DNA of 64,000 nt from Brachyhypopomus gauderio (lineage: Eukaryota; Chordata; Actinopteri; Gymnotiformes; Hypopomidae), in contig NW_027506878.1 in NCBI RefSeq assembly GCF_052324685.1, positions 754,704 through 818,703 on the forward strand, given 5' to 3'. A program made the position numbers and the translations under genes. This document shows, piece after piece, positions 1 through 64,000 of this stretch. The stretch's first letter is position 1, and every line of letters begins with the position of its first letter. The notes below the pieces were generated by a model that saw only the letters and a list, made by a program, of their open reading frames with translations, was not told the DNA's origin and ran no database searches.

Positions 1-356
1 ATTTCAAGTTTTGAACAAAGTAAATGTGATATCTTTGATGTTATTTTTCTTTATTCACTTGGATAGTTTGATCGTTGATTGATGGGGAAATGTGGGTTTC
101 ATAACCTAACAAATTAAAAGGATTTATGTTATAATAACATAAACAAATTAAAAGGATTTATGTTATAATAACAGAGCAACAAGCAAAAATGTTTTACATC
201 TATGCCAATATATATGCAATATTTGTAACTTGAATAAGTAATAAATCCAGAGTTATTTAACATTAGGAAGCAGTTACATTTAAAGTTACATATGGCCCTC
301 TGTGAGTGACGGTTATGCTAGTGTGGCCCACGGTGAAAATTAGTTTGACACCCCTG
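1..356. mobile_element. hAT-type element end (truncated by window)
   Basis: The segment ends at about 356 in AGTTTGACACCCCTG, the reverse complement of the CAGGGGTGTCAAACT terminus common on non-autonomous hAT elements. The other end lies outside the window or is lost. Positions about 108-175 hold two tandem copies of a roughly 32-bp AT-rich unit. No coding capacity is visible. The family call rests on the terminal motif alone. Confidence 0.5.
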
Positions 357-361
357 CTCTA

Positions 362-404
362 ATACATACTCTCTCTCTCACACACACATACACACACACA
401 CACA

Positions 405-457
<53 letters not shown>

Positions 458-482
458 ACACTAACACACACACACATACACA
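362..482. repeat. (AC)n microsatellite
   Basis: A nearly pure AC tract with a few AT or CC interruptions. It is the first of many such tracts in this window. Confidence 0.9.
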
Positions 483-1225
483 CTTGTTCTCTCCTCTATT
501 AATGATAGTAATCTGGTGACACACCTACTCGTTAACAACATGAGCTGTGTTTTAGGCCTGTAGTCTCCTGTGCTGTGTAGAGATTTAGAAGCTGTTTCTC
601 TTCTGGCCAATAATCAACTGACTCAACTGACTCTCATTCTACTATCACACACACACACACACACACTGGACAATAAGTTTAGACTTTTTTGGGGTTTTTT
701 CCATATGTAGAAAGTCTTCAGTCTCCATCCCCAGAACCTTTTCTCACAACCATTAACTCTTTACTCCTTCAGAACATTTTTAGGCCTATATTTTAACTTT
801 TCTTTCTGCAATTTTTTTTCCAATGTAAAACATTGTCAGCTTTCCTGGAAATTCCCACATGGTGATGATAGAGACTGTCACAGCTTTATGTATAGATGCT
901 TTTTGTAATTTTTCACTATTGGTTAAGCACAATTTTGAAAAGAAGGCTCATTTTGTCCAAACACTTTACACATTTCACGCAGCCACATACCAGAGTAGCA
1001 GAACATCTCAGATCTTTTGTAGAATTACTGTAAACACCTAATTTAAAACTATGCAACAATTTATAAAAACCCTATTTTGTCACTGTATGGCACAAAAAGG
1101 GTTCATACGATCTGATTCTGTCTAAACACCTTTAACATGTTTAGCTTTTAATACACTCCATGTTTGGTTTTATTTAGAGTAAATAAATAAAAACTCACAA
1201 GAGTAAATAAAACTCACAAGACCAG

Positions 1226-2226
1226 TACAACTTCAACTTCAACTTTGTTTATTTATAAAGCACTTTAAATCAATGCTATTGGCCAAAGTGCTGTACACAA
1301 CTAAAAACAAGATTTAAAAACAAGAAGCAAACAAGTCATGTGTATACACAAACAACACAAAGACACACACACACACAGGACAGTTATTAAAACAATAAAA
1401 CAAATAAGAGCAAACATCTCAGACTGAGTTAAAAGCCGCAGAGAATAAATATGTTTTAAGAGAGGATTTAAAAGCAGAGAGTGTTTTGGCCTGCCTGATG
1501 TACAGGGGAAGATCGTTCCATAGTTTTGGGGCAGCGACTGAAAAGGCATGATCACCTCTCAGCTTCCTCTTTGTTTTTGGGACAGCCAATAATGACAGAG
1601 CGGCTGACCTGAGTGAGCGTGAGGGGGCGTATGGGTGGAGCAGGTCCGACAAATAAGGAGGGGCAAGGCCGTGAAGACATTTAAAACAAAATAGCAAAAT
1701 TTTAAAATCGATCCTAAAATGAACTGGAAGCCAGTGAAGTGAGGCTAAAATCGGCGTAATATGGTCGCGTTTTTTGACGCCAACTAAAAGACGAGCAGCA
1801 GCATTTTGGACCAACTGTAGTCGGGTAAGTAAAGTCTGGTCCACTCCCACATAAAGTGCATTGCAGTAATCTAAGCGAGCTGTGATAAAAGCATGGATTA
1901 AAATCTCAAAGAGATGCACAGAAAGAAATGGCTTCACTTTGGCCAATTGTCTTAAATGATAAAAGCTCGACTTGACAACTGATTTAATCTGTGCATCAAG
2001 TTTAAGATCAGTGTCCAATTTTACACCCAGGTCAGTTGCCGTCAGTGTGAGATGTTGACTTAAAGGACCCAGATCAACATTCATTTTGGAGGTGTTACTA
2101 GGCCCAAACAACACGACCTCAGTCTTATTATCATTTAGGTGCAAAAAATTTGCGGACAGCCATACCCTGATATCCTCAATACACTTTAAAAGATGGTTTG
2201 CAGAATATTCAATACAAACACCATAC
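1226..2226 (-). mobile_element. 5'-truncated L2/CR1-like LINE, reverse transcriptase C-terminus
   Basis: Read on the minus strand from about 2226 to 1419, one frame of about 269 residues has the C-terminal features of an L2/CR1-type reverse transcriptase: an LNDNKTEVVLFG-like segment, a RLDYCNALY motif, a LHWLPV motif, and near the end an LWNDLP plus FKSSLKTYLF signature. The 3' tail lies towards 1226 (a TTTATTTATAAAGCACTTT motif on the plus strand). The 10-bp string ACAAGACCAG flanks the copy on both sides (1216-1225 and 2227-2236) and fits a target-site duplication. The endonuclease and most of the RT are missing, so this is a dead 5'-truncated insertion. The exact LINE clade is inferred. 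Confidence 0.8.
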
Positions 2227-2230
2227 ACAA

Positions 2231-2312
2231 GACCAGCACAAACATCTCACTCCAGACCAGTACAAACACCACACTCCAGATCAGTACAAACACCACACTC
2301 CAGACCAGAACA
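2231..2312. repeat. Short minisatellite, about 24-27 bp unit
   Basis: Three to four imperfect copies of an ACCAGTACAAACACCACACTC-like unit directly follow the LINE insertion. The repeat probably grew out of the target-site duplication itself, because the first copy contains it. Confidence 0.6.
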
Positions 2313-2545
2313 AACACTGATACATTTTCATTCCACTTCACATTGTAGCATCGGGCTGCATTTTGCAATGGATTTGAGAACAGACTGTATTTAAAACAAA
2401 ATACAGTGTGGGTCGCAAAACTGTCCACCAACAATGTTAAGGGTTAAGGAAGGGAGGAAGAGTGTAGAGGAAGAACTTGGAAGATTGATTTATGTTAGGA
2501 AGTTTTGGTCCAGAGTAGATTGATGAAACGATACAGACTCCCAAT

Positions 2546-2955
2546 GTCACCACCACATTGGGAACACAGCACACATTGTAATGTCACCACCACTTTGGTA
2601 ACACAACACACATTGTGATGTCACCACTACATTGGTAACACAGCACACATTGTGATGTCACCACCACTTTGGTAACACAACACACATTGTGATGTCACCA
2701 CTACATTGGTAACACAACACACATTGTGATGTCACCACCACATTGGTAACACAACACACATTGTGATGTCACCACCACATTGGTAACACAACACACATTG
2801 TGATGTCACCACCACTTTGGTAACGCAACACACATTGTGATGTCACCACCACATTGGTAATGCAGCACACATTGTGATGTCACCACCACATTGGTAATAC
2901 AGCACACATTGTGATGTCACCATCACACTGGTAACACAGCACACATTGAAATTGT
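2546..2955. repeat. 37-bp minisatellite, block 1
   Basis: About eleven tandem copies of a 37-bp unit containing CATTGTGATGTCACCACCAC and TTGGTAACACA. The last copies are diverged. The same unit returns at 3711-4040. Confidence 0.9.
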
Positions 2956-3384
2956 CACCAGCGCATTGGAAATACAGCCCCCCCTTGTGATGTCATCACT
3001 ACATTCATAATACTTCTGTGACAAATGAGGTTTTTCCCTCTTCTTAATGTTGTCAGATTAAATTGGCCTCATATATGAAGATAAATTACTGTGAGACCGG
3101 ATCAGTATCCAATTGCAAATCATTGAAAAACATTGAAAAGATCTACTAGAAATTTACATGTAAAAAGGTTGTGTGGAGCAAACAATAGTGCAGTGTATAT
3201 TATTTACCTACACATATTCTGCAGATCTTTTACATATATACAGTGCAAGTCAATCCACCTGTTTTTACAGTGCTTATGCCTAATTAGTGAGTTTATATGT
3301 AATCACCCAAGTGTCTCTACATTTGACAGCTGTGTTTGATTCGTTAGTTTGTGTGGGATTTTTGAAGATTGTGCCTTGAAATAG

Positions 3385-3545
3385 CAAAGTCATATCATGT
3401 TAAATGTCTGTGTTTAATGTAGATACTTGTGTACTTTGTGTCTAATGTAGTGCTGTGGGTTTAGTACTTTTGTGTATAATGTACAGATATGGGTTTAGTA
3501 CTTTGTGTCCAATGTAGAGATGTGGGTTTACTAGTTTTAAAAAGT
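3385..3545. repeat. 33-bp minisatellite, diverged copies (block 1)
   Basis: About four diverged copies of the unit that forms the long array at 4376-5010 (core ATGTAGAGATGTGGGTTTAG). They occupy the same relative position after the first 37-bp block as the long array does after the second, pointing to duplication of the whole segment. Confidence 0.75.
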
Positions 3546-3710
3546 GTGAGGCTGAGAATGTGCTTATAGATCTGGGCTGAGGTTTTGCTTCTTGAGTGTC
3601 AGGTTTCACTAACTGTGAGTTATTTTTAATTTCAGTGTGTAAGCAATCATAAATAACTATAAGTTGGTGTGTGGCCCATTCTGCATGACTGCGGCACACT
3701 TTGTACCCAC

Positions 3711-4040
3711 CATGTTGGTAACACATCACACATTGTGATGTCACCACCACGTTGGTAACACATCACACATTGTGATGTCACCACCACGTTGGTAACACAT
3801 CACACATTGTGATGTCACCACCATGTTGGTAACACAACACACATTGTGATGTCACCACCACGTTGGTAACACATCACACATTGTGATGTCACCACCATGT
3901 TGGTAACACAACACACATTGTAATGTGTAAATGTTGGTAATGCAGCACACATTGTGATGTCACCACCATGTTGGTAACACAACACACATTGTAATGTGTA
4001 AATGTTGGTAATGCAGCACACATTGTGATGGGACCACCAT
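3711..4040. repeat. 37-bp minisatellite, block 2
   Basis: About eight to nine copies of the 37-bp unit of block 1, with ATCACACATTGTGATGTCAC cores and two shortened copies near 3920-4020. Confidence 0.9.
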
Positions 4041-4375
4041 GCTGATCTGGTCATTCACAACAGCCCTGTGACCAGTGGGTCTGTTTGCCTAGTTAAACCA
4101 GCCTCATCTATGAAGATGAATACAGGCAGAACTGCATCCATTTGCAAAACCCTCTGAAATCAAGGACAACATTTTGTAAATCAGTGTAGACCTACAACGA
4201 ATGAACAGGATAAAAGGTGCACAACACTGCTGTGAAATACTCTCACGCTGTGAGTTTACAGTTGAACACCGAAGTCTCTGCACACCTGATGGCCATGTCT
4301 GATCTGCTGGTTCACACGTGTGGTATTTTGGAAGGTGGTGCCATGAAAAGACAAAGAAAGGACATAATGTTGGAT

Positions 4376-5010
4376 GTCTGTGTCTAATGTAGAGATGTGG
4401 GTTTAGTAGTTTGTGTCTAATGTAGAGATGTGGGTTTAGAAGTTTGTGTCTAATGTAGAGATGTGGGTTTAGTAGTTTGTGTCTAATGTAGAGATGTGGG
4501 TTTAGTAGTTTGTGTCTAATGTAGAGATGTGGGTTTAGTAGTTTGTGTCTAATGTAGAGATGTGGGTTTAGTAGTTTGTGTCTAATGTAGAGATGTGGGT
4601 TTAGTAGTTTGTGTCTAATGTAGAGATGTGGGTTTAGTAGTTTGTGTCTAATGTAGAGATGTGGGTTTAGTAGTTTGTGTCTAATGTAGAGATGTGGGTT
4701 TAGTAGTTTGTGTCTAATGTAGAGATGTGGGTTTAGAAGTTTGTGTCTAATGTAGAGATGTGGGTTTAGTAGTTTGTGTCTAATGTAGAGATGTGGGTTT
4801 AGTAGTTTGTGTCTAATGTAGAGATGTGGGTTTAGTAGTTTGTGTCTAATGTAGAGATGTGGGTTTAGTAGTTTGTGTCTAATGTAGAGATGTGGGTTTA
4901 GAAGTTTGTGTCTAATGTAGAGATATGGGTTTAGTAGTTTGTGTGTAATGTAGAGATTTGGGTTTAGTAGATTGTGTGTGAGATGTGAGTTTAGTAGTTT
5001 ATGTCTAATT
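4376..5010. repeat. 33-bp minisatellite array
   Basis: About nineteen highly uniform tandem copies of a 33-bp unit, core GTCTAATGTAGAGATGTGGG followed by TTTAGTAGTTTGT. Because 33 is a multiple of three, the minus strand stays open for about 300 residues as an 11-residue repeat (HKLLNPHLYIR). This is a repeat artefact, not a gene. Confidence 0.92.
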
Positions 5011-5278
5011 TCGGGCATGTAGAGCATTGAGAGAGTAAAAATGTGGATCTTAGGTGCCCTTCTGAAGTGGTTTGGAGATGCTTTCAGTTCTCCTCTGCTG
5101 CCTCCTGCAGGCCTCCATGATAATTACATGGCCCCATCTCCGTTCTGGGTAGGTACTCTGGTACCTAGGCAGGTGTGTGGATGTGCTAGACCAGTCTCTC
5201 CTGCAGGTGTTAACAGGTGTTATGATGAGTTGTGGTAGATGTGCATGTACATGTGTTGTTTTGATGGCATGTTGCAGT

Positions 5279-13330
<8,052 letters not shown>

Positions 13331-13609
13331 AAAACCACACATCAACGCTAACACACACACATCAACACAAACTCACCCATGTAGAAAAACACTCACTCAC
13401 ATCAACATATGCATTCACATATAGTTATGCAGATGTGTGTAAATACATGAGTACTGAAATGAGAAAACATTTCTGTTCAGAGGAATAACAAACCTCCATT
13501 AGCTAATCGCTAAGCAATGCTAAACTCTGTGAATCACACGTATGATGTCAGTAATGTTTCATGACATAGAGCACAAGTGACCACTTATTAGACACATACA
13601 CAGAGTCAG

Positions 13610-13645
<36 letters not shown>

Positions 13646-14158
13646 ATGTAAGTTGTTTGGAATGTAAGTGCAAATCATGGTACACGCTTGCCAGTCATCT
13701 TCAGTGATACGCGGGGTCATGAACTCTGAACTTTGACCCTGTCCAAAATGACAGTGAAAATGGCAGCACAGTTGATGCTCACTCCATGACATTTTAAAGC
13801 CTGAAGCACCTCAATCTTTGGGATAGAATGGAATTAAAAAATAGAAATAATAATAATAATATTACTGACATGCAGAAATGAACATTGACTCATGGGACAG
13901 TGAATGAAATAATACCAGTTACATTCTGTTAACTACTGATGTATAATTATCATGTTTATTCACTTAAATGGATATATTACCAAAAATGTGTGTACAACAC
14001 TAATGATATATGCAGATCGTACCAAAATGTCTGTTGTTACAGTTAAGTTAAAAAAATAGTTCACTTACTTCACAGATACGTGTATTATCCTTTAACATGT
14101 GTTTAAAATCAAATATATCACAACTGTATCATGGAGCCATCGTTTCATAAATATAAAC

Positions 14159-14164
14159 AATAAA
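14159..14164 (+). terminator. Candidate slc8a2 polyadenylation signal
   Basis: AATAAA about 830 nt after the slc8a2 stop and just before the srsf7 CpG-rich promoter. It is the clearest plus-strand signal in the interval. The 3' UTR between (13331-14158) includes a (GA)n run near 13613-13640. Confidence 0.5.
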
Positions 14165-14234
14165 GGTTAAACGCGCCTTTATTCCTCGACGTGACCAAGG
14201 ACCAATGATATTCGTTGTCTATAAAAAAAAAAAA

Positions 14235-14580
14235 AAAAAAAAAAAAAGCCCCGCCCCCTCGTTAAAGCGAAAGGAACCGCGTCAGAATCGCGCGCTCACT
14301 GGACCGGCGCGTGCACTTCCGGGAAGAAAGCGCGTGTGTGACGCTCGGGACGATAAAGTAGGTGAGATTAAACCCCTCCGATCACGGCAGCTCCGCGTCC
14401 GAACGTCGCTATCGCGCCGCGTGACTTCGCCAAGTAGAGCCGGTCCAGAATGTTCTGAGTTGTTTACCCCGCGCCCCCTCGACTGATAAAAAAAAGGGTT
14501 TTTAGCCGGAGTCGCGCGAGCCACCGGAAAGAGACGTCCACGCGCTGTCTCGCGGAACCGAGGCCGACGAGCGACACAGT
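14235..14580 (+). promoter_or_regulatory. srsf7 CpG-rich promoter and first non-coding exon
   Basis: A GC- and CpG-rich block follows a poly-A run and contrasts with the AT-rich flanks. It ends in a strong donor, ACA|GTGAGT, with GT at 14579-14580. The likely acceptor is CTCAACAG at 15268, joining a leader exon to the ATG exon. A second acceptor, CTGCAG at 15397, lies immediately before the ATG. The transcription start was not mapped. Confidence 0.6.
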
Positions 14581-15397
14581 GAGTGTGCTAGCGCGCGCGA
14601 CGGTTAAAACGGCGTTTCTGAGAGATTTATTTAAAAATGTGTTAAAACGGAGGTTTTTCCGCGCGGTGGTGAGCGCCTCTTCGTGTACAGAATCAGAGGT
14701 GTCGGCCAAACTTTTATTATCTCCATGTTTTAATTTTAACAAGAGGGGAACATGTGACGAACAAAGAGACTCTTAGCTCGCTAAGCTAACTAGCCAAGCG
14801 GCCTGCTCGCGCACTTTTGTGCCGCTTCGTTAGCTTAGCCGCGTGCTAACCGGTTCACTGCTGATTCCCAACTGTGCACGTGCATATGTTGTGTGTATAT
14901 ATATTACATTTATTTATTACATCATTTGCGTGCAATCAACCGACGAAGAGGCACACAGTTAGCCAGATAGCATTAAAGTCCTCGGAGCTTGCTAGCTAGC
15001 TGGCTGGATGTAGCAGGTTAGCTAGCTGGTGTAAGTCAGACTAGCCGAGGTGCGTCCAGCTGTTTGTACTGCTGGTGTTTTCCCGCTACACGGTTAGTTC
15101 ATATATAGATCATCAATCACATCATTGCAAGTGAATTTAAGCTAGATATGGACGTGATTTTATTTGTAATGCATGCCTAGATTTAGACCCTGACCAGTTA
15201 TTCAGAAAAATAATATTACCAATAAAATATTATCAGTAATCTAATAACCGCGTATTTCTCCTCAACAGGAAGTGCTGATTGCTTTGAGTAGTGAGATTCG
15301 GTGTCCATTGGTCAAACTGGGCTGTGTTTGTCTATGTGCATGTGTGTTATGTAATGTACCCGGCGGTGCACTCAGTTCCCGCTGGTCTGTGCTGCAG

Positions 15398-18300
15398 ATG
15401 TCGTACTCTTCACGGAGTTCCCTCGACTGTAAGGTGTACGTTGGCGACTTGGGCAATGGAGCCGCCAAGGGAGAGCTGGAGCGCGCCTTCAGCTACTACG
15501 GGCCGCTGCGCAGCGTGTGGGTGGCGCGCAACCCGCCCGGCTTCGCCTTCGTGGAGTACGAGGACACCAGAGACGCCGAGGATGCTGTGAAGGGAATGGA
15601 CGGAAAGTAAGTCATCTCGACTCCTGTCTGCCTACATTTCCCACGATGCTCGGTCGACTCCCTCCCCCCTCATCCCCAGCCCTGACCTCTTCAGGGAGCT
15701 CTGAGGGTGAGTGTTGGAATGTTGTCACCTTGTTCGTCTTGAAATACTTTAGACCTTATTATCGGCTTTAGACTTGCCGTGCTAGGTGAAAGTCCTGCTT
15801 TATGAAGTCCTCACCTGAGGGCTCCCGTGCAGGTGTTGATCTCCACTAACTACTCGTCCCCCCCCCCCATCCTCAGAGTGTTGTGTGGGACACGTATCCG
15901 TGTGGAGATGTCTAACGGAATGTCCCGGAAGTCTCGCTTTGGACGACCCAGCCGCCGACAGTTTGATCCCAACGACCGTTGCTATCAGTGTGGCGAGATG
16001 GGTCACTATGCTTACGACTGCTACCGCTACAGCAAGAGGGGCAGTCGACGTAGCAGGTACGTCCACCTGGTTATCCACGCCTGCCGTCTTTCTGTTAAAT
16101 ACAGGCACTCTGACACAATACTTACTCTCACAGGACACTGTATTGGGTACACCTGTATTGCAGGTTTATTTTATAGGCCTGCAGTTACAGGCTATAGACC
16201 ATGGGTTGGGAAGCAACAAACTCAGTGGTTGTCATTGAGTTTCTAGCTGTTTGGTGTTGACTGGGTGGTGGGTTGTCCTCTGCTGTGGTGTGAGTGCACA
16301 CTGCTTGTGTGGACCAGATTAAAGTGTTTTGGCACATGGAACACACACAGATTTGGCTGCGCTTCCTTCCTTCCTGATCGGTTTTCTCCTTCCGTCTTGG
16401 TAGGTCCCGCTCTCGTTCCAGATCCCGTGGGCGGCGCTACCACTCCCGCAGCCGTAGCAACGAACGGTAAGATCAGCCTGAGCTCTGTCTTCTCCACAGG
16501 CTCTGCCCTGCGCTGCTCATGTTAAAGGGAAAGTAGTTTTCCTGAAACAGGAAGCCCTTTCCCTATTTTCTGATACCCGGGCAGAATTTCCTTGCCACTA
16601 ATCAAGTGTAGACAAGGATTCTCTCCGAGTGCCATTAGAAGCACTAGATCTGTCAAATTAACTTGGCTTGTTGGAACCATGTTGGCTTGCAGAGTATCCA
16701 CTAACGTGTGTGTGTGTGTGTTTGGCAGGAGGTATCGTTCCCCGTCATACTCCAGACGACGGAGCCGGTGAGTGCTGGTGGTGGTGTACCATCTCTGTTA
16801 CTGTCTGATGCTCTTTAAGTGATCGCAGGCATTGGGTTTGAGGGATCCTCTGGAATATCATAACTTCCAAGACATTACATTTTAAACCATATATTCGAGA
16901 CTTGGAATATGGGTGGATTTTGTCATTTTGGGAGTCAAGTCCTGGAAGATTTGTGAATTTTATTTGTAGCATTAAAGTTTCCGTTTGCCGAATTATTTAA
17001 AGGTGGTCAGGTTTTCTGTTCATTAGAGGTATGATGGATTCAGCTTTATCAGCAGGGAAATGTCAGGGAACCCCGGATTAATGTCGCTTTATTGTGCTGT
17101 GGATGTTGGCAATATGATTGTGTTGTCAACATATCTGTGTGTGCGCTAGATCGGCATCTGCGGGTCGCTCAAGATCCAGAACACCAGTGCGACGCTCTCG
17201 ATCACCTGTGCGCCGGTCCAGAAGTCCAGCCAGGAGATCCAGAACACCAGTTCGTAGGAGGAGGTAACGCTCACAGTGCATGCTTTCTACAAGCTGTGCT
17301 CTGATCTCTGTTGTTACATGATGTCTACACCGAAGCTAGTTCAGTTTTAAGACTAAATGCTTCTCGTGCAGTCTCCAGGCTGTTTCATTTCACGCGTCAA
17401 TTGAAGTGTGTCTTAAATGTAAATGCCCAACATGGTGATATTCTGTGTGTATGTGCGCAGTCGTTCCCGCTCTCGTTCCCGCTCTGGGTCCCGACAGAAA
17501 GCGCGTAGTGCTTCCCGATCCAGATCCCGATCCCGGTCCAAATCTCGCTCTCGTTCCCACAGCAACAAAAAAGACAGGTGAGTGTCCTGTTCTCTACAAC
17601 CTCACGAGCCTCCCACCTCCGACTAGCCACTCCCTATTTAAGGATAGTTGCAGGGTACCCGCGGGTCCTTAAAAAGTCTTAAAATGTCTTAAATTTAGTT
17701 TTCCATATTCAAGGCCTAAAAATGTCTTAAAATGTCTGGAATTTTATGAGGGGAGGCATTAAATTATTATAAGTGTGTGTTGTTCAGTTGTTCTGGCGCG
17801 ATGTGAACTTTGCCGAATCTAGCGCTAATGCAGAAAATAACCGCTCCAGGGTCCTAGTGCTAGATTCCTAGCGTTGGAGTATACGGCCTCAACAACGTCA
17901 ACAATTTTCGTTCTCAAACCCCCCGGTCAACAATTCTCGTCTCCCCCCCCCCCCGTCAACGATGTGGAACACACCTGCATCCCCAGTAATAGTATTATTT
18001 TTTCTTGTGAGAGGTATTAAAAAGGTCTTAAGTCATTGAATTTGAGATTTAAAAATGTGCAGATACCCTGAGTTGGGGAGAACTGTGAGCTTGGAATAGA
18101 CAGTTAGGAAACAAGGACACTCACTGATGTAAAGCACTTGTGGGGAATTTTTTACTCTAAACATCACTGTTGGTGTCACTCAAGTCTATTGCAAAAGTAC
18201 ATTTCAAGAAGTCAACACTGGGTCGTACCTGCGTGTGTTGGCCCTCTGCCTTTCTGTGATGGTGACTAATAAGGGGAAACCAACGACATGGAAGAAACTG

Positions 18301-18404
18301 AGATTAGAGTTATGGAGAAGTAGAGTTTTGTCCTACTGAACAGGTTGAATAATGGAGGTGGATGGCTAAGTACAGAGGAATGGTTACAGACCAAAATGAG
18401 TCCT

Positions 18405-18445
<41 letters not shown>

Positions 18446-18499
18446 AGCCGTTCTAGGTCCGCCAGTCCGAGAGCGAGTCCACCACGAGAAGCCGACTGA
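15398..18499 (+). CDS. srsf7: Serine/arginine-rich splicing factor 7 (9G8)
   Basis: Nuclear SR protein in constitutive and alternative splicing and mRNA export. Exons: 15398-15606, 15877-16056, 16404-16466, 16729-16767, 17150-17263, 17461-17577 and 18448-18499. They join in frame to 257 residues; human SRSF7 has 238. Residues about 11-80 form an RRM with KVYVGDLG as RNP2 and GFAFVEYED as RNP1. Residues about 105-118 are a CCHC knuckle ([14 protein letters not shown]), which among SR proteins marks SRSF7. The rest is an RS domain ([32 protein letters not shown]) ending [11 protein letters not shown]. The first ATG before the RRM was taken as the start. The reading frame is open for 126 nt upstream of it, but that stretch resembles leader sequence. 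The RS domain is cut into five short exons. Fish have two srsf7 copies; I cannot say which this is. Confidence 0.95.
17651..18070. mobile_element. Non-autonomous hAT-like element in the last srsf7 intron
   Basis: Begins CAGGGTACCCGCGGG and ends GCAGATACCCTG, an inverted terminal pair. The ends carry the repeated GTCTTAAAATGTCTT segment of a common fish hAT family. AGTTG is present directly on both sides, shorter than the usual 8-bp hAT duplication. No coding capacity. Confidence 0.7.
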
Positions 18500-19057
18500 T
18501 CTGAAGTGTCCCCCCCCCTCATCTTCGACTCCCCTCATCTGTCACCTCATTTTGCATTTGTGCTTGAGGTGCTCGTATGTGATCTTAACCGCCCCTGCCC
18601 CCTCCCAAACAATAGCGCCCTCTGCTGGCCTCCTTCAGCTGTAGTGATAGTTTCATTATCGATTTGGTTGTTTTACTTTTAGTTTCATTGGAGAATTTTT
18701 TTCTTCTTCACCACAAGTGGTTTTCTACTGCCAATTTTTTTTTAAAGCCACACGTTGTCTTTCTCTTTAAAACAGTACTGTTTTAAATAATTTTAAACGT
18801 TCTGTTCCGATACTGTGATCTGTTATGATTTTGAGGCTAACGGAACAGTCAGCTGAGTCGTGAAGGTTGTGTGTTGAGTAGGATGAATGGGCTCTGATTG
18901 GTTGACGCTGTGCTGGAGGTAAATGCCCCTCCCCCACCCTTAGAAATGGTGGTGGTTTGTTTTTTTTTTTTTTTTTTTTTTCTTTATCAATTGAGTCTTT
19001 ACACACCCTGTTTTGTTGCTCAAACCAATGATGCTTATTGGATTTGGAGAAGTTTCC

Positions 19058-19063
19058 AATAAA
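19058..19063 (+). terminator. srsf7 polyadenylation signal
   Basis: AATAAA about 560 nt after the srsf7 stop, following a T-rich 3' UTR. A second AATAAA lies near 19359. Confidence 0.6.
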
Positions 19064-19721
19064 TACCACGAATGTCCTCTACCTTCCTGATTTTGTTTCA
19101 CAGTAAATGTCTCAAAATCCCCCCTCAGACATCCAAGGAGACGGATCTAAATCTCTTGAGCAGGACCGTGTTTCTGCCCCCCACACACCCCCCCCATGTG
19201 CAGCTCCCCATTCAGACATCAGAAATCACACAATAAATCAATGCATATTAAAGGGCCCCCAGAAGACGTTTGAGCTCCTGTACATATTTGTTTATAAAAT
19301 GCACACAAGGTATTTTTTATTTTATCTTCATTAGTGTTTAGTTTGTCATTTTATATACAAATAAACAATTACTTTCAAGCTGATATTCTTGAATTGTCTG
19401 ACCCATTTGCCTAGCATTGTGTGTGTGTGTATATATACAGACCAAATCGTCCAAAATGTTATTTTTCTTTGGAAGCCTTGTATACTATGTGCGTATGTGT
19501 AATTTTTTTCCAAGCTGTAAGAGATTTGATGCTGTGGAACCTTCTACTTGATGGTCGTAGGATGAAGACATTGTGTTCCACCATCATCTCTTGTTTATCT
19601 GACGTCGAGACACAGGTGGTTATCAGAGCTTCACAATAAGCAATTCCTGCACATCAACTTAAAAAACGGACTGCTTCTTACCTAAAATATCACACCCGAT
19701 GTTACTCACTTCACCTGTCTC

Positions 19722-20055
19722 CAGGGTTGCCACTCGTCCCGTAAAATACGGAATCGTCCTCTATTAGGTAATTAAACCGAAACAGGTCATGATTTGTTCT
19801 GTACTTCCATAAATCCACACACTCACAAAACCCGCACCTTTTAGAAGTGTCCACTATACCCGATGCCACTATGTCCTCAAAGTGGGGTCTGTGACCGCAG
19901 CGTCAGGAGGGAAACCCTGCAGACGCAAGATCACAGACGCAAGCATCAGTGTGCTCTAAATACCGCTGTCATCTCCTGAGACTGGTGCACATAAACACAA
20001 ACTGCACTGCTGCGGGCATTTTTGAAAAGTCCCTTATTTTCATTATGAAGCCCTG
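19722..20055. mobile_element. Possible hAT-like remnant upstream of kptn
   Basis: Starts CAGGGTTGCCACTCGTCCC and stops at GAAGCCCTG; the outer bases are inverted (CAGGG/CCCTG). Similar ATACGG/GTCCCG text recurs at 55870-55925. No target-site duplication was recognised, so the limits are tentative. Confidence 0.4.
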
Positions 20056-20335
20056 CATGTCACCTGTGTTAATGCGCACCGGTGTTTATCTGATTATCAC
20101 AGCGGATTCTCCAACATAAAAGTCCCCGTCCACAGTATCGGCGTTGTTTGATGACGCGGAGTTCGTCGTAAGGTTCTGATTGGTCAGAAAACCGAGCACT
20201 TCAGTTGATTGGTCGGGTCCCCCACAGGACCCTCCCCATCCCGGATGTTTTGCCTTGGTAGAGGCACTCGTGAATTAAGTAAGATTAAATGTAAATCCAA
20301 ATAAATTTTAAAAAATAATTTGTTTAATTTGGAAA

Positions 20336-22490
20336 ATGCTGCCTGTTGTGGAGGCTTCATGCTCGTTTGTTGAGGACAGTTTTAGTCGCCTGCCATCCCA
20401 GAGTAACATGTACGGACTGTGCCAGGCGGGCGACCACGAGTTGCTGGCCGCTACCCTGAAAGGCAGAGTCATTTCGTTTAGGTACCAAGATGTGCAGCAT
20501 AAAATCCGCCCGGTGGCCAAAGAGGTGCAGTTCACGTATATACCAGGTATTCCTACCCGTGAAAACTACACGTATGCTCGCTACAGTGTCGTGCAGGGCC
20601 GCAGTGCGCCGTGTGGTGAGTGTTGTGTTGTGTTTTATTCCACACAGTTGATGCTGAGATCGTGTCTATCGACGCCTTCAACAGATCTCCTCCTAACAGG
20701 GGCCTGGTGGTGGGAATCACCTTCATCAAGGTGCACCACTGCTTTTACCTGTCATGGTTGTGCATGTATGTGGTGCTGTCCTAACGTCTTATTCCAGCCA
20801 CACAGTGGTGTGTAGTTTATAATTCCTTCATTCCTTCATTTCCCCCATCCTCCCCCCAGGACTCGGGAGATAAGGCCACTCCGTTCCTGAATATCTACTG
20901 TGACTATGAACCGGGGTCTGAGTTCAATCTGGAATCCATTGCCCGTGGGTTACATGCATCAAATCTCGTCTTAATAGGCTTGATTGTTCATAGGAAAATT
21001 ATATGAATAGACTAGACTCAGTAGCCTAACAATTGTGCAGTTTGGATATGACCATTTGGATTGTAATGCCTTCAAAAATAAATTCACTATTTGGCATTAC
21101 ATCCACTTTCAAATGCCCTTTTTAAATTATGCATCACTACTGTTCATAAACAGAACATCAGTGTCCTGCCGGGACATTGAGTTCAGGTTCTCATGATCTG
21201 ACAGAACCCAAGTCGGCTTACAAAAGGACTTTTATTATTAGTGAACAAGTTGAATCGAGTGTATGAGCACAGAGAACAGTCTGGAGTACAGAGTGTTCTA
21301 GATCTTGGGGTCTGGACAGGCACATGGGTGATGAGGTACAGTGGTAGCGTGACCGTGGTGATCTTGTGTGTCGTGTTCCTCACAGAGAGCTGTCTTAACC
21401 TGGAGCTGCAGTTCACTCCCTTCCAGCTCTACCACACCGAGTGAGTACTCACGTCGCAGAGTGAACAGAGTGCACACACTCCACACGCTTTGTGCTGCGC
21501 CTCGTGTGCTTCAGAACCGAGTGCGCCTAGATGTGAGGGAGTGCTCGGTGTGACCAGAAGTGTTCACTATGGCATATTCCGTTGAGTGCACACTACATCT
21601 CAGTATTGATATCCTGGTGCATACGCTATCATGAAAGACGCAGTAATGCGATATTTTATATGGTACTGTGGTACTGGTGTTAAATATGTGTCATAAATGT
21701 GTGTTTCCATGTTTGTGCTGCATGGTGTTGTTTTCCTGTGGGTTTAACAGGGTCCTGCATGAGGAAGGCATGAAAGAGACTGTGTTTCTGCTCAGCGGAC
21801 ATGACCAGTGCATACACCTCTACAAGGAGGCAGGTGGTGTGTGTGTGTGTGTGTGTTGAGGAGGGGGTGTGTTTCTTTTCTGTGTCTCTCACTCTCTTTC
21901 ATGGCTGTCTCTGGCTGAATTGGGACTATAATGGGTAGAAGGAAGAGTTAGTCTGGTGTCTGTGTCTATGATTGTTATGGAATACCCCCAGGTCTGTGAT
22001 TGGTTGAATAATAACTCCCATGTCTGTGATTGGATGAATAATACCCTGCCCATGTGTGTGGTTGGCTGAACTCTCTCTGAACCTGATAGAACGTGTCACT
22101 GCACCAGTTTGAAGAGCAGCCAGTGGAGAGGTTCTTCCCCGAACTTAAGGACCTGCCTAGCAAGTATGTGAGGGTGTGTGGGTGTGTGTGTGCGTGGGTG
22201 TGTGTTCTTAGGAAGAGTGTGTTACTGAAACGGTGGTTGATTAATTAAGTAATGCAGTAAAGCACTCATAACAGTACAGTGTGTGTGTGTGTTCCGCAGT
22301 GTGTTGTGGCTTGATGTTTTAAGTATTGACGGTGGCCGTCGTCTCACAACCTTTGGATGTCAGAATGGCTGTGTTGGGCTCGCTCTCGTCGACCAGAAGG
22401 AACCAGGTCTCACACTCATACACACACATCTATATGAGGACTATTTACATGTAAGAATGTTACATATTTACCCTGTGTGTGTATGTGTAT

Positions 22491-22531
<41 letters not shown>

Positions 22532-22831
22532 AGAAATTCTCCAGAGTTGGTGTTTGCAGCAGGACAGTCCTGTGTCCACTGTGTTATTGTTTCCTCTAAA
22601 GCTGCCACACTATGATAGTAACACCAATGGTGAGTGTGTGTGTGGTGTAGTGTTTGTGTCTTCAGTAAGTGTGTGTGTATATCTAATTGTTGCTATATAT
22701 CTGATTAATGCTGTTTGTGCTATATATGTGATTTATGCTTTGGTCTCCAGAGACTCCTGCAGATCATCAGGTGACTGAGTACAACCTGTTAGTTACAAGC
22801 ACTATTGAGATGGCTGTGGTGTACAGGTGAG

Positions 22832-22874
<43 letters not shown>

Positions 22875-23383
22875 CATCATACGAAGACTGTACGATCAAT
22901 GACATTTTTTTCAGTACCTCAATTTAATAATTTATATTTAGTTTATCAAAATTTAATCATAGAGATTTAATAATTAATACATCATAAAGGACCACGCTAA
23001 CATGATAAACGTTGAGAACAACTCCACCCAAATTGGCTGTGAGACATAATTCACACATGTAGAAACAGAGTGAACTCGTAATGTGTTCTTGTCAAGTTGT
23101 GAATGTGCACCTGTTCTGATATGCAGTGAAAATTAATCATTTCACATAAATATCAGGATATCCCATTATCATTGCACATCATGTTTTTTGTCCATATACC
23201 GCAGCCCTAGATTTTGTGTGTGTGTGTGCGCGCGTTTAGGGACGTGGAGCGATGTGGTGTGAGCAGACCTGTGTATTTAGCAGACAGTGATCAGTGTGAT
23301 GCAGTGCTGTGTGCTGTCCTGATTGATCTGGACTTTGATGGACAGCCAGAGGTTTTACTGGGAACGTATGGACAGGTAAAGAA

Positions 23384-23425
<42 letters not shown>

Positions 23426-24127
23426 TCACACACACATTTTTGACAAAATGGGGAACATGTGATCAGTAGTGTTTTTAATATTCGTCCAGTTGCGTGCTCG
23501 TTCCTCACACTCGTGCTTTTACGCCCCCAGGATTTGCTGTGCTACAAATTCCAGCAGCCAGTAGGAGACGCAGAAGGGCGGTTCCAGATGCTGTGGAGGC
23601 GGAGCTTCAGAAGCCCTCTGCTGTCAGTCATTTATCTGGACCTCACAGGGGACGGACTTAAAGAGCTAGCTGTGCTCACCATTAAAGGACTGCACATATT
23701 ACAGGTTCCTGTTCATTCAGTAATAATTAAGTCTTTCAGTCCCCTGAAAAGATACGCTTTAATAAAAAGATGAGCTAATTCCTCACATGGTGTGCTCTTT
23801 CAGAAAGGTTCCTACTACCATGTATAATTCAAGTAAGCTTTTATTTATTTAAATGTGAGCATGGTAAACCTTTACACTGTCTGTGCTGGTTACCATACAT
23901 GTGCAGTGTGTTTTGGACACTCTCTGTTACTGACGTGCCCAGCCTTGTGTAGAGAGCTGTAGTGATTTCTGAAGGACAAACAACCCACACCAGTATGACA
24001 AATGTTGAGTAGCCCAGCTCCATGTGTGCACCTGTCTGTCTCTCTACAGCACAGTCTCACGCCCACGGCTGACCTTGTTCTGCAGCGACTGGCGAATAAG
24101 GTGGCGAAGCTGTCTGCCACCACCTAG
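20336..24127 (+). CDS. kptn: Kaptin (KICSTOR complex subunit)
   Basis: Kaptin is a beta-propeller-like actin-associated protein and a KICSTOR subunit that tethers GATOR1 to lysosomes and restrains mTORC1 under nutrient shortage. Twelve exons: 20336-20546, 20648-20730, 20860-20944, 21386-21440, 21751-21838, 22090-22163, 22300-22406, 22534-22629, 22751-22826, 23240-23375, 23531-23704 and 24050-24127. They total 1263 nt, 420 residues; the human protein has 436. Diagnostic segments: [79 protein letters not shown] and [17 protein letters not shown]; the last two are FG-GAP-like. The start ATG precedes the family N-terminal [12 protein letters not shown]. The exon 5 donor lies in a (GT)n tract; only a site after 21838 keeps the frame, which makes it less certain. 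Confidence 0.95.
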
Positions 24128-25712
24128 GACCAGCCAATCACCAGCCAGGATACTGCCGTGTCCATCTGGGGAAGTTGTTAGTTCATCATTCATGAGTGGT
24201 CAGGCAGCGTGCTCCACTACAGACATGCTCATATGATTGGTCCGTGGTCACATGATACACACATAATTGCTCCATGGTCACATGATAGACATGCTCACAT
24301 GGTCACGATTTTACCTGAATACATCATGTTCTTGGTGTTCATGTTTTATACTAATGACTGAAATTACATGACGCCATGATGTTTTTGTTGTTTATAGAAC
24401 ATTGATGGAAGATTCAAATGCCTGTATATATATATAACCCACTGCCATTGCACACACCATCAGTTTATTCTGCCTCTTAATCCCTTAGCACGTGGCAGCA
24501 GGTAGCACTGTAGCGGGTGTGTGGGTGTTTTTCATGCATTACTGTCTGGGATTGTGGACAACACGTCATATTACAGGTCTTTGTTTTTGCTTATGTTTTT
24601 GGCTTTCCATCATCACTATAGGAACCTGCCTAAATCTGTCTTGCATTAATATTGTAAACACTCCAGTAGTGTCAGAGAGCAGACCCCCCCCCCTCTCAGA
24701 GCTGCGAGAACTCAGGAGACCTCATTACCTAGCATCCACTGTGGTCTTCCCTTCCATACATCAAAAATATCAAATATCAAAACATTCACATATGTACTTT
24801 AACCATCAAATTTTAATGCAAAATTGATACTTTTGCCCTAGATATTACCTCAGTATTTAAGTGTAAACAAAAATGTACTAAATATGTCCATATCCTGAAC
24901 AATGAAGCAAGAATTAAACAGTTTGTAATGTGGTTGTTGACATTATCTAAATCTAAAAAACATTATAACTTATGTCTCAATGTCTGTTTTGTCAACTTCA
25001 GTTTCCTCAGTTTAAACCCCTTATGATTCCACTTTCAGTATGTCTGATGTTAACCAAAGCGGAGCAGAAGCTTCCTGGTCTACACCTAGAACATTGTCCT
25101 TTGTTCTATAGCTACACCTTAAAGGAGGTAGAGGACTTGATGATCATTGTTCCATTTAAATCTTGAAACGCTTCCTTTCTGAAGTCTTAATTTTTGTATT
25201 TTGATCAATTCTGCTTTAGGCTGCATCTATAAAATGCATATAACTTTAACTGAAAAATAACGATGCATTCATATAATTGCAAATTTCATGCATCTCAAAT
25301 TTATTGTTCTTTGTGTGCACTCAAGCCCCCAAGGGAATCAAGACTGATCATTCAGCATTAACACATGGAAACATCAAGTGTTTTCATTTAACCACAGTGT
25401 TACACTGCTTACAAGTGGTCCAAGCACCAACAGAGAAAGAGAGTCTGCCATCAGATCACACTGAGGGTGTTTATTTAAAGAACAAAAACATTTGATCACT
25501 TTTACAAGTTTGCCGTGATACATGGCAAAACCAAAATGTCATTGTACATAAAGAATAAAAAAAGTAAATGGAAAAAAGTTAAACACTGGGCTTGTACAAA
25601 AATTCAAAGTCATGTTTCCTTAAGGGAGTCCACGTCACTCTCTCAGGGGCAGACAGCTAATCTGTTAAGGGGCATCAAAAGATCATCGGTAGTCAGTTAG
25701 AGGTTAAAGGGT
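24128..25712. other. Interval between convergent kptn and hnrnpl
   Basis: Holds the 3' UTRs of kptn (plus) and hnrnpl (minus). A TTTATT at about 25297 is AATAAA on the minus strand and is a candidate hnrnpl poly(A) signal. Three nearly identical short ACATGAT / GTCACATGAT segments lie at 24230-24305. No further coding signal seen. Confidence 0.5.
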
Positions 25713-25855
25713 TCAGTTAGCGTTCTGCGCAGTGGAAAAACACAGTTTGAGAGTGTAGGGATATGGCCCACCTGTTGAGAAGAAGGAGAAAGGCAGTGTT
25801 AGTCTGGGTTGGCATCCCACCTGTGTATGCCGGCTCAGAGTAATAATGCATGCAT

Positions 25856-25893
<38 letters not shown>

Positions 25894-26743
25894 ACGCATC
25901 CCTTCTGAAGTGAACACGCTACTCACTGGGGTTCTTCATCTGGTAGTGGTTCATCAGGGAGAGCGCCTCCATGGCGTCGTTCACGGTCTCCCACTCCAAC
26001 AGGCCAGAAGCACTCCGCTCACCTGCATCCCCACCAACACGCGTGCACGTGTACGGATGCATGCACAGACACAGAGACACACACACACACACACACACAC
26101 AACGGCCGGACAGAGAGACAGACACACACACAGAGACACAGAGACAAGAACCACATTTTAGTAAAAGAAAACCTATATGTATTCTAACCATGGCTATATG
26201 CATGTCTAAATACTAATATGGTCTTTATGTCTACATATTCTAGAATATTCTAAATGGTCTACAAGAACTTGTTGTGAATGTGAGCAGCGTCCAAAATGTC
26301 CACCACAGCTTTCAGACACTTGGCTAACACGACCCACAGTTCTTCTGTAGCTGCAGATTCAGAGTAGCAGGTTTAACCCCCCCACACTCACCTGCCCAGC
26401 TCACGTGGTGAATTACGGGAGATACCTCACGTGGACAACCACGACAGCTCACGCGGTCAACCAAGATAGCTGATCATACACCAGTAATCCACAGCACCAT
26501 ATATAGATCAGATACACTACACTATGTAGTTATCATGCACCCAGCACAGGGAGGGCTGGACACACACACACACACACACACACGTGTGTAACACTTACTC
26601 TTTCCTGTGAACAGTTTGACATTGGCGGGGGGTTTAATGCCCAGTTCATCACAGATCTACAGAAAAACAAACACACACGTTACTCTTTCCTTGTTTACAC
26701 AAGATGGATTTAATACTGAGAAACATGCGGTTGAGGGTCCGCC

Positions 26744-26796
<53 letters not shown>

Positions 26797-28997
26797 GGGT
26801 AAAGATTTCAGCAGAGCTGTCGGGCTGCCCGTTGAAGAAGTGGAGGACGCTACTAGGGCGCTGGATCCGGTTCTTGGCTGCCTGTTCCGGGGACGTAAAG
26901 CGGTTGTTCCTGCTGCCGTGGAAGTCTTTAAAACTGCTGGTGCCGTCCTCCAGCTGATAGGACTGACCTGGGATGATGGCCTGCTGCTTCGACACGCTGC
27001 AGAAGGTTCACGAGGCATCGTCGTGAGCAACGGTGCACGGTCTGGTCACAGAAGAGGTCACCGTGACACTAGTGACACTTACCAGATGTTGAGCTTCTGT
27101 CCAAAGAGCAGGGTGTGGTTGAGGTGCGAGATGGCACGCTCCACAGCGTAGCAGTCTCCCATCTCCACCATGGCGGCCCCTGGCTTGCTCTTCATGAACT
27201 TCACCTGCGGCCACCACACACGGACACGTTTCGTGTGACCGTCACTTAAGACCGACGCATTTTTTGCACAACCCAGTCACTAGTTATCCAGCCATCGCCC
27301 ACTCACCCTCTCCACGTTGCCATACAGACAGAAGATATTGAAGATCCTGTCAGCGTTGATCTTGTAGGGGTCAAGGCCATAGACCATAACGACCGGGGAG
27401 TCTGCCTGGGAGGCGTATTCAGGGGGGGGTCCGTACTGCGGCCCGCCATAGCGAGGCCCCCCCCTCCCTCGGCCAATAGGGGGACCCATGCGCCTGCCCT
27501 CATAGTGTGGGGGAGGGGGACCATAAGAGTCGTCATAGTGACCGTAGCCACCCTGTGGACCCCCTGTAAGCACAATTAAAGCTGAAGATGTCAGAAAGCA
27601 CTAATCCGTAGTTGTTAGGAACATGAGGTACATTCTTGGACATTGTTTTAAAACAAGGCAATAAAGGAGCTTTATTTTTAGTATTGAATTTCTGAAATAA
27701 ATTAACTTTGATATTCAAATTTACTGAGATGTGCATTGGACATGGGTGGGTGAAAAGTGAAGCCAGTATGTGTCTGATGACCCATCTGCAGTGCAAATTT
27801 TAACCCCTCCAATTCACATAAAAAGGGAAGACAACAAAATTTGAATTTCAAATATTACTATTTCCAAAAGGTCCCTTTACATTAATATCTCTACCAGTAG
27901 TTCTCTCTATATTTCTTTACATTTTATATGCTACTTGTTGATAGGGGTGTGGTCATGAGGTGACAGCAATAGGAAAGTTTTTTACTTTAGAAAGTCAAAA
28001 TGAATAGTGTCTTGAGGTCAAGTTCCTTTAACTTTGCTTAAAGTAGCTAGCTAAGTGGCTAACGTAACCAGCGTTAACATCCCAAATGGTAGCAAACAAA
28101 CTAGCTAGCAAACTAGCTACATTGTTATCCAGCTAGTTTGTTGAAATGAAACTCAAACACTTGGCATCAAACTTTGAAACTTTGTTGAAATGTAAAATAA
28201 GCTATTATTAAAATCTCATCTTGAAGGACTGAACATGGAATATATAGCTAAAATGCTTCACGTAGTTATTTAGATAGCATGCTAACTTTAAATGTCACAT
28301 TTTGCTAGCTAAGACAAAGATATTTTTGTGATGAAGAAATTAAGGCATAGGTTTACCAATTATGGATTATTGTGTATCTATCAGATATATCTGATATAAA
28401 ATAACTTCACACCTCCAGTGTCTACCTAGCTCACCTAGTGTGCAAGCACATCTTGGCGGTTTCAAAAATTCACAATGAGTCAACAGTGACCTACTGTCTA
28501 TTGTATTTAGTCTATGAAAGACAACGCAGACGGACACTAACCATATTCCGGTGGGTGATCCCCCAGCAGGGCCGGCTGTCTTTGACGCTTGTTGGGGTTA
28601 GCATTGGGATCTGACGGAAAACACAGAGCTCAACACTACAGCACAGCAACAGACTTCAGAGTCAACACACAGGAAGCAAAGGAGCTGAAGCTAAAGGGAG
28701 GTTCTGTGCAATAGTGACCGACATGCAGGGGAAGCCTATAACTGCTTTAGCTGTAAATGCAATGAGCTGGGAACAAAACCACACACACCATCAAAGGAAA
28801 AGCTGGAGGTAAAAACACTGGAAAGCAAACTACTAGAAAAGGGTTTTAAATGATTAAGATACTATCTCCCTACAATTATAACCTGTCACACATCCTACTC
28901 AAAGACCTGAACACACACACACACACACACACACACACCTTGGGAACTGTTCCAATTGCCATCTGAGTCAGCATCTGCACAAACACAAGTACACACA

Positions 28998-29050
<53 letters not shown>

Positions 29051-32000
29051 GACGCGCAGAAAAGAAACACAGAAATAAACTAAAAAAGACCCCCCCCCCC
29101 ATCCATTTAAATAAATAAGTAAAACAAAAGTTTTAAAAAACCCACTTTCAGGACCAATTTAAACCAATGCAGCCCAACACAAGTACAGTTTATAGTGCGT
29201 TCATTTCCGTAACCCTGTAAGGTGAAATGAATGGATCCTGGCTACAAACGGCCTACAAATGTCAGTTAAGCTGCCAACAGCACACCCCCCATACCAATAA
29301 CACTCTGGTTCCAAGTAAACTGCACTTAAAACATGGGTGTTATAATATTGACTTTCACAGACTAATGTTAAGTGCATCTCCACATGAAGCAGAACTCCTG
29401 ATGGAGTCAAAACCGCACATGTGGTTTAGTCCAAGACTAGGCTTAGTCCATGTCTGAGTAACCGGCCCACGCTGTTCACGTTGCCCCAGCCTGTTAAGTA
29501 ACAAGTCCTTCTAATAAAGACCCTATTTTCTCTGGATCTAGACCCACATTTGGGTCAACCGTTTACTGTGTGCTGCCATGAACTGACCTCAGGAAGCCTG
29601 GCATCTACGAGTACGCTCATACCAACGCTTAACACTCCAGCAACAAAGGTTCCCAAAGTAGACATGGAAGTGGAAACATTAGTGGAGCTTCTCCTATGGA
29701 TGGACATGGCTTACATTTTTTTTTATAAATAAAATAAAATGGATACACTTGGGGTGAAATCTGGTAGATATGACCTGGCAACAAAGCAATCATAAATGTA
29801 TGGAGACTGACATCTCCGCCCAAAAGTCAAACATTTTTTTCCATTATTCATTAACACTCCAAACTCGTTACATTGATTCTGATCTTTTTTTTTAACTGAA
29901 AACAATCAGGTATTTGCTTAAAGAGTTAAACACTGACTTTGTTACAAGTGAATGTAATCCACCATTAACAGGTAAGCATTCAGTATTTAATTCTTTAAAA
30001 TACCTGCCAATTAGACATGGAGCAACGCAAGGAGGGGTTTGGTCTTCACTTTGGCCCTTTTTATGGACAGGGGTTCTGCATTTTTTTCTTCCATGACTGA
30101 AATTTTGGCATTTCTCCTCAGTCAATCTAATCATTAGCTTCCCAACACATGCCTACATTTTACCTCAAACATTAGAATTTAAACATTATCCCTTTTGTTT
30201 TTGTATTAATGTCAATTTATAATATTAGGCATGAACAATTGTCATGGAGCCAATTACATTTTCTGGGCATTTAGTTTGCTTGATTCCACATAAAAACCCC
30301 TCCTCCAGGACAAATGCACCAATCGAAGGACATTAGCCAAAGGGTGCCCAAACGCATCAGATCTCAAGAACACTGCAACGTTCCAAGATCCAACACGTTC
30401 AGCCACCAGTTCCCATTTAATGCTGGTAGAGTGCCTGTTCAAGTGGTTGTAGCCAGTCGTTACTTCCTACAATTAAAGATACATGAACACCGCCAGGCAC
30501 CTGAACCGTCTCATTAAGCTGTGGCTTCAGAGAGACCTTATCTGGCCAACAGTGAAACCCGGTGAATAGAACAGCAATGTAAGCCTACGTGGCTTTTTAA
30601 GACCGTTAGCAGAAGGAGCGTAATTGGAATGAATGAGAATCGGAGTGCGTCGCCTGGTAGGCAGGAAGGGGAACGTCTTTATTGGAAGGAGATGATCAGC
30701 AGGCGTCAATCGCGGCTAGCACCAGGCCGACTAGCCGCGCAACACTGAAAGCCGAACCATGTGCGAGTCCAGTCCACCACGGCCGAGGGCGCCCTCTGCT
30801 GGAGGGAGAGCTCGTACAAGAGAGTCCCCACCACCGAGTCACTAACCGTGGCACGCACTTACAGAGGGCGGCAAGAGAACCCGATAACTGCTTGATTGAA
30901 GGGAGGGGAGGACTGCATCGCCAGGGCCGGTTCTTCCCAAACCCCCTCCCCGAGATTCGAGCTCCTGGACAGTGTCTGTTCTCCTTTGTGTTTTTGGTTA
31001 GTCGTCCACGTGTTCTGAGGCTGGTTTAGGTGTTGTTCCAGGGACGTGTGCTGCTTACCCGTTATGACGTTTGGTAGCTGCCAACACAGCGCCGGTTTTG
31101 AGGACAGACGCCGCTGCAGCTAATCCGAACCTGTGTCACACGGAAGGCGTAACAGCAGTCAGAACACCCAACGCCCCGCTTCAGAGAGAAACACTTAACA
31201 CAACGAAAAAGAGGGATGAAGGGAAGAGAAAAAAAACCCCAACAAAAAACCCCCCCCAAAATAGACAGAAGCACCCGAGTCCATAAAGAGAGGCTTAGGG
31301 AGGGATGGCCAGGTTCTAGCTACGTGTTCGGTGGCTGTATCTCCATGGTAAACCTCAGTGATCCTTTCCATGTATGGTAGTGTGGTGTTGGCCGCAGTGG
31401 TGTCCCAGTGGTCTGGTGAATTTCACTACGGTGATCATTGACGTGAGGCTTGATGTGTTCATGGCGATGTTCAGGGCTGACGGCGTGGCGATGTCGCTTG
31501 GTGTGTCTGTGCTGCTACGTGTGGGACCATGACGAGAGCGCTATGGTGTGAAGATGCAGCGAGATCTTTGCCTCTACGTTGATGTGACGACTCGCTTCTC
31601 GCTGTAGCTACAGACAATGTCTGCTTGGTGTGCTGGCCGAGTAGTCTTGACGCCGTGAGCATTGAAAACCTCGACTTGTTGTCATGGTAATGTCTGCTTG
31701 ATATGTAGTCGTGGCGATGCTCGTTTAAACTGCAGCAATCCTGGTGTAATGTGCGGTGACAATCGTGGCTTGGTGTGCGGTCCTGGCAGTATCTGTTGAG
31801 CATGGTGTGACGTTCTCTACAACATCTACTTGGTGTGATGCGGTCTTGGCTTGGTGTGTTGTCATGGTTATGTCAGCTTGGCATGTCGTGACGATCTCTG
31901 TTCATGGGCCTTGTGCTGTAGGAATCTTGGACTGGCATGTTTTCATAGCAATGTCTGCTGTCATGTTTTCATCAAGGAGTGGAGTAGGGATAGCATAGGT

Positions 32001-34203
32001 AGCCCACGCACCAAAGAAACAAGGTATAAAGGCAGGTACCAGGAAAAATCAATTTATGATCCTCCCACCTCCTCTCTCTCAATCTGTCTGTCTTTGCATA
32101 TCGTGTCTGATGGCTGATTGGCTGGCTCGTGGCGGTGTGTGAAGGAAAGATCTTCTGTGATTGGCTGTCATGTTTTATCCAAAAGGATAAGACCACCCTC
32201 CAAATATGATGCTAAATCAGAAAGAGAGGGTAGCCATCTTGAGGAAACCTGGTGCTAGCGATGAATGTCAGCTGTACTTAAGTGTTCCTTTCCGATGTAA
32301 CTGGACGAAACAATGACATCTCTGTAGCATTAAAGATGATGCTCAAGTGTATTTCCATTGGATTGTGGCATGTGGTCTGAGAAGCAGTATTTGATGTTCA
32401 ATGTACGTTTTTCGAATGAACACTTGAATAAAAAACGCTTGGGGGGGAAAAATGTCAGACGAAAAGCGGTGAATGGACAATGTTTAGTGTACATTGTGCA
32501 TCATGTTGAGCAGCTGGTATACTACACGTACAGTGTACCGAAACATCTCCGCGTTCAAGACTAACAATGACCACTGACTCCAGTATACGCTCACAGCATA
32601 CTGGGGAGCTGCAATGGTTCATCCAAACACACCAAGAGAACGTTTTGGTGCGCAACAATGTTGGATCAACTACCAAATTATACAAATAAATTAACCGCTG
32701 TATCTTAGTATCTCGTACAGTTAACCCATGGCTAACAAAGTAGTCCTGGCCCAAGTAGAAATGCACACACTCAAACTACACTAGGTATCAATGAATTATC
32801 TTCTGTATGCACCCCCACCTCCTCACCCCCTAAGTGCTGCAGAGCTATGCCTACAACAGGCAGCCACCCTTTCAAACTCCTGGACAAACATGGGATTAAC
32901 ATAGCCTAGAACAGGTGGTTCAGATTAAGTAGTCAGATTTTAAACCTATCTGAGGCATAAGCACGTCAAGTCAAAAACTGATCAAGGCCTACTGTCCAAG
33001 TGTGGTCTTTCCTTTATAAACACAACAAAGACTAAACAACTACACAGGTACAAGAGTTCTGAACTGACGATGCTTTGGGAATAGGACAGCAGCAATAGCA
33101 ATAACTAGACTTCACAGTGTTCAACACTCTATTGAAGTGCTATTGAGGCTTTTAAAAATCATACGCATGATCCAGTACAATAGAATAAACACTGCATTGC
33201 AAAATGCCAATACCAAATAAAAACCGGGACCCACTTAACCATAACCAAGAATACTAAATGTATAAACCAAATTGGCCGCTTTTCATTTGGTATTAGCATT
33301 TAGCCTATAAAAAAAAATTATAATTGAAAACTCAAGGTCCACCATGTTGGCTGTGTGGGTGCATGCGGCGTGTGTGACGGTGGCCAGGGGAGAGTGCTCT
33401 GCTGCTTCACGGGTGAGCAGGGTGAGTTCGCCACATGCTTGTGTGTACAGCACGCACCGGGCTGCATGCAGCTCGTTGGTGAAAAGACCCGAGCGGGACA
33501 AAAACAGATGTGCGCGTGTGCATTGTGTGTGTGTACCGTGATGACCTCACCGCCCGCGAGTGTCTCGTGGAAAGAGCCATCACGCGCTCACTCTTAAACA
33601 ACTGTCTGTGTGTACGTGTTTGTGTGTGTGTTGGAATGCGTGTGGTTTGTGCTGATTTGAGGAAAAGGGTTCAAGACTGAAGCCAATTCAGAAAGCGACA
33701 CCTCTGTGGAATGTTCTGTGTAATCGTGGTTAACACCAGTATTCCACAGGGGTCTCACCATGGGAAGCGTGACCACATAGGTAGTCCCACAACCAATGAA
33801 GAGAAACACCAGCGCGTGTGCGCAGAAGTGCAACTTCACGCGCGGGTGCAGGTTACCTTGGCCACTCAGACTCGGGTTGGTGTAATCCCAGGTGTCCTGG
33901 TCGTTCTTAAACACGTTGAGACGGGTTGGCTGCAAAAGATATTAAAAATGTGTTACGATTTTTTTTCCCTTCTGCAAGCTGGTACTTGCCCCCATTTAAG
34001 CTTATGCTGTTTAATCATGGGCCAAAGCAAACATATCAGCACCGTGCAAATTGAAGGGGTGTGAAGCTAAGAGTCTGGTCACTGACCTTAGCGTACTCAA
34101 TTTTGAGGGTGCAGCAGCCAGAGTAAATGTCTGCCCCGTTCAGAGAGGCTTTTGCTCTCTGAGCACTCTGGACCGAGTCAAACGTGAGCAGGAGTTAAGG
34201 AAA

Positions 34204-34243
<40 letters not shown>

Positions 34244-36402
34244 TGCTAACGCTAGCATACACAAAGAAGAAAACAAAGATGAGACTAAATGGCCACCTAG
34301 GCATCAGAGCCTTGAAATTAGTGCAGACCGCCAGTTTGATCCCTTCACAGTCTACTACCAAGAAACAACTGATACTGGTTAATACAGATCACATAAATGT
34401 CATAGGAAGCAGGTTACGCCGCTGGGGAAGGATATTCAACCATTGCCTGGACACCATTCTTCCTGAAGATCACAATCCTCTGTACAGGGCCGCAGTTATT
34501 GCAGATGGTGTACAGCACATCCTGTGGACAGAGAACGACACATTTTCACTGTAGCAGCGTCAAGGTGCCAGAAGATATTACCATGGCAACAGCACCGATG
34601 CGGAGCATAAGGCAATAGTGGAGAATAATCACTGGAGAGAGGAGAACACTGTTGACACCGATGAGAATTCACGTCACAAGCACGCATACGAGTTAAAACA
34701 GGGGTAAAGTTGCATTACTGTAGTAATGGGGTAGATGGGGTTCATGATGGTGAAGAGCAGGATGTTGTTGACGCTCGGAGCATCACCAGAGTCCCCAGGT
34801 CGGGAGATCTTCTGGCTGGTCGAGTAGTTGATGTAGCACGGGCGGCCGGCGATGTACACCTGGTTATCGTTAGCGTACGTCACGGCATTACACGAGCCAC
34901 TCATGTCCTCGTACTCCACCAGAGCCTGCCGCTTGTTCGGCATCAGAACCACGTAGCTACAATCACACAAGGACAATGGTAGCTGAATTATTGGCCAGAT
35001 TAACTGCTACTGATCACATGCAAAGACGAAATCAGAATCAGAATACTTTATTAATCTCAGGGGGAAATTGCTTTTGTTACAGTGCCACCATTTGCGTATT
35101 ATATTAATAAAACACCTCTATAAAATATAAAAATATGTACAAATAATAAAGAACATCCTAATATTGAATTTAAAATAAAATGTAAAATAAGTAGGTATTG
35201 CACATATGTAATAAAATAAATAAAATAAAATTAACAATAAAATAAAAGTAAACTGATAAACAGATAATAAACAGTTATTATATAGAAAAGGGGGACTGAT
35301 CATGGTGTGCATGTGTAGAAGAAGAAGAAAAAAAAACCAAATCTATTACAGATATTAAGATACATTCCTTGGTCACAAAAATATCTTCGGATATCGTGAA
35401 TTTTCCAAAATTCAATGTTTCAAGTACTATCGAATGTTGCACAAAATTAAAAATAATTTAAAAAATAATACAATTTATAAAAAGCCTTGCAAAAACATTG
35501 GTTATTAGAAGAAACAACGAAAACTGTGCGATACCTGATTGTACCAAACTCACGCAGCGCCTCCACGATGTCGGACTCGGTAATGCCGTCGATCAGACCC
35601 CTCACATGTACCACCAGCGAAGGCAGCGGCTTATGGGGGTCATCGTAGCCCTCCTGAACACACACACACACGACGGCCCAAGTCCATGAGGAGAACATCT
35701 CAACAAGGTCAAAGATAAACGAGGGCTTCTGCATCAGTGTTTATCATGGAGTCAAACGGGACAACACAATCAAACCATTTTAATCAAGCCACACGGCGTA
35801 CAGTCCACGTTGCAAAAGCTTTCGGGTTTTTTTGTGTGTGTGTGTGTGTGTGTGTATATACATTCCTAGCCAGTTTGTCGAAATAGATCATAAAATGTTG
35901 CTGAAATCAGCAGAATAAGTGCAGTCACAGACAGCTGGTCGGTCACCGTGCGCGCCCGGCGCGGTTCATTCAGAACAAAAGCCCATGAATGAAAACCCCT
36001 CCCAGGCTAACGCTGCTAACGGCGGACGCTGAAGCCTCCGGTTCATATTTGACCATAATAACCACGGAGAAAAGAAAAGTAAAAAAAAACCCGCTTAGGT
36101 TTCCTGACAAGTGTTTGAAAAGAGATCATGATGTTTAAACGCAGAGCAGCTACAGCGACGGAGGCGGAGGAGAAAGCGAGATGTTTGACTAGCTTTGTGC
36201 TAGCAGGGCTTCGCCCATCGACCGCGCCGTTATAATTCACCGATAATTCTCACACCCTTTCAACGACACGACATCAAAATACACACGATCGGCAAATTTA
36301 AAAAAAGAAAATACGCACCGTGGCCATCCCGTCAGTGTCTGTTTTTTGTCTTTTAGTGGCTCGGCCTCCCTCGCTGTAATAACGACCCGTCGCGGCGGCC
36401 AT
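25713..36402 (-). CDS. hnrnpl: Heterogeneous nuclear ribonucleoprotein L
   Basis: Nuclear RNA-binding protein that reads CA-repeat and CA-rich RNA and controls splicing. Exons in transcript order: 36402-36319, 35653-35535, 34956-34719, 34521-34436, 34183-34087, 33929-33857, 28974-28939, 28610-28542, 27563-27307, 27204-27083, 26996-26795, 26656-26599, 26022-25927 and 25771-25713. The sum is 1596 nt, 531 residues in one frame. RRM1 is about 41-117 (LVVHVRGL, RQALVEYED), RRM2 about 138-215 (VQAMVEFDS, SLNGADIYSGCCTLKIEY), a Gly/Pro/Tyr linker (YGPPPPHYEGRRMGPPIGRG), RRM3 about 325-400 (VVMVYGLDPYK, GAAMVEMGD) and RRM4 about 440-525 (VLHFFNG, GLLEWETVNDA). It ends YTLKLCFSTAQNAN. The ATG at 36402 gives MAAATGRYYSEGG, like the mammalian N-terminus; an in-frame ATG also exists at 36489. 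The linker sequence is HNRNPL-type, not HNRNPLL. Confidence 0.96.
25858..29046. repeat. (AC)n tracts in 3' hnrnpl introns (UG in the transcript)
   Basis: AC runs at about 25858-25892, 26079-26101, 26561-26583, 26743-26794, 28911-28938 and 28998-29046. On the transcribed strand they read GT, so donors at 26794 and 28938 are AG|GTGTGTGT. Confidence 0.9.
28939..28974 (-). other. hnrnpl: 36-nt in-frame hnrnpl exon
   Basis: On the minus strand TTTGTGCAG precedes ATGCTGACTCAGATGG and CAGTTCCCAAG is followed by GTGTGTGT. The exon is 36 nt, phase 1 to phase 1, and would add DADSDGNWNSSQ between the SGQG and DPNANPNKRQR segments. I recall no matching peptide in the mammalian protein, so it may be fish-specific or alternatively used. 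It is included in the hnrnpl joining above; skipping it keeps the frame. Confidence 0.65.
33551..33605 (-). other. hnrnpl: Candidate hnrnpl poison exon between CA-rich tracts
   Basis: In the long intron after the 33857 exon, the minus strand shows CACACAGACAG, then a 51-nt segment (33601-33551; 55 nt with the alternative AG), then the good donor GGGCG|GTGAGG. Read from the upstream phase, either acceptor gives a stop codon within a few codons (TAA or TGA). On the transcript it is bracketed by CA-rich stretches at about 33606-33640 and 33502-33537. Mammalian HNRNPL is known to autoregulate through a poison exon in the equivalent long intron with CA clusters. Identity here is inferred from position, stops and CA tracts. 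Confidence 0.5.
34184..34435 (-). other. hnrnpl: U12-type AT-AC intron in hnrnpl RRM2
   Basis: The 252-nt minus-strand intron begins ATATCCTTCC and ends TTCCTTAACTCCTGCTCAC. The first matches the minor-spliceosome 5' site (ATATCCTTT) at nine of ten bases counting the following C. TTCCTTAAC is a consensus U12 branch site with the AC terminus about ten bases on. No GT-AG pair keeps the frame across this junction, while AT-AC joins GTTGA to GTTTGAC to give AMVEFDS, the expected RRM2 sequence. A (GT)n run on the transcript sits directly before the branch site. Confidence 0.9.
35032..35335. mobile_element. LINE 3'-tail remnant in hnrnpl intron 2
   Basis: AATCAGAATCAGAATACTTT followed by ATTAATCTCAGGGGGAAATTG is a recurring fish non-LTR retrotransposon tail. 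It is followed to about 35335 by low-complexity A/T-rich sequence. No coding part remains. Confidence 0.55.
35830..35862. repeat. (GT)n tract = CA repeat in hnrnpl pre-mRNA
   Basis: A (GT)n run in hnrnpl intron 1 that reads (AC)n on the transcript. It is the only long perfect CA repeat of the hnRNP L binding type in this gene; the others are UG. Confidence 0.8.
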
Positions 36403-36560
36403 CTTGTCCCCAATAAAGCTTTTAAAATGGCCCGTGTGTACGGCGGCGCGGAGGAGGACGAAACGCGATGCGAAAAGAAACGCGACCACACAACGAACTT
36501 TTGTGGACAGGCGAGCGATTTAACAGCAGTATGAAACAACCCGATAGGACAATACAGGCG
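36200..36560 (-). promoter_or_regulatory. hnrnpl: hnrnpl promoter and 5' UTR region
   Basis: A CpG-rich stretch around the first coding exon, with CGGCGGCGCGG and GCGCGGAGGAGG text upstream of the ATG at 36402. The start site cannot be fixed by eye. Confidence 0.5.
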
Positions 36561-37881
36561 CGTGTTTCAAAACCTAATTCGCGTTATTCTTGTTTTAGGA
36601 TAACTTTTCATCAATCTGTTAACTCTACCAGACAGTTCACAGCTCTCATTTTCGTCTGCGTTTGCATCCCGCCTCCTACCTGCCCGTGCCAGACGCTAAA
36701 ACAGCTCACAGACCACAAGAGAAACCGCACTCGTCATTATTTGGTGTTGGTGACATTTACCATTTTTGGCAGTCACCCTTTTCAAGAATTATTTAAATAT
36801 TTATTAGTGCGACAGCACGTGTTTATTCTTGGGAACTGAACCGACTAATACAATGAGCTACCTGCGTCATTCCTGCCACCAGCGACTGTCGGAGATGACC
36901 AAACATCCAGCAATGTTGGGAAAAGATCAGGATTGTAGTACACCCCATGTCACCTGCCCTATGGAAATTAATAGTTATTTCTACATTTTCGTTCCGATTT
37001 CATATTTCAAACTTGCAACCTAATTCGAATATGGTATTTTTAGCAACTTAACTTACATAGATTAATATATTAGCATTTAAGGACAGAAAATCTAAAAGAA
37101 ACCATCACAGCACAGCTATAGCCTATGCAATTAAAGAAACCCATAACGCACAGTAGGCTACAGCTACATGTTAAAAAAAACCCTCATCACACGGTATAGC
37201 TGAATGTGTGTAGGGCAAGTGAAGTGAAATATTTTAATAATTAACTGAACTAAACTATTGTAGCTGGAACAACATAAAACATGTTGTTGGACTCACTAGG
37301 TGTATTTGGTTAATAACATTTTGTTGACTCAACTTATTTTCTTTAATTAGACTGAATTCTGTAGTTGTCAGCAGAACTTAAAATGGGCTTTTTGCAGAGC
37401 TTAAATTAGACCAACTAAAAAGATTAGGTGCTCTTAAATTAGACCAACTAAAAAGATTAGGTCACTAAGATTTTTTTGCTGGTGAGACTTGAAATTTTTT
37501 ACAGTGTTGTTATACGGTAATATTTAAGTCATTTGCTTTTTATTTGTTTCTTTAATAGTGATACAATCAACCTGATGATTGATGATGCAGGGGGCACCAA
37601 CCAAAATCTAGCCTAGGGCACCACATTCAGGGCCAGCTCTGCCTTCAAGAAACATTGAACATTTGACATTTAGCCACGTGCAATGAACCTCATTAAAAGC
37701 ATCCACTGAAATTATTAACCTGTTACACTTGATAATGTCCTAATCTGTAATTATTTATCTGCCAGAATAAAACCCCAAACTGCACTACATACTGGCAGCA
37801 CATAATCCATCCCTTCAAGCCTTAAACATGTCTCCTCTCCCATCCCAATGATCCTTAACCCTAAAACGTAAACCCTTAACT
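36561..37881. other. Intergenic sequence without recognised gene
   Basis: AT-rich. Contains a direct duplication of a 28-bp unit (CTTAAATTAGACCAACTAAA plus AAGATTAG) at about 37402-37462, inside what looks like an old miniature transposon ending in a TTTTTTACAGTGTT motif. No coding signal seen. Confidence 0.5.
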
Positions 37882-38047
37882 CAGTGGTTCCCAAACGTTT
37901 TCTGCCGTGTCCCCCTTTAGTATATGAGAATATTTTTGCGCCCCCCCCCCCCCCCCCATTGACACATGTGCACGTTTTACTTCCAAGCTCCGCGCCCCCT
38001 GCAATAGCTCCACCTAGGGGGCGTGCCCCCCACTTTGGGAACCACTG
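37882..38047. mobile_element. Miniature hAT element with perfect 8-bp duplication
   Basis: A 166-bp element starts CAGTGGTTCCCAAACGTTTT and ends CACTTTGGGAACCACTG, near-perfect terminal inverted repeats. CCTTAACT occurs immediately on both sides (37874-37881 and 38048-38055). The 8-bp duplication and CAGTGGTTCCCAA ends are diagnostic of hAT. An internal C run near 37940-37957 is low complexity. Confidence 0.93.
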
Positions 38048-38395
38048 CCTTAACTAAACCCGTAACTAACTAACTAGCTACCTGGATTACGGTAACTGAC
38101 TAGCTATCTAGAGGTCTGTGGTAACTAAGAAAAGCAATTGGGAATTTGACATGCAGGCATAGGTCTTCAAAGGAACACCCTCCAAGCGAAACAAACCAAA
38201 ACAACGTGTCTGTCTTCTGAGGTTGTAGTACATCAGTGAGAACTTTAAGATGTTTCAAGAACATCTGTTTTCACAAGTCTCCATCTTCAATACCTCAGGG
38301 CTCCAGGAGGGGCCACCAAACTACTTCTTAATCAACATTAGACTCCACTTTTGACATCATATGTGCTCCCATGAATACATGAAGGGAAATGTACT

Positions 38396-38795
38396 TATAC
38401 ATTTACATTTACAGTACTATTTAGCAGACGCTCTTATCCAGAGCGACTTACAAAAGTTCTTTGCATCTGATCACAGAATACATCCTGAATAGTACGGATA
38501 GGCCAGAATTCAAGATACCATTGAGTCAGACTACTACTAAACTACAGGAGTCAATATCATTACCTAGTGTTTTACAAGGTAGACATTTGCCAAGAAGCAC
38601 AAATAACCATAGACAGAGATACAATTTAAGAACAGCAGCAAGTGCAGAGTTAGTGCTCTGTTAAGAACTCAACAAACAGGTGAGTCTTCAGTCTACGCTT
38701 GAAGATAGCAATAGACTCCTAGCAGCTATTGGAAGATCATTCCACCATCTTGGAGCCAGGACGGAGAATAGTCTGGAGCTTTGTCTTCCATGAGA
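38396..38795 (-). mobile_element. Rex1/L2-like LINE 3' end, degraded
   Basis: On the minus strand, about 38795 to 38680 reads SRLFSVLAPRWWNDLP with following stops, the C-terminal signature of a Rex1/L2-like reverse transcriptase. At 38396-38456 the matching 3' tail reads GTAAGTCGCTCTGGATAAGA then GCGTCTGCTAAAT and an ATGTAA-rich end, a very common fish LINE tail. The copy is 5' truncated and dead. Confidence 0.7.
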
Positions 38796-39410
38796 CTTTA
38801 AGCATGGATTATATTAGCTAACATGTTCATATCAATGCAGTGCTTATCAGCAGGGAAAAAAAAAACCTTGCTGTCAGCAAAATAAATCAGGACCAAAAAA
38901 AGAAAGACGGTAATACCTGAGGACACTTCATTCTACATACTCATTTTTAGAAAGATCTCAAAAAATGATCACAAAAATGTCATGTGTTTATGAGCTCTGA
39001 AGGGCAGAACACTAGTATTGATGACTATATCACAAAGTATCTGAGCAAATTATCGCAGCAGTACATGAAGAGTTCTAACAGCAGAAAGAAACCCTGAAAG
39101 TGTCAGAACTCCTGAAACAAGCCAATCCTACATACATGAAACTGAGTTTGGGATGAGTTACCCTGTTCAAGAAATGTATGTTAGTTTTGTTAGTGCTTTT
39201 GGTCAACAATTACATAAGATCAAATACTGTTTTGTGAAATCTGTTATGTGTGATTTTGTGCATTTTCTTGTGCTTGTTCTTATGTTTCAGTTACAATGAC
39301 AGCTGTCAGATTCCACAATTTCAACAGAGATATTATGTCAATAATAATGATTAAACTAGATGTTCATTTCTTGAAGGAAATACATAGTGCTTGTCAAGAG
39401 ATGCAAGTCT

Positions 39411-39780
<370 letters not shown>

Positions 39781-39916
39781 GTGGGTATGGGAGACAGATG
39801 TACAATATGTGTGTGGGGGGGAGAGACATTCAAACATAAGTGTCACTCTCACTGCTTCTCTGAGTGAAACAGCCTTTTTTGTGTGTGTGATTTGCACCAT
39901 TCGAACAAACGGTCGT

Positions 39917-41470
39917 AGTTTTTGGGGCCCGGGTCCCGCCACCTAGCCCCGCAGGGGAGACCAGCCACCCCACTAAGGGCCAGCACCTCCGCACCCCGCA
40001 CCCCGGGCCCCACACCCCGGAGCACAGAGGCAGCGCCCCCCGAGCCCCCCTCCCACCGCCAATCAGGGCAAACACACAAACATCCCAGGTCGGCAGCCCC
40101 GGCCCTCCTGCCCAGAAAGTGGCCGGCACGAGCAGTCCCCCCAGAGTCGACCCTCAGCCACCAACTAGACCACCCGGGAGCCGATGCCCCAGCCAACCAC
40201 CTCAACTAGCTAATGGAACTGATCAGAGGGGACCAGCGATAATTAATTTCCTCCAACTGGTCTTTAGAGGAAGCAGACATTCTCTCCAGACAGATGTGAT
40301 TGAGTAATAAATTTTTGTAATGAGTAATATGCAGGTCCTTTTTTGCTTTACAATTAATGAGGATGGTTTTCTTGGCGATGCATAGGGCAGTGAGAACTAT
40401 GTGTGATGTGTTTGCCTCCATAGCCAATTCACTGACGTCTCCTAGGATGCACAGTCTGGGTGAAGTTGGGATGCAGCATTTAAACCATGTGGACAAGTCT
40501 ACACATACCTTCTGCCAGAATTCCTGGCCTACAGTCCCATATAACATGCATATTGTGATCAATTATATTGCCTGTACAGTGGGTGCATATGTTTGACTGT
40601 GCTAGGCCCATTTGGAACATCCTTTGCCCTGTATAGTCTGCTCTGTGAAGGACTTTGTATTGTATAAGTTATAAGTTGGGGCTTTTACTTATTTTGAAGA
40701 TATTTGTACATATATCTGTCCAAAAGTTTTGATTTGGATTAATAGAAAGATCTCGTTCCTATTTGGCTATCTGAAGGGAGATTAAGTCATCAAATTTTAA
40801 CAATAATTTATACAGTTTTGATAATAATTTAGGATTGTATAAATTTAAAAATTCAGTTACCCATGCTGATATTTCTAAATTCAGTTGATTGCGGTTGTGT
40901 GACGGGCAGGGGTGAGCAACGAAAAGGAAGCGATCACGCCAAGTCTCAGGGAAAAATTATGGTTTAATAGAAAGTGTGCAAACCTAAAACCCGTGCACTA
41001 TCTTCAAATTAAGGATATAATGACCAGTGGTCAACTGGTACAAAGACAAGACATATATAGGCAAACAAACGACCCTCAGGTGAGACGGATCACGGGCTGT
41101 GCCCACCTGACGGACGCACATGACGTCACCAGACAACAACAACAACAGCCGCTGTGGACGGAGGCGCCCGGTAGGGGGCCGCCTCACCGTGACAGGTTGA
41201 TTCTCTGTTGAATGATGGATTTCAACTGTTGATATTCAAGAAATCTACTGTTGTTTATTCCATATTCTGAAATAAGTTCCTGAAATATGACAGTTACCAT
41301 CTTTAATAACATGTTCTAAATTTATTCCCTTATCATGCCATGATGTGAAATGTAATACTTTCTTATTCTGACAAATGTCTGGATTGTTTCAAATGGGTGT
41401 TAGTTTGCATGGGATGAGTGGGGACCGAGTTAATTGTAGAAATTCCCACCAGGCTGTCAGTGAAGTATTT
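39917..41470 (-). mobile_element. L1-clade LINE 3' part, split by a solo LTR
   Basis: On the minus strand, about 40562-40206 encodes a fish L1 ORF2 C-terminus: EFWQKVCVDLSTWFKCCIP, then TSPRLCILGD, then AKKTILINCK and KDLHITHYKNLLLNHICLER. The 3' UTR at 39917-40200 is strongly C-rich on the plus strand (CCGCACCCCGCACCCCGGG). The body resumes after the solo LTR at 40898-41194; its 5' limit near 41470 is uncertain. Stops interrupt the frame. Confidence 0.75.
40898..41194 (-). mobile_element. Solo LTR inside the L1 copy
   Basis: Plus-strand ends are TGTGACGGGCAG and CTCACCGTGACA, giving TG...CA termini, with GGTTG directly repeated at 40893-40897 and 41195-41199. On the minus strand there is a CCTATATATG TATA-like box and an ATTAAA poly(A)-type signal before the end. 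No internal retrotransposon region is present. LTR identity is inferred from these features. Confidence 0.78.
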
Positions 41471-41560
41471 ATACTGAGGCTTTTAAAACATTTCAAGCCC
41501 TATGATAATAAGAAGACAATACACTCTGACATTTAGTACACTCCCTTATTTGTGTGTCTG

Positions 41561-41592
<32 letters not shown>

Positions 41593-42381
41593 CTGTCTCC
41601 TCCTGTACTTTTCCACTACCCCTAGATCCAGTATACTGTGCCTCCTCTCCTGATAAGGAGAACACCAATCATACATATGTTTTATTATTCTTACCCAATT
41701 GAGTTAAGACACATCTTCTTTGTTCTGTGTTTCACTGTATTACCATTACATTGTGGAACTCTTTCCTGACACCAGTGTGTTGTGAATCTGTTCTCCCGGG
41801 CCCGGCTACGGAACTCTGAGGGCTGTACAAATTTTTTATCCTGTCTATGAACCCTGAAGGCTATGATCTACGTCTAGATGATTTCAATAACCTCAACAAT
41901 AATAAGTAAGAGGAATAACAATATAGTGCTTTTCAAGCTCTATAATAATAATAAGAAGAAGAATAAGTAGGAGGAACAACAATATAGTGCTTTTCAATAA
42001 ATAATAATAATAAAGTAGTTAAGTCTTCATCCACTAAAGTTCTGAGCAGACCTGATATTCCAGTTCCATATGTTACTGGATCAGAGGGCAGATCATAAAA
42101 AGAGCTGCTATAAATACCTATTTTAAACAATACAAAAAGTAGCTCTCGACCTATGTATTGACATCAACTGTCATGTTACTAGCATATAAAGCTCCATCGG
42201 AATGGGTGTAACCATCCTTTGGAAAATGCTAGAGACAAGAATGTGGATCAAGTGAAGCATGTTGGCTCTCAAATCACGAGTACACTGCATGACTTTAAAA
42301 GCCACCAGATCACTCTACTGTTCACACTGCACATCTTGTTATCTTTTAATTGGCACTCTTGAAATACATGATTTGCACACT

Positions 42382-42668
42382 TGTAATGGAAGTTGGTGGG
42401 TGAACACTCGCGGGAAGGTAGATGCTGCTGGGTGGATGGGTCGTCCAAAGGTAACACGCAGGAGTCAGCAGGTGTGGTACAATGGAGACCTTTTATTGGG
42501 CTGGGGCATCCACACAACTCATCACAATCCGAATAGAAACAGAAGGCAGAACATACAGGCTACAACCTAGAGCATCCACCATGTGCGCATATCTAACACA
42601 TCTCTATCAGTTTTACACCACGTTTAGTGCGCATGTGCGTCTCTAAGGCACTTAAAGTGACCGTCACA
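42382..42668 (-). mobile_element. Solo LTR
   Basis: Plus-strand ends TGTAATGGAAGT and GTGACCGTCACA, with CACT directly repeated (42378-42381 and 42669-42672). The minus strand carries CCAATAAAAGG as a poly(A) signal. Similar in ends and size to the LTR at 40898. Confidence 0.7.
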
Positions 42669-42885
42669 CACTACATGATAATATATGTGTTTTATACATA
42701 CATATGATGAAGGACCTCTGTCCTGTTTCTCTTTGAACTTCACAACAGTGTGTGTGTGTTTGAATACACAAAGTTTTCCAGAGAAACACACCAGCAATTC
42801 AAAGTGATTTACACTGGGGAAAAAACAATTTTGAGAACTTGACCTGAGTACTATCACCTCTGAAAGGTCACAGACAAAAAGTCGT

Positions 42886-42955
42886 CTTCTTCTTCTTCTT
42901 TCGGCAATTCCCCTTTAGGGGTCGCCACAGTGGATAAAACTCCTCCATCTGGCTC
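42886..42955. mobile_element. Fish retroposon tail motif
   Basis: TCTTCTTCTTCTTTCGGCAA followed by AGGGGTCGCCACAGTGGAT is a frequently dispersed fish sequence, probably the end of a non-LTR element. Only the short conserved motif is recognisable. Confidence 0.45.
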
Positions 42956-43759
42956 TTTCTGGCTACTGACCACTAACCCTCAGATTAAAATGCTGGATAT
43001 CCCCTGTGGAAATAAAACCTGGCTGTTCAGTATGAACATACTGTCGGGTTATTTTCCAGTGCTGTACTGTTGAGCTTCTCTAATATGCTGCAGTGTCTGT
43101 TGTATAGCCTACATACTCATTCATGGGTTGTATGGTGACTCTGCTAAGGTTTTTCTTCACTCAGATAGTATAAACACGATTGTGCTGAGCTGGCTTCACC
43201 ATTCCATGCAGATCATAATACTGAGGTTATTGAGTGGTTATGCAGCTGACCTACCACACTCTGAAACAGCTGACCTACCACACTCTGGAACAGCGGGGGC
43301 TTTCAGTGGGAACTGAAAGAAAGGGCAAATCAGAGTAAAGGGGTAGAACAGAGGGGCAGTACAGAGGGGCAGGGCAGGTAGATTTGAGGACAGCCTGGTG
43401 GATAGAGTGGTGCCCCAGTCTGCTGATCATTGCCCTAATTCCTACTGCATGTCATCGGTTTGTGTGGTTTAAAAAAAATCTGCAACAGAACTGCATTTTA
43501 TACTAGAGGAGTGTATCTCTGGACTTACAGTATGGGAGAGATATAAATTGTGCTTTCTGGAGGAAACCCTTTAAATAATCTAGATATAACACTACCATTC
43601 TCCCCCAATGTTCCTGCTGCCAAAAAAAAGTTCTCAATTTGATTTCACTGTGATATTTATTTACAAGGCCCATAATGAGTTCAGATTACTAACTATATCC
43701 TTTATACCTTCAGGACTATTTACCTGGGCAACACTTACTCCTGGTTTGGGCAAATTGTT

Positions 43760-43864
<105 letters not shown>

Positions 43865-43904
43865 ACACTGTTCTAGCTAATTCATGTGTGTTTTGTGTTT
43901 CCAG

Positions 43905-44281
43905 AGAGGATGTACAGTTAAAGGATCTCATATGCTACTCAAGTGTGAAGTGAGTCCTGTTGCATTCACACAGCAGTCCTGTCATGGTTGGTCCATCTGG
44001 GGTTTCAACACCAGTGGCTTCAAGCACTATGTGCTCTTTGTTTTGTTTCAGTTTCTGTGTAATCACGTATATCCCTTTGTGTTTGTGTGTTTAGCAGCTA
44101 GTTTAACAGCATCACCAAAACCACATCAGTTACCATTACTATAGTGATCTACACCAGTAAAAATAACATTAGAAAATATTAAAAACTTGATTGTTGGTCA
44201 AAGAATCAAATGTATTGATGTTTTTTTCCCTCAGGGAAAAAGTACAGTACAAAACCAAGGACTTGCTCTCTCCTCAGGGGT

Positions 44282-44314
<33 letters not shown>

Positions 44315-46290
44315 CACACTACACATTCATTGCTAACTAATTACTACTTGTTTGTATTACTACTACTAATTTATAGTATTTGGATTGTCGTGTAAATAGA
44401 ATTACTACATTCTCCTGGTTTTATTGAGGTTTATTGACTTTAATGTTTTTACTAGACTTTTGTACAAGCAACCAAGTGTGCTGGGTAAGTACTTATGGAA
44501 GAGTGTGTGTGTTTACATATGATTATATGTGTGTGTGTGTGTGTGTGTGTTTACATATGATTATATGTGTGTGTGTGTTTACATATGATTATATGTGTGT
44601 ATGTGTGTGTTTACATATGATTATATGTGTGTGTGTGTGTTTACATATGATTATGTGTGTGTGTGTGTGTGTGTTTACATATGATTATATGTGTGTGTGT
44701 GTGTGTGTTTACATATGATTATATGTGTGTGTGTGTGTGTGTTTACATATGATTATATGTGTGTGTGTGTTTACATATGATTATGTGTGTGTGTGTGTTT
44801 ACATATGATTATATGTGTGTGTGTGTGTGTGTGTTTACATATGATTATATGTGTGTGTGTGTTTACATATGATTATGTGTGTGTGTGTGTTTACATATGA
44901 TTATATGTGTGTGTGTGTGTGTGTTTACATATGATTATATGTGTGTGTGTGTGTAACGGGGCTCGCGCCCCGGAGCGAGAAGACGGACACAATTGCTGAG
45001 AAGAGCGAGATTTATTGAAGGGAATACCAGAATCGTCGTCGCTGAGCCAGGCAGGGTCAATAACGGGAGGGCAGTCCGAATAACAGGCGAACACGGGCAT
45101 AACGATGACAGGGGAACACGAGAACAGACTATGAATCACAAAACAAAAACACACGACGGCCAGGTATACAATCAAACAGCAAACAGTCCAACATCCAAAA
45201 TATCAAAACACCAGACAAAGGACAAGGGAGACTCAGGGGTTTTTATACATGGGACAGAAACGAGGAACAGGTGTGAACGATAATACAGGGGCGTGGTAAC
45301 AAACGAGGAATCACGAAGACAAACGAGCTGGGCGGGACGAACAGGCAGGGAACACGGACTTAAGGGAACCCAGAGTGGCAGCTACGAGAGGGGGCGTTGC
45401 CCCACGTGACAGTGTGTGTGTGTTTACATATGATTATATATGTGTGTGTGTGTGTTTACATATGATTATATGTGTGTGTGTGTGTGTGTTTACATATGAT
45501 TATATGTGTGTGTGTGTGTGTTTACATATGATTATATGTGTGTGTGTGTGTGTGTGTTTACATATGATTATATGTGTGTGTGTGTGTGTTTACATATGAT
45601 TATATGTGTGTGTGTTTACATATGATTATATATGTGTGTGTGTGTGTGTTTACATATGATTATATGTGTGTGTGTGTGTGTGTGTTTACATATGATTATA
45701 TGTGTGTGTGTGTGTGTTTACATATGATTATATGTGTGTGTGTGTGTGTGTTTACATATGAGTATATGTGTGTGTGTTTACATATGATTATATGTGTGTG
45801 TGTGTGTGTTTATATATGATTATATGTGTGTGTGTGTGTGTGTGTTTACATATGATTATATGTGTGTGTGTGTGTGTTTACATATGATTATATGTGTGTG
45901 TGTGTGTGTGTTTACATATGATTATATATGTGTGTGTGTGTGTGTGTGTTTACATATGATTATATGTGTGTGTGTGTGTTTACATATGATTATATGTGTG
46001 TGTGTGTTTACATATGATTATATGTGTGTGTGTGTGTGTTTACATATGATTATATGTGTGTGTGTGTGTGTGTGTTTACATATGATTATATGTGTGTGTG
46101 TGTGTGTGTGTGTATGTGTGTTTACATATGATTATATGTGTGTGTGTATGTGTGTGTGTTTACATATGATTATATGTGTGTGTGTGTGTTTACATATGAT
46201 TATATGTGTGTGTGTGTTTACATATGATTATATGTGTGTGTGTGTGTGTGTTTACATATGATTATATGTGTGTGTGTGTTTACATATGAT

Positions 46291-46325
<35 letters not shown>

Positions 46326-46334
46326 ACATATGAT

Positions 46335-46365
<31 letters not shown>

Positions 46366-46508
46366 TTACATATGATTATATGTGTGTGTGTGTTTACATA
46401 TGATTATATGTGTGTGTGTGTGTGTGTGTGTTTACATATGATTATATGTGTGTGTGTGTGTGTTTACATATGATTATATGTGTGTGTGTGTGTGTGTTTA
46501 CATATGAT

Positions 46509-46547
<39 letters not shown>

Positions 46548-46622
46548 ACATATGATTATATGTGTGTGTGTGTGTGTGTTTACATATGATTATATGTGTG
46601 TGTGTGTGTGTTTACATATGAT

Positions 46623-46657
<35 letters not shown>

Positions 46658-46682
46658 ACAGATGTCATCATGGTGACCTCAT

Positions 46683-46737
<55 letters not shown>

Positions 46738-47822
46738 CAGCAGGAAAGATGTCATCACGGTGACCCCATGGCTTGCTCCAGTGGTGTGGGAGGACACATT
46801 CAACACGACTCTGATTGACGCCATCTACAAAACCCAGAACATCACTATAGCAACCACTGTGTTTGCACTGGGGAAGTAAGTATCAACCATAGGGTGGTGT
46901 TTAACAATATGATGGGAGTAACAATAACTAAGTCTAATATTTAAGTGGGAGTGTAAATAAATTTAATATTACACTGAAATATTTTGGGAAAAAAATATCT
47001 CAGACAAACATGAAAAATAAAAATAGACACTAATGCTAATATAACAAAAAAGATAATAGAAACTAATGCTAATATAATTTAATGAACAAGCACAAAACAT
47101 AATGCCAACTCCTCCCCCAAACCCTCAGATATGTCCAGTTGCTGAAGGACTTTCTGGAGTCAGCAGAGAAACACTACCTGCAGGGTTACCGTGTGCATTA
47201 TTACATCTTTACAGACCAGCCAGAGGCAGTTCCTATGGTAACACTGGGTGCCAACCGTAGTCTGACTACACTGAAAATACCAAGTTCAAACCTCTGGCAG
47301 GAGATCTCACTAGGCAGGATGGAGAAGCTCGAGAAACTCACTGAGAACCAACTGGCCAATGAGGTCGACTACATCTTCAGCCTCGACGTGGACACCAAGT
47401 TCTATGACCACTGGGGGGCGGAGACTCTGGGTGATATAGTTGCCGTGATACACCCTGGTTATTACAGTACAGCACGTGATGAATTCCCATATGAGAGGCG
47501 TCCTGAGTCCCAGGCCTACATTCCTCAGGGGATGGGAGATTATTACTATGGTGGTGCAGTGATTGGTGGTCTAGTGAAGGAGGTGCACAAACTGGTTAAA
47601 ACCTGCCGGATACAGCTGGACGTGGACAAGGCCAATTCTATTGAAGCGGCGTGGCAGGAGGAGTCCCACCTGAACAAGTACTTCCTGTACAACAAGCCCA
47701 CCAAGGTCCTGTCAGCTGAGTACCTGTGGCAGGACTTAAGATACAAAATCAATGATGTAAAACTGATTCGTCTGTCACAAGTTATTACAAACCTCACTGA
47801 GATGAACAGCGACCTCATGTGA
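43905..47822 (+). CDS. GT6-family glycosyltransferase (ABO / alpha-Gal transferase-like), 5' incomplete
   Basis: Type II Golgi enzymes of this family add Gal or GalNAc in alpha-1,3 linkage to glycan acceptors. Recognised exons: 43905-43949, 44235-44279, 44456-44488 (donor uncertain, 44484 or 44488), 46741-46875 and 47129-47822 with stop. The short stem exons read EKVQYKTKDLLSPQ and LLYKQPSVLG. The catalytic exons contain RKDVITVTPWLAPVVWEDTF, GYRVHYYIFTDQPEAVP, the metal/UDP-sugar motif LDVDTKF, HPGYYSTAR, YERRPESQAYIPQ, GDYYYGGAVIGG, EESHLNKYFLYNKPTKVLS and EYLWQD. All catalytic landmarks known to me are intact. The cytoplasmic tail and membrane-anchor exons were not found upstream. The last exon ends ITNLTEMNSDLM, unlike human ABO. 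Donor specificity and orthology (ABO, GBGT1, A3GALT2 or a fish-specific branch) cannot be settled by eye, so no symbol is given. Confidence 0.9.
44505..46655. repeat. TTTACATATGATTATAT-(GT)n tandem array in a GT6 intron
   Basis: Several dozen copies of the 17-bp core TTTACATATGATTATAT are separated by (GT)n linkers of variable length (about 8-40 bp), filling the intron between the 44456 and 46741 exons. Core copies are almost identical (rare variants: ATTATGTG, GAGTATAT, TATATATG), while linkers vary. A further pure (GT)n run at 46684-46736 reaches the acceptor of the 46741 exon. The array is interrupted by the LTR at 44952-45411. Confidence 0.95.
44952..45411 (-). mobile_element. Solo LTR inserted in the tandem array
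   Basis: A 460-bp non-repetitive block begins TGTAACGGGGCTCGCG and ends CCCACGTGACA. GTGTG flanks both sides but is uninformative inside (GT)n. On the minus strand it has a TATAAAAACC TATA box and an AATAAATCTCGC poly(A) signal, arranged as in an LTR. Confidence 0.75.
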
Positions 47823-48339
47823 ACTATGGAACACATTTGAGCTTTTGCTCTCCAATGTTCAATTACTGCAATTTCTTAATAGTAATTTTTCTTACCTACT
47901 TTTACAGAGAAAATAGTAAGCCTCAAGAAATCCTTATCTTAAATTTATCATTTCTGTCAAAGTTTGTTTTCTGTCAGACAGTCTGTAAACAGCTCAGTTG
48001 CTAGAAGTATTATTCATGAGAACTGTTAATTAGCATAGTATGAAAACCTCCTTCTTTCACCATTACAGCATATTTTGCTCTGATACTGAATCTCTTAACC
48101 ATGATCCCCAGTCACTCTCCTCATTTAAATCCCATCTTGATGTCTTTTGGTTTTTGCAAGCACTCAGGTCATAACAGATTATGTTTATTGATCTCCAGCC
48201 TGCTTCTTTGGGTTCTGTTCTGTTTTCCACTCCATTTGTCAGGTTTCCTTGTCTCTTTTGTTTCGCATGTGTTCATGTGTGTTAATGATTTTAGCTAATT
48301 CATGTTAATGTATTCTGGGTCATTAAAAAGATCAATATG

Positions 48340-48345
48340 AATAAA
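48340..48345 (+). terminator. Candidate GT6 polyadenylation signal
   Basis: AATAAA about 520 nt after the GT6 stop; the intervening sequence has no other clear plus-strand signal. Confidence 0.45.
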
Positions 48346-48720
48346 ATGAGTCACTATTGTTACTGTGACATGTCTGCACATGACAACACACTGACATAAA
48401 GGGACGCAGTGTAAACAGGTGATGATGATTTATTACTACACATAGAACAAAGGCAGATTCTGGATCTTGCAGAGCTGCGCGCAAATCCCAAACAAAGAAG
48501 CACTTTGTGAATACCAAACGGGCCGTGTTAGTAAAGGGCGCCATGCCCGTTCCAGCTGGGGAGCATGTGCACCACCCATGGATCCAGCAGATGGGACGGA
48601 CTTACAGAATCCCCTTAGAATCCACTCCCTTTAGTTCCCACAGCACTAGAAGAGTTGCGTGAGGACAGAATTTACATGAAATTAGATTTACAAAGTGCCT
48701 ATAATCTTATCAGAATTTAA
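48346..48720. other. Interval with possible LTR fragment
   Basis: From TGTGACATG at about 48366 the text resembles an LTR in minus orientation, with GATGATTTATTA giving AATAAA on the minus strand. No second end or target duplication was found. No coding signal. Confidence 0.3.
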
Positions 48721-48735
48721 AAGGGTGATGAATGG

Positions 48736-48950
48736 AGCAGTCATGGACTGGTGGTAGGGAACTGGTCTTGTGACCAGAGGGTCGTGGGTTCGATTCCCAG
48801 ACCTGAGGCCATGACTGAGGTGCCCTTGACCAAGGCACCCAACCCCAACTGCTCCCCGGGCGCCGGGCTAGGACTGCCCACCGCTCTGGGCACGTGTGAT
48901 CCACAGCCCCCTAGTAATCACTAGTGTGTGTGTGTGTATTCTAACTGCAC
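48736..48950 (+). mobile_element. tRNA-derived SINE of the V-SINE type
   Basis: A tRNA-like head carries an A-box-like TGGTGGTAGGGAACTGG and a B box GGGTTCGATTCCC at 48786-48798. It is followed by the conserved V-SINE-like core GGTGCCCTTGACCAAGGCACC region and GCTCCCCGGGCGCCGGGC. A short GT run follows. The family name is inferred from the core. Confidence 0.8.
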
Positions 48951-49104
48951 AGATGTGTTAAAAGCGGGTCTTCAAACTTTATTTGGATTATGTTACGGGT
49001 TTTGCATTGGTGCACTTTATTCATTAACTCCTACATTTTCAATGAGACTGTGTGATCGCGTCCTTCTTTTACTTGCGCTCCATTACTGGTCACATCTGAA
49101 CTTA

Positions 49105-49800
49105 CAGTTTTTCTCAGTCGATTTGGTTCATTTCTCACATCATGGTTTACATTGACATCACAACTAGTGCATTTCTCAAAACAGTTAGTGCAAACAGCAA
49201 AACTCAATGAAATACCTGCAAAAGCAGATACTTCACTCAAAATTATTTGTTTTTGCCCCAAAATCAAATTTTTAGGTCAGTCAATTAGTCAGTGCCATCA
49301 GAATATCTAGTCTGTGTGCCATTGCCTATGAACAAGGCAGTCAAAATACTTAGTCATGTTGTCAGTGCAACTATAAGTCACAGTCAGTGTAGACTGTATA
49401 TTCTGAGGGAAACTAGCTAAGCTTTTTTTACTTTAAGGTGTAAATGTACTGAATATGCAGAAATAACCTCAATATTTGAGAATATTCGTGTATATGTGAG
49501 ACTTCTGACAGACCTTCACAGCAGACTACAAACTAAACACTCAAACACATGGTAGTAGTGTTTTCCATTTGTAATTTCAGTGTGTAGTAACATATAAGAA
49601 AGGCTAATCATCTGATATTTGTGTGTAGCATTTAGATGCAAAAATATGGTTTTGGCAAGAGTTTTGGTTGAAGTGTGTGCTTTTTCCAAAAGTGTGAGAT
49701 GTTTTTGCCTGTTGTGTGTGTAGCATTGGCTGCTGTGTGTTAACTTTCGACAAAAGAGGCATAGTTTCAGAAATTGAGTCTTATTGTCTGCAAAAAACTG
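49105..49800. mobile_element. Tc1/mariner-like non-autonomous element, copy A
   Basis: Begins CAGTTTTTCTCAGTCGATTT and ends GCAAAAAACTG, with TA on both outer sides (49103-49104 and 49801-49802). Its left 320 bp are nearly identical to copy B at 49814. No transposase frame remains. Confidence 0.65.
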
Positions 49801-49813
49801 TAATGTGGCATTA

Positions 49814-51346
49814 CAGTTTCTCAGTCGATGTGGTTCATTTCTCACATCATGGTTTACATTGGCATCACAACTAGTGCATTTCTCAAAACAGTGCAAACAG
49901 CAAAACTCAATGAAATACCTGCAAAAGCAGATACTTCACTCAAAATTTTTAGGTGAGTCAATTTGTCAGTGCCATCAGAGTATCTAGTTTGTGTGCCATC
50001 GCCTATGAACAATGCAGTCAAAATACTTAGTCATGTTGTCAGTGCAACTATAAGTCACAGTCAGTGTAGACTGTATATTCTGAGGGAAACTAGCTAAGCT
50101 TTTGATTTCAAGAACGCTGCACATACTGTGGTATATCAAATACATGTTACACACATACAAACTTACATGGAACAAAGTTACACAGAGACTGATAGCAAGA
50201 AATTGGACTGGAATCAAATTTGTACAGCAATATTGTTTGGTGGTATTGTTCGCACTGCAATTTGTTGACAAAAATAAATCTGAGTGAAATTCATAAAAGA
50301 CTGACTGACTGGAAAAACGGCAAAATTAGAAACTTATTCTATACATTCAAAACAACCTGAGCACATACAGCCTCCTCTTGCTGTGTGAAAATGGAACCTC
50401 TGCTACCACTATGAGCTAGTCTTGATATCCTATATGGTAAAAGAATGCAAAAATGCAAAAGAAATTGAATACAGTAACATGTCAGAATGTATGTCAATGT
50501 GCAGCATTACAGCAGAGAGCACATTTCTGAATTACACTCATTTTCTCTATGAAATGTTTGAACGATTGAAGTCACAGTTGTTCTTCCAATATTCAGCTGC
50601 AACCAGCTTCAGCCTTAGTGAGACCATGACTTACATGTAAAACATGGTCCACAATTGTTGCCCTTACTGTATTTCACTGTTTTGTCCCCTCAGCCTTACA
50701 CCACACAGTCTTACCCCTCTACACCACAGTCTTACTTCTCCTATTGGCTGTTCACTCTATACATGGCCTTGTCTTTCCATTATGAGAATTTGTGATACTG
50801 CAGTGTTTAGCATCTATAAATGTTTGCCAATTACAGTAAAGGTTCATGAGACGCACCTCTGACCTATGGTTGAGACCATTGGGTGATCTAAGCCTTCACC
50901 AATTCCCTTTCTTACTGTAACTGAATGTTCACTTGCAAACAATTTAATCAAATTAGGATAAATTACCAAAATGTAACAAAAAATAAATAAATAAATAAAT
51001 GTAAAATGTTGCCTTAGAGATTATGACAACATGTTCAGCACTTTTGCATATAATGACCTAGGCGATGACCTAAAGACTAAATGTTTGGGAGGGTAAGACA
51101 ATTCAACAGACAATCCGTACAACACATTTTGATAAACATGACATAAGCAACACATAATGTAAAAAACAACAGATAACTGCCCATGTCCATTTGCAATATG
51201 TACAAAAGCATTTGCAAAATGTTAAACACAAGGAGAAATGCAATTATGATGTGCATAAGTGACAAGGAGATGTGGAGACTGAATGAACAATTTTGAGAAT
51301 TTCAATTCTGATCTGAGAAATGAACTGAATTGACTGAGAAAAACTG
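49814..51346. mobile_element. Tc1/mariner-like element, copy B
   Basis: Begins CAGTTTCTCAGTCGATGTGG and ends TGACTGAGAAAAACTG. The right end is the inverted repeat of the left over about 35 bp (TGAACTGAATTGACTGAGAA inverts TTCTCAGTCGATTTGGTTCA of copy A), with TA on both outer sides. About 1.5 kb, with only short broken frames inside. Confidence 0.7.
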
Positions 51347-51385
51347 TAATTTCTACAATGGTTTTAATATTCAAAGGCTCTACAG

Positions 51386-51480
51386 CAGGGGTCGGCAACC
51401 TATGGCACGCGGGCCACCGTTGGCACGCCGAGGCATAATCACTGGCACGCGACACGCTGGACCAGCATCAGCAAAAAAAA
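51386..51480. mobile_element. hAT element left end
   Basis: Starts CAGGGGTCGGCAACCTATGG, the terminal motif of a widespread hAT (Charlie-type) family. Only this end is clear. Confidence 0.55.
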
Positions 51481-51630
51481 TTTATAATAAAAAATACAGC
51501 ACGATCCTCCAATCGAAATCGCTCCTCAACGCTCTGCTCGGCGGAGGCGTTTATACTTGCCGATCGATCGCGATATAATACTTAATTTGTGTCCATTTAC
51601 ACCTCCCATCCGCTAACAATTTACACTCGC

Positions 51631-51633
<3 letters not shown>

Positions 51634-51687
<54 letters not shown>
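51634..51687. repeat. (AT)n microsatellite
   Basis: An uninterrupted TA/AT run of about 54 bp, the only long AT dinucleotide repeat in a window dominated by GT/AC. Confidence 0.95.
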
Positions 51688-51691
<4 letters not shown>

Positions 51692-51974
51692 TACAAATGA
51701 TGCAATACGTGGAATAAAGGAAAAAAAACATTAAAGTGCCATTCCAGAATAACAAGTGAGAAGTTGTCACGTTGAGGACCCCGGCCCCTCCCTTTTGGGC
51801 GTGTGTATACGTTGTCCACGTGCTTTGTCTGCGTCAGCGGAACTCCGTGGTGATGGCTATGTTGTGTGAATAATGTGTCTCACCTGTGAATCGTCTTGTA
51901 ATCACGTGGGGCTAATGTGGTCTGTCTATTTAATGTGCGCTCGCGCAGTGTCCTGTGCTCGTCGTTGTCTAATG

Positions 51975-52120
51975 CAGCGTTTCTCAACCGGGGTGCTGCG
52001 GCACCCTGGGGTGCCATCTGTCTTCATCGGGGGTGCCGTCAAAATATTCTGATATGAAATAAAAAACTATAGTTTTAAAAATTGAAGTTATTATACGCTT
52101 TAAAAATCATTAAAATGTAT
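51975..52120. mobile_element. hAT element end
   Basis: Starts CAGCGTTTCTCAACCGGGGT, a common hAT terminus in vertebrates. The other end was not recognised. Confidence 0.5.
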
Positions 52121-52207
52121 TTCATATGACCAGGTCTCTCAAGTTTGGTGGGCGTGAGCTTTTTTTCAGGCGGGGGGGATTGGAATCTGTCGCGATGGTT
52201 AGTGTAG

Positions 52208-52210
52208 CGG

Positions 52211-52241
<31 letters not shown>
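52208..52241. repeat. (TG)n microsatellite
   Basis: A short TG run next to a G-rich stretch; flanking text continues unannotated repeat-like sequence. Confidence 0.85.
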
Positions 52242-52242
<1 letters not shown>

Positions 52243-52618
52243 TTGGGGAGCGGGCTGGCTAAAGTCTACCAAGAAACAGCGCAATCTATATTCTGATTGG
52301 TTCAACCTGTTATAATATACAACCGATGGATTGGCTGAATATGCTGCGGTGTGCGGCGATTAGATTATTTAAAAAATAAATTAATAATAATAATATTCAA
52401 GCGTGAGAAATTCCATGTGTGGCGTGAGAGCGTGTGAAATCGCTAAATATGCGTGAGTCTCACGCTCAAAGCGTGCATATGACCTGCATATGACCAAGGT
52501 CAGCACGTGATTACGCAGGTTTCCCACTGACTGTAAGTCACATTTATCTGCTCTCTGTCTTAATAATCACTTTTTTTGTGTTATGTTGGCCGGGAGATGG
52601 TTGCAGAGAGTATGTTTT

Positions 52619-52875
52619 CAGGGTTGCCAACGCTCACGCATTGAGCATGAGACACACGCATTTGACCGTTTTCACATGCTCTCACGGCACAATTCCGATA
52701 TCTCACATCCGAAAAAAAAATCTTGTTTATTTATCTGATCCATATCTATGATTCAATTAGTTACTAGTTCGCTTTGGCGCCAACCACCCGCGATCGATAG
52801 ATTGCGATATAATACTTAATTTGTGTCCATTTTACGTTCACATCAATATATCAATCAATTATATCAATCAATAAT
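52619..52875. mobile_element. CAGGGTTGCCAA-ended element, truncated copy
   Basis: Starts CAGGGTTGCCAACGCTCACG and continues with GCATTGAG, GAGACACACGCATTTGAC and ATGATTCAATTAGTTACTAG. The same segments occur in the copy at 56796-58366. Here they lie together without the LTR insertion, so this copy shows the pre-insertion order. Confidence 0.65.
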
Positions 52876-53162
52876 GATTCTGACATAAAAAGCCCTGCAG
52901 CAACAACTATTTGTCTCCTAATGAACTGGATCAAACACAATCTATTTGAACTTCAAGGTGTCTTTCAGTTTTCAGTTTCCAATTCCAATGTTTATGCAAC
53001 TAACGCATTACATTTTTAAAAGATCAGGATTGACAGGGTACTTGCACTTAGCCTGGCTCGGTGAGGGCGCATTATGAGGCCTCCATGACTGAACACCCTC
53101 TATACTGGTGCACTGGTGGGAAGTCAATACCAATACTGCAATATTGCTAATAACCTTTCAGG

Positions 53163-53289
53163 CAGTGACTAACCTTTCCGGGTGGGTTTTCATGTGGCGA
53201 ATAAAATTAGATGTGGTGGAACCAGCGTCCTGTATTTTTATGCCACACACGCTGCAGTTTGCTGCTCTTCTATTTGCTACTTGTACTTG
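53163..53289 (-). pseudogene. hAT transposase BED-type zinc finger fragment
   Basis: The minus strand encodes about 36 residues reading CSVCGIKIQDAGSTTSNF followed by IRHMKTHPER. The C-x2-C ... H-x4-H spacing and the STSNFxRHxK pattern are those of BED zinc fingers in hAT transposases. Only this domain is recognisable. Confidence 0.65.
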
Positions 53290-53519
53290 TTTTGTACCCA
53301 AAACTTATTATGAATGGTGGAACAGAAGCGAGCGTCCTCACCAGCGCCGCCATGATCGCGATGTTTTGCGCCAGGTTTGAGGTGTGCGGAGTCGCGCGCA
53401 ACGGTCACTTGCGAAATACTTGACGTGTCGCAACCGTCGAAAATGTTACGTCAGCGGGAAGTAAAAAGCATACACACAGGCGGAGAAAAGGTTGTCAAAT
53501 GAAACACAAAAGAACATTA

Positions 53520-53669
53520 CAAATAAAAGATTGTTCACGAGTCTCAAATCACGAGTCCAAGTCGAGTCGCAAGTCTTTTGAATGCAAGTCAAAGTCGAGT
53601 CTGAAGTCACTGTATATGCGACTTAAGTGCGACTCGAGTCCGAGTCCCAAACTCGAGTCCCCATCTCTG
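53520..53669. mobile_element. ACTCGAGTC-rich hAT-like element end
   Basis: Dense GAGTC/GACTC motifs (CACGAGTCCAAGTCGAGTCG) end in ACTCGAGTCCCCATCTCTG, whose reverse starts CAGAGATGGGGACTCGAGT, a common fish element terminus. Related text occurs at 54413-54570 and 55475-55535. Confidence 0.55.
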
Positions 53670-54333
53670 GAAGACGGCTATCCTCCGTCGCTAGATGACG
53701 TCTCTACCGTTGACTACGGTGAAGAGGAGGAGGAGGAGTCGGAGGAAGAGGACTACCTCCCTCCGCCCGTCGGAGTGCTCCGCATGCCCCGAGGAAGATG
53801 GTGGGGAGGAGGAGGAGAACGGGGATTACCCTCCGTCCGAGGGCTCCTACACGGAGGAGGAGAGCCCTCCCCCCTCGGAACTGTCCGCCGGGATGGTGAA
53901 GAGGAAGAGGAGTCCAGAGGCGGGTTCATCCCTCGAGCGCTCCCCAGCCAGCAACATGGACTGCTCCCGGGGTGGCAGCTCGGGACAGCCCATGAGCTGG
54001 AGCCGTGGCAGTGACGAAGAGATGAAAGCGGAGGAAGCCACTCCCACTGCCAGGTCCGGAGGGAGATCCCCGGGCGAGGAGGGTTTCCCGTACGGGGCAC
54101 CGAGGGATGGGACCAACCGCGCTGCACCTGGCGCATCGGCCAACCGCGCTGCACCTGGCGCGTCCACCAGCCGCGCTGCCCCCGGTGGAGGGTTTGCAGC
54201 AAGGGCAGGAGGAGCACCGCCCACCGCAGCGCCTGCAGCACCAGTGGCTCCCGATCTCTCTCCCCTCATCGCTCTCCTTCTGGCGCGCAGCCTGGCGCCT
54301 GTCTCATGTGTGTGTGTGTGCCTGTGTTCGTAA
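53670..54333 (+). other. Unexplained acidic/Pro-rich open frame
   Basis: GC-rich sequence set among AT-rich repeats. One frame first reads EDGYPPSLDDVSTVDYG followed by a Glu run and EEDYLPPPVG. The next frame continues with the same style from about 53790: PEEDGGEEEENGDYPPSEGS, YTEEESPPPSELSAG, MVKRKRSPEAG, then a tandem NRAAPGASA repeat and an Ala/Pro-rich end stopping at 54333. The style switch suggests one ancestral frame broken by a single indel near 53765-53790. No family is recognised. It could be part of a retroelement, a captured host exon or chance openness due to composition. Confidence 0.35.
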
Positions 54334-54412
54334 GTCTACCCGTATGTGTACCTAACCCCCTCTTCCCGTTTGTGTCTATGTGTGTAAGCGTGCCTGTTTG
54401 TGTTTTCATGAC

Positions 54413-54570
54413 CGTCAATCGAGTCAGACTCGAGTCATTAATATTAAGACTTTTGACTTGACTTGAAAAAATATTCAGAGACTTAGACTTGACTTGGACT
54501 TTTACACCAATAACTTGGGACTTGAATTGGACTTTAACCTGTTTACTTGCAAAGACTTGATTTTTTTTTA
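54413..54570. mobile_element. GACTTG-rich element fragment
   Basis: Repeated GACTTGACTTG / ACTTGGACTT text, related to the element at 53520 and to 55475-55535. The three may be pieces of one element cut by later insertions. Confidence 0.45.
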
Positions 54571-54649
54571 CCCCAAATCTAAATTTTAAAATGCATATTA
54601 ATATTTATAGAGTGCGCCCCATTAATTTCATTTCTGTCCTTCTGACGCA

Positions 54650-55475
54650 GACCGGCGTTACACCAGATTCTGTGACCGTCGAGTTTTGTGACCACAGGGG
54701 GCGCTATTTCACAGTTTCTGTTCAGAGGCACAAACGCTTTACGAATGCTACGTAAACTATGCTGATGCACTTTCTTTACTCGTTTTGTTGGTGTCCACGA
54801 GCCAAAATATGACAGATGTTTATATTTACATTTATCGTCTCTTAATTACATAAATGTACTTAAACAAGATTTACCATCCCCTCACCATTGCAGCAAACAA
54901 GGAAATCATGAATGGGATGTACAGGTGAGCCTTTTTAACTGGGGTCACCAAATCTGACGGCAGCCATCAGAATATGTGACCCCACTGAATCTCCAGGTAA
55001 CAATAGTAGCCTACACCGTGACCCCACAATAACAGAAAACAATGAAAAAATAACCCTAACCTTTTATTAGTCTATATTTAAACATTTTATCCAAATGTTT
55101 AGAATAACCATTCGTAATGACAGCATCTTGCTTACGATGAAGCTTGCTATTTTCGTGTAAAATGTAACATTCTTGTTTAAGTACATTCATGGACGTAATT
55201 TTGATTTCAAAAGTGTGGGGGACATGGATTTGTCGCTATTTAAATATTTGGTTTTAACCGTAAAAACTGGGGGGGACCAAAACCGGCTTTTGAAAAAGTG
55301 GGGGGGACGTGTCCCCCCCCGTCCCCCCCCAAAATTACGTCCGTGAGTACATTAATGTAATTAAGAGAAGATAAAATGTAAATGATCTGTCATCTTTTGG
55401 CTGGCGGACACCAACAAAACGAGTAAAGAAACGCATCAGCGTAGCATTTGTAAAGCGTTGGTGCCTGTAAAAAAA
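54650..55475. mobile_element. Element with long inverted ends (GGGGGCGCTATTTC family)
   Basis: The left arm (about 54720-54860: GCACAAACGCTTTACGAATG, TTTGTTGGTGTCC) is inverted in the right arm (about 55340-55470: GGACACCAACAAAAC, TTTGTAAAGCGTTGGTGCC). A second dispersed copy lies at 61327-61670. The interior contains G runs (GTGGGGGGGACG) and a segment shared with the 166-bp repeats at 61.8 kb. Confidence 0.6.
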
Positions 55476-55524
55476 GACTCGAAAGGACTTGAAATTCCAA
55501 GTTTCAGACTTGGGACTTGACTTG

Positions 55525-56145
55525 ACGGAGGTCCAGTGATCCCCAGTCAGAGCCACATTTGTGGCACTCTTCACAATAACCTGTTTTACTTCCCTTTCCT
55601 CATCATACAGCTGCTGGATTTTCTTCGACATTGTCTTTCTGGACGGTAGTTCGTAACTTGCATCAGTTGACGCAATGTGCAGCGCTTCTTGTAAGCCTTT
55701 ATCTTCGACCACAGAGAGCGAACAACACTGCAAATAATATGACGCGTCATGTATAAACGCGTGCGGAGTCGCGCGCTACGGTCACTAGTGAAAGTTTAAT
55801 CCAGTCTTAATGGTTCAATGAAGGTAATTTAAAAACCAGGACATTTCCTCACTTTAAAAAAACCCGGGATGCCCTGGACAGGATGTGAAATACGGACATG
55901 TCCCGGGAAATACGGACATTTGGTCACCCTATTGTACTAGGAATACATTTAGCAGCTAAGTTATCATTACTGACCTGCGCGTTAGCACCAACATGTTTTG
56001 CATTGAGGTGGTAACGAAGGGTGGAAGTGCTCCTGTGATAAGTGAACTCCTTCCTACATAAAGTGCAAATAACACTATTTGTGTTTGTACTTCCATCTGG
56101 AAGTTTTATATTTAAATTTCCCATCCACCAGCATAGCCTCTTCAG
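55525..56145 (-). pseudogene. hAT (ZBED-like) transposase remnant
   Basis: The minus strand has a BED zinc finger at 56075-55990 (CTLCRKEFTYHRSTSTLRYH followed by LNAKH). Further on, from 55733, are VEDKGLQEALHIAS, SRKTMSKKIQQLYDEE and NVALTGDHWTSV, the start of the hAT catalytic region. Between them (about 55740-55930) is another insertion ending TTTGGTCACCCTA. Downstream the frame is lost at 55525, where the GACTTG element follows. The 56146 element interrupts its 5' side. Confidence 0.72.
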
Positions 56146-56795
56146 CAGAGGTGGGTAGAGTATTCAACAATTTTACTCAAGTAAAAGTACTGTTACTTGA
56201 ACCAAATGTTACTCAAGTAAAAGTAAAAGTATGCATCCCAAAAATTTACTTGAGTAAAAGTAAAAAAGTACTTTGATTAAAAGCTACTCAAGTAGTGAGT
56301 AAATGCATGAGTACTGTCTCGTGTCAGTAAATTACATCATGGGAAATTGAATTACGGGAAACAGTGACTTTTAATGATAAAAATAATTTATTATAAATAA
56401 ATATTATATATATATAAATTATTTATTATAAATAATGTGTATTTTTGTTTGTTCCTAATTATTAGGCCTGTGTAACTTTAATGTGTTCCACAAAGGCACT
56501 AACTGATGAGACTGTCAGCCAATACGTGTAGCTACAACTTGACACCAACTGAATCAATTTGTAGCAGACTTAATAATCCTATATTGCTAGTGTGTACAAT
56601 CAGTGTGAGAACTGGTTTTTAGTATTGCACTGCGTTACATTTAATAATTACATCATACAAACGTTATGCCTCAGAGATATAGCATTACACAAAATTATAC
56701 ATACAGCAAACTTATCGCATCGTGTTTCCTCATATTTGATGTTGAGTTCTTGTAGGCTAAAATGTCCACACGTTTGCAGACACGATTGGCAGCGC

Positions 56796-58366
56796 CAAGG
56801 TTGCAAACTCACACGCATTGAGCGTGAGACACACGCATTTGACTGTCTTCACACGCTTACACGCCACACATCCAATTTCTCACGCCGAAAAAAATCTAGT
56901 TTATATACCTCATGTGACGGGTAGGACCCGTCTAATGGCATTCAGTTCCCCTCCAGACCGTTTAGTGGCAACACCCACAGTGTCGGGGGTTGACGTTCGT
57001 CATGCGCAGTACGGCAGTAGCGACGTAATTCGCTGATTGGTCGTGCCTTTATATTCTGCCAGCCCTGCGGAAGAATGATTTGGTGTTTGGTGTGGTGCAT
57101 ATCGGTGGTTTGAGCTCGGCGCTGTGTCTGGATTCTATTGAGTAAGTTCACCTTCGTGATTGGCGGTATTGCTAAGGTTGTATATTACTAAACTGAGGTG
57201 TTGGTTAATGTTTTATAGATCGAAAGCTGTTCCAGAGAGTTTTAGAAGAGCACATTTTTAATACAGTGTCAAGAGACTTTATGAATTGGGGAAACAAGAC
57301 GGTCGTAACAAGCCTGACGCGTTCTAGGTTGGTATGCTGGGAATTTGTAGTGTCTGTAAATGTAATTATTAGATTTATTCATACTGATATAATTTTTATT
57401 TCATTAGACACGAATTCCTAGCAGAGGAATACTATAGCACTACCTGCTGACAACAGACCGGTCCCAGTGAACAAGTGTTTGAAGTTACATCAGCACCAGT
57501 CGCTGTTTTGTTATATTGGTTTTTTTTGTGTCCGCTTGTTTGTCCTTTGTATGGTACAATTTTATTGTATTGGCCATCATTTCTGCCCTGTATTCTGATG
57601 TCAATTGGTGTCGTTGTATCATGAGCCTTGAGTAATCTCACTTCCTAAGTGAGATTGGAAGCTGACGGAAGAGTATATTTTTAACTAGAATAAATAATTG
57701 TAGCTTTTATTCTGTGACATTTAATAACTTGGATAGTAATGTTGTTTTTTCGTTCTTTGTTTATTTTCTCCAAAGGTGCTGTTGGTGGAATGCGGTACAG
57801 TGTGGGGGTTGTGTGATAGTTTGCAGTGGTTGTGTGGGGTTATTTGACTTTATTAGAGTGTGGTGGTTTTATTGCACATAATAACTTGCTGTGAACTATT
57901 GGTCCATGTTTTAGGGTGAAGCCCTCCACCGGAGTTGTGTGTCCACCACAGTAGCCTGGAGATTGTTTGTTATTTTTATTTTAAAATAAACATTGTTATT
58001 GTTGCCCTCTACTTGGTCGCCGTCTCTGCTCATTCAGTTGAGACCCCTGCGAGTGGGGAAGGGTTGCCCAAGTGATTGGGGGTGTATATCGGGGTGAGGT
58101 GGTTTTGCCAGGTTGCTGTGATTGTCCTGGGCTAAATTGGTACACCTCATTGCCTGTGTTACACTCAGATCCGCATCTATGATTCAATGAGTTACTAGTT
58201 CGCTCTGGCGCCAACCACTGGATATCGATCGATTGCGATATAATACTTTGTGTCCATTTTACACCCCCCCCCCCCCGTCAACAATTTACGTTCACCACCC
58301 AAACCCCCACCCCCCCACCCCGGTTTAAATCTCACTAAAAGTGATCTTGAAAACTTGGCAACCCTG
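56796..58366. mobile_element. CARGGTTGC-ended element, middle layer
   Basis: Left end CAAGGTTGCAAACTCACACG, right end AAACTTGGCAACCCTG, roughly inverted. CAGCGC is directly repeated at 56790-56795 and 58367-58372. Internal segments match the truncated copy at 52619-52875, which supports its being a separate element inserted in the outer hAT. Confidence 0.72.
56913..58163 (+). mobile_element. Solo LTR, innermost layer
   Basis: 1251 bp, TGTGACGGGTAGGACC to CTGTGTTACA, with CTCA repeated on both sides (56909-56912 and 58164-58167). In the plus direction it shows CCTTTATATTCTGCC as a TATA-like box near 57047 and AAAATAAACATTG as poly(A) signal near 57982. The truncated relative at 52.7 kb lacks this block at the matching place. 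No internal region. Confidence 0.75.
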
Positions 58367-58949
58367 CAGCGCATTATATAGCTGTCCTTTTACACGTTTG
58401 TAATATAAACATTGGCTGTATGAGGTCAGGGATGCTCGGGAGGTTTTTCTGTCACTTTCTTGCTACGGTGGAGAAAGTTTGCGTATGTGATCACGTGATT
58501 GACCGGCTTCATTTGATTGGTCACTCGTATTCGGGTGACGAGACGTTGGTCAGTCTTCTCACTGAAAAGACTAATTATTTACAAAACGAAAGTAACGGTA
58601 GCGCGGCGCAAATCCGATTGTAACGGAATAAAAGTCGCGTTTTTCTCACCACATATTTACTCAAGTAAAAGTAGAAGTCTTTCATATTAAAACTACTCCT
58701 ACAAGTACATTTTTGTCCAAAAAGCTACTTGAGTAAATGTAACGGAGTAAATGTAACGCGTTCCTACCCACCTCTGCTCTTCAGTCATCTCCATCATGAT
58801 TTTATTGTACGTCCGTATAATCTGTATGTCTATTGCAGTCGGAGCCTACAATACCAGTATCATCACTCCGACACGGAATGAAAACCTGGCGTTCATCACT
58901 AGACATTTACATTGACAATATCAACACCCAGAACTTTCATTCTAGTTAC

Positions 58950-59262
58950 CTTATATTTAGCCTGATTGTGTGATTAGTTTGTGACTTGTGTATTCGTCTG
59001 TATGTTGTTTTTGTGTAATTTGTGTGTTAACGGGCCGCCCAATGGAGGATGGATTCCCTTTTGAGTCTTGGTCCTCCCAAGGTTTCTTCTTATTCCCCAC
59101 CATCACAGGGAGTTTTTCCTTGCCACTGTCGCCTTTGGCTTGCTCATTAAGGATTTGGACCCATAGTATTGTTAACCTTGTAAATCCTGTAAAGCGTTTT
59201 GTGACAACATGTGTTGCGAAAAGCGCTATACAAATATATTTGATTTGATTTGATTTGAAGTC
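58950..59262 (+). mobile_element. LINE 3' tail with (TTTGA)n end
   Basis: Contains GTTTCTTCTTATTCCCC, GGGAGTTTTTCCTTGCCAC, CTGTAAAGCGTTTTGTGACA and GCGCTATACAAATATATTTG, and ends in repeated TTTGATTTGA. This is a very common fish non-LTR retrotransposon 3' end; the coding part is absent. Confidence 0.75.
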
Positions 59263-59762
59263 TTAGATCACTCTCGGGTCAAGGGACCAGACGAGAGGGT
59301 GGAGAAAGACAAAGACAGGAATATTGATATTAACGAATTTCTGTTCTGTCTGTAAATGGCCCAGCCCTCAACATATGCAAAATGTGAAAAAGACTAAAGT
59401 GTTGGTGATGGGACAACCTGCTTGTGTCTGTCGCTTTCACGAAATTCTCTGAGTGCTTGAAACTGTCCTTACTGAAAGACACTGGATGTTGTAAAGGAGA
59501 ATTTCCATGACAAAGACAAAAGATTTTACAACAAGATAGTGTATTTGAAATGTATTCATGCATTTCAGGTATGTGTACACTTTTACAGGTGAATAGGGTC
59601 AATGGGGTGAACAGGTTTAGTGAACCTGCCACATTGCTTCTGCAGGTAACAAGACTGGTCTTAACATGCATTTCTAAGCTTATCATTGTGAAGTGATGAA
59701 AAGGTATTTTTAGATAGGCAAATCCATGCAAGCATTGCAAAGTTATTCCACTTTGTTCCAAG

Positions 59763-60915
59763 CAAGGTTATAATAGTTTTGGATTTTTCATTATAGTTTA
59801 GTTTTTATTTCATTGTGACTTTTTTTTTCTAATTCAGTTAGTTTTAATTAGTTTTTAGAGCATGTTTGCTAGTTTTTATTAGTTTTAATAATTTTTTAAA
59901 GCTTAGTTTTAGTTTAGTTTTCATTAGTTCTAGTATTAGTTTTAGTTTTTTTTTATACTTTGGGTTATTTGTCAGGTGCAGGATTCAAAAAGTCCAAAGT
60001 AAATATTGTGTAATAAAAACTCATCAAAAGATACCATTTTAAAAAATGCATTCAATTCAACAGTCCACAAGATAGAAGCCTTAAGTGCAAAATGTGTAAT
60101 ATTGCTGCTGAAAATTGCCAGACTAAGACTGACGGACACGAACATAGGAGCGTAACCCTATTTTGATTCGCGTGAAAAGCCAAACTTTGTGAAGGCAATC
60201 GAGTAACACAGTCGTGTTGACATCCAGTCTCAACACAATAACTAGTGCATCCACCCGCTTGCGGTTTTTCTGCATTAACTAACCAGCAGCTATTTGATCA
60301 CTGGTGAAGACGGTCCATTACGGTTCTCCTTCCCGGTGCTACTTAGCCGGGATGGTGCTTCTCTTTCGGCAGAGCTACTTAAGAGTCTAGCTTGTCAAGG
60401 TACTGACAGTTAGCCCTCTTGTGTGAACTTTGAGATTCGTGGGGTTTTTCCTCTTGAGAACTACTCCATATATTTTATCACCTGTTTCCACTACAAGACA
60501 TGTAGTCTTTCTCGTAGTCATATTAAAAAATCCCATACAGGACTCGCCATTTTCTCCCAACTTTTGTTGTCGTAATTGTGCAGGCTAGCATAGCGAGCAG
60601 GAGCTCTAAACAAGAGACGTGACGGACCATGAGGTGTCGTGCGCTTCTGCCAGCTAATGTAAAACTACTACTGAAAAAGATCGATCTCATATCAGTTCAC
60701 AAGACTTATAAATAAACTGACAAACACGAAAACGAAGGGTATCCTATCTATAATTTCAGTACGTTTTAGTTAGTTTTCTAAACATGTAATATAGTTATAG
60801 TTAGCTATCGTTTTTTTCTATTAATTACCGTTATTATTTATTTCAGTTAACGAAAATGTTTTTTCAATATTAGTTTTCATTTTTTCGTTCATTTTCATTA
60901 ACGATTATAACCTTG
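59763..60915. mobile_element. Non-autonomous hAT (CAAGGTTATAAT family)
   Basis: Left end CAAGGTTATAATAGTTTTGG, right end ACGATTATAACCTTG. GTTCCAAG is exactly repeated on both sides (59755-59762 and 60916-60923). The ends are TAGTTTTAGTTTT-rich and the 60.0-60.7 kb interior is normal-complexity sequence with no long frame. Confidence 0.9.
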
Positions 60916-60923
60916 GTTCCAAG

Positions 60924-61326
60924 GTATGTCAAGTTCAACATTCCAATGTCCAAGTATGCCACACCCGGTACACACCCTTAGCCAACCAAGCTAACATGCT
61001 AACAAATTCCATACACGAAACCGAGGAGCTATTTCAAACAACAACTTTGCACATACTACAGAAAGACCAGAAAAATCCAATGAATAAATTCCATGTCAAA
61101 TTATGAACGTTATGATATGATATTTATGTCCAATATAGTCCGACAGGCTAAGCTAAGCTTACGTCGCCAACTCCGGTAGCATCCGACACGATACTGAGTA
61201 CTCCAGCACTCAAAAGCTCCAATACTGTTTATAATCTAATGTTTAGTATTAGATTATATATTTTGTACAAAATCGCTTATGAAAAATTATCCATTTTAAC
61301 TCACGAGTACGTTGAATCGCGTCATA
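60924..61326. other. Unassigned sequence
   Basis: No frame, repeat array or terminal motif recognised. Confidence 0.4.
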
Positions 61327-61680
61327 ACAGGTGTTACACCAGATTCTGTGACCGTCAAGTTTTGTGACCACAGGGGGCGCTATTTCACAGTTTCTGTTCA
61401 CAGGCACGAGCGCTTTGCGAACGCTACGTAACTACGCTGATGCGCTTTCTTTTTTCGTTTTGTTGGTGTCCGCGAGCCAAAAGACGACAGATATTTTTGT
61501 ATTTACATTTTATCCTCTCTTAATTACCTAAATGTACTTAAACAAGAATGTTTTGATCATTTTACACGAAAATAGCAAGCTTCATCGTAAGCAAGCGCTG
61601 AAAGATTCTGTAATTACGAATGGTAATTCTGCCCCTTTGGATAAAATGTTTAAATATAGAGTAATAAAAAGTTAGAGTTA
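61327..61680. mobile_element. Second copy of the GGGGGCGCTATTTC element arm
   Basis: GTTACACCAGATTCTGTGAC, CACAGGGGGCGCTATTTCAC and TTTGTTGGTGTCCGCGAGCC match the 54650 copy over about 220 bp with scattered substitutions. Confidence 0.7.
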
Positions 61681-61807
61681 ATTTTTCTTGGTTTTCTGTT
61701 ATTGTGGAGTCACGGTGGGGTTTCCATGGTAGATGATAAAACTGTGCCAGGTCTTTAAACCATAGTTATTCACAAGAGTCATAATTCAACACAGCTGCCA
61801 TCAGAAT

Positions 61808-62215
61808 GTGTGACCCCACTGAATGTCCAGATACTATTAATAATAAAACAACCACATATTTCCATAAGTCTTACCATGCTCTCACCATTGCAGCCAACAA
61901 TAAAAATCATGAATGGGATGGAGAGGTGAGCCCTTTAACTGGAGTCACGTATTCTGATAGCCACCATAAGAATATGTGACCCCACTGAATGTCCACATAC
62001 TATTGATAATAAAACAAACACATATTTCCATAAGTCTAACCATCCTCTCACCATTCCAGCCAACAATAAAAATCATGAATGGGATGGAGAGGTGAGCCCT
62101 TTAACTGGGGTCACGTTTTCTGATAGCCGCCATCAGAATATGTGACCCCACTGAATGTCCACATACTATTGATAATAAAACAAAACACATATTTCCATAA
62201 GTCTAACCATCCTCT
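61808..62215. repeat. About 166-bp tandem repeat, 2.4 copies
   Basis: TGTGACCCCACTGAATGTCC recurs at about 61808, 61975 and 62141, with AACAATAAAAATCATGAATG and GGGATGGAGAGGTGAGCCCT between. A single diverged copy lies at 54885-55000, next to the other member of the same element family. Confidence 0.85.
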
Positions 62216-63060
62216 GACAGACAGACAGAGGAAAACCATGACAACAGATAACAAGGCGGGATCAACAGACAAGGAAAACACTGGCACATTGAACAGTGGA
62301 CCGGGGTTACAGCTAGAAGAGGAGGACGTAGCCCTACATGACATTTTTGTTCATCATTAAAACTCTAATACCTTTTTATTTAAAACACTCAATTTTGTTA
62401 ATTTTCCAATATTCTTTTATACTTTTTATTTATTTTAAACCATTCACATCTACAAACCTTTTTTTAGAAGAGCTAACTTAATACCTTTTGTGCTCCACAC
62501 TGCCATTTGGCACTTATACCTATAAACCAGCCTATTTCTTATGACTGAACCCTGAGTATTGATAACATTTACATGTCTAATTTGTTGTTTTCAGGGGGAG
62601 ATTGCTGGACCATCCAGGATGGTACAGGAAGATGATGACAGTGTCTGCCTGTTCAGAAAGGCCAGCTGTAAGGCATGTGTGTCTATGTATCTGTCTGTTA
62701 TTGTGCTGTGTGATCTCATGATTTGTGTTGTGTTTTAAGGAAATGGAAGAACAGAGAGAAGATCCCCAGGCCTCCATGTCCAGAGCTCACACCTCTACAA
62801 GAGAACAAGTAAGTAGTAGTTATGCAGTTCAACATGTATAAATACTTCTTAATCTTGACTATACTTCTGTCTTGAAGGAATCCGAGATTAGTGAGATCTA
62901 CAAAATGTACTTTTGTCTATTGTAATATGTCTATTTATCCAAGAAATAGAATGTAAAAAAGCAGATCTGCAATACAAAATAAAAATAAAATAAATACGGA
63001 AATTGCAGCTTGAAATAAAGAAAATGGAGAAAGATGTGAGTATTTGCAAAATTGTCAAAA
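62216..63060 (+). pseudogene. Possible Harbinger Myb-like ORF2 exons
   Basis: Plus-strand exon-like pieces between splice-like signals: KENTGTLNSGPGLQLEEED (about 62269-62325), GEIAGPSRMVQEDDDSVCLF (after 62595) and KEMEEQREDPQASMSRAHTS (62740-62809, donor GTAAGT). A LEIKKMEKD piece follows at 63009. Charged C-terminal tails of this kind occur in the Myb/SANT-like partner protein of PIF/Harbinger elements, and a transposase end lies next to it. The Myb domain itself was not found. Confidence 0.4.
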
Positions 63061-63196
63061 ACTTTAATATGCTTGTTTTTGCAAGCTTAATATATTGTGT
63101 TAATGAACCAATGCAAACAAAATATTCCCTTAACCAAAGTAAGTGTTTGCACACATGTCCCTCACAGCTCTACCATCCATGTGGTCTGACATTATA

Positions 63197-63438
63197 ATGT
63201 TGTCTTCCTGTTGCTTCCACTGCACTCTTGGCATCGCTTCTTTCTGCAGTATTGCCACATTGCCACAACTGCACAGGGTGCTACGATATCACAGGCTCTC
63301 TCAGGGGTGACTGAGATGGCACAAGCAGTTAAATCTGTTCTTTGACTGTCCAAATGCCATCTCAAGGCATGTCCTTGTCTTGGAATGTGCACGATTGAAC
63401 CTCCTCTCTGTGTAGTGGTATGGCCAGGACCAAGAAGT
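63197..63438 (-). pseudogene. PIF/Harbinger (HARBI1-like) transposase C-terminus
   Basis: The minus strand reads YHYTERRFNRAHSKTRTCLE, MAFGQSKNRFNCLCHLS and, after a frameshift near 63312, SVTPERACDIVAPCAVVAMW. RFNRAHSxTR ... FGxxKxRFxCL and the CAV motif are hallmarks of the HARBI1 C-terminal catalytic region. Frameshifted and truncated, so inactive. Confidence 0.75.
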
Positions 63439-63469
63439 AACTCTGACTACGCCACCCCCGGAGGTATAA

Positions 63470-64000
63470 GCCCCCGAGGGAAAGTGAATTTGTTAACACC
63501 AATTTCCTTAAATTGATCCCAATTACCAGGGTTTCCACACCATTCAGGTTGTTGCAATTAGACAGAGACAGGGTCAGAATAGAAATGTTTATTTTCAATA
63601 ATCAATTTTATGAACTATTTAAAAATCACAATTCACAACCACACACCTCCTCACTCACACATCGGGTATGGTCATAGTAGACCAACAGAACATAACCACA
63701 AAGACTATAGACTAAAACTAACTCAACCAGGCAGGGAGGGCTTACCGAAAGGATGACCGTCGCCACTAAAGTGGATCAGCCGAACCGCAGGAAGAATACG
63801 CTGGCTTCGCACCCCAGTGACCCTACCCTACCCAAAGGGTGAACTCGCGAGCGCAACACCCACCACCACCGGCAGTGGCTTCCCTACGGTTTGTCCCTGC
63901 TCCTGCCAAAAGAACAAAAGAAATAATCATGGGCCTTGTCCACCACCCTCCCCAAGGAATGGCCGGGCGCCCCAGGCCAGTAGCACGACAATCCCCAAAG
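63470..64000. other. Window-end repeat-like sequence
   Basis: On the minus strand a GAAAATAAACATT poly(A)-type signal near 63584-63596 and adjacent text look like part of an LTR that interrupts the Harbinger copy. The limits are not visible. No coding signal. Confidence 0.3.

Follow-up and report, generated by a model that had tools for sequence, protein, structure and literature searches.

A predicted U12-type AT-AC intron in the RRM2 of a fish hnrnpl gene

In Brachyhypopomus gauderio, the coding sequence for RRM2 of an hnrnpl gene is interrupted between the residues VQAMVE and FDSVQSA, raising the question of which spliceosome joins the two halves. The original prediction for this locus invoked a U12-type AT-AC intron whose removal would restore the conserved RRM2, and argued that no GT-AG pair could join the junction in frame. 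We addressed the question on a 64-kb window (the whole stretch of 64,000 nucleotides analyzed here) and on related genes in the same genome.

The intron, its signals and its host gene

The coordinates, strand and motifs of the predicted intron proved correct (Table 1). U12-type introns are recognized by a 5' splice site with consensus ATATCCTTY and a branch site with consensus TTCCTTRAY. Read on the minus strand, with slashes marking the splice junctions, the exon-intron-exon layout is CAATGGTTGA/ATATCCTTCC...GGTTTCCTTAACTCCTGCTCAC/GTTTGACTCGG, and the 5' splice site at 34435, ATATCCTTC, matches the ATATCCTTY consensus of the AT-AC subtype. The branch adenosine most likely lies at 34195, placing the last base of the intron (34184) 11 nt further on, within the 11-13 nt given as the optimal branch-to-3' splice site spacing in an excerpt of PMC3584512. 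A further trait of U12-type introns is the lack of a distinct polypyrimidine tract; here, just TCCTGCTC separates the branch site from the terminal AC, the GU repeat lies upstream, and the branch site is itself pyrimidine-rich.

Table 1. Coordinates in the window of the RRM2 intron of hnrnpl, its flanking exons and associated elements.
Feature	Position	Strand	Remarks
Coding exon E4	34436..34521	minus	First half of RRM2, ending in VQAMV and GA of Glu; gene model
U12-type AT-AC intron	34435->34184	minus	252 nt, phase 2 (within Glu codon GA/G)
U12-type 5' splice site	34426..34435	minus	ATATCCTTCC
U12 branch site	34194..34202	minus	TTCCTTAAC; fits TTCCTTRAY
3' splice site	34184..34185	minus	Terminal AC
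Coding exon E5	34087..34183	minus	Second half of RRM2; gene model
(GU)17 on transcript	34205..34238	minus	Ends 2-3 nt upstream of branch site
Latent GT-AG intron	34168..34440	minus	ATG/GTTGAA ... GTCCAG/AGT; in frame; predicted

The flanking exons belong to a six-exon segment model whose limits were placed by hand, and the other four introns of this segment are GT-AG. On the minus strand, CCACAG stands directly 5' of exon E4, and exon E5 runs from the G of the split Glu codon through FDSVQSAQ...EYAK to the donor AAG/GTCAGT. Once joined, E4 and E5 encode 60 residues, 59 of which are identical to the HNRNPL RRM2 (PDB 7evr; E = 1.4e-35), bearing out the proposal that removal of the AT-AC intron restores the conserved domain. 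Matches to the TIGR01649 profile extend exon by exon along the gene, none of them exceeding the whole-protein cut-off because the search itself proceeds exon by exon. The RRM2 sequence, together with further hnRNP L exons, assigns the host gene to the hnRNP L/LL family.

To gauge chance expectation, both strands of 100 dinucleotide shuffles of the window were scanned for the two consensus motifs. ATATCCTTY occurs once per strand in the window (34435 minus, 43695 plus; shuffle mean 0.79), and TTCCTTRAY twice, both on the minus strand (34202 and 2451; shuffle mean 2.36). A loose set comprising 5' splice site, branch site and AC within 5 kb arose in five of the 100 shuffles. By itself, then, such a motif set is only modestly unusual in 64 kb, and the evidence therefore rests on its exact placement. 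Hand arithmetic from the shuffle rates, which takes composition to be even and multiplies 0.79/128000 by roughly 10 permitted places at 2.36/128000, puts the chance of finding the set exactly at the protein-defined junction at about 1e-9.

Sister genes and minor-spliceosome snRNAs

All three hnRNP L-type genes that the genome yielded carry an AT-AC intron at the identical position and phase, a comparison made inside this one genome among the window gene (C34) and its sisters on C19 and C12. The C19 intron (ATATCCTTTA...GTCCTTGAC...CAC) spans 141 nt, and its spliced product is identical to that of the window gene at all 60 residues. The intron of the hnrnpll-like C12 gene (ATATCCTTAC...ATCCTTGAC...CAC) spans 1077 nt, and the 60 residues obtained on splicing are closest to the PDB entry for HNRNPLL (55/60). 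Both paralog 5' splice sites, ATATCCTTT and ATATCCTTA, are also near ATATCCTTY, and both branch sites depart from TTCCTTRAY at the first base. In blastn alignments of the C34 and C19 genes, the match enters the intron by 8 nt at its 5' end and by 18 nt at its 3' end, where it reaches the second base of the branch site. The alignment with C12 has the same extent at the 3' end of the intron, and the upstream (5') exon of C12 yielded no blastn match at the threshold used.

We also considered whether the intron position is common to PTB genes. Four PTB-type paralogs (C10, C12:6.89M, C16:0.43M and C130) resemble hnrnpl in matching TIGR01649 and in carrying an intron within RRM2, but this intron lies, as judged by eye, about eleven codons downstream of the one in hnrnpl. 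The shared position was not found in the four stretches fetched from these genes, nor was any instance of [AG]TATCCTT or TCCTTRAY. The comparison covered these four genes, leaving aside a fifth PTB-like locus (C16:9.44M), for which the profile search listed no RRM2 match, and three weak hits on C18, C33 and C23. Within this set of genes, the U12 intron is restricted to the hnRNP L branch.

The genome encodes the minor-spliceosome snRNAs, with genes for U12 (127.9 bits), U11 (112.9), U6atac (130.6) and U4atac (87.2) all scoring above their Rfam cut-offs. The stretch GUAAGGAA of the genome's own U12 snRNA pairs at eight of eight positions with the branch site of the window gene, bulging one A, the branch A; this pairing is almost automatic given the consensus and is therefore not independent evidence. 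With the branch A likewise bulged, the C19 and C12 branch sites form six Watson-Crick pairs and one G-U pair out of eight. At the 5' splice site, UCCUU can form four Watson-Crick pairs and one G-U with AAGGG, which lies close to the 5' end of the U11 of this genome, and the C at +9 of the window gene forgoes one U11 pair present in the C19 copy. In the first part of U6atac, position 41 gave the best pairing with the 7-mer UAUCCUU, rather than the AAGGA close to the 5' end.

Together, these results indicate that the interval is almost certainly a genuine and old U12-dependent AT-AC intron in the RRM2 of fish hnrnpl. This reading is strongly supported because the two splicing signals (5' splice site and branch site), the branch-to-end spacing, the phase and the protein restored on splicing are all consistent with it, and it gains further support from the three hnRNP L-type genes that share the intron and from the presence of matching snRNA genes. 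Counting against it are the U11 pair forgone at +9, the imperfect branch sites of C19 and C12, the U6atac pairing result and the existence of GT-AG pairs that keep the frame. Since the intron is common to hnRNP L-type and hnRNP LL-type genes, it is most simply taken to be older than their split, which is thought to date to early vertebrates or before.

GT-AG alternatives and the GU repeat

The claim that no GT-AG pair can join the junction in frame required revision. We searched for donors lying between 10 nt inside the upstream exon and 120 nt inside the intron, combined with acceptors in the interval that opens 150 nt ahead of the 3' splice site and closes 70 nt beyond it. This search gave 28 pairs (13 GT-AG and 15 GC-AG) that stay in frame without a stop, two of which (one GT-AG, one GC-AG) leave the length unchanged. 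None of the 28, however, recreates VQAMVE-FDSVQSA. The claim therefore holds for restoration of these residues and fails for frame alone, and the argument from missing GT-AG pairs was overstated.

One of the in-frame pairs, with its donor at -5 and its acceptor at +16, raises the possibility of a twintron, in which U12-dependent splicing gives the main product and GT-AG splicing from 34440 to 34168 also gives an in-frame isoform lacking the seven residues VEFDSVQ. The pair occurs in all three hnRNP L-type paralogs, and human HNRPLL is a published twintron with a change in an RRM (PMC3564746). On matrix scoring, the latent donors of C19 (2.3 bits) and C12 (2.5 bits) surpass the 1.6 bits of the weakest donor among the five modelled for the window gene, but the window's own latent donor is poor (-1.6 bits). 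Conservation of the pair, moreover, is not independent evidence, because the Val-Glu and Val-Gln codons that generate these sites are themselves conserved and already account for them. The precedent also differs in detail: the published HNRPLL variants differ by one residue (537 versus 536; PMC3564746), not seven, and HNRNPLL is described in a review as having an external U12 and an internal U2 intron (PMC8329584), the opposite of the geometry here. Loss of a core RRM2 strand, in addition, would be unlikely to be tolerated. On balance, we consider a twintron at this locus unlikely.

The GU repeat offers a second alternative, in which the AT-AC ends are real and (GU)17 regulates splicing, for instance through a UG-binding protein such as TDP-43 or CELF hindering U12 binding. 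TDP-43 is a known binder of GU repeats, and the repeat had been described as touching the branch site; it very nearly does, stopping 2-3 nt short. It is, however, one of 63 GT/CA arrays of at least nine units in the window, and no GU array stands at the corresponding spot in the C19 and C12 introns, the latter carrying GT repeats elsewhere. Position alone hence lends the repeat no special meaning, a regulatory role is quite improbable, and (GU)17 is probably an incidental microsatellite.

A combination of both ideas, an ancient switch in hnRNP L-type genes whereby low minor-spliceosome activity would shift splicing to GT-AG and an RRM2-crippled isoform, with (GU)17 tuning the balance in this species, is highly improbable; were it true, minor splicing would yield the full-length protein and the major spliceosome, through the -5/+16 pair, the crippled RRM2. 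Removal by the major spliceosome alone through a GT-AG or GC-AG pair, the AT-AC motifs being coincidental, has next to no chance of being correct despite the 28 in-frame pairs and the two that preserve length, since none restores the residues common to HNRNPL and HNRNPLL and the AT-AC motifs fall exactly at the junction in all three paralogs.

Consequences and relation to known minor introns

Under the preferred U12-dependent reading, and following the established pathway, U11-48K and U11 would bind ATATCCTT, U12 would bulge an A out of TTCCTTAAC, U6atac would take the place of U11, and the intron would be cut at the AC, 11 nt past the branch A. Read through, a retained intron encodes EYPSPAA followed by a stop, and full-length hnRNP L should therefore depend on minor splicing. 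Such dependence of hnrnpl on the minor spliceosome can be soundly inferred from the sequence, and would make the gene a clear-cut case of a splicing regulator that should need the minor spliceosome for its main product. The intron also carries a warning for gene prediction, as GT-AG-only models would mis-annotate the hnrnpl RRM2. It is otherwise an ordinary U12-type intron and leaves knowledge of minor introns in general unchanged.

The class is ordinary, given that a zebrafish study used 662 minor introns (PMC9501576) and that AT-AC introns make up about 22% of the human minor introns (PMC6717393). Among the texts and excerpts searched, none was found to name a U12-type intron of HNRNPL proper; the tables of U12DB, IAOD and MIDB, or article supplements, may well list it. 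The main texts of PMC9501576, PMC12332006, PMC6717393 and PMC7367187 contain no word beginning with "hnrn". In excerpts of other papers, hnRNP L figures in antibody, reference and protein-interaction contexts (PMC7244321, PMC11304329), as a binding protein in a figure legend (PMC11460701) and as a binder of CA-rich sequence (PMC7547044).

The closest precedent is human HNRPLL, which Janice et al. 2013 (PMC3564746) list as a twintron of the U12/U2 type that alters an RRM; for all 18 twintrons listed, the authors state that the ancestral intron was U12-type. It shares with hnrnpl the gene family and a U12-type intron, whose splicing in HNRPLL changes an RRM, and the two introns likely occupy the same position; the U2 alternative is reported for the human gene, and in the fish it is a predicted pair only. 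Because U12 splicing is thus in print for HNRPLL, the hnrnpl intron is less surprising than the original prediction implied: for a U12 intron in the hnRNP L family, the class is well known and a human relative is on record. Like the hnrnpl intron, vertebrate U12-type AT-AC introns combine a ATATCCTT 5' splice site, a TTCCTTRAY branch site, a short branch-to-3' splice site distance and an AC end, and stand as lone minor introns among GT-AG introns. Nothing essential sets the hnrnpl intron apart from them, and the (GU)17 close to its branch site is an individual quirk.

AT-AC intron in RRM2 of hnrnpl

The window carries an hnRNP L gene on its minus strand, the 5' part of which is modelled as a six-exon segment with exon boundaries placed from homology and splice signals (see table). 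The segment translates openly with no stop, and further exon matches extend down to ~25.7-25.9 kb. Four of its five introns are GT-AG and the remaining one is AT-AC. The original prediction of a U12-type AT-AC intron within RRM2 is borne out by its terminal and branch-site motifs, by the restored frame and by the protein match: the intron lies in phase 2, dividing one Glu codon as GA and G, and 59 of the 60 spliced residues are identical to HNRNPL RRM2 in PDB 7evr.

Coordinates and sequence signals of the features discussed
Feature	Position	Strand	Length	Sequence
hnrnpl start ATG	36402	minus
hnrnpl exons, six-exon segment	36402-36319, 35653-35535, 34956-34719, 34521-34436, 34183-34087, 33929-33857	minus
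hnrnpl AT-AC intron	34435-34184	minus	252 nt	ATATCCTTCC...CTCCTGCTCAC
Branch site	34202-34194	minus		TTCCTTAAC
GU run	34205-34238
C19 intron, same codon	C19:9412327-9412467		141 nt	ATATCCTTTA...TTGTCCTTGACTCCTCCCAC
C12 intron, same codon			1077 nt	ATATCCTTACTGG...TTATCCTTGACTCCGCCTCCCAC
Weak U6atac-like L035	G000:C41:873396-873533
Weak U6atac-like L036	G000:C41:840571-840708
Lone ATATCCTTY	43695	plus
TG-rich cluster	44300-46735	plus
Exon end and (GT)24 microsatellite	26746-26795	minus
CA-dense stretch	33456-33656	minus

Each strand of the window has one ATATCCTTY match, and the only two TTCCTTRAY matches lie on the minus strand; shuffled windows average 0.79 and 2.36, respectively, over both strands. 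A loose motif set within 5 kb was present in 5 of 100 shuffles, and the motif set alone is therefore only modestly unusual. Chance is nevertheless untenable because the motifs sit exactly at a junction set independently by the protein, a placement with a probability of ~1e-9 by arithmetic from the shuffle rates. The ATATCCTTY on the plus strand, where the window has no TTCCTTRAY, is probably a chance match.

No GT-AG pair in the range searched recreates VQAMVE-FDSVQSA, but the broader claim that none is in frame does not hold: 28 pairs (13 GT-AG, 15 GC-AG) keep the frame free of stops, two of them with unchanged length, and in a narrower scan limited to GT-AG 10 of 49 pairs were in frame and open. 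One pair overlapping the AT-AC intron consists of donor 34440 and acceptor 34168. It is present at identical -5/+16 offsets in all three hnRNP L-type genes found in the genome because conserved Val-Glu and Val-Gln codons create the sites. By matrix scoring, the donor of this pair in the window reaches -1.6 bits, compared with 1.6 to 8.4 for the gene's five modelled donors.

Sister genes and minor-spliceosome snRNAs

An exon-by-exon search of the 796.5-Mb genome with profile TIGR01649 (hnRNP-L/PTB family), whose counts are lower bounds, identified at least two further hnRNP L-type genes, on contigs C19 and C12. The spliced 60 residues of the C19 gene are identical to those of the window (60/60), while those of C12 are closest to PDB HNRNPLL (55/60; HNRNPL, 48/60). 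Intron position, phase and type are common to the three hnRNP L-type genes found. In blastn, the alignment between the window's contig and C19 enters the intron by 8 nt at the 5' end and 18 nt at the 3' end, where it reaches as far as branch-site base 2, leaving the interior unaligned; C12 shows the same 3' extent, and no hit to its upstream RRM2 exon passed the threshold used. In contrast, four PTB-type genes carry their own RRM2 intron some eleven codons further downstream (by eye), and no U12-like motif was found in their fetched stretches.

The genome encodes U12 (127.9 bits), U11 (112.9), U6atac (130.6) and U4atac (87.2), all above Rfam cut-offs. Two additional weak U6atac copies, L035 and L036 (34.6 bits against a 33-bit cut-off), lie ~33 kb apart in opposite orientation and are probably pseudogenes or a duplicated copy. 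U12 GUAAGGAA forms 8/8 pairs with the window branch site, one A being bulged, and six Watson-Crick pairs plus one G-U of eight with the C19 and C12 sites, with the branch A bulged; this adds consistency, not independent proof, because such pairing is near-automatic given the consensus. U11 AAGGG pairs with UCCUU through four Watson-Crick pairs and one G-U, and the C at +9 of the window intron forfeits one U11 pair made by the C19 copy. U6atac carries AAGGA, the exact complement of UCCUU, near its 5' end; for the 7-mer UAUCCUU, however, the best pairing site in the first part of the molecule is position 41, not this AAGGA.

GU and CA repeats

The GU run said to touch the branch site is indeed close, ending 2-3 nt short of it, but is one of 63 GT/CA arrays of at least nine units in the window, and the C19 and C12 introns lack a GU array at the corresponding place. 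Elsewhere, 25 such arrays (24 TG/GT, 1 AC) within ~2.4 kb suggest a minisatellite made of TG-rich units. The exon ending TTTACCCAG at 26795 has a 5' splice site (CAG followed by GTGTGTGT) continuing directly into (GT)24; the C19 sister exon apparently ends GAG followed by GTTAGC, without the repeat. In the long intron downstream of the RRM2 exons, the transcript is CA-dense. Given that hnRNP L binds CA-rich RNA (PMC7547044), this stretch could be a self-binding site; comparing it by blastn with the C19 stretch and a partial C12 stretch revealed no conserved element, but the low-complexity masking used could hide one.

Predicted splicing dependence and relation to known U12-type introns

By the known pathway, the U11/U12 di-snRNP would bind both intron ends jointly and the AC would be selected at a short branch distance, here 11 nt (PMC3584512). 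Between these steps U6atac would take over the 5' splice site. Retention of the window intron is predicted to read through as EYPSPAA and then stop, and in the sister genes as EYPLLFGCDI* and EYPYWNSDC*. Full-length protein from all three genes should therefore depend on minor splicing, judging from these translations. In zrsr2-mutant zebrafish, retained minor introns are smaller (median 451 vs 1398 bp), and 444 of 662 minor introns are not retained (PMC9501576); with smaller introns the ones retained, sensitivity of the short, 252-nt hnrnpl intron to minor-splicing defects is a fair prediction.

The U12-type class is well known. Human HNRPLL contains a U12/U2 twintron with 537- and 536-aa variants differing in an RRM (PMC3564746), described in a review as U12 external and U2 internal (PMC8329584). 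It likely shares its position with the fish intron, and its layout does not match the fish -5/+16 pair. Among the papers searched, mostly in passages, none was found to describe a U12 intron for HNRNPL itself, though intron databases may list one. The fish hnrnpl AT-AC intron is an ordinary representative of the U12-type class.
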